Positions 1 through 64,000 of a DNA stretch of 64,000 bases are shown piece by piece (positions within the stretch are counted from its first letter, which is position 1; every line of letters starts with the position of its first letter). The stretch comes from Pyropia haitanensis (taxonomy: Eukaryota > Rhodophyta > Bangiophyceae > Bangiales > Bangiaceae). The DNA lies in the NCBI GenBank assembly GCA_008729055.1, contig SDUX01000020.1:62001-126000 (forward strand). Direction: 5' to 3'. The notes under the pieces were generated by a model that was not told the origin of the DNA, ran no database searches, and saw nothing but the letters and a program-made list of their open reading frames with translations. The translations under genes and the position numbers were made by a program.

Positions 1-1
1 G

Positions 2-2029
2 GCCAAGACGGCGGGCAAGCGGAAGCCCGAAGATGATGCCGAGGGCGACAAGCGGCGGAGCAAGCGATCTCGACATCCTCCTCCGGAGCTCGGTCAGCTC
101 GTGCCTGTTCCGTCCGAGCAGCAGCTACGTAAGGAGGTTTATCGCGGCACATCGGTTCGCGCCAAGTCTCCGTTTGCTCGTGCGGTACGCCGTGTGGGCG
201 TCAACGGTCGTCGCCAAGGCCGGCACGACATTCGCAACCAAGTTGCTGACAAGCTGTACGAGGACACCGTCCCTCCCATCTCCGAGACTTATCACGAGGA
301 CGCAGCGGCGAATCGGCGCGAGATACTCGAGCCCTACTTTGGGCCTCCCGGTTCGTCCCCTCCGCCGGTTCCCGTTGGACACTATCGCGTGCCAAGCTTT
401 GCCGCCCTTTTGCCGACGGAGCATCAAGCGCGCGACATGGTGCCAGGCGCCGACTGGATCCGAATCGAGCAGACGACGTCCACGTTTATGGCGCAGCAGG
501 GGATCAAGCTGTTGAGCGGCATGCCGGGCGTACCCACCTCTCTTCCCGACGACAATCCCGGTATGATCTCTCTTCTTGGTGGCGCCGCCTGTCTCGCGTA
601 CGCCAAGACGCTGGTGGAGCGTGGTTGGGTCATCATCGAGAACGCCGTCTCGGACGCAATGCCCATTCTTGATGCGGATGGGCCGCCGAGTGTCCACGCA
701 GTTCTCAAGCACTACGTCGACCTGTTCCCGGGTGAAGCGGAGATCGCCAAGGTGCAGGCCGGCAAGTCAACCGCGAGGGTGCTCGACGTATGGGCGCCCA
801 TCCACAACATCGACAAGGACCTCGACAAGGCGGCGCTGGCGGACGGCCAAGGGCGCTTTTCAGTGCCGGTCAACAAGGTGGCTTGCTCTGAAGACGACAC
901 GGAGTGTGAGGTCTTCTCTCTCAAGCTTCACGCCGACGCCTGCATGGCTGCGATCGCCAACAAGGTCTTGGAGGCCGTGCCTGCCGCGGAAGGTCGTCCA
1001 AGTGCTCGGCCGGTCGTGCGCACGCCCAAAACTGGGGCCCGTCTTCTGTTGACAACGGAGAATGCCGTGCGCCAGCGGCCGCACATTGACTCGGGGCTGC
1101 TGGAGGACAAGCTGGAGCAGGAGACCGTGACGACCACTCAAGAGGCCGGCGGTCCATCTACCGGTGCAGAAGCCGTCGGCGAGCGTGCAGAGGACGAAGA
1201 TGTTCAGTTTGTGTCCGCCAAGAAGTACAAGATGCCGCTGACCAAGGGCTTCTTCATGATGGCGTCCGGCTACGATCCTTTTGTGTTGGCGGTGTGGCCG
1301 GGCAGCGTGCTTGCTCTGCGGCGTATTGAGGACGGGCATCTTGTGGACCGGACGCTCGTGAGCGAGGTCATCGAGATTCCCAAGAACTCCGTCCTTCTTT
1401 GCCGCAGTGACTTGGTGCACGCTGGCTGCGGCGCGGACGAGGACATCTCTCGCATCAACAAGGCACCCGTGGAGCTGGCGTACTCTCGCTCTGTCCGTCT
1501 TCACATGTACCTGCAGCATCCTTGTCAACCTCTCAAGGACGCGATCTTCCCCGTGAGCCGAGTGACGTTTGCAAGCAACGCCATCCCCCAAGACGAAGCG
1601 ATCGCCAAGGCAGAAGGCGACGACCAGACGACATCTCCTGGCGGCAAGAAGCGTGACAACGTCGCCTCGCAAGAGGAAGCCACGTCGGCCGCTGACGGCG
1701 ACAAGGATGTCGTAATGGAGGACGCAGCCGAAGCAGCTGGTGCCAAGGCCCGGGCGTCATCTTCCGCGGCAGCCCCATCTGAACCCGAGGCGGCTGCAGA
1801 TGTGGCTCCGGTTGCAGAGGCGCCTGTCGCCATGGAGGGTGTTGGTGAAGACGAACAAGAAGATGGCGCCGGGTCCGCCAAGGATGCGAGCGTCAACCGA
1901 GACGGCGGCAGTGACAACAGTGGCGGGGATGACGGGGACGCTGGAGACGATGACGGAGAGAGTGACGAGGATAAGCATGTGGAGGACGAGGAGGAGGAGG
2001 AGGGGGAGGAGGGTGACGGCGATGAGTGA
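2..2029 (+). CDS. Nuclear protein with possible double-stranded beta-helix (dioxygenase-like) fold, 5' partial
   Basis: The frame is open from base 2, so the start lies outside the window; the first in-frame GTG at 101 is not a convincing start. The first 25 residues are a basic, nuclear-signal-like stretch (GKRKPED...KRRSKRSR). The middle is compositionally normal. Residues about 361-363 read H-I-D, residue 473 is the His of DLVHAG, and residue 499 is the Arg of RLHMY. This HxD...H...R order, with the late 'LVHAG...RLHMYL' block, is typical of Fe(II)/2-oxoglutarate dioxygenase-type beta-helix proteins. The long insert between HxD and the second His makes the assignment tentative. The last ~110 residues are Ala/Glu/Asp-rich and end in an acidic tail. 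GC content and codon use are lower than in the right-hand genes. It is co-oriented with the methyltransferase-SET gene. The reading frame is certain, the function is not. Confidence 0.6.
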   Translation, partial: AKTAGKRKPEDDAEGDKRRSKRSRHPPPELGQLVPVPSEQQLRKEVYRGTSVRAKSPFARAVRRVGVNGRRQGRHDIRNQVADKLYEDTVPPISETYHEDAAANRREILEPYFGPPGSSPPPVPVGHYRVPSFAALLPTEHQARDMVPGADWIRIEQTTSTFMAQQGIKLLSGMPGVPTSLPDDNPGMISLLGGAACLAYAKTLVERGWVIIENAVSDAMPILDADGPPSVHAVLKHYVDLFPGEAEIAKVQAGKSTARVLDVWAPIHNIDKDLDKAALADGQGRFSVPVNKVACSEDDTECEVFSLKLHADACMAAIANKVLEAVPAAEGRPSARPVVRTPKTGARLLLTTENAVRQRPHIDSGLLEDKLEQETVTTTQEAGGPSTGAEAVGERAEDEDVQFVSAKKYKMPLTKGFFMMASGYDPFVLAVWPGSVLALRRIEDGHLVDRTLVSEVIEIPKNSVLLCRSDLVHAGCGADEDISRINKAPVELAYSRSVRLHMYLQHPCQPLKDAIFPVSRVTFASNAIPQDEAIAKAEGDDQTTSPGGKKRDNVASQEEATSAADGDKDVVMEDAAEAAGAKARASSSAAAPSEPEAAADVAPVAEAPVAMEGVGEDEQEDGAGSAKDASVNRDGGSDNSGGDDGDAGDDDGESDEDKHVEDEEEEEGEEGDGDE

Positions 2030-2320
2030 GAGCCTGCCCGTGCGAGAGTTTCTGTCGATTGCATGATTTGTTGATAGAATAGCAAGCTTGCGTAATGCGT
2101 TCATTGTCACACACGTCTTGGCTCCTCTCTTTCGTGCGTCACCAGAAAAGCACACCAGCACGCTGAGGAATTCCGACTTGCTGCCATCGCCAACACCTGC
2201 CTCGATTCGAACGATACGCAGCACCACTCGATCCAACACGCTTCCCTATTCGTCACTCTGTGCGTGATCAGCACTGTTCGTTCCTCGCCGGTAATTGTAA
2301 TATTAAATACATTCCACCAC

Positions 2321-2691
2321 ACGAGAAGTGCTACTCGACCAATGATGACCAGTAGTACTACTCGACCAATGATGACCAGTAGTACTACTCGACCCAGGAT
2401 GACCATTAGCACTTTTCGACCGACAGGGACGAGTAGTGCTACTTGACCCACCAAGACGAGTAGTGCTACTCCACCCAGCAAGACGAGTGGTGCTGCTCAA
2501 CGGTCGATGACGAGTAGTACTACTCGACAAATGATCACCAGTTGTGTAACTTGAGCATCGATGACGAGTCGCACTACTCGACCAATGAGGACGAGTAGTA
2601 CTACTCGACCAAGGATGACCAGTGCACTACTCGGCCAAGGATGACCAGTAGTACTACTCGATCAATGATGACCAGTAGTACTACTCGACCA
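2321..2691. repeat. Tandem array of a 27-bp unit with a palindromic AGTAGTACTACT core
   Basis: About 14 degenerate units follow one another. The unit is roughly GATGACCAGTAGTACTACTC followed by GACCAAT. Each unit carries the self-complementary core AGTAGTACTACT, in several units intact and in others mutated at one to four positions. A further single copy lies at 2883-2900. The rest of 2030-3040 has no gene that I can support. The same GTAGTACTAC core recurs in the inverted repeat at 10468-10523. The spacing of one palindrome per 27 bp suggests protein-binding iterons, but nothing here shows what binds. Confidence 0.85.
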
Positions 2692-3043
2692 CTGGTGACG
2701 TGCAGTTGTATTGGATCTTGGGTGACTTTGGGCGCCTCTTCTTCGTTGATGTTGAGTAGCACTACATAATCTCATGTCGATCATTTGCACACGTCCACTG
2801 TCCATTTGTTATAACTCGGTCTTTTGGCAGGATGGCTTTTCACGCGATCGGACAGTCTGTCATGCTGGTCGCACGGCAGGAAGATGAGTAGTACTACTCG
2901 CTTTCCTCAGAGTCAGGGTATCACCCTAAGTAAGTATTTCTTTTGTTTATTTGTTGAGGGAGGTCAATTACTTTTCGATTTACGATTGGATTTAGAGGGT
3001 CGTTCAAAGCGTACTTTGGGCCTCTTGGTCGAGCACCTATGTC

Positions 3044-3051
3044 TATAAATA
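3044..3051 (+). promoter_or_regulatory. TATA box
   Basis: TATAAATA stands about 200 bases before the ATG at 3254. The interval between them has no other long open frame on this strand that looks coding, so it is probably the 5' leader. Confidence 0.5.
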
Positions 3052-3253
3052 CGGTCATATTGCTGGGTCCACGTGATCATGCTAGATTCGCGCCACATTC
3101 GGACGTTCCGCAGCCCCCTTTTTCCCGTCCGGTTTCACGCTCTCTTTTTCCACTGTCGGCCGCACCCGTCGGACTCGATACCCACCGTCACGTCGCAGAC
3201 TTTGTTGCCTCTGACGACGCTTCTGTGCTTCGTCGGACGACACTTGTGCAGCC

Positions 3254-4927
3254 ATGGGCGGTCCTTCGACCGCTGTGGTCGTGGACGTTGTCACGTCTGT
3301 TGCTGAGCGTGGATTTCGCGCTTTCTCCGACATGCGGTCGTGCGACGACGGTGTGTTTCCTACGGCTTGTGTGCTCATGTGTCTCAGTGAGTTACGTGAC
3401 GTGTACATCCTTTGCAATGCTGCAGCGGAAGCCGCAGTTCGAGAGCCTTCCGGTCAAGCGGTTTGGCGAGTCGAAGATGCATCTTGGGAAGCTGTTCGGT
3501 TTTGGGTCGTCTCGCACGTTCGACGCGTACCCGGGACTGAGGTTGGCACCTCGTTGTCACGGGAGCAGGAGTTTGGACCGGGGCTGTCGCGGAGTGTGTC
3601 TGTCAAGATATCTCATCGGACGGAGTGGCTCGTCGACACTCGTATGGATCGCGTCTACACCTCCCTTTGGCAGTTGAAGCGGTTCATTGCGGTGCCGCGT
3701 GCGCCGTCCGGGCTTGATGGTATCTTTCTTCTACGTTCGGGGTGTGCTGTTTTGGCGGATGGGGCCGGGAGCTCGACGGGCGTAGGCGTCGACGTTGACG
3801 ACGTGCGGCATGACGACGACGTTTCAAGGGAGGTGAATGTTCTGGCGGTGTCGGCGGAGTCCCGCCTGGCGCCTTTGGATGGTCGGGCGTGGCAGGTCCT
3901 CTTGGCGTTGGCGGGCGAGCAGCGAGGCATGGAGGACTTTCTAGCTTTTGCGGGCGATCGATTTCCCGCAATGTTGGTGCCCGTGCAGCAGGATGCTGTG
4001 TCTGCGCCGGTTCCCAGCGGCAGTGTGGCCGCTGTTGGAGACAAGCCCCGTCGTGCGGCCGATGAACCGGACGCGCACGTAGCTGGACCAGCTATGTCGG
4101 TGTCTTCTGCTCTTCCCCATCCAGTTATGCTGCATCAACCAGTCGCGGCGGACGTATTGCTTCGTGGTGTCCTTCAGGCATGGCCTGACGACGATGGCTT
4201 TCGAGCGCAGTGCGGGCGGCATGGCGTGCCATCGATTGCCGCGTTGATGCCGTTTCAAGTCGTAGCTTGGCTGTCTGCTGTGTGTGGCCTGGCCCGTCAA
4301 CCCGCGTCTGGCAGACAGGCGGATCTTTGGCGTTTTGCAGTTTTGCTGAGAGGCGTCGTCCACGACGTCTTATCCGGCTTTGATGTCGTCGCTCGAAGTG
4401 TTGGCTTCTCTTCTATCGAGTCGATGGTCGCGCCATATCTCTTGTGGCACGCCAAGGAGTGCGGGTACGTGGCGCTTGCGCGCCCTGAGGACGACGATCT
4501 CTTTGCTCCTGTCAGTCAAAGCGGGAATCTATGGCATGCAGCTGGTCCTGTCAAGTGTTCTCCTGCGGCCGTACCTGCGGACGTGTTGTCCAGAACGCCG
4601 GCAGCAAACAAGCAATTGCGCGTCGTTGCGCACCTGCTTCACGGGCACCTCTATTGGTGCACCCGCCTCGACCGTCTGGAGGGAGAGCCTGCGCTCGCGG
4701 ACCGCCTTGGAGTTGGCCGGAAGCGTCCTCGGCGTCCTTCGACGACAACGACGGATGAAGAAGGTGGCGCCTTCTCCGATCTAGTCGCACGGGCGTCCAG
4801 CGACACTGGCGGATCGTCAGAGGCGCGCAAAGGGAAGCAGCCTGGCCGTGTCGACCGCCGGCGTCAACCTCTTTCCGGCCGCGTGTCTGTCGCGGATTAT
4901 CGACCCCGCGGTGGTCTGGGGACTTGA
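3254..4927 (+). CDS. Uncharacterised 557-residue protein of the accessory block
   Basis: The start ATG has a good context (GCAGCCATGG) and a TATA box lies about 200 bases upstream. The protein shows no motif I recognise. It is a mixed, globular-looking sequence rich in Val, Ala and Asp, with no signal peptide or clear membrane segment. The C-terminus is basic (GRKRPRRPST and RVDRRRQPLSGR). Its stop overlaps the next frame: that frame is open from 4759, has no ATG for about 700 bases, and its conserved part starts soon after this stop. The two may therefore be a single gene joined by a short intron or a +1 shift within 4759-4927. If so, this would be the N-terminal half of the DNA methyltransferase-SET protein. 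Confidence 0.6.
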   Translation: MGGPSTAVVVDVVTSVAERGFRAFSDMRSCDDGVFPTACVLMCLSELRDVYILCNAAAEAAVREPSGQAVWRVEDASWEAVRFWVVSHVRRVPGTEVGTSLSREQEFGPGLSRSVSVKISHRTEWLVDTRMDRVYTSLWQLKRFIAVPRAPSGLDGIFLLRSGCAVLADGAGSSTGVGVDVDDVRHDDDVSREVNVLAVSAESRLAPLDGRAWQVLLALAGEQRGMEDFLAFAGDRFPAMLVPVQQDAVSAPVPSGSVAAVGDKPRRAADEPDAHVAGPAMSVSSALPHPVMLHQPVAADVLLRGVLQAWPDDDGFRAQCGRHGVPSIAALMPFQVVAWLSAVCGLARQPASGRQADLWRFAVLLRGVVHDVLSGFDVVARSVGFSSIESMVAPYLLWHAKECGYVALARPEDDDLFAPVSQSGNLWHAAGPVKCSPAAVPADVLSRTPAANKQLRVVAHLLHGHLYWCTRLDRLEGEPALADRLGVGRKRPRRPSTTTTDEEGGAFSDLVARASSDTGGSSEARKGKQPGRVDRRRQPLSGRVSVADYRPRGGLGT

Positions 4928-7215
4928 CCGAGGTGCCGCAGGTTCTCCTGTCGGTGCTTGCCAGTCTTTCCGCTTTCAAGCGGGTACCGGTGACGTCTGG
5001 GGGATCTGTGACGGCCGGGATCGGACCCGGTGGTGGTGGTACCCTGCGGTCGAGGTTGTGCGGCCGCGGTGTGACGCGGGCGTCTGGCGTTGCTGCCGTG
5101 CTCGCCGCGGGCTCACGTCGTGGCGTGGCTCCTGCTGCACATGGCCAGACGGCTGCGCCTGATCTGGTTAGTGCCTGGTCGACGGTCACTCGTGCTTTAC
5201 GAGCGCTCGTGCAGGTGCACGTATGTCCGTTTGAAGATCTGGTGACCGTCCACGACGAGGTTTTGCAGCAGCAGGAGCAGCTGACCAAGCAGACACGAGG
5301 CGATGATTCGCACGGGCGGGCGGTTGTGCGTGGTCAGGCTGCGTCATCCGCTCCGTCGCACCCCATCCCTCGTTGTCTCACTGGCCAAGTGCAGCTGATT
5401 TTGACCGATCCGCCCTACAACATCCGTCGAGACGCGAACCTGCCGCAGTCCGCGCACGACGTTTTGACGGAGAGTCAGATGCTGAGGTGCGCTCACCTGT
5501 TTATGCTGCTGCTGCGCCCCGGTGGCCACTTATTGGTGTTTTGCTCTTCCGCCCAGCATCCTGAATGGGTACGAGTCCTTCGAGGCCTGCGCGATCGTGG
5601 CAAGCGTGGCGCACGGGACGGGAAGAGCGCCTTTGCGGTGGACGGCGCTCCTCTCGTGACGATCAAGGATCCCCACGCCATCGCCACCGCTCGTCGAAGT
5701 TCAACGAATCTCACCAACAAGACGGAAATGATCGTGCACGCCACTCGGTGTGGTGCGTCCGCCCAGGAGGCGTACGAGATGGTCAACTACCGCACGTTCA
5801 ACCGTGTTCCGTCGCGCTTCCTTGCCCACGACAACGTCATCGACAATGTCCGCCCGCCCGGTGTGTCGGAGGTCGTTTACCGTGTCGAGGAGGGCTCCCG
5901 CCAATGGATTCGCCCAGAGCAGAAGGCCATCGCGCTCGCCTCAGAGTTGCTGTTGCGGTTCTCCCAGTGCGGAGACCTTGTGACGGACTTTTTCGGAGGC
6001 ACCTGTTTTGTTGCAGCGGCGGCCTTGCGCATGCCACTTGGGCAGTACCGGCGCGTTGTCTGTTGCGACGCTGATGCCGACGTCATCCGCGCGGCTCTTC
6101 CACGTCTTCGTCGCGAGTTTGTCGAACAGGTGATTGCTGGCGGTTACGCCAACTTCCCCTCTGTTGGGGGCGACCCGTCCGTGGTCGCGGCGGCGCACGT
6201 GGTTCGGCAGCTCGCACCGGTCGTCGTCAACGTTGGGCGTGGAGAGGAAGACGTCCCTCGCCTCGCCCCTCCCCTTGTCCCTTTTGGCGCCGACTGGAGT
6301 CCCCCTGCCGGACGGCCGTGTCACTCTGCGCTACCCTTGTCTGTCATCCAGTTGCTGGCGAGCAGATGGGCGCGGGCTGCTGATGAGGAGCGTGTGGGGC
6401 GCGAAAGCTTTCCCTCTGTTCCGCCGCCTGGCCGTGATGTCGCTGCTGCAGTGCTGGCGCTGGCAAACGTCCCGGTAGGTGGTTGGCCGCGCAAGTACCA
6501 GTGTGCTTTATCCACTGAGGACGGCACTGCACTGCGAGAGCATGCGGCGGCAGAGCTGGGCCTATTTCTTGCCACATCTGGCCTCGCCGGTGGCAGTGCC
6601 GGGACGGGCGTGTATGCGGCGCGACCGTTTCGCGACGGTGCTGTCGTTGCGCCCTTCTTCGGCGCCATTACCTACACCGACTTGGGTGTCAAGGCGAACC
6701 GCACCGTACGCTACGCGTCGTCCGTCCTCGGCTCGTACGGGCCCACGGCGCAAGACTGTTCGGAGCGAGCTCTGGCGGTATCTGTGCGGACAACATGCGC
6801 CGGTGAAGGGCAACGGTCGGACGACACGGCACCTGGCGAATCTTCGGAAGAGTCCACTGTGTGGATCGTGCCGTCTGTTTGTTGTGTTGCGGGTTACGTC
6901 AACGACTGTACGGCCGTATCCAAGGTGGACCAAGCCGCCTCGGCGTCGACGCACGAAGTCATCCCGCGTGCGCACGCCAATGTCGCCATCCACGTGAAGC
7001 CCAAGGTGAGTGGCGACGATCTCACCATTGATGATTTGCTGTCGGTGGACGCAGTTCAGTTCATTGCCTGTCGTGACATATCCGCGGGTGAGGAGGTGAT
7101 AGTATGGTACGGGTCCGATTATGTGTTTTTGCATGATGAGGAGGTGCGGGGTGGGCGAGCATCTGGTGGTAGGTTGGTGAGTCGCAGCACGCCGCACACA
7201 TTTGCAGGCGTGTAG
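4924..7215 (+). CDS. DNA methyltransferase (DPPY class) fused to a SET domain
   Basis: Coordinates begin at a TTG that only marks the end of the preceding frame; the true start is probably further upstream through the preceding gene. Counting from 4924, residues 161-166 read TDPPYN, the catalytic motif IV of N6-adenine/N4-cytosine DNA methyltransferases. About residue 355 is the SAM-binding loop DFFGGTCFVAAAA, followed by CCDAD. The order IV then I is that of beta-class enzymes. From about residue 560 a SET domain follows: GTGVYAARPFRDGAVV, then GYVNDCT (about 657) in the place of the usual NHSC, then ANVAIHV, then GEEVIVWYG (about 722). The SET tyrosine is present. A predicted role is DNA modification combined with protein (histone) lysine methylation. 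The fusion lies on one continuous frame, with no homopolymer that could have created it. Confidence 0.8.
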   Translation: MTEVPQVLLSVLASLSAFKRVPVTSGGSVTAGIGPGGGGTLRSRLCGRGVTRASGVAAVLAAGSRRGVAPAAHGQTAAPDLVSAWSTVTRALRALVQVHVCPFEDLVTVHDEVLQQQEQLTKQTRGDDSHGRAVVRGQAASSAPSHPIPRCLTGQVQLILTDPPYNIRRDANLPQSAHDVLTESQMLRCAHLFMLLLRPGGHLLVFCSSAQHPEWVRVLRGLRDRGKRGARDGKSAFAVDGAPLVTIKDPHAIATARRSSTNLTNKTEMIVHATRCGASAQEAYEMVNYRTFNRVPSRFLAHDNVIDNVRPPGVSEVVYRVEEGSRQWIRPEQKAIALASELLLRFSQCGDLVTDFFGGTCFVAAAALRMPLGQYRRVVCCDADADVIRAALPRLRREFVEQVIAGGYANFPSVGGDPSVVAAAHVVRQLAPVVVNVGRGEEDVPRLAPPLVPFGADWSPPAGRPCHSALPLSVIQLLASRWARAADEERVGRESFPSVPPPGRDVAAAVLALANVPVGGWPRKYQCALSTEDGTALREHAAAELGLFLATSGLAGGSAGTGVYAARPFRDGAVVAPFFGAITYTDLGVKANRTVRYASSVLGSYGPTAQDCSERALAVSVRTTCAGEGQRSDDTAPGESSEESTVWIVPSVCCVAGYVNDCTAVSKVDQAASASTHEVIPRAHANVAIHVKPKVSGDDLTIDDLLSVDAVQFIACRDISAGEEVIVWYGSDYVFLHDEEVRGGRASGGRLVSRSTPHTFAGV

Positions 7216-7670
7216 TTGTAGTGGGGGTGTAGTCGGAGACAGGGGCATGGTACGATACTCCGAGGCGCGCAAGTCATGAACGCAATGTTCTTTGTATCAC
7301 AAAAAGGCGATAATGTGCTCTGTGGCACGTGTGCTGGGGGTAGTGACGTACAGGCCAGAGGCCAGAGGCGTCGTTGATTGGCAGCACATCATATCAGTCT
7401 GTAATTTCCCAAGGACAACACCCTTGTGCATGAGCGAGTGTCAACGGTTTCCGTCAATAGATTAGATGGTTGAGTAATACGGTGGAGCGTTTGAGTCAAG
7501 AGGCGTGTTCCAATCAAAAGTCAAGGGTTCGAGACAGGTGATTTAATTTCCGAGATTGATTCCAATAAGTTCCACACGAATAAATGTCACTGCTACTTCG
7601 ACGCAATTCTGTTCAACACATGACCGTGTAATCACGCGCAAGTCCCGACCCTACTATAAGAATATACACG

Positions 7671-7882
7671 GAGGACGTAACCCCCCCCTCTGGGACGTCA
7701 GAATCGCATGGATCGTCAGATGACGAACCCTCGATTCCAGCCGATTTGGACGAACCCTCGTCTGGACGTCCCATTGGCCGGTACGTCCGATTCGGGCCCG
7801 AGAGGACGTACCCTCCTGAGATGCGTCCTAGGGCGGCCCCCCCCCTCCCCCTCCTGGACGTCAGAATCGCAGGTACGTCCTC
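7671..7882. repeat. Diverged copies of the GAGGACGTACC inverted-repeat unit
   Basis: GAGGACGTAA followed by CTGGGACGTCAGAATCGCA occurs at 7671-7710. GAGGACGTACCC (7802) and CTGGACGTCAGAATCGCAGG with TACGTCCTC (7854-7882) bracket a C-run. A reversed pair (GGTACGTCC at 7780, GGACGTACC at 7804) sits between them. They are relatives of the two perfect units at 9.3-9.4 kb. Confidence 0.7.
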
Positions 7883-9060
7883 CCAGGTGCGTGTCATTTT
7901 CGATAAAGCGTCGCCTCCCGATTTGATGTGCACCCCCGACCCCCCCGCCCTCCCCGCCCCCCCGCCAGTCTTTTGCTGTGCCCCTCCTTCCCCCTCCATT
8001 TGTGCCTCCCTGTCTTCCCGCCCTTCCCCTTCCCCTCCCGCCAGTCCCTCGCCCCTCAACCCGGTATGCACTCCCGCTCTCCCCGCCCCCCCTCTTCCTT
8101 TTTTGTGCCCCATCCCTCGCCCCCTCCATTATTGTGCTTCGCACCTATCCCGCGTCCCCTCCCCTCTTGCCCCTCCTCCCCCCCGTCTCCCCTTTTACCT
8201 TTCCTGTGCCCCTCGTTCCCCTCCCTTTCCTCTCAGTCTCTCGCCCTCCCCGCCCTTCCCTACCAGGCGTGTCATATTCCAGAGTGCGTCGTCCCCCAAT
8301 TCGATGTGCACCCCCGACCTCCCCGTCCTCCCCGCCCCCCTCCCAGTCTATTGCTGTGCCCATCCTTCCCCCTCCATTTGTGCCTCCCAGTCTTCCCGCC
8401 CTTCTCCGTCCTCTCCCGCCAGTGCCTCGCTCTCAACTCTGTGTGCACCCTCGCCTTCCCCGCCCCCCCCCTCCCTTCCCTGTGCCCCTTCCCCTCGCCC
8501 CGTGCTTTATTGTGCCTTCCGGGCTTCCCCCCTCCGTGCCCGCTGTGCGAGTCCTCCCCCCCGCCCCCCCCCCATCTTTCCTATGCCCCTCCTTCCCCTC
8601 CCATTTATGCCTCCCAGTCTTCCCGCTCTTCCTCGCCTCCCCTCCAGTCTTACCGCCCTACCCCGCCCCCCGCCTCCCCTCCCCTTCCTTGTAGTGTTTT
8701 CCCCGCCCCCTGCATTATCAGTGTGCGTCCCGGTGTTCTCGCCCCCCCCGTCCGCTTTCCCAGTCCTATCTCCCGCCCCCCGTCCTCTCCTGTCCGTGCC
8801 CCTCATCCCCGCCCCCTGTCTTTGAGTTCTTTCCAGTCTTCCTGCCCTCCCCCGCCCCCCCTCCCGTTTCCCCTGCTTCCTCCCCCCCTGCCCCCTGCGT
8901 TATCGTGCCTCCCAGTTTTCCCGCGCTCCCTCCCTTCTCCGATAGTCCCCTGCCGCCCCCGACTGGCGCATGCCCCCATGGCGAAACCATTCCTCCCTTG
9001 TTTCGCAGTGTCGCGTTTCCCACCCCTCCCCCTTCCTGTCCTCTTCCCCTCTCACCAACC
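7830..9060. repeat. Strand-asymmetric polypyrimidine tract with a ~378-bp tandem duplication
   Basis: The plus strand is almost entirely C and T for over 1 kb. Within it a block starting near 7884 (CAGGTGCGTGTCAT) recurs near 8264 (CAGGCGTGTCAT) with the same order of landmarks: GATGTGCACCCCCGAC, then CCATTTGTGCCTCCC, then the CCCGCCAGT block. The period is about 378 bases and the copies are clearly diverged. A third, partial and poorer copy is visible near 8572-8640. Such DNA can form triplex or H-DNA structures. Confidence 0.75.
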
Positions 9061-9298
9061 TGGTGCGATGCGCGGGAGAAAGAACTTTTCTTCAGGATGT
9101 CAATACCGCGGGTGAGTCCCCCCCCCACCCCCCCTCCCGTCGCGATTTTTTTTGAGGCTCACTGACCACGTCCCGCGTCCGATGCCTGTGGCTCCCCCTC
9201 CCCTTCCCCCGAATGGCGCCTAAAAACACCTGCCCTCTCGGACGATCCAAATCTGGCGCACGTCCTTCCTTCCGAATCCCACTGTTTTCCCCCCCCTC

Positions 9299-9418
9299 GA
9301 GGACGTACCCCTCTCTGGACGTCAATTTCGCGGGTACGTCCTCCGAGCCCCCCCGCTGTAAGATCTCTTCTGGGAGGACGTACCCCTCTCTGGACGTCAA
9401 TTTCGCGGGTACGTCCTC
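9299..9418. repeat. Two identical 45-bp inverted-repeat units
   Basis: Bases 9299-9343 and 9374-9418 are identical. Each starts with GAGGACGTACCC and ends with its reverse complement GGGTACGTCCTC, around the spacer core CTGGACGTCAATTTCGC. The 75-base period and complete identity suggest recent duplication, or selection as protein-binding sites. Confidence 0.85.
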
Positions 9419-10467
9419 CTCGGTTGCATTCTCCCTTCCGAGTCTGTCGGGGGCCAATCCCGTGCGTTGCCCCCCCTCCACGTCTGGCTGGCCCCCCCTC
9501 CCCTAAAATGTTGTCCCAGAATAAACCGCGTGTCGGATGAACTCACCCCGGGGGCAGGCACGCTCCTCCGTGTCCATCCCCCTCAACCCTGTCGCCCCAC
9601 CTCCCAAAGGCAACCGCGTTCGATCGCCCCCCCCCCCCCCCGCCCTCAGCATTCACCTGCCTTGCCCGCATCTCATTTGGCACTCACTCCCCCAGCGTGC
9701 GCCCTACCACTTTTGGGCGTCTATCGTCGGCCCCGAGACGAGTGCGCAGCCGGCGGCTCGCCATGTCGTGGGTGTAGACGTCCCCCCTCAGCCAGCCTCT
9801 TTTTTTCACACGTGCGACTGTGCTGCTCCACCCGCGGCGGGCCATCCACCCTTGTGCTGTACGATACAAACGCGTGGTGCGCAGCCCGCCCAAACGCAGC
9901 GTGCCAACTGGTGGCGGCCGACCAGGCGCCACGCGTCATTCGAGATGGACGCGGGCTCCCGCGTGGCCTGATCCACTGGTGCTCGTCCGCATCCCTGCGT
10001 GGATCTCAACGCGATCGGCAGCGCGCTGGTGCGTCCCGGTTGCGCATTTGACGTGCAATCACTTTCTGGTACACACCCTTCTACGTAAATGGATATTGTG
10101 TCACTTAATTTGTTGCTCGACACGCACGTCAACTACGCACTTGCTCCACGTACGCGGCCGCTCCGTGCTCTCTCTGGGGCTGAAATGACCCGGTGAGCGT
10201 CCGTCAGGCGGCGTACACCACCCCCTTGCAATGTTCAAGTACGCTGACATAGGCGATTGTTGACAAAAAAGTACACAAAGGGTCGACAAGTACTATAATT
10301 TCATTTGGATGGTCAAATCAGTCAGTACACAGTCTCGCCTAAAGCCAACTTACGACGGTATTGTAAATCTTAGACGATCCGACACCCAAATAAATCCAAA
10401 GGCGGGTCGAGTACTAGTCAGGCATGACGAGATTGACCTTGACGTTCCGGCATGTCTGAACCGTTCT

Positions 10468-10523
10468 CAGATCCGTAGTACTACGGAACTGGGGACGCCC
10501 AGTTCCGTAGTACTACGGATCTG
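10468..10523. repeat. Perfect inverted repeat, 26-bp arms, 4-base loop
   Basis: Bases 10468-10493 are the exact reverse complement of 10498-10523, with the loop GACG. Each arm also contains the 14-base palindrome CCGTAGTACTACGG. The core GTAGTACTAC is shared with the array at 2.3-2.7 kb. It lies about 290 bases before the promoter elements of the next gene. Confidence 0.9.
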
Positions 10524-10756
10524 GGGAACCGCGGACTTTGCCGTCACACGGTTCGATCCGCCCGGTGACCGCCCCTTTTGCGGCAGTCCACCAGGTCGAT
10601 GCCCCAATCATTTTCTTTCGACGCCGCCCTCGCTGGGCCTCCCCGCCGGCCTGGCGCCGGCATTGCGCCGCCGCCCCGCAGGCTCAGCAACGCGTGCCTG
10701 CTGTGTTCTTTTCTCTCTTTCGCAGCCCGCGCGTTTGCCCCAAAACTACCACGACG

Positions 10757-10863
10757 GTTTCAAACCGTTTGGCGCGCGTGCGTTGGCGCCAAAAGGACCA
10801 CGTTTGTTTCAAACCGTTTGAATTCTCCCGCGCTGTCAGCACCTGCTCACGCCTGTATAAAAG
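10757..10863 (+). promoter_or_regulatory. Promoter with a duplicated 15-mer, E2F-like sites and TATA box
   Basis: GTTTCAAACCGTTTG occurs twice, at 10757-10771 and 10806-10820, 49 bases apart. TTTGGCGC (10768) overlaps the first copy, and TTGGCGCCAAAA (10783-10794) lies between the copies. Both match the E2F/DP consensus TTTSSCGC. TATAAAAG is at 10856-10863. Together this is a compact core promoter. E2F-type sites would imply S-phase-linked expression of the recombinase-like gene downstream. That implication is an inference. Confidence 0.65.
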
Positions 10864-11063
10864 GGTCCACCCGTTCAGCCGTGACCCTCCCGCCATGATC
10901 GCGCTCCCCGTCACGTCCTCACCGTCGTCGCGCCCCCCGTCTTTATCCCCGATCTGCGAGCCTTTCCCCTCCTTTGCGGACCCCGCTGACCCTTTCCCCG
11001 CTGTCCCACCTCGTCCCTGAACCCATCTGCGGCGGCATTGCTTCTCCCCGTCGCCGCGGAGGA

Positions 11064-11282
11064 ATGGATTCCCGCTCCGCCTCTCCCGCGATCGACACAA
11101 CATGGACGTCTGCGCTCGCTCCACCGGCCGTTCCGCCCATGGCACCTGCAGCGCCGCCGCCTGCGCCGCCGTCGGCTGCGGCGGTCGTGCCGGCGACCAC
11201 CGAGGCGGATTCGTCGGACGAGATCACGCCGATGGTTGGTGGCGGTGCCAGTCGTCCCTCTGCTGGTGCTGCGTCGGCTAGT

Positions 11283-11323
<41 letters not shown>

Positions 11324-11338
11324 TCCGCCGCCGCCACC

Positions 11339-11369
<31 letters not shown>

Positions 11370-13106
11370 CCGCTGTCGGCACCGGCGGCAGAGGCGCGGC
11401 CGCCGACGTTGGCCGACAGCCCCGGTTCTGCCGCGGGGACCCCCACTGGCCTCGCGCTGTGGACGACCACCGCGTGGGTGCTATGCGTGCCGTGCGACAC
11501 GACCATCATGGACGCGGCGCAGCTCAAGCATCATCTGTCAACGCAGTCGCACAAGTCGGCTCTGCGCAAGCTGGTGGCTGACAAGGAGACGGCAACAACT
11601 GGGCAGGGGGGCACCGATGTGCGGTCGCCGCCGTCGTCGTCCAGCCAGGCTCCGTTGCCGTCGGCGACCGTCGAGAGCGCTCGCGAGCTTCTTTCTTCCC
11701 CGCCGCAGCCTGCGCAAGTGGCGCTTCGCGAACGCTACCAGCTACATGCATGGCCTGCGTCGGTGACCGCGACGCACCTACCCCGTATTCCCCACCTTTC
11801 CATCCGCCCTGATTTTTCAGTGTGCTACCAGTGCCACACTGTGGCGCCGACGGCCAGGCTACTCACCCGCTTGCACCAGGTGCGCACCGACGCGGAAGGC
11901 GCCACCGCTTGTGGTCTTCGCTCCTACCACATTGCGCACGTGCAGTCCCTGCAGCGTGGCAACAAGGTTTCCCTCTTTCCAGTGGTCATTTCGACCTTTA
12001 CCACTGCCGCCACCGCCGCCGCTGCCGCCGCTGCCGCTGGTGTCGCACAGGAAGGCGGCGGCGGCGGCGGCGGCGGCGGCACTGGCGCCGCCGCTGCAAC
12101 GTCGCAGGCGGCGATGCCCAAGCGGGTCTCGTCTTCGATTCTGCCGCTCGACGTCTTTTTGCGCGGTCCTCGCACGTTTGCCAATCCGGCCCGTGGTAGC
12201 AGCGCTGGGGGCGGCGCCGGCGGCGGCGCCGGCGCTGGCGGTGACGGCGACGGGTACCCGTTGTCGACGTCTGGAGAAACAGCTGACAACCAGTGTGGCG
12301 GACTCCTCCAGCAGTACCGCTTCCACGAGGACCTGTCTCGACTGCACTGGACCGCGGCGGGCGTTGCGCAGCACTTTGGCCCATTCCTCCGTCGAGTCAG
12401 CCGTACGGCGAGCGCTGACGTGGAGAACCGCGGTGCGACTCTGCCCCCGTCTGGCGCGTTTTACTTTGCGTGCATCCAAGACGCTGTCCTGTCCCTGTTC
12501 AACGATGCGTTGAGCTACCTGCGCAAGTCGGACCAGACCACCCTTCTCAGCCGCCTGCGCATTGGGCAGACGAGCGACTTGCAGCTGCGGCGGTTTAACA
12601 TCCACGTCACCAAGCCGACGCTCGTCCGCTACGCCCGAGACGTGGCCATTGTACTGTACGTGACGCAAGAGCTGGCGGCACTCGCCGACCGCCCCGCTGC
12701 CGCCGCCCTGGAAGCGGACAACGCGTCGGTCACTTTTGACCGCGAAACCCAGCTGGCGGCGCTCAACATGCGCGACTCGTACCGCACTCACGCTGCCAGC
12801 GGCCTCCGGCGTTTGCGGTTGCGGCGGCAGCGGGCGCAGCGGGAGCCGCAGCAGCAGACCGGCGGTGAGGAACTCTTCCCTGGCCAGGACGACACGACGG
12901 TGCTGGCCAATAGTCTTCTCGTTCCGGCCGTCAGCTCCTTATTGTCTGCACTCTGTCACGAGACGTACGACCCACGGCTGAGTCACGTAGGTGGCGAAAA
13001 CAAGCCGCGGTGCGACCTGGCCCTTGCCATGCCTTTTGTGTCGGTCGCGTACGCGTCCGGTGGGCAAACGAGTGGGTTGGACACCTCCGCTGCGGTGGCA
13101 GTCGGA

Positions 13107-13140
<34 letters not shown>

Positions 13141-14915
13141 ACGACGACAATGACAACGACGCGCGTGATGCGCAGAGCGCCGCCGACCACTGCTCGCACA
13201 TGAGCGCGACCGCCGGTGGTCACCTGGCGACATCCCTCCTGTTTGCAACCCACATTGTCAACACGCTCTTTTTCATGAACGTCCCCACCGGGTCGGTTGA
13301 AGAGTCGTTTGAGCGCATCGCAATGGCGACCAACCCAACGTCTACGACTGCGGCGGCCTACATTGTGCAGCTGTCCGCGTCATGCGAAGCGATCAGTCGG
13401 TCCGAGACGGTAGCGCCAGCGTTTATCCCGTGTGACGACCCCTCTCACCTGCCCGCCGGCGCTCCGCCTGGCGCGGTTTGTGGCACGCTGCTCCACCGTG
13501 GCCTTCACATGAGCACCGCCACCGTCGGTGCGCGGGTGAGAGCGGCTCAGCGGAAGCTCGGCGGGCTGCTCCAGCAACTCACTTTTGGCTACGACCCCAC
13601 CGGCTCTGGCTTCTACGCCCAAGCCGTACAGCTGATCGACTCGCCAAACGTCCAGTCGCCCGGCGTCTCCTTCCTCGAGCTCCCCGTCAACGCCCGTCTC
13701 GTCAGTGGCTGGCGCAGCCACATGATTGCGTCTGGGGTGCTCGACTCGCCCGACTGCCCCGTCCGTGTCGCAGTCAAGCCGTCAGAGCGAGACCCGGGTG
13801 TGGAGGAGCTCGACCTGACCGCCCCGCCGGTTGTAACCGACGCTGCCAAGCTCCGCACCTGGCGTCAGCTCGCCAACCGCTGCCGGGCGCTCATTTGGGC
13901 GATAACCCACTGTGTAGGCGGCGCCCCTGCCCGCATGACAGAGTCGGCTGGCGTGCGCCTCTGCGCTTCCTCGGCCCGCGCCCATCGGTCCGTCTTTGTC
14001 CACAACGGGCTGGTCTACACCGTCATCACCTACTGGAAGGGTCAAGTCGAGCGCCAGGGTACCGGACGGCCTATTGTGAGGTGGCATGACGCGCCCTCGT
14101 CGTCCCTCGTCATCCAGTACCTCGTCTTTGTCGAGCCGCTCGACGCCTACCTAAGCCGTGCTGTAGACCCGGCGGCGCCCTCTTCCACCCTCATTGGCGC
14201 CGGTCATGGCGGCGCCATCGACCGGGCGCTCCTTTTCCGCGACGAGCGCGGGCAGCAGCTACAGCCGCGAGCCTTGACCGCCGCCCTCGCAGATGACCTC
14301 CTTCTCCGCGTCTCTACCCTCCCCATTACCGTCCGAGTGCTTCGGCAGTATATCAACGGCGTCGGCCGGCTGATTGCCGACTTTGACCCTCTCGACCCAG
14401 CCCTCGGCACGCCGGCCGCCATCGCGGCCCCACCGGGGGGGGGCGTCGCCGCCGCAAGCGCGTCGGTGCGCACGCCTGTCGAGGGCCTAGTTGCCTGGGG
14501 CCGTGTCCTTGACGCGCAGATGGGGCACACGAGCGCAACCGCCACCACCGCCTATGCCGGCGACCCGACGCACACGTTTGGCGCGCTCAACAACACCACC
14601 TACAGCCTCTTTCGCATCTTTTCTACCCGTTGGCACGCCGCCCTCGGGTTATCGTCTGCCCACGGTACTGGCGGTCTGACACATCCTCTGAGCATCCAGA
14701 CGGCAGATGCTGCTGCGGCCGGCGGCGCGCCGGCCGCCGGCGCGGGTGGGGGAGGTGCGGGTGGGGGGGGGGGCGGGCGGTGGCCTCGCCGTCGCCATCG
14801 ACAGCAGCTGCTCAAGGGACAACAACCGGTGGCGGTCGTGGCGCGGGAGCTGGCGGCGGCGGCGGCGGCGGCGGCGGCGGGGCGACGACTGCCAGCGATG
14901 CTCGCAATCCCGTGA
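11064..14915 (+). CDS. OrsD-type zinc-finger protein with tyrosine-recombinase-like C-terminus
   Basis: The chosen start is the first in-frame ATG. An ATG at 10894, just after the TATA box, would need an intron. A long proline run (residues ~75-105) precedes a C2H2-like finger, CVPCDTTIMDAAQLKHHL plus a later His (residues ~138-170). A second Cys-pair region with the YQCHTVAPTARLL motif lies near 250-275. This pairing resembles OrsD/DUF3505 proteins, which in fungi occur at the front of telomere-linked RecQ helicases. Residues ~680-700 are a Gly/Asp run. The C-terminus has LRQYINGVGRLIADFD, then QMGHTSATATTAYA, then STRWHAALGL, which resembles boxes II of tyrosine recombinases (R, GH.S, Y). 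The frame ends 2 bases before the helicase ATG. A G-run at 14,765-14,776 may hide a natural fusion with it. Three quarters of the length is unassigned. Confidence 0.75.
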
Positions 14916-14917
14916 GG

Positions 14918-15649
14918 ATGAGCAGTGTAGCCGGCAATGCGGCGGTCAACGAGTCGCTGAGCCGCATCGTCCGCCCCAACAGCGGCGACGCACGCCGTGC
15001 CGTGGATGCGGTCGTCAGCTCCCTGTATGGGACGCGCATGTACAAGTCCGACGCCCAGCGGACGGCTGTACACACGGTGATGGTGGCGCGCGAGCCCGTC
15101 ACGCAGCTGGTCGTCCTCCCAACGGGTGCGGGCAAGACGCTGACGTTTCTCGCTCCCTGTCGCGCCGGCGTGGATGCTGCCCGGTCGTGTGCTTTTGCAT
15201 CGGCGATGGGAACGTCGACGGTCGTCCCCGTTGGATCCCATTTCGCCCCTCCCGTAACAATCGTCTTGACGCCCACCCGAGCCGTGTCGGGCACCATCCT
15301 GTCAGCCGCCCGTGGCATGGCCATCCCCACCGGCGTCTGGGCGCAGGGAGCGGTCCGCGGTGGGGGGGAGCGTGCAGCAGCGCTCATCGTGTCGGACATT
15401 TGCTCGGCCGTACACCATTTGGCAACCTTTCGCGATTTGATCCGTCGTCTCGACCAGGACGGTCGTCTGGCACGTCTGGTTGTCGATGAGGTCCACCTGG
15501 TGCCGCTGTGGTCTACCTTTCGAACCCACCTGTCGCACGTGCGCAACCTCTTGTCGGAACTGCCGTGCCCGCTGCTGCTGCTCACCGCCACCGCGCCTGC
15601 GGGTCTAGTGACGACCCTGCTGTCCGCGGTCGGCACCAATGCCAACCGG
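14918..15649 (+). pseudogene. RecQ-type DNA helicase, truncated after motif III
   Basis: The ATG follows the stop of the preceding gene at once, or the frame continues from that gene through the 14.77-kb G-run. Visible superfamily 2 motifs are: DAQRTAVHTVM (motif 0-like), LPTGAGKTLTF (Walker A), IVLTPTRAVSG (Ia), VVDEVHLVPLW (II, DEVH box) and LLLTATAP (III). These are one RecA-like lobe only. Near base 15,649 the sequence turns abruptly into hyper-GC DNA coding only for Arg/Ala/Pro, and the frame stops at 15,832. Motifs IV-VI and the RQC domain are absent. The unit is therefore broken by truncation, most likely at the edge of the accessory block, or by a misassembly. Confidence 0.75.
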
Positions 15650-16377
15650 GCGCCGCGCGGAGCGCGCCCCCGCTGCCGCGGCGGCGTGGGCGGGCTCTTG
15701 TTTGCGCGCCGGCGCCGCGGCCGCGCCGCGCGCACGCCCCGGCGGGCGCCCGCCCCTGTCGGCGACGCCGCCCGCCCCTGTCGGCGACGCCGCCCGCCCG
15801 CCCCGCCCGGCCGCCCGCCGGGCCGCCGTTGAGCGCGGCGGGCGGCGGCGGCGGCGGCGGGCGCGCCCGCGGCGGGCGGCGCGGGCGCGCCCGCGGGGCG
15901 ACGCCCGCCGCGGCGGGCGGCCGCGCGCGCGCGCGCCGCGGGGCGCCCCCCCCCGCGGGGGCCGGCCGCCGCGGCGCCGCCGCCGCCGGCGCGCGCCCGC
16001 CGCCTGCAACGTGGGGGGGACGCCGCCGACCACCCGCCGTGGGGGGGTCCCTCGTGGGCAGGGTGCCGCCGCGCGCCGCCGGGGGCGGTGTCGTGCGGCG
16101 CACCGGCGGGGCCAGGCCGCCCGGGGCCGGCACCTGGATGGGTGCGGCGCGCCGTTTTTTAAGCCCCCCCGCATGACCCCACGCCGGCGCGGTCGCGCGC
16201 CCAGACAAAGTCGATAAAATAGTGGCGGTCTGATGGAAAACTGCGGCACGCAGCTGCGCCCGCCCCGCGCGGGCGGCTCCCTTTGCTCACTCTTTGAGCC
16301 GCCCCGCCGCCTCTCGTAGTTCGCCCCAGCAAACCCCAACCCGAAAAAAGGCGAGCAACACAAGGCGCTGGCGTCGC
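15650..16377. other. Hyper-GC junction between accessory block and core
   Basis: There is no supportable gene. A 23-base unit around CCTGTCGGCGACGCCGCCCG is repeated twice at ~15,764-15,810. The stretch 16,170-16,370 is of lower GC and should be the 3' region of the minus-strand metallo-beta-lactamase gene. Confidence 0.5.
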
Positions 16378-17533
16378 TCACCCCGCCACCACCGCGTGCG
16401 TCACCGCCACAAAGCAGTGGGAGCGCACGGTAAAGTCCAGCCCCGCCAGGCGGCACCCCCAGTCGGCCAGCACCCGCCGCGCGCACGCGTCCACCTGCAG
16501 CCGGCGGACGACGCCCAGGAAGGCAAACCACAGGTTGCCCGCCACCGGCGACGACGCGTTCGCAACCTGCCCCAGCCCCGCCGCCCCAAACGCCGACGGC
16601 GGCACCTCTGCCACCGCGGCGGCGCCCGCCGCCAGCAGGTCGCGCGCAAACGCCCGGTTCGCCACCACGTCCGCGCGGGTGCCCAGGCGCGTCAGGTGGC
16701 CGCCGCTAAAGACCGACCAGTCGAGCGCCAGCAGCGCGTCGTGCGCCGCCACGTACGCGGTCACGTCGACGGTGATGGCCAGGGCGGCGAACGGCGACCA
16801 GCCGGGGAAGACCACGTCCACAAAGTGGAGCACCCCGGGGGCGGCCGCGGCGCCGTCGCCGCCGCACGTCGGGGGGATGTGGACGGCCAGGTCCGACGCC
16901 GAGTGGCCGCCCACCATCAGCAGCCGCACCTCCACCGACCCGACCGCGAGGGCCGTGCGCGGCGCCGCGACGACCAGCGTCGGCGGCACGGCGCGCTTGG
17001 ACGCCGACGCGGCGACGAGCGCGCCCGCCTCGGCCGTGCCGTACACCGCCACGGGGGTGGCCGGGTAGGTGGCGTTGAGCCACGCGGCGACGCGCGCGGC
17101 GCCCCCAATGTGGTCATAGTGCGGGTGCGAGTAGACCATCGCGACGGACGACGGCACGGCGTCGCCGACCACCTCCGCCACCGCCGCCGTCAGGCGGGTG
17201 CCGCTGCCGTCGGGCAGGTTGGAGCCCGCCGAGTCGGGAAAGTCGACGAGCCCGAGCGCCCCCCCGTCCCAGAGGAGCAGCGAGAAGTAGGCGCCGTCAT
17301 AGTAGGCAAACACCCCCGCCCGCAGGGGCGTCAGGTTGTAGCCGACGCCCCGCAGCGGGGGGGGCATCGCCGCCGGCGGCACGGGCAGCGGGCGCGCGCA
17401 GGTGCCGCCGGGGGGGAACGCGGCGAGGCAGGCGTCCAGGGCGGCGGCGCAGGCGGGGGGGGGGGGGGCGCGCGTGGCGCCCGCCGCGGCGGCCGCCATC
17501 GCGGCCGCGGCGGGGCCGCCGGCCCCGCGGGTG

Positions 17534-17565
<32 letters not shown>

Positions 17566-17628
17566 GGCGACGGCGACGGCGGCGGCCGCGGCCGCGGCCG
17601 CCGCCGACCGCCAGCGCGGGGCGGCCAT
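16378..17628 (-). CDS. Metallo-beta-lactamase-fold hydrolase
   Basis: The start is the ATG at 17,628 (MAAPRWRS), which begins a long Ala/Val run that could serve as a signal anchor or transit segment; an upstream extension is possible. The zinc motif SHPHYDHIGGA (HxHxDH) is complete, about residues 178-188. GGHSASDLAVHI supplies the next metal His and VLHFVDVVFPG the following acidic site. Motif order and the ~416-residue length fit the metallo-hydrolase superfamily; the substrate cannot be told. The frame is intact throughout, unusual here. No neighbour suggests a pathway. Confidence 0.85.
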
Positions 17629-17841
17629 TGGGCGCGCGCCGCCCGCGACCGGCCGCGCTGCGAGGAGACGGCGGCTGGCGGGCGGCGCGGCGGGGGCGGG
17701 CGCCGACGGCGGACGGGCGGGTGGCGCCCGACCGCAGCGGCGGGGGTGGGGCGCTGCCGCGGGCGACCGGTCGGCGCCCTCGCGCCGGCCGCAACTCAAG
17801 TACACTCACCGGCCGCCGCTGCCGCCGCCGCCGGCGCCGCT

Positions 17842-17873
<32 letters not shown>

Positions 17874-18202
17874 GGCGGTGGCGCGTCCCGGTCTCCCGCG
17901 TGTACCAGCGCCCGTCGGACCCCACTGGCGGCCATCCCCGCGGCGGGGCCCCGCCCGCCGCGCCTCCCCACGCCCGTGCGCGTCTCCCGCTGCCCGCGCC
18001 ACCGCTGCCGCCGCCGCCGCCGCCGCCGACGCCGCCTCGCTGACGGCGGGGCGCGCGCCCGCGCGCCCGCGCGCCCACCCGCCCCATCCCCCCGCCCGTG
18101 CCGCCCACGGCGGCGCGCGGCCGCGCCCCGCCGCGCCCGCCCGCCGCCGCCGCCGCCGCGCCCGCCCGCCGCGCCCGCCCCGCCGCCCGTGCCTCCGCCG
18201 CG

Positions 18203-19262
18203 ATGGAGGCGCCGGCGATTGTATGGAAGCCCCGCCGCCGCCGGCGCGGGCGGGGGGGGCAGCGCGGGCGCGGGGGCAGCGCCGGCCGCGGGCGCACCGC
18301 GCCGCGCGCGCCCCACCGCGCGGGCGGCGGCCCGGGCGGCGGCGCGCGCGCGGCGCCGCGCCGCGCCGCGGGCGCGCCGCGGGCGCCGCAGGGGCGCCAC
18401 CCGCGGCGGATCAGCGGGGAGAAACGGCGGGGAGAAAAGCGCACGCCCGCGAGGCGAGGGGGGGGGGGGGGGCGCGCCGCGGGCGCGCGCGTGCCCGCCT
18501 GGGGGCGCTTGCGCGCCTGGCCGGGGGCGGGGCGGCGCGCCGCGGCGGGGGAGTGGGGGGGAGAAACCGGGCGCGACGCCGGCGTGCGGGTGATGGAGGC
18601 CTCCATCCGCCCCGGCCGCCGCGACGCGGCGCGCGGGCGGGGGGACGCAGGGGGGGGACGGTCCGCGCCGCGCGCCGCGGGGACCGGCCGCCCGCCCCCC
18701 GCGACCGTCGCGCGTCGCGGGCGGGACGCCCCGCGTCCGGATCTCATTGGCGCGCGCAGACCCAGAGCGGGTGCGCCACGCTGCCCCCTCCGCGCGCGCC
18801 GCCCACCCCCGCTCACGCCCGCCCCCGCGTGGGCGGCGGCGGCGAAGCGCCCACGGCCACGCCCGCCGCGCCGCCACCCCAAACGCCCCGCGACCAACGG
18901 CGACCGTCGCACCCACCGCTGGCAAGGTCCAAGACGGGCGAAAAAAAAAAAAAAAAAAACACGAAACGGACGGCGCAGCCCCCCGCGCGCGAGCGCCCGT
19001 CGTCGCCACCCCGCCCGCACGCCCGCCCGCGCACACGCCGCCGCCCCCGCCGCCGCGGGGCGCGCCGCCGCATGCGGGGCGGCGACCGCCGCTGGCGGGG
19101 CGCACCAGGCGGCCGCCGCGGCCGCGGCCGCCGGCGCACGGCCGCCACCGCCGACGCCGCCCGCGGCGCGCGACGCCGCCCGCGCTCGCGCCCAGCGGGG
19201 CAGCAGCCACGCCAGGCGGGGGTCACCGCCGCCACCACCACCGCCGCCCCCCCCGCCACCAC

Positions 19263-19320
<58 letters not shown>

Positions 19321-20116
19321 TCCGCCTCCGCCGGATGAGGAGGACGCGGCGGCGGCGGAGGCGGCGTTGATGGCGGCGACGGGGCTGCCGACGGGGCTCG
19401 ACACGACACAGGTACGTGCGGGGCTCCGCCACTTCCCCCGTTTTTTCTATTTTTTTTTTGTTGTGCGTGTGTGTCGCGTGTGGTGCGCATTTGTCGCCGC
19501 TCATGTTTTTTTTTTTTTTTTTCGCGGCGCTGTGGCGCCCCAGCGGTGAGTGCTTGCCGTGGGCGGGCGGCCCCTCCGGTGGAGGCGTGACGGCCGCGCC
19601 TCGGCGGCGGCGCCCGCCGCTTGTCCCGCTGCGTGCTGCTCCAAAGCGGTTGTTCTCACCTTTGCTGGCGCTCTGTCTTTTGGCGTGCGCGCCCCTCCTC
19701 CTGCGGTCGTACTGTGTGGCGGCGGGCCCGTTGGGGCGGGATCGAGCGCCGTCGCGACGCTTCTTCAGTGCTGGGTTCGCGGGTGGCGCCCCGCCGCGAC
19801 GGACCGCGCAGCGTCGCTGGCGGGGTGCGGTTGCTGACGCCCACCTGTGTGTCGTGTGGCTGTCCATGGCACTTGTCGCTCTTCTTCTTTTGCTGTCCTC
19901 CCTCTTCTGTTCTTGTTTGGTTCGTTTTGGTCTGCGCTGCGTCCTCCACTCCCCTGTGTGGCGTCCCCCTTCCCTGCCTTGGACGGGCTGGGCGCGCAGG
20001 GCAAGCACGTCGAAGGCACGGACGTGAGCGGCGTCAAGGTGCGGCGCCTGCGCAAGCACCGGCAGTACATGAACCGGCCGGGCGGCTTCAACCGGCCGCT
20101 GACCCCCGAGCGGTGA
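18203..20116 (+). CDS. SNRNP27: U4/U6.U5 tri-snRNP 27-kDa protein, two exons seen
   Basis: The conserved C-terminus identifies it: exon 1 ends in ...MAATGLPTGLDTTQ. A GTACGT donor is at 19,412 and an AG acceptor at 19,998-19,999. Exon 2 (20,000-20,113) reads GKHVEGTDVSGVKVRR, then KHRQYMNRPGGFNRPL. SNRNP27 proteins end in the same way (GKKV.G...YRQYMNR.GGFNRPL). The joined phase is 0. The 588-base intron is T-rich, with two T-runs, unlike its exons. In other species the N-terminal part is RS-rich; here it is Arg/Pro/Ala-rich and the start is uncertain. ATG 18,203 is in frame, but the A-run at ~18,940 suggests a further intron or a later start. The proline run before DEED is coded by a long (CCG)n tract. 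The protein acts in the spliceosome. Confidence 0.8.
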
Positions 20117-20648
20117 TTGGCAGGCCCGGGCGGGCGAGCGGGCGGGCGAGCAGGCGGGTGAGCGGGCGGGCGGGCGGGCGGGCGGGCGGGCGTGCGCTCG
20201 GGCAGGCCGCCCAGCAAGGCGGGATCGACTCTCGATGGCGGGGTGGTGGGCGTGGCGGGCCGCGCGCGTGCCCGTGCCGGGGGGCGGCGCGCGCGCCGGT
20301 TGGGCTGCGACGGGGTTTGGGGGACGGGCGGGGCGACCGGGTCTTGTGAGGGGCGGAAACGACCGCCATCGTACGGCGCGGGAGCGCTGGGACATCCCCT
20401 CCGATGGTGCCCCGAGTTAGGAACGAGACGGGTCGTGCGTGAAGCACGTACGGAGAAGAAAGGGAATGAAGGAAAGAAATGAAAGCAAGGCGAAAGAAGA
20501 AAAAAAAAAAACACAGGCCGAGGGAAAAAAAACCCACAGAAAAACGCAGTATGTAGCAGCAAGCGTGAACCACAAGCAAGAATATTGAGGGAGGACCGCA
20601 CCCACCACGGCCAAGTGCCGCCGCCCCGCCACGCCACCCGCAGCCCCA
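20117..20648. repeat. GGGC microsatellite and 3' regions of convergent genes
   Basis: A (GGGC)n run with small variations at about 20,130-20,195 could form G-quadruplexes. From 20,440 to 20,545 the plus strand is A-rich, giving U-rich sequence about 140 bases after the stop of the minus-strand gene. There is no gene in this interval. Confidence 0.6.
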
Positions 20649-21131
20649 TCACGCCGCGTCTTCTGGGATCTCCTCGTCGGAGCCGTCCCCCCCCCCCACG
20701 TCGCCCCCCCCGTCCGACTCGTCGCCCTCCTCGTCGCCCGACAGCTCCTCGTCGTCGTCCGCCTCCTCCTCCTCGTCGCCCCCCCCCCCGTCGGCGGACC
20801 CCCCCCCCCCGCGCTCGTCCGCCCCCGCCTGCGCCGCGAGCATATCCACGATCGAGTCGACGTCGGCGGGGGCGAGCGCCGCCCCGTCGGCGTCGTCCAC
20901 CCCGCCCCCGCCCTCCATCCGCGCCAGCATCCCGTCCAGCGCGCGGGAGACGCCCTCGAGGCCCAGCTGCATCGCGTCAAGGCCCGCCGCCCCGCCGCCG
21001 GCGGCGGCGCCGACCAAGCTCACGGGGACCCCGTCGACGGTCGCCACGGAGTGCCCGAGCCCGAGCCCAATGTGCGTGTGGCCGTGGCCGTGGCCGTGCA
21101 GCCCGCCGCCGCCGACGCCGCCCCCCCCCCG

Positions 21132-21169
<38 letters not shown>

Positions 21170-24100
21170 CGCCGCCGCGGCCGCCGCGTTGACCGCCGCC
21201 TGCGACGCGGCGTGGCCGAGCGCCTCCACCGCGCGGAGGACGGCGTTGACGCAGTCGGCGTTGCCCGCCGCGACCACGTCCATCCGGTCCAGGCAGTGCG
21301 CCAGCGCGTTGGCCACGCCCGCGTCGAGCAGCCCCCGCAGCACGAGGTAGGTGGTGTTGGCGCCGGCGTTGACGCCCCCGACCGCCCCCGGCGTCGTCGG
21401 CACGCACGCCGCCAGCGCGTGCACGGCGCCGATGCGGGGGGCGGGGCGGCGGGCCGCCTCCGCTTCGGCGGCCGCCACCAGCGCCGCAAACGGCGCGGAG
21501 CGCTCGTCGGGGGCGGCGTCGCCACCGCCGCCGCCGCCGCCGCCGCCACCGCCACCGCCACCGCTGCCGCCGCGGGGGGAGGCCGCCGCCCGCGACCCAC
21601 CGGCGGCGTCGTCAGCGGCAGCGGCGGCGGCAGCGGGGGCGACCCCACCAGAGGCCGCCGCGCCGCCCGTCCTGGCGGCGTCCGCCTTGCCGCCGGCCTT
21701 GTCCGCCGCCGCCTCCCGCCGGGGCGGCACCGCCGCCGCCCGCACGCACAGGGCGGAGAAGAGGTCCCGCGCCGCCCGCGCCGTCTCGTCGGCCGCCGCC
21801 CGCTCCAGCCGCCCCAGCGGGGTGGCCGCCTTTTCGGGTGCCGCCGGCACGGGCAGCAGCTCGTGGAGGATGTAGGAGAGGGCGCTCGGCCGTGGATCCG
21901 CCGCCGGCCGCGCGGCCGCCGCCGCCGGCGGGGGCGGCGGCGCGGCGGGCGCCGGCTTGGACCGCGCCACGGGCTGGATCTCATCGTCCATCACCACGTC
22001 CTCGGCAGGGGGCGGCGGCGGCGGCGGCGCCGTCGCCGCCGCGGACGCCGCGGCGGGGCGGCCCCCCGCCCGCCCGCCGCCACCCCCGCCCGCGTCGGCC
22101 GCGTCGGGCGGCGCCCCCGCCACCGGCGACCGCGCGAGCATCACCGCGGACGCGTATGTCAGCGACAGCTCCACCAGCTCCGTCAGCATCCGCAGGGCAA
22201 CCGCGGCGACGCCCCGCCCGCCCGCCGGGCGACCCGCCACCGACGCGTCGACAGACAGGGGCGGCGGGTGCGCGCCGCCCGGCGTCCCTCCGTCGGGCGG
22301 CGCGCCGCCGCGTGCACTGCTGCCGCCGCCACCGCCGCCGCCCGCACCGCCACCACCACCGCCGCTGCCGCTGCCGCCGCCGCCGCCGCCGCCGCCGCCG
22401 CTGCTGCCGCCGCCGCCGGCAGCCCCCGCGACGGCCGTCGACTCACCCGCGTGGTGCTTGGCGCCCTTGCCCCGGTCGGCGGCCTTGCCCTCGCGGCCCC
22501 GCCGGGCGGGCGAGACGGGCGCGCCCGCGCCGCCCGCCGCGTGCTTCCCCCCCCCCCCCTCCCCCCGCCACCGCCGCCGCCGCCCGCCGCCGCCGCCACC
22601 GCCGCCGGCGGCGCCAGCGCGCGCACCAGCTCGTCCACCACCCGCGTCACGTTGACCCGCTCCCGCCGCTGGTCGGCCAGCTGCGCCGGCGTCAGCGGCA
22701 GGTCCGGCACCGCCTCCACCGACGGCCCCGTGCCGTCGCCAAACGGCGACGGCCGCAGGCGGCACGCCAGCGCCACCGCCGCGGTGAAGGCGCCAATGTG
22801 GCGCGCCGCCAGCGGCGCCGCCTGCGACAGCAGCGCGCCCATGTTGAACGCGTACGCGTTGGCCAACCGCCGGGGGGCCCCCGCCAAGCGTCGGGCACGT
22901 CTCCACCACCGTCGCCGTCAGCGTGGCGTCGGCGCGGGCGGGCGGGGGCCGCTCCACCCGCGCCCCCTCCCGCGCGCCGGCCGCCCCCGCCGCGGCGGCG
23001 GCGGCGGCGGCGGCCGCCGCCGCCGCCGGGGCGGTGGCGGCCGCGGCAGGCGGGCCGCCCGCGCCGCCGCCGGCCGCCGACGCCGGCAGTGGCGCCGCCG
23101 CGGGCGGGGCCGCGGCGGGCGGCAGCGTGCCCGAGGCGGCGGCGGGCGGCACGGCGGCGGCGCCCCCCCCACCCGACCCCCCCCCCCCCCTCGACACAAA
23201 CAGACCCGCCTGCGATGCGACCACAAAGCTCGTGGCGGTCTCGAGGAACGCCACCTGCGCGTCCGTCCCGTCCGCCCGCAGCGACGGCACGTGGCGGACG
23301 AGCTCGTCGAGCGTCCGCCCGATGGACATGGGCGCGTCCCCGTGCATCGCCCGCCCGTAAAAGGGGCTCGCCAGCCGCCGCAAGTAGGGCAGCAGCGGCC
23401 GCGCGCGCCACACGTCGGCGAGCGCCGCCGGGCACAGGCAGACGGCGGCAAGAGCGGCGGGGACGCAGCGGACGGCCTCCCCCGACGGGGGCAGCCCCGC
23501 TGTCACCGACCGCAGCAGGGCGGCGGCGACGCCCGCGTCCACCAGCAACTGTGTCGCCGTCGGTTCCGCGTGCGCAATGTCCGCCGTCGTCGCCGCGGCG
23601 GCCGCAAACAGGCTGCCGCCGAAGTAAAAGGGGCGCGCGAGCAGCCGCCGCAGCGCACGCGGGAGGGTGCCCTCCGCGAGCTCCCGCGCGTGGGAGCCCC
23701 CCGCCGCCGCCGACGTCAGCGACAGCAGGCGCAGCAGCGCGCGGAGGAGGCCCCACTGCGAGTGGGGGAGCAGCCCGCGGGAGGCCGCCGACGACGACGG
23801 CGCGGGGCGCCGCACCGCCTCCTCGGCGGTCATGCCCGCCGCCGCCAGGCGGGCGTAGAGGGCGCGGCTCTCCCCGCGGAGGGACAGCGCCGCCACCTCC
23901 ACCCGCTCGTCCACCGCCTCGGTGTCGGCCCACGCGTCGACGCCCGCGTCCGCGTCGCCTGGCGGGGCCACCGGGGGGGGCGCCGCCCCGCCCGCGCCCG
24001 CGACAGCCCCGCCCCGCGCCGCGTCGGCGCCGGCCGCGGCCCACGGCGGCGCACCCGCCGCCGCCGCGAGGGAGTCCCCACCAGCGCCGCCACCCGCAGC

Positions 24101-25973
24101 GCCCGCCGCCAGCTCCAGCGCCGCGGCGGGCGCGGGCGCCCCCCCCCCCCGCCCCCCCCGCGCCCGCCCAAACAGCAGCGCCCGCGGGTGGTAGGCGTCC
24201 CCCACCACCCGGTCGGCGACGGCGGCGACCCCCCCCCCGTCGCGGAAGACGGCCCCCCCCGCGGTCGGCGCCGTATTTCCACCGGCGCCTCCAGCGCGCG
24301 CACGGCGCTCCACCTCGGACGGGTCGGCGGCGGCAATCGCCGCCGCCGCGGCGGCGTCGGCCGCCGCCAGCCGCGCCGCCACCGCCGCGTCGTCGTCGTC
24401 GTCCTCCTCCTCCTCGTCCTCGTCGCCGCCCCCCGCGTCCGTGGCGTCGTCCACGTCCGCATCCGCGTCGACGTCGTCGTCGTCGTCGACGGCGTCAGCG
24501 TCCACGTCGGCGTCGCCGTAGCCGTCGTCGTCGCCCTCCTCCTCGCCCACCGTCTCGACGCCGACGCCACGGCCGCCGACCGGGTCGGCCGCGTCCGCCG
24601 CCGCCGCGGCCGCCGCGGTCGCGGCCGCCGCCGCGGAGCGCGCACGGTGCGCGCGCGCGCGCGCCGCGGCGCCCGACCGCGGCGCCGACGGCGTCGCCTC
24701 GGGCCCCTGCCCCCCCCCCCCCCCCCGCGGCGGGCTCGACGGTCATGGTGGCGTCCCCCCCCCCCCCCCCCGCCCGCGGCGTCCGCCCCCCCCCCCCCCC
24801 CCCCCCCCTCCACCGTGTCGGGCGCGCACGCGATCAGCGCGACCTGCGACACCAGCTCCGGCTCGGACGCAAACGGCGCGCCGAGCGTCTCCGCGCCGAC
24901 GTGCATCTGGTTGAGCGTCGCGAGCGCCAGCAGACGCACCCGCGCCGTGCGGCGGCGCGCGTCGACGCCGCCGCGAAAGGCGACGGCGGCGCGCAGCTCA
25001 AAGCGGCTCGCGCGCGACAGCCGCAGGCCGTCGGCGTAGGCGCCGACCAGCTCCGCCTCGTCCGCGGGCAGCGCCGACACGTCGTCCACGACGAGGGTGT
25101 TCCACTCTTTGGCGCGCCCGGAAGGGGGGGGGGGGGGGCGCCGGTGGCAGCCGCCGCCGCGCCGGCGGCGCCCCTAAAGCCGCCGCCGCCGCCGCCGCCG
25201 CCGCCGTTGATGCCGACGCCGGCGGCCGCCGCCCCGACGGCGGCCGTCGCCGCCACCGCCGCCGCAGCAGCGGCCGCGGCGGCCGTGGCGGCCGCGGCGG
25301 CGGCACCGCGGCCACTGCCGCCGCCGCCGCCGCCGCCACCCCCACCGCCCGGCGGGGGCGCACCCGCGGCGGCGGGGGCGGCGCGCGGGCTGCTGCCGCC
25401 GCCGACGTCGCCCCCCCCCCCTCCAACCCCCCCCCCGACCTCCTCGCAATAGTCGAGGGCGACCTTGCCACCATCGGGCGACAGCCCGCGCACGGCCCGC
25501 AGCGACCGCCGCAGGCAGTCGGCGAGACCCAGCGCGCGCTCCTTCCCCCGCCACCCCACCGCGAGCGCCTGCGGCCGCGCCGCGAGGTCCCCGTTCGCGT
25601 GCCAGCGGGTGGTGCGGAGCTTGTGCGACCGTGTCCGCATCGCGTGCAGCGTCTCGAGGGCGAGCCCCACCACCGCCGGCCGGCCGTGCGCGAGCGGCGC
25701 GGCAACCTGCTCCACGCCGTTGCACACGATTTTAGTGTCGTAGGTGGCGTGCCGCACGAGGGCGAGCGAGGCCGCGAGCGCCCGCTCCGCCAGCGCGTCG
25801 GACGGGACAGGCCGGAGCGGGGCGGGGGGGGGGCGAGGGGGGGAGGGCGCCCCCCGCGCCGCCGCCGCCACCCTCGCCGCTGCCGTCGCCCGCGGCGCCG
25901 CCGCCGCCCCCACCGCCGCCCCCCTCTGCGCCCCCGCCGGCACTGGGCGAGGCAGCCGCCGCCGTCGCCGCGG

Positions 25974-26012
<39 letters not shown>

Positions 26013-26049
26013 CGGCGAAGACGGCTGACGCGGCCGATGCAAGCATCAT
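20649..26049 (-). CDS. HUWE1/UPL1-like N-terminal arm without HECT domain, frame interrupted
   Basis: Translation begins at ATG 26,049 (MMLASAASAVFA...). The conserved pieces run in order on this strand. About 25,830-24,840: ...CNGVEQVAAPL..., SHKLRTTRWHANGD, RGLSPDGGKVALDYCEE, then LLALATLNQMHVG and EPELVSQVALIA; this is the DUF908 region. About 23,800-23,200: LLPHSQWGLLRALLRLL, VRCVPAALAAVCL, FYGRAMHGD, IGRTLDELVRHVPSLRADG; this is DUF913. About 21,900-21,200: a further helical repeat (LSYILHELLPV, GLLDAGVANALAHCLDRMD). It ends in an acidic stretch. Human and plant relatives continue for about 2000 residues to a catalytic HECT domain. Here a stop falls at 20,649 with only 530 bases before the next gene. 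The frame shifts at C/G runs near 25,830, 25,120, 24,780, 24,715 and 22,555. Role as a ubiquitin ligase arm is therefore uncertain. Confidence 0.75.
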
Positions 26050-26081
26050 GATGAGAACAAAAAAAAAAAAAAAAAGAAACG

Positions 26082-26609
26082 TCAGGCCCGTTGCGCTTCG
26101 ATCAGTTCCTTTAGCTCGTCCACGTGCGCGCGCAGCTCAGCGAGCTGGCGGTCCACGCTGACAAACCCAGCAGACAAGCGAGCACTCAAAACACCCAAGG
26201 CTCCAACGACCGTCTGCGGAGCAGGCGCTCCGCCCTCCGAGGAAAAAACAAGACGGAGCTGCCTCTTCGTGCGGTAGCGCAAAAAAAAAATAAAAACCTC
26301 AGCAGAAAGAATAAAAGCAAAAGAGAAACAAAAGAAAACCTCTCGGGTGACTGCTGCCGGCACGCTCTCCACCACCCACAGCGGCAACGCGGCCGCAACA
26401 ACAGGCCCCACCGACGGGAGAACGAAGGCGACGACGGCCCAAAGGATGGCTTGGGCCGCAAGAGCAAAGCCGATCAGGGACAGCGGCACCACAACCCGAG
26501 GGTCGCTCGTGTAGAGTCCCAGGGAGATAAAAAGGCCCAGGACAGCCAGGGCCAGGACAGGAGCAGGGCCCTGGAGGATATCGGCGATCATGTCCATCGC
26601 CACGGCCAT
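26082..26609 (-). CDS. Small membrane protein with C-terminal coiled coil
   Basis: The start ATG (MAVAMDMIADILQG) is at 26,609. Hydrophobic segments are APVLALAVLGLFISLGLY and VVPLSLIGFALAAQAILWAV followed by a third, FVLPSVGPVVAAALPLWVV. The C-terminus, LSARLSAGFVSVDRQLAELR..., is a heptad-rich helix ending in QRA. Between VTRE and GGAPAPQ lies a 105-base stretch that is T-rich at third positions, starts with GT and ends with AG, and has no stop. It is probably an intron (about 26,242-26,346) rather than a fourth membrane segment. Spliced length would be about 140 residues. I do not recognise the family. Confidence 0.6.
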   Translation of the reverse strand: MAVAMDMIADILQGPAPVLALAVLGLFISLGLYTSDPRVVVPLSLIGFALAAQAILWAVVAFVLPSVGPVVAAALPLWVVESVPAAVTREVFFCFSFAFILSAEVFIFFLRYRTKRQLRLVFSSEGGAPAPQTVVGALGVLSARLSAGFVSVDRQLAELRAHVDELKELIEAQRA

Positions 26610-27769
26610 GGCAGCTGGGAAGGAGGGGGGGAGAGGAGGACGCGTGGCCGCGCACGCGCGCGAAGGGAGGCAGGTGGGTGGCGTGGGGGGGGGCGCGCCA
26701 GGAGGGAGGGGTGCGCGGCGCGGCGGCGGCAGCGGGCGGCGGCAGCTGCGGTGTAGTGTTGTGCGGTCATACAGTACGAAATTTTCGGCGCTGTCATTTC
26801 CTTTCTCCCCGTCGTATGACGGAAACGCGCCGTCGCGAGGCATCACTTGTGCTGCACGAAGACAAGCAACTCCACCCAATTCCGACGGTCGCGCCACCAA
26901 GGCGTGGCTCGATAGCCGTCGGGACAACTCGAGTGCGGGCTCGGCTCATCCTGCGCGCTTGCTCTTGCCTTGGTATCCTGGGTCGACGCCACTCTGCGTC
27001 CATCGATCTATTCTCTCCCCCGCCGTACGTATCTCTTCACGATAAGCACAAAGGCCACATGAACAAGAGATCGCCATCCACTTGCAAGATATGCCTGCGC
27101 GGGCCCGCACAGCTCAACGCTCCCCGGCGGGCCTTGTGGACGACGTCACCTGCCGCGGGGGGGGGGGGGGGGAGCGCGCGCAGGGGGGGGGTAGAGGGGT
27201 GGTGCGGGGGGTGCCGCTCGCTTGGCTGACCCCGGAGCCGGACGGGCGGGAGGGGGGGGGCGACGACGACCGCTCCGGGGGGGGTGGGGGGGGGGAGGGG
27301 CGCGCCGCAGGGGGCCCCGCGGCGGGCCACCGCGCGACCGCCGACGGCAGGAGGGGGGCGGGCATTTCCGGTGACGCTGCCGCCGCCGCCACCGACACGC
27401 CCGCCCGGGAGGTGGCGGCGCCGCCGAGAAAGGACTGCCGCGGCGGCAGCGGCGGCGAGGTCGGGTCGCCCGCCCACGGCGGAGGGGCGGCGGCGGCGGT
27501 GGCATCGGCGGCCGCCGCCGCCCGTGGCGGCGGGGCCACCGCGGCGGCCGCCGCCTCGAGCCTCTGCTGCCGGCCGCCGCCCGTCCCCCAGCCGCCACCG
27601 CACGCCCCCCCCCACGTCCACCGCCGGCGCGCCACCGCCGCCGGCGGCGCACCCCACCCGGCGGGCGGCTACAGCGGCAGCGGCAGCCGTACCGGCAGAT
27701 GCCCCCCCCCCCCCCACCCCGGCCGCCTTCACGCGCAGCGTGCGCGCCCGCATGCGCGGGTGCCTACCC
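26610..27769. other. Intergenic, no gene recognised
   Basis: Bases 26,740-27,110 are of moderate GC with no coherent frame. Bases 27,130-27,700 are G/C-run-rich with long but compositional open frames on both strands. Confidence 0.4.
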
Positions 27770-28193
27770 CCCCCCCCCCGAGTTCCCCCCTCGCCGGCGT
27801 CGCCGGCGTCGCCGGCGTCGCCAACGTCGCCGCCCTCCCCCTCGTCTCCCACCCCCCCCTCGTCCACCTCCTCTGGCGGCAGCGGCGGCCACGCGCGCGC
27901 CGCCAGCCGCAGCACGTGCTTCTCCAGCGCCACCGCGCACTCGACATTCTCGCACGCGGCCGCGTCCGTGTCCATGCCGACCTCCCCCCCCCCCGGCGCC
28001 CGCGTGGGGGACCACCCCGAGCCGCCGACCCCACCCACGCACTGCACGCACACGGCGACGAGGTCGCCCAGCGCCCGCCCAGCGTCGGCGGAGCGCACCG
28101 CCAGCGCCGCCGCCGCCGCCGCCACGCCCGCCGCCCCGCCGCCGCGGGTGCAGCCGTCGCACACGCCGGGCAGGGGCGGCGGCGGCGGCGGCT

Positions 28194-28224
<31 letters not shown>

Positions 28225-28395
28225 GCCGTGCCGCCGCGCCGCCGCCGTGGCGGGGCCGCCGTGGGGCGTGTGCGGGCGGCGGCGCGGGGCGCGCGCCGCG
28301 ACGGACGCCCCGCCGGGGGGCGGCCGCGGCCACCGCCGACGGGGCGCCCCCCGCCTTGGGCGCGCGGCGGCGCCCGCACGCACGCATACGCACGT
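27770..28395 (-). CDS. Cys-rich putative zinc-binding protein, exon only
   Basis: On the minus strand one frame reads GVCDGCTR, then about 40 residues later LGDLVAVCVQCVGG, then about 30 later DAAACENVECAVALEKHVL. Three Cys pairs (CxxC, CxxC, Cx4C) with a helical linker recall the C-terminal metal sites of B-family DNA polymerases (delta or zeta). I see no polymerase palm motifs upstream, so the assignment is not made. An acidic Gly/Asp repeat follows. Upstream, 28,395-28,476 is T-rich on this strand and probably an intron's polypyrimidine tract. The exon edges are uncertain. Confidence 0.35.
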
Positions 28396-28479
28396 GAGCA
28401 CACACACGAAACAGAAACAGAAGTGGTCGAGGAGAGGGAAAAAAAAAACAAAAAAGAGAGAAAAAAAAAAAAGCACTCC

Positions 28480-29200
28480 GCGCGCTTCCCCCCCCCCCCC
28501 CCCCGGCTCCCAAATTCAGCGGGGAGGCGAGCGCCATCGCGTCGACGCCCGCCCCCCCCCCGCGTCGCCGCCGCCGCCGCCGCCGCCCGCGCCCGCGTCG
28601 CCACCGCCGCTGCTGCCGCCCGCGCTGCGGTCCTCGTTCATATACGCCGCCGACGATGGCGGGGACTCCCCGCCGGGCGCAACCGTGGGGGGGGTACCCG
28701 TGCGGGAGCTGGCAACAAGTGGAGGGGGGGAGCCGACAGCGGCAGCAGCCGGGCTGCCCTAGGGGTCTGGGCCGGGGCGCCGCCAAGTTCTTTTTTCCCT
28801 CTTTTCTTTTTTGTTTCCCCTCGCGTCGCCTGCCGGCCCGCTTGCAGCTTCGCGGCGTGCTGTGGCTCGCCCCACGACGCCAGGCCGCCGCTGCGTGCCG
28901 CGCCACGCCGGCTGCCGGCGGACGCAGCCGCGGCGCACCCCTACGCCACTGCGGGCGGGGCCACCCCCCCGCACCACCCCCCCCCCCGCCGCCTGCGCGG
29001 CGGTCGGCGCCGCCCCCCCCCCCCCCCGTGGCCTCAGCCGCCGCCGCCGCAGCCGCCGCCGCCGACCCCTCCGCCGCCTCCGCCGCCTGCCCCTCCGCCG
29101 TCGCCGCCCGTCCCGCCGCCGCCCCCCCCTCCCCCCCCCCTCCCCTCCCCCCCCCCCCGCCGCCGCGACCGTCACCCGCCCGTCGCGCGCGACGGTGGCG
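28480..29200. other. Hyper-GC stretch, no gene recognised
   Basis: C-runs, an isolated T-rich patch at 28,787-28,818 and no conserved motif on either strand. Part may be the 3' end of the uS17m gene. Confidence 0.35.
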
Positions 29201-29817
29201 CCCGGTAGCGGCACCCCCCCCGGGTCGCCTCCCCCCCCCCCCCCCCCCGTAATTCACCACCACCTCCGCCGCCTTGCGCTTGGACAGCGGCCGGCAGGAG
29301 CGGAGGGTGACGACGTCGCCCTCGCGCGCCCACCCCCCCTCGTCGTGCGCCATCCGCTTGCGCGTCACGGCGGACCACGCCTTGAGCACCCGGTGGTACA
29401 CCCGCACGCGGCGGGCGACGGAGACGGACTTGGTCGCGGCCGCCGACACCACCACCCCCGTCGCCGTCAGCGTGCGCGGGCGGTGCGCCGCGGCGGCGGC
29501 GGCGGCCAGGCGGGACCGCCGGTCGGCGGGGGTGCCCTTGAGGAGGCCCCCGTAGGTGCGGAGGGCGGCGGTGACGACCGCGTCGGGGGCGGCCGCCACC
29601 GCCGCGGGGTGGCCGTGAAAGGGGAGCGTGTACAGCGGCGGGCGCTGGGTGCGGTAGGGGGCACCGGCGGGGGCGGCGGGGGAGGGGGGGGGGCGCGGTG
29701 GCGGCGGTGCGCGCCGCGGAGGGGGGGGACGCCGCCGCCGTCGACGCCGCCGCCGGCGCGGGCGTGGCGCCGCCGGCGGCTCGCGCGCCGCGCGCTGCTG
29801 CCGCGCCGCGCAGCCAT
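29200..29817 (-). CDS. Ribosomal protein uS17, mitochondrial type
   Basis: ATG 29,817 opens a basic leader (MAARRGSSARRASRRRRH) suited to a mitochondrial transit peptide. After a C-run near 29,685 the frame moves and reads PLYTLPFHGHPAAV, then LTATGVVVSAAATKSVSVAR, RVRVYHRVLKAWSAVTRKRM, AHDEGGWAREGDVVTLRSCR and PLSKRKAAEVVV. This matches uS17: the TG.V.S....KtV.V.v beta strand, the AHDE...GD.V.I...RPLSK block and the final strand. The 3' end is unclear because of a 16-base C-run at ~29,233; the frame after it (VPLPGATVARDGRVTV) may be the natural C-terminus. The product is likely a small-subunit protein of the mitochondrial ribosome. A plastid uS17 would normally be plastid-encoded in red algae. 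Confidence 0.8.
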
Positions 29818-30186
29818 CCGCCGGCGGCCTCAGTCTTTCGTAAGCACGTACGCCACCGACGGAAGGCAAGTAGGTCAAGTAGAGAGAAAAGCAAGTGAAG
29901 CCCCCTATGGCAATCAAAGGAGCACGTAGGGCTCGTACCCACCTATTCTACTGATACGAAGGCTATCTCTCGTCACTCCACACCGCGAGGTCGAGTGGGT
30001 GCGTAGAAGCACACCAAGTCTTGTGCGCCCAATGGCGGGAGAAGACGGTTGGAGATCGCGAACGCACGAGTCGGAGCGCCACCCGCCGGCGCCTTCCGCC
30101 GCGACGCCCGCCGTGGTCCCTGAACCACCTCCGCAGCGGCATGCGAGAGGAAGATCCGGCGGATCTCAGGGTCCAGGGTCCGGCCT

Positions 30187-30729
30187 TCAGCAGCGGTCTT
30201 GCTTCTTGCGGATTGCCCACACCTTGTACCAGGTCTCGCGCACCCCGGTGGATGCGCCCTTCTTCCAGCACCACGGCTCCCTCCGCATGACCATGCAGCG
30301 GGCACAGCCAATGCGTACCGCACTGCTGCCGAAAGCGTCTCTCTTGTACAGATAGCAGCCCTCAGCCGACGTCCCCCGTCGAAGCGTGAACGAGCCGCGT
30401 TGCTTGTCACGGAGCGTGTGAAACGCGTAGGAGTGAGCCAGCTCAACCTCCACACGGAGGGGCACGCCTGCGTTGACGGTCCCAATCGCGTCAACGAAAG
30501 AAACGTCTTGGGAGAAGCGGACCGGCTTCACCTGCGCCACCACTCTGCCGTCGACGCGTACGCGCGCCACGTCGGTCGTCATTGAGCCGCTCCGGTCAAA
30601 CAACTCCAGCCCAACTTCATAGCAGGCCCCGTCTGCAGACACGACTGACGTTGCCGCCACAATCACAAAGAGAGCACATGCCAGCAGGGCGGCTCTCAGG
30701 CTCCGCGCGACCTCAAACTTGATCGCCAT
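30187..30729 (-). CDS. Small secreted Cys-containing protein, unknown
   Basis: The 180-residue frame starts at an ATG with a classic signal peptide: MAIKFEVARSLRAALLACAL, then FVIVAATSVVSA, with cleavage likely after VSA. Six Cys residues remain in the mature part (ACYEV, GCYLY, GCARC, PWCW and the final C), so three disulfides are possible. A TATA box lies about 115 bases upstream. GC content is much lower than in the flanking genes. I recognise no family. The clean frame, signal peptide and TATA box support a real gene. Confidence 0.7.
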   Translation of the reverse strand: MAIKFEVARSLRAALLACALFVIVAATSVVSADGACYEVGLELFDRSGSMTTDVARVRVDGRVVAQVKPVRFSQDVSFVDAIGTVNAGVPLRVEVELAHSYAFHTLRDKQRGSFTLRRGTSAEGCYLYKRDAFGSSAVRIGCARCMVMRREPWCWKKGASTGVRETWYKVWAIRKKQDRC

Positions 30730-30843
30730 AGCGCCAGCGACTGGTGGACAATGAGAGCACGGGAACTGTGTGGGCTGGGTGGCACAGGGTACGGCACGAA
30801 TGCTGAAGCAGCGGGACCAAGACGACCAGAGGGTGCGGCTCCG

Positions 30844-30850
30844 TTTATAT
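30844..30850 (-). promoter_or_regulatory. TATA box of the secreted-protein gene
   Basis: The minus strand reads CATATAAACGG here, about 115 bases before the ATG at 30,729. Confidence 0.45.
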
Positions 30851-30905
30851 GAGGGTGCACTGGGTCGTGCGCCCTATGTACGGCAGCTTTCCTTTGCTAC
30901 CTCTC

Positions 30906-31194
30906 TGCACCTGGGCTCGGCGCGGATCCTCTGACCTGCGCGGAATTCGCCGAGAGAGAGGGTGCCCACTTGCCGAATGATGACGAGGACAACAGCTTTG
31001 CAGCTGCGCGGGCGTCCTCGTCAGACGTTGTCGCACGCCTTCGCAGTATCAAGGGCGAGAGCGCCCTCTTTCCGTTCGACCTCGAGAACGACAGATTTGC
31101 AGGTGCGCTGGTGTCCGCGTTGGATACTGTCACGCCGCTCCGCAGCACGAAAGAAGGAGGCCAACGGGAAAAGTGCCACGTCCTGTACCGATGA
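30906..31194 (+). pseudogene. Fragment with an internal amino-acid repeat
   Basis: An open frame without ATG codes for an imperfect repeat. NSFAAARASSSDVVARLRSI followed by KGESALFPFD is echoed by DRFAGALVSALDTVTPLRST followed by KEGG, with a weaker first copy around CAEFAEREGAHLPND. The spacing is about 30 residues. It has the look of a remnant of a larger repeat-containing gene. The rest of 30,730-31,760 shows nothing else. Confidence 0.35.
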
Positions 31195-31760
31195 TCGTCT
31201 CCTCGCTGGACCCGTTGTGGCTCGAGAGCAGCAGCCATCGCTGTCTGCCGAACTCGCGTGTCACCAGCGTGCGTGGGCAGAAAGCGGTTTCGAACGTAGG
31301 ATCTGGGCCAGATCTCAGGGCATGCCGCCTATGCCTGTGCCGCATCTATGGTCGAAGTTTCACTCAGATATCCGCCCACCAATCAAGACGCTTCGACAGA
31401 GCAAGGTCAGTCAACTACAGAAGAAGAAGCCGGAATTATCGGTCGTTGTCGACGGAAAGCGCGGGCGTCGACCGCTCCTCCCAAGCGGCCCCCTGCTGCC
31501 CCCGCCAGTCGTCGCTGCACCCCGCCCCTCTGACCCGCCCGGGCGCGGCCGCCGCCGCCTCGCCGCCCGCTCGGCTTCGTCGCCCCTCCTCCCCCCCCCC
31601 CCTCCCCCTCCGTCCCCGCCTCCTCCCCCTGCTGCCCCCCCCTCCCCCACCCCCCTGCGGTGCCCCTTCCCCGAGCCGCGTCCTCCTCCCAACGCCACCA
31701 CCCTCCTGGCAGCCCCCCCTCCCCCCCCCCCCCTCCCCCCCCCCCCCCCCCCCCCCCGCC

Positions 31761-32124
31761 ATGGGGGACCCCCCCCCCCCCTCGCCCTCCCCCCCGACGC
31801 CATCCGCGTCATCGCCGACGCCCTCCCCGGCGTCGGCGCCCTGCGCGACGACGCGGCGGCGGCGGCCGCGGCCGAGATGGACGGCCGCCTCGGCGCCCTC
31901 GTCGCCGCCGCCCTCGCCTTTACCCGCCACCGCCGCGGGCGCACCCTCACCGCCGACGACGTGCGGGGGGCGCTGCGCCACCGGCGGGCGGCGCCCGTCG
32001 TCGGCCTCCCCCCGCCGGCGTCGGCGCACGCGCCGGGGGGGGGGGCCGCCGCCGCGGTGGCGGGGGTGGGGGGGGGGGGCGCCGCCGCCGCGGCGGCGGC
32101 GGGGGCGGGGGACGGCGCGGCAGG

Positions 32125-32160
<36 letters not shown>

Positions 32161-32445
32161 CGCCGCCGCCGCGGCGGCGGGGGCGCCCCCCCCCCCTGGG
32201 TGCCCGTCCCGGCGTGCCCCGGCCTGTGGACGGCCCCCGACCCGAGCGTGCGGCTGCTGGCGGTGGTGGCGGCGCCGCTGCCCCCGCGGGCGGCGCCGCC
32301 GGCGCCCGCCGCGCGCTGGCTGGCCGTCGCGGGCGCGCCGACGGACGACGCGCTCGAGGCGGGGGTGGACGACACCGCCGCCGCGCCGGCGTCGCTGCTC
32401 GTGTCGCGGGCGCGGCCGGGGGGGGGGGGGGCGCCGCCCGCGCCC

Positions 32446-32490
<45 letters not shown>

Positions 32491-32811
32491 GCGGCGGCGG
32501 CGGCGGCGGCGGGGGTGGGGGTGGGGCGGGCGGCGGCGGCGGCGGCGGCGGCGGTGGGGGTGGCGGCGGCGGCGGCGGCGGGGGCGGCCCCCTGTCGGGC
32601 CGCACCCGCCGCGCGCTCGCCGCCTACTTTGCCGCCGCCGTGCGGGCGCTGGACAGCGGGGAGGCGGCGGCGGTGGACGCGATCCTGGGGGGGGTCGCCA
32701 CCGCCCCGGCCGCCCGCCCGGCGCTGCCGGCGCTCGTGCGGTGGGTGCAGGCGGTGGTGCTCGACGCGTGCCGGGAGCCGCCGGGGGGGGCCGCCGCCGC
32801 CGCCGCCGCCT

Positions 32812-32854
<43 letters not shown>

Positions 32855-33867
32855 GGCCGCCAAAGCTCCCCCCCCCCCCCCCCCCCCCCCAGCCGTCCGT
32901 CCCCCCCCCACCCCCGCCGACGCCGCCGAGGCGCGCCTCCTCGTCGCCCTCCGCCTCGGCCGCGCCATCCTCCGCCGCGCCCCCGGCGGCGACGCGGACG
33001 GCCTCGCCGCCCACCTGCTGCCGGCGCTGCTGTCGGGGGCGGTGGCGGCCGCCCCCGCCCGCGGCTGGTCCCGCCGCGCGCTCGCCGCGGCGGCGGTGGC
33101 GGACGCGGTGGCGGCGGCCGAGGGCGCCGCCGGCGGGGGGGGGGCGGGGGGGGCGGGGGGGGGGCGCCGCCCCCGCCCCCGACCACCGCCGCCCGCTCGC
33201 GCGCGGCGGCGACGGCGGCGGCGGCGGTGGCGGCGGCGGGGGCGCCGCTGGAGGTGGCGTACGGCGGGGTGGCGACGCTCGCGGCGCTGGGGGGGCGGCG
33301 CTGACCGCGGGGCTGCTGCCGGCGCTGCCGGCGCTGCTCGCGCGGCTGGCGGGGGTGTGGGCGCGCGCGGGGGCGGCGGCGGCGGCGGCGGCGGCCGGCG
33401 GTGGCGGCGGCGCCCGCGCGCGCCGCCGCGGTCGGCGCCCGCGGGGCGCGGGGGGGGGGGCGCCGGCCTCGGCGCCGCCGCCGAGGCGCGCGCGGCGGTG
33501 ACGGCGGTGCTGGCGGCGGTGGCGGCCGCCGCGCGGCCGGCGGTGGCGGCGGTGGCGGCGGGGGTGGAGGCGGCCGCCGCGGAGGGGGACGTCCCGGACG
33601 GGCCGCCGTGGGGGGTGGGCGGCGCCGGCGGCGCCGGCGGCGGCGGCGGCGGTCGCGGCGTCAAGCGGCGGCGGGAGGAGGGGGGGCGCCGCCGGCGGGC
33701 GCCGCCGCGGGCGGCGGGCCGCCGCCGGGGGGGGCGCCGCCGGCGGGCCCGCCGGCGGGGGCGGCCGCGGGGGGGCCGCCGCCGCGCGGCGGCGGCGCGC
33801 GCGGCGGCGGCTGTGGGCGCTGCTCGACGCGCACAGCGACCTGCTCGTGGAGGGGCCGGGGCTGTGA
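31761..33867 (+). CDS. TAF6: TFIID subunit TAF6
   Basis: ATG 31,761 (MGDPPP) leads through a C-run, where the frame moves by one, into a histone fold: LALPPDAIRVIADALPGVGA, then AAAEMDGRLGALVAAALAFT, then RHRRGRTLTADDVRGALRHR and PVVGLP. This is the TAF6 order, with (K/R)R.LT..D...AL followed by a P.yG-like end. After an Ala/Gly spacer, PGLWTAPDPSVRLLAVV and LSGRTRRALAAYFAAAVRAL open the C-terminal HEAT-like domain, which continues with LPALVRWVQAVV, RLLVALRLGRAIL and HLLPALLSGAV. It ends in LLDAHSDLLVEGPGL. At least four frame changes coincide with G or C runs. TAF6 pairs with TAF9 in TFIID and SAGA. Confidence 0.8.
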
Positions 33868-34742
33868 GGGCGGCGCGGGGGGGGGGGGGGGCGAGGACGG
33901 AGGCGGGCCCCCTCGGTGCCCGGTTGCCGCTGTCGCTGTGGGCGGAGGGGAGGGCGCCGGGGGGGGGTGGGGGGGGGGGTGTTGGGGCGTCAGGCAGTAA
34001 CGATGAGCGGACGCCCCTTTACTTCGTGTGTGTTTTTTTTTCCCCCTACTCCTTCGCCAGTGGGCGTCCCCTCACCGGTGCTTGCACCCGCCGCGCGGCG
34101 GTCGCCTGCGGCCCGCCGCCGCGTCGGCCCGCACGCCCAGGTTTTTGCTCCTCTTCTTCCCGCCGGCCCGCGCGCGGCGGCGCGCCGCCCCCCCCTCCCC
34201 CTCCGTGCGCCGCCGCCCGCGGGGGGCCCCCACCGGCGGCGCGGCGCCGCGGGGGGGCGGCGCCGCCGGCGGCCGCCCCCCCCCCCCCCCCCCCCCCCTG
34301 CGCGGGGCACGCCCGCGTCGCCGCCCCACCGCGGGGGCGGCGGCGGCGCGAGCGGCGCGGCGGCGGCGCCCCGGCGCGCGCCTCGCGCGCGCGGCGCACC
34401 CGCCGGCGGGCGCCGCCCGCCCGACCCGCCCGCGGCGCGCGGCCGGCGGCCGCCGCGGCGGGCGGCGCCGCGGCGCGGGGCGCGCCGGCCACCGCCGCCC
34501 GCACGGCCGCGGGCGGCGCGCGGCGCGCGGCGAAATCCAGACGCCCCGCCGCGGCGCCCGCCCCCCGCGCCCGCCCCGCCCGTCCCGCCGCCCGCCGCCG
34601 CCGCCGCCGCCCGCCGCCGCCGCCAGCCGCCGCGGCCGCGGCCGCGGCCGCCACCGCCAACAGGGCGCCCACACCACCCCCTGGCCCTGCCACCGCCGCG
34701 GCCTCCGCCGCGGCCCCGCCCCCCGCGCCGACCCCCGGCGCA

Positions 34743-34775
<33 letters not shown>

Positions 34776-35228
34776 TGCCGCCGCCGCCGCCGCCGCGGGC
34801 CGCCGCGGCGGCGCCCGCGGGCGGCGTGCGCGCCGCGCGCGGGCACGGGGCGGGGGCCGCTCCCCCCCCGAGCCGCCGCCCCGCCGGCCGGGGCGCCGCC
34901 GCGGACGCGCGCCAAAGCAGAGCGCCGCCGCCCGCGCCGGGGAGCGCGAGACGAAAAAGGGCACTGCCCCCCCCACGCACACAACCACAAAAAAAGAAAA
35001 GGCGCGGGCGGCCGCCCGCAGCGCGCCCGCGGAGCGCCGCCCGCGGGGGCGCCCGTCCCCCCTCCCGCACCCCCACCCGCCGCCGCGGCGGCCGGCGCGG
35101 GCCGCCCGCCGGCGGCGGCGGCGGCGCGCCGCGCCGCCTCCCCCGCCGCCCGCCCGTCCCCCGTCCCCCCCCACCCCGCCCCGCGCGCCGCCGCCGCGCG
35201 CCGGGTCGGGGCGCGCACGCCCGGGGCG

Positions 35229-35264
<36 letters not shown>

Positions 35265-35386
35265 CGCCGCCCCGACGCCGCGGCGCCCGCCCGACGGCGG
35301 CGGCCGCACCAGCGGCGACGGGGCCGGGGCTCCCCCCCCCCCCCCCCCTTCCCCACACCCCCCGTGCCCCCCCCCCCCAACCCCCT
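33868..35386. other. 1.5 kb of hyper-GC DNA without a recognised gene
   Basis: A T-run at 34,027-34,036 lies about 160 bases after the TAF6 stop and probably belongs to its 3' region. Beyond it both strands are open for long distances but encode only Arg/Pro/Ala/Gly, with no motif. Confidence 0.45.
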
Positions 35387-36003
35387 CTACGCCCCCCCCC
35401 CCCCCGCCCGGCTATAACGGCGGCCCGCCCCCGCCGGCAGGGACGCCCTCCGGCGCCCCCCCCCCCCCGACGCCCGCGCGGCCAGCCGCGCCAGGTGCCG
35501 CGCCTCCGCCGGCCCCACCGCCCGCGCGCGCGCGTCCCGCGCCTCGTAGCCCGCGAGCACCCCCGCGACGGCGTCCGCGACGGGCGCGCCCGCCACCTCG
35601 CGCAGCACCGGCGGCGCGCGCGCCGCCGCCTCCATCCGCTCGTAGCCGTCGAGGACGCCGCGGATGGCGGTGGCGGGGGGGGGGGCGTCGACCGCGACGA
35701 GCGCCGGCGGCGCGCGCGCCGCCGCGTCCTTGGCCTCAAAGTAGCCGACGGCGGCGCCGACGGCGCCGCCGCCGCCGCCGCCGGGGGCGGGCGGCGGCGG
35801 CGGCGGCCCCGCCGCCGCCTCGGCGGCGCGCCGCCGCGCCAGCTCCGCCCGCGCCGCGGCGAGCGCGGCGGGCGGCGCGCCGGCCGCGGCGGCGCCCGAC
35901 CGCGACCGCCGCCCCGCCGGGCGGCCGCCGCGGGGGGCGCTGCCCGACGGCCGGGGGGGGCCGCCGGCAGCGGCGGCGGCGCCTTGGACGCGCAGCACCC
36001 CAT
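35387..36003 (-). CDS. Putative N-myristoylated/palmitoylated protein with GY...AARAPP repeats
   Basis: ATG 36,003 begins MGCCASKAPPP. Gly2 with Ser6 fits N-myristoylation and Cys3-Cys4 fits palmitoylation. After a frame change at a C-run near 35,955, the protein has a helical stretch (LAAARAELARRRAAEAAA) and then repeats: GYFEAKDAAARAPPALVAV, GVLDGYERMEAAARAPPVL, and GVLAGYEARDARARAVG. The two main copies are about 40 residues apart. The C-terminus is Arg/Gly-rich. I do not know this family; a peripheral membrane or cytoskeletal role would be a guess. Confidence 0.55.
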
Positions 36004-36399
36004 CGCGCCGCGCGCGCGGAGGGCGCCGCGCGGGAGGGAGGACCCGGGGGGACGGGCGGCCGAGCCGGGCGCGGCCCCGCCCGTGACCGCCGGCCGACGG
36101 CGCGACGCCGGCGCTGCCCGCGCGGCGTGCCGCCGCCGCCGCCGCGCGACGGCGGCGGGAGGGGGGGGGTGCGGGCGCGGCCGGCGCGGGCGCGGCGGCG
36201 GGGCGCGCCCCCGACGCCGCCCGCCCGCGCGCGCGGGCCGGGGGGGGCCGCCCGCCCGCCGGCGGCGGCCTTTGGCTCGCGTCCCCCGCGGGCCGCCCGC
36301 CCCCGCGGGCCGCCCGGCCGGCGGCGCCCGCGGCCGCGGCCGGCAGCGGTCGGCGCTGCCCGCGCCCCCGCCCCCCACGCCTGCTCCCCCCCCCCCCCC

Positions 36400-37387
36400 C
36401 ATCGTCACGTTTGCCCCAAGCTAAAATCGACGGCCAGTTGCGTTACGCCAGCGATGCACCAAAAACGCCCAACGACACCAGTCTTTGATGGACATTGATG
36501 GGGAGGCGATTTCGCCCCTGCGTTGGGCCCTCTTGCACCGCCCGTGCCACCCTGCCATGTCACGAACAAGCGACCGTTTCAGTGCTGTGGGCCAATCAGC
36601 AGTCTATGTTCCGCAGTCCTTCTCCTGGGTGAAGAATTGGAATTCGATGCAACACCCGGGGGAGTAACTAGTCCTGCCCGAGATCAATGGGGGCGGCTGC
36701 TGGTCCTGGATCGCTGTCACTGCCGCGGTACGGCTGCGTGCCGTGGAGCGAGGTCTATCTCGCTCCCCGTCCGTGCAGCGGTCGTCGGCTCTGCCGCAGG
36801 CGCCGCCCTCTCAACTGCCGCCATCTGCGTCATCCGTGCTGCTCTTTGCGCGTACGCAGCGCCAGGGTCGGCAGCTGCACGAGGGTTGAGGGCATTCGCG
36901 CCTGGACAACGGCTGGGTACCCGGCCGTCGCCCGTCGCTCCCGGCTGTGTGCCGGCAAGACGGGTCTGCGAGGGCGAACGCAGCTGAAGCCCCCTCGAGG
37001 GAACGGCCGCACGACGCAGCTCCTCAGGAGCAGAGCGGTGACCAGGACAAAGCAGTCCTGGACACGATCTGAGTCCAAGCACTTGGTTCAACTTCTCCTT
37101 CACGTTGCCCAACTAGATCCTAGACAGTCCAATCAGAGCGTGAGATTTCGAGCCGTCACGACGTGACACACACGTGATCCGACTGCCACGAGCCTTGGGC
37201 CGGGGCACCCGCAGTTTCTGTCAGTTCCGGGGCGGAGTTCTCGACCATCGCTAGGGGCAGTCGTTGGCCTGCGCGTTAGCCTAAAATGGGATACTCGCCG
37301 GGTCGACGACCGCCTGTTTCGATGGCCCGGTGGCCAACGCACAGTGTGATGGTCCGGCGGTGGGATTTGGGGGCAAACGTGACGATG
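36400..37387. mobile_element. 988-bp lower-GC insert with 18-bp terminal inverted repeats
   Basis: CATCGTCACGTTTGCCCC (36,400-36,417) is exactly reverse-complemented at 37,370-37,387. Between them GC falls to near 58 percent and no coherent gene is present. Both outer flanks are C-runs on the plus strand, so a target duplication of 8 to 9 C would be invisible but is possible. It resembles a non-autonomous DNA transposon (hAT- or Mutator-sized duplication). Family not assigned. Confidence 0.75.
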
Positions 37388-38771
37388 CCCCCCCCCCGCC
37401 CTTGGGGCCGCCCGCGCCGCCACTGCGGGCACCCCCCGCCGCCGCCAGTGTGTGCGTCCCGCGGCGCGCCGCGGCGCGCCGCGCGCCCGCCGCTGCCGCG
37501 CCTCGCAGCGCCTGCGCGGGGGGGACGCGGCGCGCGCCGGGGGGAGCTCCCCCCGCCGCGCGCGGCCGCGCGGCGCGGGGCGGCGGCGCCCGCCCGCGGG
37601 GCGGCCGCGAGCGGCGCCGCCCCCGCCCGCCGCCCCGCGGTGGGCCGGCGGGGGCGGGGGCGGGCCGCGCCCACCGGCCCCCGCCCGCCCACCGCCCGCC
37701 CGCGGCGGCGGCGGCGCGCGCGGGCGGCGGCAACGTATCCGGCGCGCACGCGCGGGCCGGGGGCGGCGGCCGCGGCGTGATCCTGCCACGCGCCGCCCGC
37801 CGCGGCGCCCGGGCGCGGCCCCCGCCCGCCCGTGCCCCGCACGGGCGCGGCCGCCCGCTGCTCTGCCGGCGCGCGCCCCGCCGGGGCGGCGGGGCCCCGC
37901 CGCGGGCCCCCGCCGCGTCCGCAGCGGGCGCGGGCGGCGGCGGGGCCCCCGCCGCCGCCGCCGCGCCCCCGGCGCGGCGCGCCGCCCGGCGCGGCGCGCC
38001 GGCGCGGCGGCGGGCGCGGCGGCGGCGGCAGCAGCGGCGGCGGCGGCGCCCCCCCGCCGCGGTACGTTGCGGCGGCGGCGGCGGCGGCGGCGGCGGGCGG
38101 CGGCGGGTGCCGCACGCGCGTCCACGGGGGGGGGGGGGGTCGGGCGCCCGCGGGGGGGGCCGCCGCCGCACCGGGGCGCGGGCGGGTGCGCGGCGGGTCT
38201 GGCGGGCGCTGACAGGGCGCCGCCGCCCCCCCCCGCCCCACGGCCTGTCCGCGGGCGGCCTTTCCGCGTGGAACGCGGCGCGCCGGCCGCGGCGGCGGCG
38301 CGCCGGCGGCGGCGCGCCGGCCGGCCGCGCCGGGGCGGGGGCGCGCGCCGCGGCGCGCGGCGACGGGCGCCGGGGCCGCGGGCGGGAGCGAGCGGCACGC
38401 GCCCGCGCCATGCCCGTGGCGACGGTGCTGCCGCGCGCGCCGCCCCGCCACGGGGGGCCGTGCCGACGTCCTCTCGCCCCCCCACTCGGGCTCTCTCCAC
38501 GTCCGCCTGCTGGCCCCTTGCGGTCAGTTGCACGGCCCCCCCCAAAAAAAAAAAACGCCAGCACCGCGGCGGCGAGACGAGAAGAAGAGAGCAGTTCGAG
38601 TGAACAGGCAAAAAAAAAAAAAAGCGGCACCGCTGTGCGCAACGCGCTCCGCACCTCACCCCCCCCTTGCTCCCTCGCGGCACTGCTCCCTGCCCGCCAC
38701 CCTGCGTCTCCCACTCCACACCCACCCGCCCCCCCCCCCCGCCCCCGTGCCCCCCCCCCCCCCGGCGCCGC
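37388..38771. other. Hyper-GC stretch, no gene recognised
   Basis: No motif is seen on either strand. A-runs on the plus strand at 38,543-38,555 and 38,607-38,619 give U-rich sequence downstream of the minus-strand gene that ends at 38,772. Confidence 0.45.
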
Positions 38772-39901
38772 CTACCTCCCCGCCTTCTTCTTCTCATTCA
38801 CAATGTGCAGCGCCAGCTCCCGGTCGAGCAGCCCGTGCGCGAGCATCCACGCCTCCGCCATGGCCGACCCGCCCGGGCGCCCCCCCCCCGCCCCCCCCGC
38901 GGCGGCCTTGCCCTTGCCCCGCGGCGGCGCCTTGGCCGCCCCCCGCCCGCCGGCGGGGGCGGTCACGCCCCCCTTCTCCGCGTACAGGCTCTCGTAAAAG
39001 AGCCGCGCCGCGTCGTTGCGCGGCGGCGTCTCCCGCCGCTGGCCGGGCAGCTCAAACTTTTTGGCGGGCGCGCCGCCGTCCGCCTCCGCCTTGGCCGCCT
39101 TGCGCTTCCCGCCCGCGCCCGCGCCCGCACCCGCCGCCGCCGCCGCCGCCGCCGTGGCGGCGCGCCCGCCGGCGGCGGCGGTGCCGCCCGCCGCCCGCTT
39201 GCCGCGCCCGCCCGACGCGCCGGCGCCAGCGCCGGCGGCCTTGGCGGCCGCCCCCCCCCGCGCGGGCGCCTTGGCCGCGGGCGGGGCGGCGGGGCGGCCC
39301 CGCGGGGGAGCCCGCGCGGCGGGCGCGGCCGCCGCCGCCCCCGCCGCCGCCCCCCCCGGGCGGCGCCGCCGCGCCCGCGGGAGGGCGGGGCGGGGGGGGC
39401 CACCCCGCCGCTCCCGCCGGCGCTCCCGCCGGCCGAGCCGGGCGACGGGCGGCGCGCCGCCAGCGGCACGTCGTCGTCCTCGTCCTCCTCGTCGCCCGCG
39501 CCGGCCCCGTCCGCCCCGCGACCGCCGCCGCCGACGCCGCCGCCGCTGCTGCCGACGCCGCCGCTGCCGGTCGCGCTCCCCGCCTCGCCGTCCCAGTCGC
39601 CGTCCTCGTCGTCACTGTCGTCCTCCGCTTCCTCCTCCTCCTCCTCCTCCTCCTCCTCCTCCTCCTCCTCCTCATCCTCCGCCTCCCCACCCCCGCCCGC
39701 GGCCGTCGAGCGCCCGTTGGTGACGCCCCCCCGGCGGACGACGCCGCGCTTCAGGCGCGCAGACAGCGGCGCGTCGTCCTCCGAGAAGAGCTCATCCTCC
39801 TCCTCCTCCTCCTCCTCCGCCGCGTACGCGCTGCCCTGGCCGGAGCGGGACAGCCGGCGGGAGACGGGGAGCTGGTCCTCATCGTCCGAGGAGTAGGGCA
39901 T
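38772..39901 (-). CDS. Acidic nuclear protein with conserved FYxSLYxEK...MAEAWxLxHGLL ending
   Basis: ATG 39,901 starts MPYSSDDEDQLPVSRRLSRS. Long Glu runs follow, then DAPLSARLKRG and, later, DEDDDVPLAARRPSPG. After frame changes in G/C runs near 39,400-39,250 the C-terminus reads KKFELPGQRRETPPRNDAAR, LFYESLYAEKGG, a Lys/Gly-rich linker, then SAMAEAWMLAHGLLDRELAL and VNEKKKAGR. A similar ending (G.RRETP...FYESL....MAE.W...HGLL) is, to my knowledge, shared by uncharacterised nuclear proteins of plants and algae. The D.PL(A/S)AR motifs also recall acidic leaders of chromatin proteins. The exact function is unknown. Confidence 0.65.
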
Positions 39902-40676
39902 GGTGACGGGCCGCGCGGGCGGGGGGACGCGGGGAAGGAGCGGGGGCGAGACGGAGCAATGACGGCGGGGGGGGGCGGAGCAAGGACGGCGGGGGGGGAA
40001 GAACACGGGGAAGGCGGCCTTGGCGGCGGGCGACGGCGGGAAGACACAAGCCGGGGCGGCGGGCCCGCCCCCCCGGTCAGGCTACTACGGGGACTGCCGT
40101 GGCGGCCGACTGCCGAGACTGCTGACGGTGACGGTGCGGCGCGCCGCGACGCCGTCAGCCCACGGCCAACGGCCGGCAGCAGTCACTCCGCCCCTCCCCC
40201 ACACCCCCCCCCCCCCCCCCGCCCCCCCGCCTCCCAAGGGGCGAGCGCACAGGTGTGCCCCAATGCCCGGCCGACGACGGAGCCGCAGCACACGACAGGA
40301 ACCCGCAGCCACAAACGGCCAGCGGGGGACGCCAACGAGGCCCCAGGGGCGGCAGCGGCGGCGGCCCGCGGCGCGGCAACGGCGGCGGCGGCGGCGGACG
40401 CCGCCGGCGCAACGCCACGGCGGCCACACGCGCGCGGCGCTGGACTTGGCGGCAGCCGCGCGCGGGCGGCGCGCCGCCGCGGCGGCGCGATCTGTGTGCG
40501 TGCGCCGGCGGCGTGGCCCCCCCCCCCCCCACCGCCCCCCCCCCCAGCTCCCTCCCCCCCCACGGCTCGACGCTCATCGTCCACCACCACTGCCCTTCCC
40601 CCCCCTCCGTCCCCCCCACTGTTGCGGCCTCCCATTTGCTCCCCCTCCGCTGTTCCCCCCCACCTCCATCCCCACC

Positions 40677-41369
40677 ATGGCGTGGCGCGCGCGCCTCGCC
40701 CCCCTCATCGACGCCCTCCTCTCCCGCCGCCTCGTCGGCACCGACGGCGCGGCCAACCGGTACTACGTGTCCCCCCCCGCCCCCCCCCCCCCCCCGCCAC
40801 CCAAAAGCGGTTCGTGGTGGCGGCGGACCCCCTCTCCCCGTCCATGCCCGTCCAGTGGTCCGCGTGGCTCCGCCACGTCCGGCCCGACCCGCCGACGGCG
40901 GCGGAGCTCGCGGCCGCCGCCGCCGCGGCGGCCGCCCTCGCCGACCGCGTCGCCGCGCTGGCGGTGCGGGAGGAGAAGGAGCGGCTGCGGTGGCTGGCGG
41001 CGGGGGGGGGGGGGGGGGGGGGGTGGGAGTACCGCACCGGGCACTGGCGCTGCTGGCACCGCTGCGGCGGGGGGGGGGGCGGGGGGGGCCGCCGCCGCCC
41101 CGGACCGGGCCGCCGACCGGGCGCGGCAGGTGCAGCGGATGCTGGCGCTGACGATTGGCGGGCGCAACAGCCCGGCGGACGGGGGGCTGCACGCGCAATC
41201 GGCGCCGCTGGTGGCGGGGGGGGGGGGGGGGGCGGGGGGGGTCCGCCCGCGGCCGCGGGCCCCGGCGGCGCGGCCGCGGGGGGGGGGGGGGGGGGTGGGG
41301 GGGGGGGGCAGGGCTGGGCGGCCTCCGGGACGCGACCGCGGCCTCCAGGGTGGCGGCCGTGGGGGGTGC

Positions 41370-41431
<62 letters not shown>

Positions 41432-42470
41432 GCGGCGGCGGCGGGGCGGCGGCGGCGGCGGCCGACGAGGTACGTTTGGGGCGTGGGGGGGGGGGGGGAG
41501 GGGAAGGCGCGCCCGCGGGGGGTGGCCGCTCGCGCGCGCGCGCGGCTGCGGAGCGCGGGCGGGGAGGAGGGGGGGCGGGGGGGGGGATCGGCTGCGGGCC
41601 GCCCGCCCCCGGCGCGGGGCGGCCCGCCGCCGCGGCCACGCGGGGCGGCGGCGGCCCGCGCGGGGGAATGCCGCGCCGGTGGCGGGCCCGCGCGCACGCG
41701 CGCGCGCGGGCGCGCGGGCGCGCCCGCGTGCGGCGCCGCGGCGGCGGGTTGGGGCGCCGGCGGCGGCGGCCGGTGCGCGCCGGCGGGGGCGTGGGGGGGG
41801 GGGGGGGCGGGCCGCGGGCGCCGCCGCCGGGCGTGCCGGCCGCGGCGGCGCCGCCCCGTGGGGCGCGGGGCGGCCCGCCGGGGGGGGTGGGGCGGCGGCC
41901 GGCGCGCCCGCGGGCGGCCGGGGGGGGGGGGGGGACGCGACACTAACGCGACCGCTGCGCGCCGTGGGGATTGCCGGGGGGGGGGGCGCGCCGCACCGGC
42001 GGGCGCAGGGCGGCGGCGGCTTTGCGCCGGCCGCGTGGTCGCCCGCCGCGGGCGTGCGGTCGTCGCGGCGGCGGCGCGCCCCGCCGCCGCCGCCGCCGCC
42101 GGCGCCGGCGCCGCCACCGCCACCGCCACCGCCTCCGGCGTCTGCCTAGGGGGTGGCGGTGGGGCGGTGGTGTCTGCTTCCGGGGCGGCGTAGGGGGGCG
42201 ACGGCCGCGCTCGACCCGGCTTTGGTGTGGGTGCGCTGGCCTGTCGTCCTTTGGTTGGGAGTCTGTTTTCGTGTCGTGTTGTTTGTTGTCGGTGCGCGCT
42301 GTGTCCCTCTTTGGGTCTCCTCGGCAGCGGGTGTGCTTTGGTCTGGTTGTGTGTGTGTTTCTGGGGGGAAGGGAGTGGGGCGCTGGGGGTGGGTGCGCTG
42401 CGACCCAATGTGGAAGCACCCCGCAATGGAGCTCTCGGCGGCGGACGACGCGTGCGGGTACGAAAAGTAA
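40677..42470 (+). CDS. NDUFAF2-like complex I assembly factor, first exon clear, end uncertain
   Basis: ATG 40,677 (CCCACCATGG) begins MAWRARLAPLIDALLSRRLV, then GTDGAANRYYV. A C-run at 40,783-40,797 shifts the frame. It then reads KRFVVAADPLSPSMPVQWSA, WLRHVRPDPPTAAEL. The pattern VGTD..GN.YY....R.V......P..W..WLR....PPT.EEL is that of the NDUFAF2/NDUFA12 family; the PPT.EE ending favours NDUFAF2 (mimitin). Gly/Ala-rich sequence follows to ADE and a GTACGT donor at 41,470. A likely acceptor is CTCCTCGGCAG at ~42,318 or an AG near 42,371, with a last exon ending at the TAA at 42,468-42,470 (MELSAADDACGYEK). The 3' structure is not settled. The product acts in mitochondria. Confidence 0.7.
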
Positions 42471-42789
42471 CTCTTGTATTATAGCCGTTCCCCCACCGCG
42501 CAGACGCACACCACTGCGGCCCGCCCTGCCTCCCGGCCGCGGCCAGCAGCCCCCAGCCGGCTCCGGCCAGCCTTTCGCCTACCCCCCGACCCGGCCATCC
42601 CTGCTCGGCGCGCACCCCCGCAGCGGGAGGCGCCCCCCCCCACGGGGTGTCGAAGTCCCCCGCGCGCCACCGCACCGCCGCGCCGCGCCCGCCCCGCGCC
42701 GCCCCGCCGCTAGCCCCACGGCCCCGCAGGTCGACCCGCGCCACCGCGCCACCGCCCGCCCCCCACCGCCCGACCCCCCGCCGCCCGCC

Positions 42790-43020
42790 CTACATCGCCG
42801 ACGGCTCCCCATACTCCATCCCCTGCGCGGCCGGGGCCTCCGCCGCCGGCGCGTCCACATCGTCCGAGTCGGACGGCATCCCCGTGTCGGGCGCCACAAA
42901 CGGGTCGAGCACGGCGGGCTCGACGCACACGCCGACGGGGTCGATGAACTTGGCGAGCGTCGACCGGGGGGTGCCCTCCCGGGTGGTCTGCGACCAGTAG
43001 AGCATCTTGCCGAGGCCCAT
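42790..43020 (-). CDS. Small 76-residue acidic-tailed protein
   Basis: One intact frame from ATG 43,020 reads MGLGKMLYWSQTTREGTPRS, then TLAKFIDPVGVCVEPAVLDP, and ends in an Asp/Ala-rich tail (SDSDDVDAPAAEAPAAQG). The first 45 residues look globular and are free of the low-complexity bias, which supports a real gene. I do not recognise it. It converges with the NDUFAF2-like gene and has a (GT)n tract upstream. Confidence 0.55.
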   Translation of the reverse strand: MGLGKMLYWSQTTREGTPRSTLAKFIDPVGVCVEPAVLDPFVAPDTGMPSDSDDVDAPAAEAPAAQGMEYGEPSAM

Positions 43021-43049
43021 GGCCGCTGGAGGGGGGGGGGGGAGGGGTA

Positions 43050-43087
43050 GGTGTGTGTGAGTGTGTGAGTGTGAGTGTGTGTGTGAG
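43050..43087. repeat. (GT)n/(GTGA) microsatellite
   Basis: GTGTGTGTGAGTGTGTGAG and a similar continuation lie just upstream of the small minus-strand gene, probably in its 5' leader or promoter. No gene is seen between here and 43,740. Confidence 0.7.
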
Positions 43088-43569
43088 TACGAGAAAGGTG
43101 GAGTGGAGGGGTGGGGAGTGAGAGTGAGGGAGAGGGACGTGACGACGGCGGCGTTGATCGTCCGTCAATGGGCACCAGATCGACCGTGACAGGCGCGACC
43201 ACTGCCGTTTAAGGGTGTGCCATCCCAAACGCGCACGCGGCGTACGCGCGCGCGCAGTCACCCCCCCGCCTCTGCGTCCCCCTCGCCGCGCCCACTGCGC
43301 CCGCCGGCAGCCCCGCCATCCGCGCGCGCCGCGCGGCCCCCGACGCGGCCGACCGCCCCCCCCCCCCTCCCGGCGGGTGCCACCCGCACCGCCCGCCGCC
43401 GCCGCCGAGCCAACGTCGGCCGCGGCGGCCGCGCCCCGCCCCCTCCGCCCCCTACCCCCGCCGCCCGCGGCGGCCGCCGGCGCGGCGCGGATGCGGGCGG
43501 CGGCCGCCGGCGCGGCGCGGATGCGGCGCGGCGCGGGGACGGCGCAAGATTCGATTCCCCCGCGGCGGC

Positions 43570-43600
<31 letters not shown>

Positions 43601-43745
43601 GCCGCGGTCGCGCAAGGGGCCGCGCGGCCGGCGGCCGCCGAGAGAACACAAAAAAACACTCCACTCTGGACCACTTCGGTCCACTCCGGACCCACCTCCA
43701 CTGCACCGTGAGAGGGGGTTCGTGCCAAAGATGCCCACAAGGTTA

Positions 43746-43950
43746 CAGTGCTCCCTCGATTATATCCCACCCCGTCGCAAGAAATTTGACATGCGTTGAT
43801 CGATGCGCTATGGCATGTGTAAGGAAATGTGTCCGTTACGGCTGCTTACATGAGCCTTGATGAAGGCGTAGAGCCCGCTCCGATCGATCTTGGTCGGATT
43901 ATATCCCACCCTGGGCTATGAGAGGGTGAGATATAATCGGAGACTGACTG
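43746..43950. mobile_element. 205-bp Tc1/mariner-like MITE with TA target duplication
   Basis: The element starts CAGTGCTCCCTCGATTATAT and its other end, read on the minus strand, starts CAGTCAGTCTCCGATTATAT. TA flanks both sides (43,744-43,745 and 43,951-43,952). An inner hairpin (GATTATATCCCACCCT against AGGGTGAGATATAATC) is formed near the right end. CAGT ends with TA duplication are characteristic of the Tc1/mariner/pogo group. It is too short to code for a transposase. Confidence 0.75.
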
Positions 43951-44229
43951 TAACGGCTGTCATCATTCGACTCCGGGTGAACACTTCTGCTCTGTAGCCA
44001 ATGGCGTCGTCGGATCCTTCCAGGGGTGTGCAGCGATGAGATCGTCCGAATCTTCGCATCCGGCTGCAGCGTCGGGTAGCGGCCTGGGCCCGCCGTCGCT
44101 TGCTAGTTTCATCTGGATCGGGCCCCAGCCAGCCGGGCCGGGCCGGTCATACGAAATACGCACGCTCATCAATTCCAGACCGCGCCGTGAGGCGGGCCAG
44201 CGCTGCACCGTGCACCGGGCCCCCCCCGC

Positions 44230-45120
44230 CCCGCACCTGCCGGTCGCCTGGCTGCCCGCCGCTGGCGCCGGCGCACGCCCCCCCCCCCCCCCCCCCCCGG
44301 CTGCCTGCACCCCCTGCGCCACCCCGCTGCCGCTGCCGCCGCTACCCCCCCCACGCCCCCGCACTCTTGCTCCTTCTTGGCCCGCCGGCTGGCCTGGCCG
44401 CTGCCGGCCGCCTGGCTGCCCGGCGGCGGCAGCGGCGCCCCCCTCCCCCCCCCCACTGGCCTGCTGGCTGCTTGGCTGCCCTCCGCCGGCGCTGTGGCCG
44501 CCTCCCCACTCCAGCCGGCAGCCTGCCACCCCCCCGCCACCCCGCTGCCGCTGCCGCCGCTCCCCCCGGCCCGCCCGCTCTGCTGGCTTCCCCTCCTGGC
44601 CCGGCGGCTGACCGGGCCGCTGCCGGCCGCCTGGCTGCCCGCCGGGGGCAGTGGCGCACCCCCTCCTCCCTGCCGGACATCTGGCTGCCCGGCGGCGGCA
44701 GTGGCGCCCCCCCTCCTCCCTGCCGGCCGCCTGGCTGCCCGTCGGCGGCAGTGGCGCCCCCCCTCCTCCCTGCCGGCCGCCTGGCTGCCCGCCAGCGGCA
44801 GTGGCGCCCCCCCTCCTCCCTGCCGGCCGCCTGGCTGCCCGCCAGCGGCAGTGGCGCCCCCCCTCCTCCCTGCCGGCCGCCTGGCTGCCCGCCGGCGGCA
44901 GTGGCGCCCCCCTCCCTCCCCGCCGACTTCCTGCAGCCCCACCTCCACCCCGCTGCCGCTGCCGCCGCTCCCCCCCGTCCGCCCGCCCACCCCGCATTCT
45001 TCCCCTCCTGGCCGGCCGGCTGGCCTGGCCGCTGCCGGCTGCGTGGCCGCCTGAGGGCGGTGCATCCTCTGCCTGTCCCGTACCGGGTGTGCCGCCCGCT
45101 GCCAGCCGTCTGGCATCTGA
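44230..45120. repeat. Minisatellite field with 60-bp units and a higher-order repeat
   Basis: From about 44,590 to 44,930 five to six near-identical 60-bp units occur (landmarks CTGGCTGCCCG, GGCAGTGGCGCCCC, CTCCTCCCTGCCGGC). A larger block (CACCCCGCTGCCGCTGCCGC ... CTGGCCTGGCCGCTGCCGGC) appears three times, near 44,320, 44,530 and 44,940. Both strands are open because 60 is a multiple of three. I do not take these frames as genes. Confidence 0.8.
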
Positions 45121-45409
45121 AAGCCGGCACAGTCGGTCTCTCCCCCCCCTTTCCCTGGCTGAACCCCCCCCCCTGTCCCGCCTGCCGCCACCAGGTGTGC
45201 CGTCCCCTGCCGGCCATGCGACTGCTCTAGGCCGGCAGGGCAATGCGCACCCGCCCCTCCCAGGTACCCCCCTGCCCACCTCCGTCGGGATGTGCTGTGG
45301 GCGGCGGCCGCCCGATTGCTCTGCGGCGGCATTGCTGCGCTTTCGTTCTCCTGGCTGGCCAGCCACTGTGGTACGGCTTCCCCCTCCCACCCCCCTGCTT
45401 CCTCATGTG

Positions 45410-45650
45410 GGAGACGCTTGAAAGAGCTCGGTCAGTGAAACGCGACAGACACAATCCGAATTCTTCAGATCGAATGAATTTATCTGTGAACCAAGTGCCA
45501 TACAAGGACGATCAAACATACATTCAAGACCCATCATTGCTGTATTCGTCCACAAAATCACCCGACTGAAATTCAACAATGGATATTGGAAAACTGTTAT
45601 GCAACGGATGTGAAAAGCGGGACCAGAATAAAATTCGGACACCCTCTGGA
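45410..45650. other. AT-richer island, no gene
   Basis: About 240 bases fall to roughly 45 percent GC in a 75 percent surrounding. CCGAATTCTTC near the left side and GAATAAAATTCGG near the right give a weak inverted similarity, which could mark a small decayed element. Evidence is thin. Confidence 0.3.
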
Positions 45651-46001
45651 CCGCCCTGCTGCGAGCTGTAAGCGGCCAGGCAGGACGAAACTGCGGTTTT
45701 TCGGCGGCATTGGCGGGCGGCGGCCGCACCTCTGGCCGCGCGCGCCAAGTCACCCCTCCCGCCGGCCGCCCGCTGCGGCCACTGGGCCGCGCCCCGCCCG
45801 CTACGAGCGGCAGCGTCCTCGCCCGCCGCGCGCGCGGTGGGCGCGGCGCACGGGCGCCCGCCCGCCCCGCGCCGTTGCGGGTCGCGGCTGCCGCGGCGTC
45901 CCGCCGCACCCGCCTCATGGCGCGGTCCCGCGGCGGCGCCCCGCGGCCGCTGCCAACGTCGCGTCGGCCCGCGCCGCCCCCCCCCCCGCCCGCCCGCGCC
46001 G

Positions 46002-46044
<43 letters not shown>

Positions 46045-46090
46045 CGCTCGGGCGCCCCCGCCCCCCCCCCCCCCCCCCCGCCCGCCCGTG

Positions 46091-46951
46091 ATGGCGGCGC
46101 CCCCCCCCCCCCCCCCCCCCACGCCCGCGGCGGGCCCCCCCCCCCCCTGCGCATCGCCCCCATCACGGCCGTCCCCGCGGCGGCGGGCTTCACCCCCCGC
46201 GCGGCGCGCCCCCCCCCCCCGTGCTCGTCGACAACGCGCCCTACTCGGTCGTCCACCACCTGGCGGTGCTGTCCGCGGCGGGCGCCCCCCTGTACGACCT
46301 CCCCGCGGTGGCCGAGCCGCGCGGCGCGGTCGGCCTCCCCGTCGACCGCCGCGGGCGCGTCGGCCTGCTGCGCACCTACCGCCCGGTGCCCGCGGCGCAC
46401 GCGGCGGCGTTTGTGTTTCCGGCGCCCGCGGCGGGCCGCCACGGCTTCCTGTCGGTGGAGGTGCCCCGCGGCTTCCCGGCGGCGGGCGAGGCGGGCGCGG
46501 CGGCGGCGGTGCGGGAGGTGGCGGAGGAGGTCGGCCTGCCGCTGGCGCGCGTCGGCGGCGTGCGGCCGCTCGGGTGGGTCAACGTCAACACGTCGGTGTA
46601 CCTGTCGGACATCCCTGTATTTGCGGTGCGCGTGTGCCTGGCGGGTCAGGGGGAGGGGGGGGGGGAGGGGGGGGCCCCGCCGGGGGGGGACGGCGCCGAC
46701 GGGGGGGGCGCCGCGCCGGCGGACCCCTACGAGGCCATTGCCGGGGTGGACTGGTACACGCCCGCCGACGCGGCGGCGCTGGTCGCGTCGGGCCGCCTGC
46801 GGTGTGGGCTGAGCTTGGCGACGCTGGCGTACGCGCTCGCCTGGGGTGGCGACCGGCTGGCGGCGTTTGGGGCGGCGCCCGCGGGGCACCCGCTGGACGG
46901 GCTGCTGCGCGGGGGCGACGCCGCCGCCGCCGCCGCCGCGGCCGCAGCCGC

Positions 46952-46983
<32 letters not shown>

Positions 46984-47569
46984 CGACCCCCGCCGCGATC
47001 AGCGGCTGGCTCGAGGGCCTGCTGGTGGAGGCGTGGGAGCGCGGGGTGGCCGCCTGGGGCGGCGCCCTGCGCGGTGACGGCGTCGTGCTGTGGGCGCCCG
47101 GCGGGGGCGCCCCCGCGCCCGGCGTGCGCGCCGCGCTGGCCGCGGCGGCCGAGTGGCGGCCGGCCGGGGGCGGCGGCGGGGGCGGCCCCGGCGGCGGCGC
47201 GTGGGTGCTGCGGCGGCCCCTCTGCTGCGACGCGCTGTCGGTGGAGCGGGTGTGGGTGGCGGCGTGCGCGGCGGCGGGGGAGGCGGCGCCGGCGGCGGCG
47301 GTGGCGGCGGCGGCGGCCGCGCCCCTGCCGGGGGCGACCGCGGCGGGCGGGGGGGGGGGCGCGGCGGGGGGCAGGGGGGGGGTGGGGCGCCCGCGCCCCC
47401 CGTCCGCGTCGGCGAGCTGCTGTGTACGGTGGCGGCGGCGGACGCCGCGGCCTTTTTTGGCGCGTGCCCGCCCGATGTGGGCTGGGCGCAGGCGCCCGCC
47501 TGGGCGGGTGTGCCGGAGCGGCAGTCCCTGCGCCTGCCGTCTGGCGTGCTGTCGGTGCGCCGGGTGTGA
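46091..47569 (+). CDS. Nudix hydrolase
   Basis: ATG 46,091 (MAAPPPP) leads through three C-runs to IAPITAVPAAAGF and LVDNAPYSVVHHLAVL. A beta-rich stretch (VGLPVDRRGRVGLLRTYRPV) precedes a perfect Nudix box at about 46,466-46,538: GFPAAGEAG...VREVAEEVGL, matching Gx5Ex7REUxEExGU with every Glu present. WVNVNTSVYLSDIPVFAVRV completes the fold. A Gly-rich insert and a second ~250-residue region follow, ending in GVLSVRRV; the last part is reached through a G-run frame change near 47,350. The box defines a pyrophosphohydrolase; the substrate is unknown. The long C-terminal extension is unusual for the family. Confidence 0.8.
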
Positions 47570-47711
47570 GAGCCCGCGTCGGAGGCGATCGCGCACTCGT
47601 CAGCGGTCTTTCATCCTGTGCGCTGGCGCAAGCGCAAGCAAATACGGACAAAGCAGTGTGTTTTACTCTTCGCCTCCGACGCGCCCGCAGGCGGCGCGCA
47701 CACGCGGCTGC

Positions 47712-49277
47712 TCACGGTGTCCCTGCAGCGGCGGGGATGGGCGCTGCGGCCGCTCCCGCGGCAGCAGTACTCGGAGGCTGTGTCACTCGGGTGAATGTGA
47801 CTTCCGTGGCGGTATGGAGCCAGCACGATGGCACCCCGCAGAGCGTGCCTGTGATGGGGTGGCGCTGCAGCAGGTCGACCACCGCCGTCACCTCCTTGTC
47901 CTGCATGGCCCGCGTGACGTCCTTGAAGGCGACCGTGTTGATCTTGGCGGCCTCAACGACCCCGTTGACGCTCACGCGGTCCTTCAGCTGACTCCAGAAG
48001 TCCTTCCAGTATTCCCACGTGTGCAAGCGGCTCGCGACGTGGTGGCTCACCTGCTCCAGCACGGGGGCCTCCTGCATCACCGCCCGCAGCATCAAAAACA
48101 GCACACTCAAAAAGCGCAGGGTGAGAACCTTGCTCCGGTCGCCGAACATGTTGCTGTAGTCAACCTTTGTGGACACCGTCAGGCGAGTACACGAGGACTC
48201 CATAAAGGCTGCCTCCCACAGCACGTCCACCACCGCCTCGTAGTGGCCTGACCACTTGGTGTCGACGTTGAGCAGCCACTCGCCCGCCCTCGTGTCCGTG
48301 TGACCGCGGGCGTTGGACTCCATGAACGCCTCGACGGCGCCTCGAATAGCCACGCCACACCGGTCGCAGTAGCGGCCCCGCACGGCGCGTTCGTACAGCT
48401 CATCGCTCATGGTACCGCCGTCTTGCAACTCGTCCACCATGTCCAGGTAGCGGGCTTGGAGTCGAACGGGGAGCGCCCTGGCAGCTCCCCCAGTCGCCCC
48501 GCCGTGACCGACGTCAGGGAAGGGTGTGACTGCCAACGGTTTCAGCTCCTCCGTCCACAGGTACATAAACGGGTCGAGCGCAGAGAACACGGCGTCCACC
48601 CACCGGCCGCGAAGGTCCCACGGCTGCGCCCCCTGGTGTACCGTCCACAACACGCCCATTTCCAAGAGCATGGGCCCGTCCCAAGCACGCTTCCGCTTCA
48701 ATTCCAGACACCCACGCCCGGCGTTTGAGACAGGTGCAGCTGGCGTGGCGCAACGACGGATGACGTCTTGATGGGCGTTCAGTTCGGGTACGTCGCTCAA
48801 CGCCCGCAATGGCGTGACGGGGAGCTTGTTGGATGCCCAGTAGACAATGCGCGAGAGGGAGACGCCGCGTTGACCACACAGCAAGTACTCGCGGGCGACA
48901 GCTGCCACCTGATTGCGCGTCGTCCGCGCACGCATCATCGACTGCACTCGGCGAAAGGAGGAGACGGTCCGCTGGAGTGACCCGGAGAGGGGGGCCCAGG
49001 GCGCCGCCATCAGGCACATCACCCATGCGACCGCCTTCGGAGACTTTCGATCGCGGATGAGGAAGCCCAAGACGACGGACCCAAAGATGAGCTGCGCGAG
49101 GAGGATGCACATCGCACACCGCCATCCCGAGTACACTCTGTACTCTGAGCGGTCTTGGGCGCCCTGCCTTCCGGTAGGGTTACGGATGAAGGAGTAGAGC
49201 GCGACGAGCAGGGCGGTGAAAAAGGCCGTCGTCTCAAAGGCTCCAAAGTTCAAAAACGTGGGGCTGTCTGGATCCAT
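47712..49277 (-). CDS. 521-residue membrane protein, unknown
   Basis: ATG 49,277 starts MDPDSPTFLNFGAFETTAFF. Hydrophobic segments are ETTAFFTALLVALYSFI, CAMCILLAQLIFGSVVLGFL and AVAWVMCLMAAPWAPL; another, LRFLSVLFLMLRAV, lies near residue 420. Between them is a soluble domain with paired Cys (GRYCDRCG). The frame is intact and free of homopolymers, and GC is near 60 percent, unlike its neighbours. I recognise no family. Composition resembles the genes at 57.8 and 30.2 kb. Confidence 0.7.
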   Translation of the reverse strand: MDPDSPTFLNFGAFETTAFFTALLVALYSFIRNPTGRQGAQDRSEYRVYSGWRCAMCILLAQLIFGSVVLGFLIRDRKSPKAVAWVMCLMAAPWAPLSGSLQRTVSSFRRVQSMMRARTTRNQVAAVAREYLLCGQRGVSLSRIVYWASNKLPVTPLRALSDVPELNAHQDVIRRCATPAAPVSNAGRGCLELKRKRAWDGPMLLEMGVLWTVHQGAQPWDLRGRWVDAVFSALDPFMYLWTEELKPLAVTPFPDVGHGGATGGAARALPVRLQARYLDMVDELQDGGTMSDELYERAVRGRYCDRCGVAIRGAVEAFMESNARGHTDTRAGEWLLNVDTKWSGHYEAVVDVLWEAAFMESSCTRLTVSTKVDYSNMFGDRSKVLTLRFLSVLFLMLRAVMQEAPVLEQVSHHVASRLHTWEYWKDFWSQLKDRVSVNGVVEAAKINTVAFKDVTRAMQDKEVTAVVDLLQRHPITGTLCGVPSCWLHTATEVTFTRVTQPPSTAAAGAAAAPIPAAAGTP

Positions 49278-50650
49278 GCTCGCACCCGGACCGTGGCGAG
49301 GCGGCAACGTCAACGCAGACTCGACGAGGCCAACGGCCCAAGGCGCAGCGGAGCAGCCTCGAGCAGTGCAGGTCGGCTCTTGAAGTACCCCCCGCACCCT
49401 CCCCAGCACACTCTCTGAACGGCAGGCTTCGCAGGCGTCGCGGGGCGGCGGCCGCGACTGCTCAGGTGGGGCCCCGCCCGACCAGCCCCGTCACCCAGAG
49501 CAGCCAACGGCCGCGCCAAGCATCACAGCACCCACCGCGCACCCACCGTGCCCCCCAACGCAGCCGCCCCACCGCCCTGCAGCACCGCCGCTGCGTCGGC
49601 GACCACGCTGCCGCCCCGCAGGCGTGCACCAGCTCGGCAAGTGTCAGGCAATCGATCCACCGCTGCGGCCGCGGGCGTCGCAACTGCGGCCGCTACCGCT
49701 GTGCCTGCCGTCCATCATGCAGTGGTCGGCCGCACGATGACGTCCAGGACCGGACCGGGCTCGCCGGGGCGGCCAACCAGCCGTGTCCAGGTGGGGTAGC
49801 GTCCAGAGCGCTACGTTCCGCGATGGCTCTACAGACACCGGGTGTCTGTAGAGCCATCGCGGAACGTAGCGCCGACAGACCTCGTCCCAGGGCTGTACTT
49901 TGGACGCGCTCCGTGCGCCACAGTGTCATGGTTTGGGAGCCGCAGGTTCCCGTCAGGCGCATGCACTGCTGCCACGGCGAGTGGCACCTTCGCTCCTGGG
50001 ATAGGGCGCCCGGGTCGGGCAAGCAGTGCGCTAGCAGCCTCTCCTGCTGTCCTTGCTGCATAACAGACCAGCTTTGAGTGGGGCACCCATCAAAGGCCGA
50101 CCACAGTGGTTCGGCGAGACGGGCTCGGTCCTTGTCAGGCGGAAGCAGCCGTGCGCAGCGTAGGCCGCGCCGGACACGCGCTGCTGTCGCAGGTGTCAGG
50201 CGTCAGACCTGCACGCAACGGATTTGTTCAAGAGGAAATTGAGAATTCGTTCCCCGCACGCGCGCAGCACCGTCCACTTTCCTTGCAGAGAGTATTTCTG
50301 CGGATGGAATTGACGGCACTGGCGGGGACAGGAGCGCGGCGCGCGTGCCGTCGATCCCGACGCGCACTCCGCCCGCCCCGGCCTTCACCCTGCGCCTCCG
50401 GCCCCACACCCGCCCACCTGGTCCGCGACTCGCGGATCCCCCCCCCCTCCGGCTCGCGACGCTCGATCAAGTGCGCTTCTTCTTGCTTCCCCTTGACCCT
50501 TGAGCCCGCCCTCCACGCCAGCTGCTCTCCTCCGCCCCCCCACCTCTGGCACCCGACGGTGGCGCGCACGCCGCCGCCCGCTGCGCGCGCGCCGCCGCCG
50601 CCGACTCCCCCCCCCCCCCCCCCCCCCCCGCGCCGCCTGCCGCCGCCGCG
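49278..50650. other. Mid-GC interval with a long palindrome, no gene
   Basis: Apart from the palindrome at 49,808-49,872 no supported feature is present. Several short frames overlap on both strands without motifs. The last 250 bases are pyrimidine-rich and probably serve as promoter and leader of the gene at 50,651. Confidence 0.4.
49808..49872. repeat. 65-base near-perfect palindrome
   Basis: Arms 49,808-49,839 and 49,841-49,872 are exact reverse complements of 32 bases each around a single G. The arm begins GCGCTACGTTCCGCGATGG. With practically no loop it is a palindrome able to extrude as a cruciform. No TA or other target duplication is evident. Confidence 0.9.
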
Positions 50651-51684
50651 ATGGCCGGCGGGGGCGCCACCCCCTACCCGACGCCGCCCTACCCGCAGCT
50701 GCGCGCCTACCCGACGGTGCGCGAGACGATCGCCGGCTTCCGCACGGGCGACTGGGCGGCGGTGGCGGGCGTGTCGGCGCTGTCCGCCCCCTTTGGCTAC
50801 TACATCGGTACGTTGGCGGGGCGGGGGGAGAGGGGGGGGGGGCGGGGAGGGGGAGGGACGCCTGCGGCTGCGCCGGCGTGCCACGGAGTGGGCGGATGCG
50901 CCCGCTCTGCAGGGGGAGGGCGCCCCGCGGGTGCCGCCGGCGGGTGTGCGGGGCCGGCGGTGGGGGGGGGGGGAGGCCGGCCGCGGCGGGCGCCGCCGCC
51001 CGGGCGGCGGGCGTCACCCCGCTGCGGGGGAGCGGCCGGGGGTGTGCGGCGGCGGGCCCGTTTGTTTCTCTCGGGGGGGGGGGGGGGGGGGGGGGAGGGG
51101 GGGGGGGGGGAGGGGGGAGCGCCGCCCGCCGTGCGGGGCGGCCCGCCCCGGGCGGCCGCGGCGCGGCGGCCGTGGGCGGCGGGCGGCGCGGGCGGGGCGG
51201 CCGCCCGGCGGCGTCCGCACAGCAGACGCGTCCCGATGGCGGCGGCGGCGGCGGCGGCGCGCCGCGCGGGCGCGCCCGCCGCGGCGCGCGGCGACCGGCG
51301 GTGTCGGTGCTGACGCGTCCCGTGTTACGCGCGCGTGCTGGGCGGGCGCCCGCCCCGCGCCGGTCGGTGTGGTCCCGCGTCGGTGCGCGCCATCCGCCCC
51401 CCCCCCCCCCCCCCAACCCCTTCCCCGTCCTGCCTCTCGTGCCCCCCCCCCCCCCCCTTACAGGCAAGCCCACCATCCGCATGCCGTCCGTCTACATGGC
51501 CGTCGCGCTCGGCGCGTCGGGCGCGCTCGCGGCGGGGATGCAGGCGAGCTTTTGGCGCCTGACGGGCTACGCGGAGAACGGGGCGGAGGCGGCGCGCTAC
51601 GGGGTGCCGGCGGCGGCGGCGGCGGCGGCGGCGGGGGGGGCGGCGGAGGCGGCGCCCGCGGGTGGCTCCGTCTCGTCGCAGTGA
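50651..51684 (+). CDS. NUXM/P3-type accessory subunit of respiratory complex I
   Basis: Exon 1 (50,651-50,807) codes MAGGGATPYPTPPYPQLRAY, PTVRETIAGFRTGDWAAVAG and APFGYYIG. A GTACGT donor at 50,808 and an acceptor CTTACAG ending at 51,463 define a 656-base intron. Exon 2 (51,464-51,684) continues GKPTIRMPSVYMAVALGASG, ALAAGMQASFWRLTGYAENG, AEAARYG and an Ala/Gly tail. The spliced protein has about 125 residues. YPT..ET...F...D....AG....P.GYY.GKP.IR.PS and the late RL.G..EN..E.A are the pattern I know from the fungal 20.9-kDa/NUXM and plant P3 subunits. It has one hydrophobic helix before the intron and another after it. It should lie in the inner mitochondrial membrane. Confidence 0.65.
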
Positions 51685-52379
51685 CCGCCGGGGGGGGGGG
51701 GCGGCGCGGGGTGTGCTTGGGGGGGGGCGCGGCCGCCGGCTCGGCGGCGGCGGCGGGGAAGGGGGGGGGGGGGGTAGAGGGGCTGAGGGGTGGGGGGGGG
51801 CAGCGCGCGCGGCGGTGGCACCGGCGCGACGGCGGCGGTCGGGGACGCGCGCGCGGAGCGGGCGGGGGCGGCAGGAGGGGTGCGCTCGTTGGCGGGGGGG
51901 GGGGGGGCGCCCGCGCTGCGAGAGGGGTGCGGCTGGCGTTCGGGCGGCGCCGCACGGCCGCCGCCGCTGGCGCCACGGGGCTCCCGACGACGATTCCGCC
52001 AGGTGGGGGGGGGGGGGCGAGAGCGAGGTGGGGGGGGGGGGGGCGAGAGCGGCGCGCGCCGCCGCGGCGCCGGGCGGCTGGGCGGGCGGCGGCGGCGTGG
52101 TTTGGGAGAAAAAAAGAAGCGTCGGGCGGCTCTTCTATTCGAGGGACTTTGACGGGGGGGGGGGGGGGGTGGGAGGGGGGCCGACCGACCCGCCCCGAAT
52201 GGCCGTCGGCGGCGGCGGCGGCGGGGCGGCCGGGCGCGGGCGGCCGCACTGGCGGGCGCGGGGGGGGGGCGCCGCCGCGCGCCCGCGGCGCCGCCGGGGC
52301 GGGCGCCCGCCGCCGGCTGCCCAGCCGACACGCCACGGCACGCGGGACGGGGCGCGCGCCGCGGCGGCCGCGACGCGGC
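51685..52379. other. Spacer between tail-to-tail genes
   Basis: G-run-rich with no motif. An A-run on the plus strand at 52,108-52,114 provides U-rich sequence about 270 bases after the minus-strand PEX6 stop. Confidence 0.4.
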
Positions 52380-54589
52380 TCAGGCGGCGGCGCCGTCTGT
52401 GCCAGCCGCCGCCGCGGCCGCCGCCGCCGCCGCCGCCGAGACCGCCGCGGCGGCGGCGGCCGCCCCCTCCGCCTCCGCCTCCTCCCCCTCGTACCGCTGC
52501 CGCAGCCGCTCGTACGCGGCCAGCACCTCGGGGGACAGCGACGGCGTGGCGCGGTCGGCGGCGGCGCGCAGGTCCGCCATTGTCACCACGACGCCGCCGC
52601 CCCCGGGGGCGCCGTCGCCGCCACCGCCGTCGTCGCCGCCGCCGCCGCCGCCGTCACCCGCCGCGGCCGCCGGCTCGTCCGCCCACAGCCAGCCGTCCCC
52701 CTCGTCCCCGTCGCCGCCGTGGTCTGTCCACCAGGCCTCCCCCCCCCCCCCGCCATCGTCCGCGCCCCCGCACGCCTCCGCCTCGACGCCGCCATCGGCG
52801 CCGTCCGCGTCGTCCCCCCCCCCTCGTCCGCCCGCCTCCTCACCGACTCCCTCCGATGTCCCCCCCTTCCCGCCCGGCTCGTGGTCGGCGGCCCTCCCCC
52901 CCCCCACCCCCCCCCCCCCCCCCTCTGGCTCCCCCCCCCCCCCCCTACCTCCCGCCGCACCGCCCGCTCCACGGCGGCCGTCCAGGCGGCCTTGACCACC
53001 CCCGCCAGGTCCGCGCCGCTCAGCCCCCGCCCCGCGAGGGCGCACCCCAGCCCCCCCCAGTCGACGTCCCCCCCCAGGCGCACCCCCCGGCCGGCGGCGG
53101 CGAGCACCCCCGCCACCGCCGCCGCCCCCGTCGGGAGCCCCACGTACGCGCGCACGCCGAGGCGGCCGCGCACCAGCAGCGCGCCGTCGACCAGGTCCGG
53201 CCGGTTGGTCGCGGCGACGACAAAGACGCCCCCGCGCGCGCCGTCCATCTCGGTCAGCAGGGTGGACACGACCCGCCCCGACACGCCGCTGCCGTCGCCG
53301 CCGCCGCCGCCGCCGTCGCCGCCGCCGCCGACGCCCCGCGCCGGCGCCAGCGCGTCGACCTCGTCCAGGAAGAGCACCGCCGGCGCGGCGGCGCGGCAGG
53401 CGCGAAAGACGCGGCGGAGCCCCGCCTCGGCCTCCCCCACGTAGGGCGACAGCAGGGCGGCGGCGTTGACGGCGAGCAGCGGCGCCGCCGTCGCCGCCGC
53501 GAGCGCCCGCGCCAGCAGCGTCTTGCCCGTCCCCGGCGGGCCGTAGAGCAGCACCCCCGCGGGGCGGGGCGCCCCCGGCGGGTACAGGTCCGGCCGCGCC
53601 AGCGGCGTCGCCCACGCGGAGAGGAGGGTGGCGAGCGCCGGCGGCGCGCCGCCCACCGCCTCGAGGGGCACCCCCGCGGGGGGGGTGGTGCCCCGCGGGC
53701 GGGGGGCGGGCACGCCGGGGGGGGGAGCACCCGCCGCGCGAGCGCCGCGAGGGGGGTGCCGGGGGGGGGGGGGGCCGGCGCCGTCCCGGCGTAGGCCAGC
53801 GTCAGCCGGGGGAGGGTGGTGCCGGGGGGGAGCCGCCGCGCGAGCGCGGTGTGGTCGGCGGGGGGGCGGCCGGGCAGCAGCGCCGCCAGGTGCGCGACGA
53901 CCTCCGCGGGCGACGGCGCCGGCAGGTGGAGGACGGCGGGGAAGAGGGCGGTGAGCGCCGCCGGCGGGCCGGGGCCAGACCCATCGGCGGGCGGGGGGGG
54001 CTCTGGCGGCTGCCCGCCGCCGTCCCCGTCCCCGTCATCGTCGTCGCCGTCGTCGCCGTCGACACCACCACCGCCGCCGCCACCGCCACCGCCACCGCCG
54101 CCGTCGGCAACGCCCACCACCATCACCCACCCGTCGGTGCCACGGGGCCACCCCTGCGCCCACCCCTCACCCTCCGCCGCCCCCCCCCCCCCAGCCCCTC
54201 CCAGCCGTCCCCCCCCCCCGCCCCCCCCCTCCCCAGTACCGCGCCGGCGCGATGAGCTCGGCGAGGGCGCGGCCGACCCCCCCCCCCCCCCTCCCCCCCC
54301 CCCCCCTCGGTCAGCCCCCCCCCACCCCCCCCAGCAGCAGCACGCACCCCCCCCGCACCGCCGCGGCGGCGGCGGCGGCGGCGCGCACCCCCCCCGCCCC
54401 CCCACGCCGGCCTCCACCCCCACCAGCGGCACGCCCGCCGCCGCCGCCGCCGCGCGCACCGCGGCGCGCTTGCCGGCGCCCCACGGGCCGGCGAGGAGCA
54501 CCGGCGGGCAGCGGCGGCGGGTGCCGCCGCGGGCGAGCGCCGCGAGGCGGTCCACCACCCCCGCGTGCGCGGCGGGGGTGGCCGCGGCA

Positions 54590-54621
<32 letters not shown>

Positions 54622-55572
54622 CGGGGCGGCGGCGGTGGGGGCGGCGGTGGGGGGGGCGGGGGGGGGGGGGGCGGCGCCGGCGGTGGGGGTGGCGGCGGCG
54701 CCGCCACCAGCCGCGTCCGCCGCGGGTGGACGGCCGCCCAGCCAGCAAACGGGCGGCCGCCCACCGCCACGGCCGTGACGGTGACGGGCGGCGGCGGGGG
54801 CGCCGTCGCCGCCTGCCACGCGCGGGTGGCCGCCGCCCAGCCGCCGTCAGCGGGGGGGGAACCGGCGGGCACCGCAACGGCAGAGGGGCGGGCGGCGGGC
54901 AGCGGCGGCGGGGGCACCACCCCGGCGTACACGACGCCGCGGCCGGGGTCGCCGCCGCCGCCGCCGCCGCCGGCGCGGGGCCAGCCCGGGTCCCCCCCCA
55001 GGGCGGCGCCGAGGCGCACCCCCCCCCCGCCCCAAACAGCGCGGCGACGCGCGCGGGCGCGCCGGCGACGGCCACCGCCTCTGCCGGCGGCAGGCGCACG
55101 CCCGTGAGGGTGACGCGCGCGCCGGCGGGGGCGGCCGCCGCGACGACCGCGGGGGGGCCCACGCGGTGCGGGCGGGCGCGCCAGGGGGGCCCGCCCGACG
55201 CGGACGAGGGTGGGGGGGGGGGCGCCGCCCGTCGCCGCCGCCGCCTCCGCCACCGTCGCCGCCGCCGCCGCCGCCGCCGCCGCAGGCGCCGCCGGCGGGG
55301 CGACGGAGAGGAGGGCGTAGGGGGGGGACGGCAGGGGCGGGATGGCGGCGGTGGGGACGAGGACGGTGGGGTTGGCGTGGGGGGGGGGGGGGGTGGGGGG
55401 GGGGGGAGCGCCCGCAGGTCGAGGGGGGGGAGGTGGGGGGGGGGAGGGGGCCGGCGGCGGCGGCGGCGCCGCCATTGGGGGACTGCGGGGGGGGGGCGGC
55501 AGCGGCGTCGGGCGACGACGGTGGGCCGCCGCCCGTCTGGGGCGGAATGGGAGGAGAAGGCGGGGGCGTCAT
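52380..55572 (-). CDS. PEX6: Peroxisomal AAA-type ATPase PEX6
   Basis: A possible start is ATG 55,572 (MTPPPSPP). The N-terminal half is reached through several C/G-run frame changes: PTVLVPTAAIPPLPSPPYAL, ...ARVTLTGVRLPP..., then a degenerate first ATPase domain with LLAGPWGAGKRAAVRAAAAA. The second ATPase domain is intact: VPLEAVGG, VLLYGPPGTGKTLLARALAA (Walker A, about 53,520-53,545), SPYVGEAEAGLRRVFRACRA, AVLFLDEVDALAPARG (Walker B, about 53,355-53,380), and VVAATNRPDLVDGALLVRGR. The C-terminus VVVTMADLRAAADRATPSLS, PEVLAAYERLRQRYEGE matches the typical PEX6 ending (VTM.DF..A....PS.S..EL..YE.LR). One good and one degenerate nucleotide site also fits PEX6. With PEX1 it extracts PEX5 from the peroxisome membrane. 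Confidence 0.8.
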
Positions 55573-55824
55573 TGGGTGGGGAGGGGGGTGCACATCCTGC
55601 AGCCTACGGGGGGGTGGGGGGGAGGGAGAGCTCGTGGACGCCGCAGGCAGCCGAGCAGAGGCGGCCGTGAAGCAGGCGGCGCGTCCGGCTCCGCCACGCC
55701 GCGATGCGGCGCAGGCCGCGGCGCTACGCGGATCACACGGCGGCGTCTCGCCTGCAGGAGTGGAAACTGGCGCAGGCACATCATGACTCCGCCCGCGCGT
55801 CGAGGCACGGGGTGCACGTCGGCT

Positions 55825-55828
55825 AAAA
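55825..55828 (-). terminator. RNA polymerase III terminator (T4)
   Basis: TTTT on the minus strand, six bases after the discriminator A of the tRNA gene. Confidence 0.7.
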
Positions 55829-55834
55829 TAGCTG

Positions 55835-55950
55835 TGGTCCTGGCGAGGACTTCATACGAACGCGGGCCTCAAACAGAACACCGAGCCGGGATTTGAACTC
55901 GCGATCTCCGCATTCAAAGTGCGGCGTGATCACCACTACACCACAGGACC
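55835..55950 (-). tRNA. tRNA-Gln(UUG) with an ectopic intron in the T-loop
   Basis: The 5' acceptor strand GGTCCTG (55,950-55,944) finds its partner CAGGACC only at 55,842-55,836, followed by discriminator A (55,835). The D-arm is GTG...CAC and the anticodon stem CCGCA/TGCGG with loop CTTTGAA (anticodon TTG). The T-stem 5' strand GCGAG is followed by TTCAAAT; its 3' strand CTCGC (55,847-55,843) lies 43 bases further on. Removing 43 bases (55,891-55,849, or one base shifted) gives a complete cloverleaf. A bulge-helix-bulge is formed at the junctions: outer helix GCGAG/CTCGC, central 4-bp helix TTCA/TGAA, and 3-base bulges AAT and GTC. A- and B-box sequences, an upstream TATA and a T4 terminator are present. 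Confidence 0.9.
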
Positions 55951-55983
55951 ACGGGACGGTTGTCGACGCGGGTCGTCTGGGTG

Positions 55984-55990
55984 TATATAA
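55984..55990 (-). promoter_or_regulatory. TATA-like element upstream of the tRNA gene
   Basis: TTATATA on the minus strand about 34-40 bases before the tRNA 5' end, the usual place for TATA-like elements that help position TFIIIB in plants and algae. Confidence 0.5.
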
Positions 55991-56182
55991 CCGCTATACC
56001 AATTCTCTCTTGTCGCGCTCGCTCCCTCCCCTGCGAGTTTTGCACCATCGAGTGTTGCACAGGGGGACCGGGAGAGCAAGGCTGAGCAAAGAAACAACGA
56101 AAAAAAAAAAACATAGCAAGAATACGCGTCTGCCTATCCTCCTTTGCCTGCCTCACCCCTCCGTCCCCTCTGCAGCACGCGC

Positions 56183-57072
56183 TCACAATACCCCCCGCAT
56201 CCCCCGCCCGTACACGCCCTCCCGGCTGGCGTAGACGCCCGCCAGCCCCACCGCCGCCCCCGCCAGCGCCCACGCGCCCGCCGTGCGCACCCCCCGGGTG
56301 CTCTTGAACACCCCCCCCGCGATCGCCCCCGCCGCCGCGTAGTTGGCCGCCCCGTCCTCCGCCACCGCCCCGTACACCACCGACTCGGCCGCGCTGAACA
56401 GCACCGCCAGCACCGCCGCGCTGTTGGCGGCGAGCGCGCCGCGCCGGCCCGCCGCGTTGAGCACCGCGTTGAGGCGCAGCTTGCGGGGCTTGCCCGCCGA
56501 CGCCACCAGCCCCGCCCGCGCGCCGGCGGCCACGCCCGCGGCGCCGCCGGTCAGGTAGGCCAGGCCGCCCATGTAGGTCAGCTGCTCGGACCACGACTTT
56601 TTGCGGACGCCCCCGGCGGCGCCGTCGAGGAAGAGGTAGTCGACGCCACCGCCGTCCAGGGGGAAGGACGGGGACAGGTCGAGGGTGCCGACGTCGAGGG
56701 AAATGGGGGGGAGGGGCGCGTCCGCCGCGGCGGAGGAGGAGCCGGCGGCGCCGCCCGACGACAGCGAGCCGGACAGGCCGCCGCCTGACAGGACCGACCC
56801 GCCCGATAGCGGGCCGTACAGGCCGCCACCGCCGCCCCCCGACGACAGGCCCCCCGACGCGTAGGCGTCGGGCGACCCGGCGCCGCCAAACGTCGACCCG
56901 TCGTCCAGGTCGTCGCCGTCACCCGAAAAGGCAGAGCCGCCCAGCGAGAAGGGGGAGTCCGCGTCGGGCGCGTCGGGCGCAAACGCGGGGAGGTCATCGG
57001 TGGGGGGGGGGGGGCGGCCCCGTCGTCGCCCCCGCCGTCGCGGCTGCTGCCGCCGCCAAAGAGGAAGGACAT
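56183..57072 (-). CDS. TIM23: Mitochondrial inner-membrane translocase TIM23
   Basis: ATG 57,072 (MSFLFGGGSSRDGGG) is followed by a C-run at ~57,002-57,012 where the frame moves by one. The hydrophilic N-terminal part then carries ISLDVGTLDLSPSFPLDGGG. The membrane domain begins SWSEQLTYMGGLAYLTGGAA and continues KPRKLRLNAVLNAAGRRGAL, AANSAAVLAVLFSAAESVVY, and AAAGAIAGGVFKSTRGVRTA with a last helix up to GMRGVL. KLRLN.VLN...RRG...N and G...G..FKSTRG are the TIM17/22/23 family signatures; the long acidic leader identifies TIM23 rather than TIM17. Four membrane spans with GxxxG packing are visible. It is the channel for presequence import. Confidence 0.85.
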
Positions 57073-57761
57073 GGTCCCACAGCAAAGCGGGAGAGGGGCG
57101 GGGCGGGATGGGGGGCAGGGTGGTGGTAGCGGTACGGGACGCCCGGACGGGCTCCCAGCAGGACGGGCGGGACACGAGCGACGCACAGGGCGGGGCGCCG
57201 TCGGGGCGCGGGGCGGCGCGGCAGCGTCCGCTGCGCCACAGCCAGGCGTTGGCCGATTCCAGCAGTGGCAGCGTCACCGGGTCGCCGGCGGCCCGCTTCT
57301 GACGCGGCGGGACTGCAGCAACGGACGGCCAGCAAGTGGCGAGTGGATTTGACATGGAGTCGTCATCCACGTGGACAAGACGTGGACGTGTAAACGTTCG
57401 TATGTTGACACGTACAACAACTTCACGAAAGACATTCATGTGTGTTTTTTCGCTCAAATTGTCTTGAAACAAGCCGAGCGACCAGCAACACCTGCGGCAC
57501 GAGCGCGCTTCTTTCCCCACGCCGAGTGCCGTCCCCGGCACCGGAAGGCGGCGGCGGCGGGGCACGGGCCGCACCACGCGGTGGCACGCCCGGCTGCAGT
57601 GGCATATCCCCTTTTCTGACGCAGCACTGACGCAGGGCGTCGCTCCTCTGAACGCGCTCCAGGAAACATTGCCGTGTCGCAAACCAAAGAGTGCGTACTC
57701 GCTCGCACTGCATACCAGAAGAACAAAGTCATGGCTCGACGTCCTCAGAGCGGTTGCCCGC
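57073..57761. other. Intergenic, no gene recognised
   Basis: Lower GC, especially 57,330-57,470. Short frames on both strands show no motif. Most likely the TIM23 promoter and the 3' region of the next minus-strand gene. Confidence 0.4.
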
Positions 57762-58895
57762 CTAGGCGGCCTCGCCGACATGGTCACGCGCCGCCACCTG
57801 CGGGTCCCCCCCCGCCCAGGTCAGCACCCGCTCCACAACCACCTCGTGCTGGCGGGTCAGCAGCGCCTCGAGCGCCCAGTATACCCACGGCACCAGCAAC
57901 GCCTCGCACAGCAGGTACACCCGCGGATGGAGCAACACGGCGCGCAGCCCCCGCGGGCGGGCACCAGGGGTCGCCTTCCACCCCCCCGCCACCACCGTCA
58001 GGTACTCGGGGTCGGGGACGCCCGTGAGACACACCGAGCTCCACCGCGAATGGTTGCGGCGGGGGGCCTCGCCGGGGGGGGCCGCCAGCGCCGACGCCAC
58101 CGCCAAAGTCACCGCCGCCCGCGTCGCCTCGTCCGCCCACACCACGCGCGCGCGGACCACCACGCGTACGGGGGTGTGCGGGTCCCCGGCGGGAAAGTCA
58201 AAGCGGGCGGCAACGGCGGCCGCAGGCGCGGCATCGGTGGAAGCGGCCGGCGAGAGGGCGGCAGAGGTCGGCTGGTCGCGAGGGAGGTCCACCACGGACG
58301 ATGTCCCCAGGGACTCGTACTCGCCGCCGTACGGCACGGGGCTCGGCACTAGGGAGGGGCCGCTTCGGTGCTGGGGCGGGGACGGGCCTGGATCTGCACC
58401 ACGCTGGGGCACCACCGGCAGCACCGTCCGCCGCACGTCGACCACGTCGAGGCCGCACAGGTCCCTTGACGCGCCGCGCAGCAGCAGCTGGGTCAGGGCC
58501 AGCTGCGGGACTGCGGCAGCTTCGTGGCGGGCGACGCGGTCCAGCGCCCCGTCCAGGTCGTACCACTGACTCGCCCAGCCATACGAAGGATTGCGGTCGC
58601 CCCACTGGTAGAGGTACGATGCGCGCAAGGCCCACCAGGAAAGGGCGGGCAACAACAGGAGCGAGGAGAGAATCCAACTCAAGGCACTGCTGTCTTCCGG
58701 CTGCCAGACTTGCCACACCCAACAGCACACGGCAGCGCAGCCTACCACGTACGCAACCCGAACGGGAGCCTCCGCCCAGAGTCGTCCAGAACCGAGCAGC
58801 CTTGCTCCAAACGACGGCGTTTCGGGGTGCACATGCGGCACGACACGGCGCACCAACCGCTGCGCCTGCTGCATCTTCGCCGCAACGGCGTCCAT
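57762..58895 (-). CDS. 377-residue membrane protein, unknown
   Basis: ATG 58,895 starts MDAVAAKMQQAQRLVRRVVP. Membrane segments are VAYVVGCAAVCCWVWQVW (about 47-64), LSWILSSLLLLPALSWWAL (about 72-90) and a C-terminal YLLCEALLVPWVYWALEALL. The central 200 residues are soluble and Ala/Pro-rich with a beta-rich part (RVVVRARVVWADEATRAAV). The frame is intact. I do not recognise the family. GC is lower than in the hyper-GC neighbours. Confidence 0.7.
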   Translation of the reverse strand: MDAVAAKMQQAQRLVRRVVPHVHPETPSFGARLLGSGRLWAEAPVRVAYVVGCAAVCCWVWQVWQPEDSSALSWILSSLLLLPALSWWALRASYLYQWGDRNPSYGWASQWYDLDGALDRVARHEAAAVPQLALTQLLLRGASRDLCGLDVVDVRRTVLPVVPQRGADPGPSPPQHRSGPSLVPSPVPYGGEYESLGTSSVVDLPRDQPTSAALSPAASTDAAPAAAVAARFDFPAGDPHTPVRVVVRARVVWADEATRAAVTLAVASALAAPPGEAPRRNHSRWSSVCLTGVPDPEYLTVVAGGWKATPGARPRGLRAVLLHPRVYLLCEALLVPWVYWALEALLTRQHEVVVERVLTWAGGDPQVAARDHVGEAA

Positions 58896-59550
58896 GGTGG
58901 GACAGGCGCGCCCCCGCGGTACCAGGCCAGCGCAGGGGGACGGTCGGAGGCGTACGGTCGGACCCGCGAGCCGCCACCGCGTCGGCGCGTACCGGAAGGG
59001 GGCGAGTGCGCGGGCGTCCTCTGCCCAACGCCCGGAGCCACGCAGACGTGCGTGCGCTGTGCCTCTGTTGCGCTGACAAGGCGGCGCATGGCTGCGAGTC
59101 AAGGGGCCGCGTCGGGTTCGAGGGGACAGCAGTGCACCTGGTGTCCAAAAGGATTCCTTGCGCAGCTCTCTGCTGCTTGCGCTGCGTCCCCCCGGGTGCG
59201 CACTGGGCCCGGGAGAGGTGCGCTGGCGAGTGCGCCCTTGGTGGCCGCCGACCAGGCCACAGGCCGCGGTCAACACCAAATCGAGACGCGGTTGCGATCT
59301 ATACTTTTTCTGCCCGGTCATCCTTTTTCGTCTGCGATCGTGCGGTCGAAAGAGTCGCCACGTGGAATGGACCCGAAAGTCCACGTGGCGTCGACCCGCC
59401 CGGTGATCCGCCCTGCTGCGCGGGCGCCCGCCCCCGCGCGCGCACCCGCCCGCCGCCGCCATCTTCTCCGCCCCACCCCCCCCGCCCACCCCACCGGCTC
59501 CGCCCCGCTGCGGCTGCCTCCCTCCATCCCCCCACCCCCCGCCGCCCGTG
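58896..59550. other. Divergent spacer
   Basis: A 650-base mid-GC region between divergent genes, likely holding both promoters. I see no distinct element. Confidence 0.35.
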
Positions 59551-60745
59551 ATGGCGGCGGCGGCCGCCCCCTCCCCCCCCCCGCCCCCTCCCTCCCCTTC
59601 TCCGCCCTGCGAGTGACACCGGTGGTGCCCGCCACGCCGCCGCCCGTCGCCGCCGCCCTCTTTTCCGAGCACCTGCCGGCGCTGCTGGCTGCGGTCCGAG
59701 GCGGCGGCGGCGGCGGCGGCGGAGGGGGAGGCGGGGGGGGAAGGGGGGGGGGAGGGCGGGGTGGCCGCGCCGGCGCGCGCCAAGAGCCTCGGAGGCAGCC
59801 TCCGGGCGCGCGCGCCGGCGACTGTCGACGCGGTCGTCGGCCGCGCCGTCGCCCTCCTGTGACGGCGGCGGCGGCGACGCTGCGGCGGGGGGCGTCGCCG
59901 CCGCCCTCTTCCCCCCCGCCCGCACCGCCAAGGCGGTGCTGCGGCTGCTGGCCGGGGTGGCGGCGGCCGGGCACGTCGGCCCCGCCGCGCTCGCCCGCCT
60001 CATCCCCGCCGTCGCGGTCGGCGTGGCGGCGGGGGTGGCCCTGCCGCCCGGCGCGGCGGCGGCCGCCGCGTCGGCCATCGCGGCCGCCATGGCCCTCCCG
60101 GACCTGCTCGCGGCGCGGGACGTGGCGGCGGCGGCGGCGGCGGCCGACGCGGACGCGCGGGCGGTCGGGGCGGCGGAGCTCGACGCGCTCGACGCGGCGG
60201 CCGAGGTGGCGGCCGCGGCGGCGGCTGCCGCCGCCGCGGCCGCCGCCGAGGTGGACGCCGACGCCGGCGGCGGCGGCGGCGGTGACGGCGGCAGCGGCGG
60301 CGGGCTGGGCGACGTCGACGGCTGTGGGTTGGGCGACGGCGACGGCGGCTGCGGCGGGCCCCCGCTGGCCACCTGCTGGCCGCTGCACGACGCGCCGGGG
60401 GTGGCGGCGGTGGTGGCGGGCGCGCCGGGCGCGCCCTCGAGCGCCGCCACCGAGCTGGGTGCGCGGAGCGAGGACGCGCGGGCGGGGATGCGGCCCGCCG
60501 ATTCCCCGCGGGACCCTGCCCGTCGCAGAGGTGCGCACCAGCCGGCCATCGCAACGGGCGCGTTGCGGCGGCTGTGCGGCGTGTCGGTGTCCACGCGTCG
60601 GGCGCTCGCGCGCTCCATCGCCCGCTGTGTCTCGCGGCCAAGGGCCTCCCGCGCGCTGCCAACAAGACCGCCTTCCGTTCCCATGCCCGGCCCCGAGCCG
60701 TTCTTGGTGCGGACGAGCGCACCTCCCGCCTGGTACGCTGCATGA
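59551..60745 (+). CDS. Ala-rich helical protein, unknown, frame interrupted
   Basis: ATG 59,551 (MAAAAAPS) passes a C-run and continues LRVTPVVPATPPPVAAALFS, EHLPALLAAV. After G-runs and another frame change near 59,860 it reads KAVLRLLAGVAAAGHVGPAA, LARLIPAVAVGVAAGVALPP, then MALPDLLAARDVAA and a long Ala/Glu/Asp helix. The last part (RGAHQPAIATGALRRLCGVS, VSTRRALARSIARCV) is less biased. It stops at 60,743-60,745. No family recognised. Its reality rests on the consistent helical pattern only. Confidence 0.4.
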
Positions 60746-61332
60746 GGCGGCCTTTTTTGTCGCCCCACCGGGTGCGTTTCGGGCGGCGCCAGCGGCCAGT
60801 GTCCTGCCGGCGCCCCCCTGCGCCTCTGCGGCTGCGGAGCAGCTGGAGCCGCCCGCCGCCGCCTCCCACCCCTGCCCACACACGGCGGCCCGCGCGGCAG
60901 CGGAGCGGACCGCCACCGCCGCCACCGCCGCCACCCTGTCCAGCGCAGCGGCCGGCGCCGCCCGCCCGCGCCGGTCTCCCCCCCCTCGCCGCTGCCGGCA
61001 GGCGCGCCGGCGCGCTCGTCGGCCACGCCCACCCGCAGCACGCCGCGGGCCCCCGCCAGCACCGCCCGGCAAGCGCGGCCGGGCACCCCGCCCAAGCAAG
61101 CAGCGTCACCCAAACAGTTGGCGTCCCGCCCACGAGGGGCCCACGCGAGCAGCGCGCCGTCCAGGGGGGACAGCACCTCCCGGGCGACCGCAAAAAGGGG
61201 GATATTGCATGCCACGCGCGCCTGACCAGTACTGTACATGTTTTTGGGTTCAAAATTCAGCACAGAACTGTCGATGCGAAAAAAAACAAAACCGTTCGCC
61301 CTACACGGTCGTGAGCTGGGTGCCGCACCCCA
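60746..61332. other. Intergenic, no gene recognised
   Basis: Hyper-GC to ~61,150, then a GC drop toward the neighbouring inverted-repeat element. Nothing else seen. Confidence 0.35.
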
Positions 61333-62121
61333 GCGCAGTGGTGTCAAACGCGCGAACGTCCGCGGATCAAATTTTCGCCGTCTGGGCGTGCCAACGGCCG
61401 TGCAAGGGGTCGAAAACCCCCCTCCCAGGGGTCTCTGGCTACGATTTTTTGGCACGCCGACGCACGGCGCCGTACACTTTTCAGGCATGAGTTCCGGAGC
61501 ACTTTTTTTTCCCAGCCGCCGTACGAGGACCCTGAAGCATGTCTACATCCTGCAGTATGTCACCGGAACCCGTGCTCGTCGTCCTCAGTCGCTACAACGT
61601 CAACAAAATGCACGTCGTCGTGCATCGCGTGCAATGCCTTGGCACGGGCTATGCACGGAGTGCACGCGGCAGCGCACGCTGTTGCAAGGAGCAGTGCACA
61701 CCGACGCACGCCGGGCCCCGATCTACTCCCGTTGCAACCCAATCGGCAGTAGTTGGGCGACCCCAAAGGACGCCCTCCCTCTCAGAAATCCTGCCTCATT
61801 GCGCCGGACGGCGACGGTTTCGAGGATAGCGCCAATGACCTCGCCTCATGGTCCAGCGCAGTACACAGGCCACCCACACTTGTTGAATTGGGCCATAGTA
61901 AATAATCTGGCAGCCTGAGAGGCCGTGCATAGCTGTGTGCCAAGGCGTGCACTCTGGCGTGCACTGAGTGCAACGAGCCGTGCATCGAGTGAACATTTTC
62001 GTGCCAAGGTTGCACGCGGCGTGCAATCGTGCTCGCCCCCCCCCCCTCTCACAAGCCCCGTCAGGGGCTATGCACGCCGCTGCACGTTGTCCCGGCGTTC
62101 GCGGGTTTGACACCACTGCGC
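61333..62121. mobile_element. ~0.8-kb hAT-like MITE with TGCAC-rich interior
   Basis: GCGCAGTGGTGTCAAAC (61,333-61,349) plus CGCGAACG (61,351-61,358) are reverse-complemented at 62,105-62,121 and 62,096-62,103, with one mismatch between them. CAGTGGTGTCAAAC resembles hAT element ends. The interior is of lower GC and holds some 15-20 copies of TGCAC/GTGCA, in particular at 61,605-61,710 and 61,925-62,085. No transposase frame is present and I see no clean 8-bp target duplication. Confidence 0.65.
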
Positions 62122-62321
62122 AGTGGGCGGCGCTGCTCCCCACTGTGCCTCCGTGTCCCCGCCGCGCCCCCCCCCACCGCCGCGCCACCCCCTTCCCCAC
62201 CGCGCCCCCCACCGCGCCCCGCCCTCCCTCCCCTCGTGCTCGCCGCCCCGCCCTCCCACTCCCTCCCCCCCCCCCCCCCCCCTGTCCCACCCCCCCCCCC
62301 TTCCCCTCTTCCAGCCCGACC

Positions 62322-62387
62322 ATGACCCTCCCCGAGGACCTCTCCGCCGCCGCCGCCGCCGCCCGCAACCGCGCCACCACCGCCGCC

Positions 62388-62425
<38 letters not shown>

Positions 62426-63409
62426 CGCGCGCGCGCGGCTGCGGCGCACGGAGGTCCCCCCCGCGCTGCTCCCCCCCCCCTCCGCTCCGCGACGCGCGCG
62501 CACCTCGACGGCGCCGCCGCCGCCGCCGCCGCCGCGGGCGCCGCCGCCGCGCTCGCCGCCGCCGCCGCGCGCGGGCTCGTGCGCGTCCCGACGGCGCGCG
62601 CCCTCGCCGGCCGCCTGCCGCCGCTGTCGCGGCCCGCGCGGTCGGCGGCGGCGGCCGCCGCGCGCGGGCGGTGGCGGTTTGGGGGCGGCGGCGCCGCCGC
62701 GGCGCCGCCGCGGGCGCTGACCCTCCGCGGCACCATCGTGCGCGTCACCGACGGGGACGGCCTGCGCTTTTACCACCGCCCGCTGCTGCGGCGGCTGCTG
62801 CCGCTGCCGGCCGACGCGGCGTCGGCGCGGCGCTCCATCGCGGTGCGGCTGGCGGGGGTGGACGCCCCCGAGGGGGCGCACTGGGGGATGGCGCCCCAGC
62901 CGGGGGCGGCCGCCGCCAAGCGCTGGCTGACCGCCCGCGCCGCGGGGCGGCCGGCGGTGCTGACCGCCCACGGCCTCGACCGGTACGAGCGGCTGGTCGC
63001 GACGGTGCGGGTGCGGCGGCGGTGGGCGGGCGGCCGCCTGCCGGGCGTCGGCGGGGAGGACCTGTCGGTGGCGCTCGCCGCGGCGGGCCACGCGCAGGTG
63101 TATTACGGGGCGGGGGCGGCCTATGGGGGGGCGCTGCGGCAGATGGAGGCGGCGGTGCGGTCCGCGGCGCGCGCGCGGCGGGGGATGTGGGCGGCGGGCA
63201 GCGGGCGGGCGGCGGTGGTGCATCCGCAAGAGTGGAAGCGGCGGCACCGGGCGGCGGTGGCGGCCAGGGGGGGGGGGGGGGGGGAGGGGGGGGAGGGGGG
63301 GGGGCGACGACGCCCACGCCCGCCGCGGGGGAGGGGAGGGGAGGGGGGGGGGGGGGGGGAGGGGGGGTTGGCCGCGCTGCGGTCGTGGCTGCGGCGGGTG
63401 CTGCGGTAA
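62322..63409 (+). CDS. Staphylococcal-nuclease-family endonuclease (LCL3-like)
   Basis: ATG 62,322 (CCGACCATGA) begins MTLPEDLSAAAAAARNRATT. After a C-run at ~62,470 the frame moves. It then reads ALTLRGTIVRVTDGDGLRFY, SIAVRLAGVDAPEGAHWGMA, AAAKRWLTARAAGRP, GLDRYERLVATVRVRRRW, EDLSVALAAAGHAQVYYGAG and LRQMEAAVRSAARARRGMWA. These are the SNase landmarks: V.DGD, RL.G.D.PE, the K/R...YgR strand (here RYERLVATV), L...G.A.VY and E..A...r.G.W. The catalytic Arg/Glu/Arg positions are all met (R of VRL, E of APE, R of YERL). The Lcl3 family has this single-domain plan with an N-terminal helix and sits in mitochondria; the location here is inferred. The C-terminus is a Gly/Arg tail ending RSWLRRVLR. 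Confidence 0.8.
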
Positions 63410-64000
63410 GATGGGAGAGGGGGGGGGGGGGAAGCCGCGCGGGCGGCGCCGCAGCGCCGGCGCTGGCCGCCGCGCGGCGGCCGTGGGCGGGGCGGCGGCG
63501 GCGGTGGTCGGCCGCGCCCGGGCGGCGGCGCGGCGGGTGCGGTCGCGGCGGCGGCCGCGGCGGCGCGGCGGCGGCCGCCGCCGCCGGTGGCGGCCCGGGC
63601 GGACCCGCCCGCCGCGGGGCGCCGCCGCCGCCGCCGCGCCCGTGGCGTCAGCGGCTGGTGCTGCGCGCCGGCGTCGACCGAGCCGTGTATTTTGTCGGGG
63701 GAAAAAAAAGGAGCGTAGAAACACAGCGGCCGCCGTTGCCGCCGCGTCGACGCGCGACGCGCCATCGCCGGCGGCGGCGGACCCCCCCCGCGCCCGCCGT
63801 CGCCGCCAGCGTCTACGCCCGCCGCGCCCGCGGGGCGCCCCCCCCCCCCCCCCCCCGCCCCCCCTCGGCCGCGCCGCCGCCGGCGTTTCCGCCCGCCGCG
63901 CCGGCGGGGCGCCCCCCCCCCCCCCCCCCCCCCTCCCCGCGGCGGCAGCACCGCGTACTGCACGATGCGGCAGTCCACGCCCCCAATCCGCACCGGCCGC
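63410..64000 (-). CDS. Possible 5'-partial minus-strand gene at the window edge
   Basis: The minus strand is open from the edge with VRIGGVDCRIVQYAVLPPRG near 63,935-63,993, a normal-looking stretch, then dissolves into Gly/Arg low complexity. It may be an exon whose upstream part lies outside. A short A-run at 63,702-63,709 follows. Weak evidence. Confidence 0.25.

Follow-up and report, generated by a model that had tools for sequence, protein, structure and literature searches.

The minus strand of the window, the 64,000-nt stretch analysed here (C21:62001-126000 in a 52.9-Mb assembly of 136 contigs), carries at 55835..55950 a tRNA-Gln(UUG) gene whose 43-nt intron lies at position 59/60 and not at the canonical 37/38 site, as judged from Rfam, ARAGORN on the spliced form, BLAST and paralog comparison. 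Exon 1 (55892..55950, 59 nt, tRNA positions 1-59) comprises the 5′ strand of the acceptor stem, the D arm, the anticodon arm with TTG, the 5′ strand of the T stem and T-loop positions 54-59. Exon 2 (55835..55848, 14 nt), placed from ARAGORN and the paralog, supplies position 60, the 3′ strands of the T and acceptor stems and the discriminator A. Between them lies the intron (55849..55891), whose exact cuts we infer from the bulge-helix-bulge (BHB) rule, with cleavage after the second base of each 3-nt bulge. By pairing register, the exon strand of the BHB helix is TTCA (positions 54-57; 55894..55897) and its intron strand TGAA (55851..55854); the helix is flanked by the 3-nt bulges AAT and GTC and stands atop the T stem GCGAG/CTCGC. 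In coordinates, intron length and archaeal-type junction geometry, the gene is what the first-pass annotation had described. That annotation also held that all four stems become perfect once the intron is removed, which is right for the acceptor (7/7 pairs), anticodon (5/5) and T (5/5) stems as drawn by ARAGORN, but not for the D stem, which has three of four pairs and a T-T mismatch.

With 55849-55891 removed, ARAGORN returns tRNA-Gln(ttg); on the unspliced window it calls no tRNA. The Rfam tRNA family matches the unspliced gene only partially (37.5 bits, model positions 7-64), building a false T arm from intron bases. The TATA-like element that had been proposed is found as TATATA at 55984..55989, 34-39 nt upstream (-39 to -34), and a TTTT run resembling a Pol III terminator is found at 55825..55828, although it begins 6 nt past the discriminator and not directly after it as had been claimed; both are putative signals, read from the letters. 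The intron splits the Pol III B box, and its first bases, TCC, preserve the B-box consensus. A fold of the 116-nt transcript, suggested as a check, did not return the expected structure: the unconstrained minimum-energy fold (-41.8 kcal/mol) is not a cloverleaf with a BHB, and enforcing that structure gives -36.1 kcal/mol. The same folding program gives no cloverleaf for the spliced tRNA-Gln either.

An intact Gln(UUG) gene elsewhere, together with a lack of spliced reads from this locus, had been named as the mark of a pseudogene in the window. When the spliced 73-mer is used as a BLAST query on the genome, it hits two places, the window gene and C2:644462 (L050), both intron-bearing and each matching only up to the intron; no intact Gln(UUG) gene was found by BLAST in the 52.9-Mb assembly, unassembled DNA lying outside this search. 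The exons of L050 (59 nt and 14 nt) are identical to those of the window gene in every letter, as are its interruption site, BHB helix and 3′ bulge, but its intron, of 44 nt (43 nt in the window gene), is unlike. Global alignment of the two introns scores better than 1985 of 2000 shuffles, but better than only 1625 when the last six bases (TGAAGT) are left out, 375 of the 2000 then scoring as high. Since the similarity sits in these six bases, little is recognisably common to the two introns beyond the splice motif. The 100 nt upstream of the two loci align with a score of -8, whereas 300 shuffles average -18.5, and a common origin of the loci is therefore possible. Neither gene encodes CCA. 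An intact gene does exist for tRNA-Gln(CTG) (L012), a tRNA that by the usual decoding rules does not read CAA.

The Gln gene does not stand alone: predicted ectopic BHB introns at 59/60 and 20/21 occur in tRNA genes across the genome, beside others with introns at 37/38. The genome scan that the first-pass annotation recommended yielded a further 34 loci interrupted at sites other than 37/38, of which three look truncated. The Rfam tRNA family search gave 63 matches of 63 scored, from 471 first-pass candidates; two A-box patterns gave 21 matches (4 new) and 16 matches (11 new), with 0 in the control for each, and an initiator pattern gave 5 matches (control 0). Six intact Leu genes missed by the family search were recovered by pattern. 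After three family matches on bacterial-looking contigs (two on C76, one on C83) were left out, 80 nuclear loci remained, which were classed by eye with ARAGORN as an aid. In this incomplete census, whose methods may favour some intron sites over others, 36 loci are intact, 25 carry a 59/60 intron, 10 a 20/21 intron and six a 37/38 intron only, and three (L063, L097 and L104) are unclear; L062, L118 and L124 have two introns each, at 59/60 and 37/38. No gene for tRNA-Ala(AGC), Phe, Pro, His or elongator Met was seen among the 80 loci. L097 and L104 are Val-like loci whose anticodon arms are unusual; they may have decayed or be interrupted in a different way. Three pairs of tRNA genes face each other as inverted copies about 0.7-1.2 kb apart: L004/L005, Thr(AGT); L016/L017, Thr(CGT); and L133/L134, initiator Met.

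A covariance model built from 19 of these tRNA genes, excluding the window gene and L048-L063, scores the window gene at 41.5 bits, L050 at 59.4 bits and L048 at 51.7 bits, and finds each of the 15 loci L049-L063 with an E-value no worse than 2.8e-7 (L063, 34.4 bits). ARAGORN with introns allowed named none of 11 ectopic-intron loci correctly, missing nine and misnaming two, so that ordinary annotation overlooks such genes.

The pairing across the intron boundaries was scored by a fixed rule. On the 5′ side, the bulge consists of two exon bases and the first intron base, and the adjoining four exon bases pair; on the 3′ side, it consists of the last two intron bases and the first base of exon 2, and the adjoining four intron bases pair. 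Boundaries were placed by hand, those at 59/60 from the 7-nt T loop (six bases in exon 1, one in exon 2) and those of the Lys 20/21 introns from intact paralogs. Left out were L054, L059 and L134, whose introns repeat another locus, and the unclear L063, L097 and L104. Among the 32 distinct ectopic introns, 108 of the 128 possible helix pairs form (shuffled mean 57.2; 0/20000 as high); 16 introns are perfect and 28 form three or four of the four pairs. The 59/60 introns contribute 75/92 pairs (shuffled mean 40.2; 0/20000 as high), with 10 of 23 perfect and 19 making at least three pairs; the remaining four (L062, L122, L125 and L135) make only two. At 20/21 the count is 33/36 (shuffled mean 16.9; 0/20000 as high; 6/9 perfect), with a possible one-base bias in five Arg and Trp boundaries, which were set from a general tRNA consensus with the pairing already in view. 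Sliding the register by -4 to +3 leaves only 40-69 of 128 pairs, although for the 20/21 introns taken alone the best slide (-4) still gives 24/36, which counts against register specificity there. Where residue 57 is A, it is opposite T in 8 of 10 introns; where it is G, it is opposite C in 5 of 13 and T in 2, and is unpaired in 6, paralogs not being independent cases.

The nine 37/38 introns scored in the same register reach 20/36 pairs, none of them perfect (shuffled mean 12.8; 102/20000 as high). Judged by pairing against shuffles at each site, a BHB is present in the ectopic introns and weak at best in the canonical ones, although both kinds are presumably cut by the same enzyme family. This contrast fits a ruler mechanism for 37/38 and a wider use of the BHB elsewhere, as described for Cyanidioschyzon merolae in the passages of PMC3978253 that bear on it. 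No sign of intron transposition between genes was seen among the 11 introns long enough to compare, whose best local score (14) equals the shuffled median maximum (14).

Intact and interrupted genes are both present for Asn(GTT), Gly(GCC), Ser(AGA), Ser(GCT), Lys(CTT) and Val(CAC). In all 11 interrupted genes with an intact paralog, the exons equal the paralog letter for letter after removal of one contiguous piece (two in L124). The weight of this comparison lies in the full identity of the exons and not in the boundaries, because these were chosen with the paralogs in view. Seven of the 11 genes are wholly or partly ectopic (L032, L034, L037, L047, L061, L124 and L125) and the other four have 37/38 introns only. 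Lys(CTT) genes occur in three states: without an intron, with a 37/38 intron, and with 20/21 introns of 13, 17 and 23 nt.

The initiator tRNA is affected throughout, all five loci that match the initiator anticodon arm being interrupted. L133 and L134, which are identical in gene sequence and face one another across about 1.15 kb, have an intron at 20/21, and L135-L137 have 59/60 introns, three different ones. An A1-U72 pair and A54 are marks of eukaryotic initiator tRNAs. In the four distinct sequences checked, the acceptor stem makes 7/7 pairs with A1-U72, and the initiator T loop starts with A54. In C. merolae, the initiator tRNA gene is listed as permuted (table in PMC3978253).

Putative signals of expression accompany the set. 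A T4 run follows within 30 nt downstream in 28 of 30 tRNA loci examined (of the 80), the exceptions being L027 and L047, but in only 92 of 2064 background stretches. Two of the four initiator sequences, L135 and L137, have no T4 in the 23 nt downstream. Upstream, an AT-rich peak covers -31 to -50 (AT fraction 0.73 over -31 to -40 and 0.68 over -41 to -50), whereas positions -61 to -100 have 0.42-0.48. Genes for a splicing machinery are present as well: Sen34 (L064; 66 bits; PDB Sen34 E 1.4e-13), Sen2 (L065; 32-36 bits; PDB Sen2 E 4.5e-7), Sen54 (L114; 52 bits in the genome search and PDB Sen54 E 2.1e-7, its cut-out piece scoring 20.6 bits, under the cut-off of 24) and the ligase RtcB (L131/L132; 401 and 124 bits). 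A Sen15-like frame (L138) reaches 17.3 bits (E 0.156) alone in the genome search, 30.4 bits with its neighbours, and 29.8 bits in a protein scan (cut-off 22).

Taken together, these observations lead us to propose, with a probability of roughly 0.92, that the locus is a functional nuclear gene for tRNA-Gln(UUG) in a bangialean red alga, with an ectopic BHB intron spliced by the Sen endonuclease. RNA polymerase III would transcribe a precursor, its tRNA part 116 nt long, from the TATA element, the A box and the interrupted B box. The T-loop TTCA would pair with TGAA at the 3′ end of the intron and so form the BHB on top of the T stem, Sen would cut inside both bulges, and a ligase, probably RtcB, would join exon 1 (1-59) to exon 2 (60-73), giving a tRNA that could be charged. 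Modification of the T loop would come last, after ligation. C. merolae Pus4 is described as leaving a pre-tRNA with a T-arm intron unmodified (PMC9602550, in the part concerned), and for this reason splicing before T-loop modification may hold here too.

The alternative that survives best, itself quite unlikely, is that the locus is a pseudogene, a dead tRNA-Gln disrupted when something inserted by chance, with the cell's tRNA coming from intact genes. The genome does hold damaged tRNA copies: the Asp loci L053-L055, three of the 25 with a 59/60 intron, pair at only two of seven acceptor positions and look truncated. Moreover, the similar 100 nt upstream of the two Gln loci may mean that they are duplicates of one interrupted gene. 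Against this, no intact Gln(UUG) gene was found in the assembly, and the two copies, interrupted at one and the same site, agree in all 73 exon bases although their introns differ. Furthermore, BHB pairing across the set lies far above shuffles, and the locus has its TATA-like element and T4 run. As an observation apart, four Asp(GTC) copies (L053, L054, L055 and L059) lie about 7.5 kb from each other at C3:1575084-1597697; three of them are without a matching 5′ acceptor strand, yet keep the T-loop interruption.

That the gene belongs to archaeal or other foreign DNA in the assembly is very improbable. Bacterial-looking contigs are present: C76 bears tRNA-Thr and tRNA-Trp 1.5 kb apart, a spacing that we take to be like that of a bacterial tuf cluster, and C83 bears tRNA-Trp, each gene being followed by CCA. 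C76 and C83 are probably bacterial contamination, and the window copy of the Gln gene sits on a contig (C21) of 162 kb. Nevertheless, L050 is on a 2.1-Mb contig, the other interrupted genes are on contigs of 0.35 to 7.6 Mb, and the Gln genes, unlike the bacterial-looking ones, encode no CCA. In addition, the light-harvesting gene by which the organism is named below (L091; C3:4109479-4109946) lies about 0.3 kb from the intron-bearing tRNA-Lys gene L035 (C3:4110270).

Two further readings are scarcely tenable. That the insertion persists after maturation and enlarges the T arm has nothing positive in its favour, and is hard to reconcile with a 59/60 site that holds 10-44 nt of differing sequence from gene to gene but is empty in sister genes with the same exons. 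For a group I or spliceosomal intron in place of a BHB intron it can be said that tRNA genes elsewhere contain group I introns, but 10-44 nt is too short for either by the usual size limits, the intron ends are not GT-AG, and Rfam at E 0.5 over window positions 40000-64000 finds the tRNA alone.

A spliced BHB intron, the reading we retain, is of a kind already known. Ectopic BHB introns were reported in the nuclear tRNA genes of C. merolae (Soma 2007, 2013, via PMC3978253, PMC4090602 and PMC9602550). As far as those texts describe it, the likeness is close: both organisms are red algae whose nuclear tRNA genes have introns in the D, anticodon and T arms, sometimes several in one gene, with BHB motifs, and both encode Sen2, Sen34 and Sen54. 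There are also differences. In the same descriptions, C. merolae intron sites are scattered (12/13, 14/15, 53/54 and 55/56, for example), whereas we found 20/21, 37/38 and 59/60; no Sen15 was found there, whereas a Sen15-like gene is present here; and, unlike in C. merolae as described, identical gene copies here differ in the presence of an intron. For C. merolae, 11 permuted genes are known.

Thermoproteales archaea also have BHB introns at several sites and several per gene, as described in PMC4033280 and PMC8450103, with an archaeal genome and endonuclease, unlike here. In these accounts similar introns recur between tRNAs; here none do among the 11 introns that can be compared. The Guillardia theta nucleomorph, a red-derived eukaryotic genome, likewise has introns off 37/38 (Kawach 2005, via PMC3978253), but many are described there as lacking a defined BHB, whereas 28 of the 32 introns here make at least three of the four pairs. 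Green algae have almost no ectopic tRNA introns, according to the relevant part of PMC3978253. No report of ectopic BHB tRNA introns in Bangiales appeared among the open-literature matches listed, subscription papers being mostly outside this search. What is new is the lineage, the identical copies with and without introns, the sites found and the Sen15-like gene.

These results extend the known range of ectopic BHB introns, so far a single unicellular red alga and a nucleomorph, to a seaweed lineage, a bangialean alga being multicellular. Identical tRNA genes with and without an intron are natural pairs that give a direct handle on the origin of tRNA introns. The set also bears on the proposal that an unusual Sen complex without Sen15 accompanies ectopic splicing: for C. 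merolae, where Sen15 was not found, a three-subunit enzyme has been considered (PMC4090602 and PMC3978253, in the sections cited). Because a Sen15-like gene is present here, the absence of Sen15 is unlikely to be a general explanation of ectopic splicing; if the four eukaryotic Sen subunits are indeed all present, loss of Sen15 would not be what permits it. A broader picture, to which we lean by a narrow margin of belief, is that tRNA introns are still being gained and lost at two BHB-competent hot spots, 20/21 and 59/60, with the result that gene copies otherwise identical differ in carrying one, that translation depends on ectopic splicing, and that the Sen enzyme has four subunits, so that loss of Sen15 would not be the enabling step. 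The dependence of translation is suggested because no intact initiator or Gln(UUG) gene was found.

The source of the genome is neither Cyanidioschyzon nor a nucleomorph, the two red-algal settings that the first-pass annotation had named, but its guess of a red alga was sound. By its protein sequences, the genome is assigned to a bangialean red alga near Pyropia. The light-harvesting domain has 15 matches in the genome, and for one of these proteins (L091) the nearest named relative is Pyropia vietnamensis MMPV_005616 (79% identical), two further proteins being 99% and 82% identical; among the best 120 relatives listed, one is a Porphyra umbilicalis protein (37% identical). For another light-harvesting protein, the PDB list is headed by the long chain 9vfj, followed by 7y5e, which we take to be from Porphyridium, and then by chains presumably from cryptophytes. 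The bangialean name is tied to the tRNA set because the L091 gene lies so close to the intron-bearing tRNA-Lys gene L035. Inspection by eye of the outermost 110 bases at 20 contig ends revealed no recognisable telomere repeats. A search for the phycobilisome family gave a single partial nuclear match (67 bits), in the frame L092 on a large contig (C11:3537377), and added nothing to the assignment. In the window itself, the GC content is 0.89 over the 4 kb at 32001-36000, where long open reading frames run in many frames at once and are a poor guide to genes. Finally, an open frame on the plus strand at 4924-7212, within a stretch of about 8 kb of lower GC, contains an N6_N4 DNA methylase domain (8.6e-11) as well as a SET domain that falls below threshold (0.00044).
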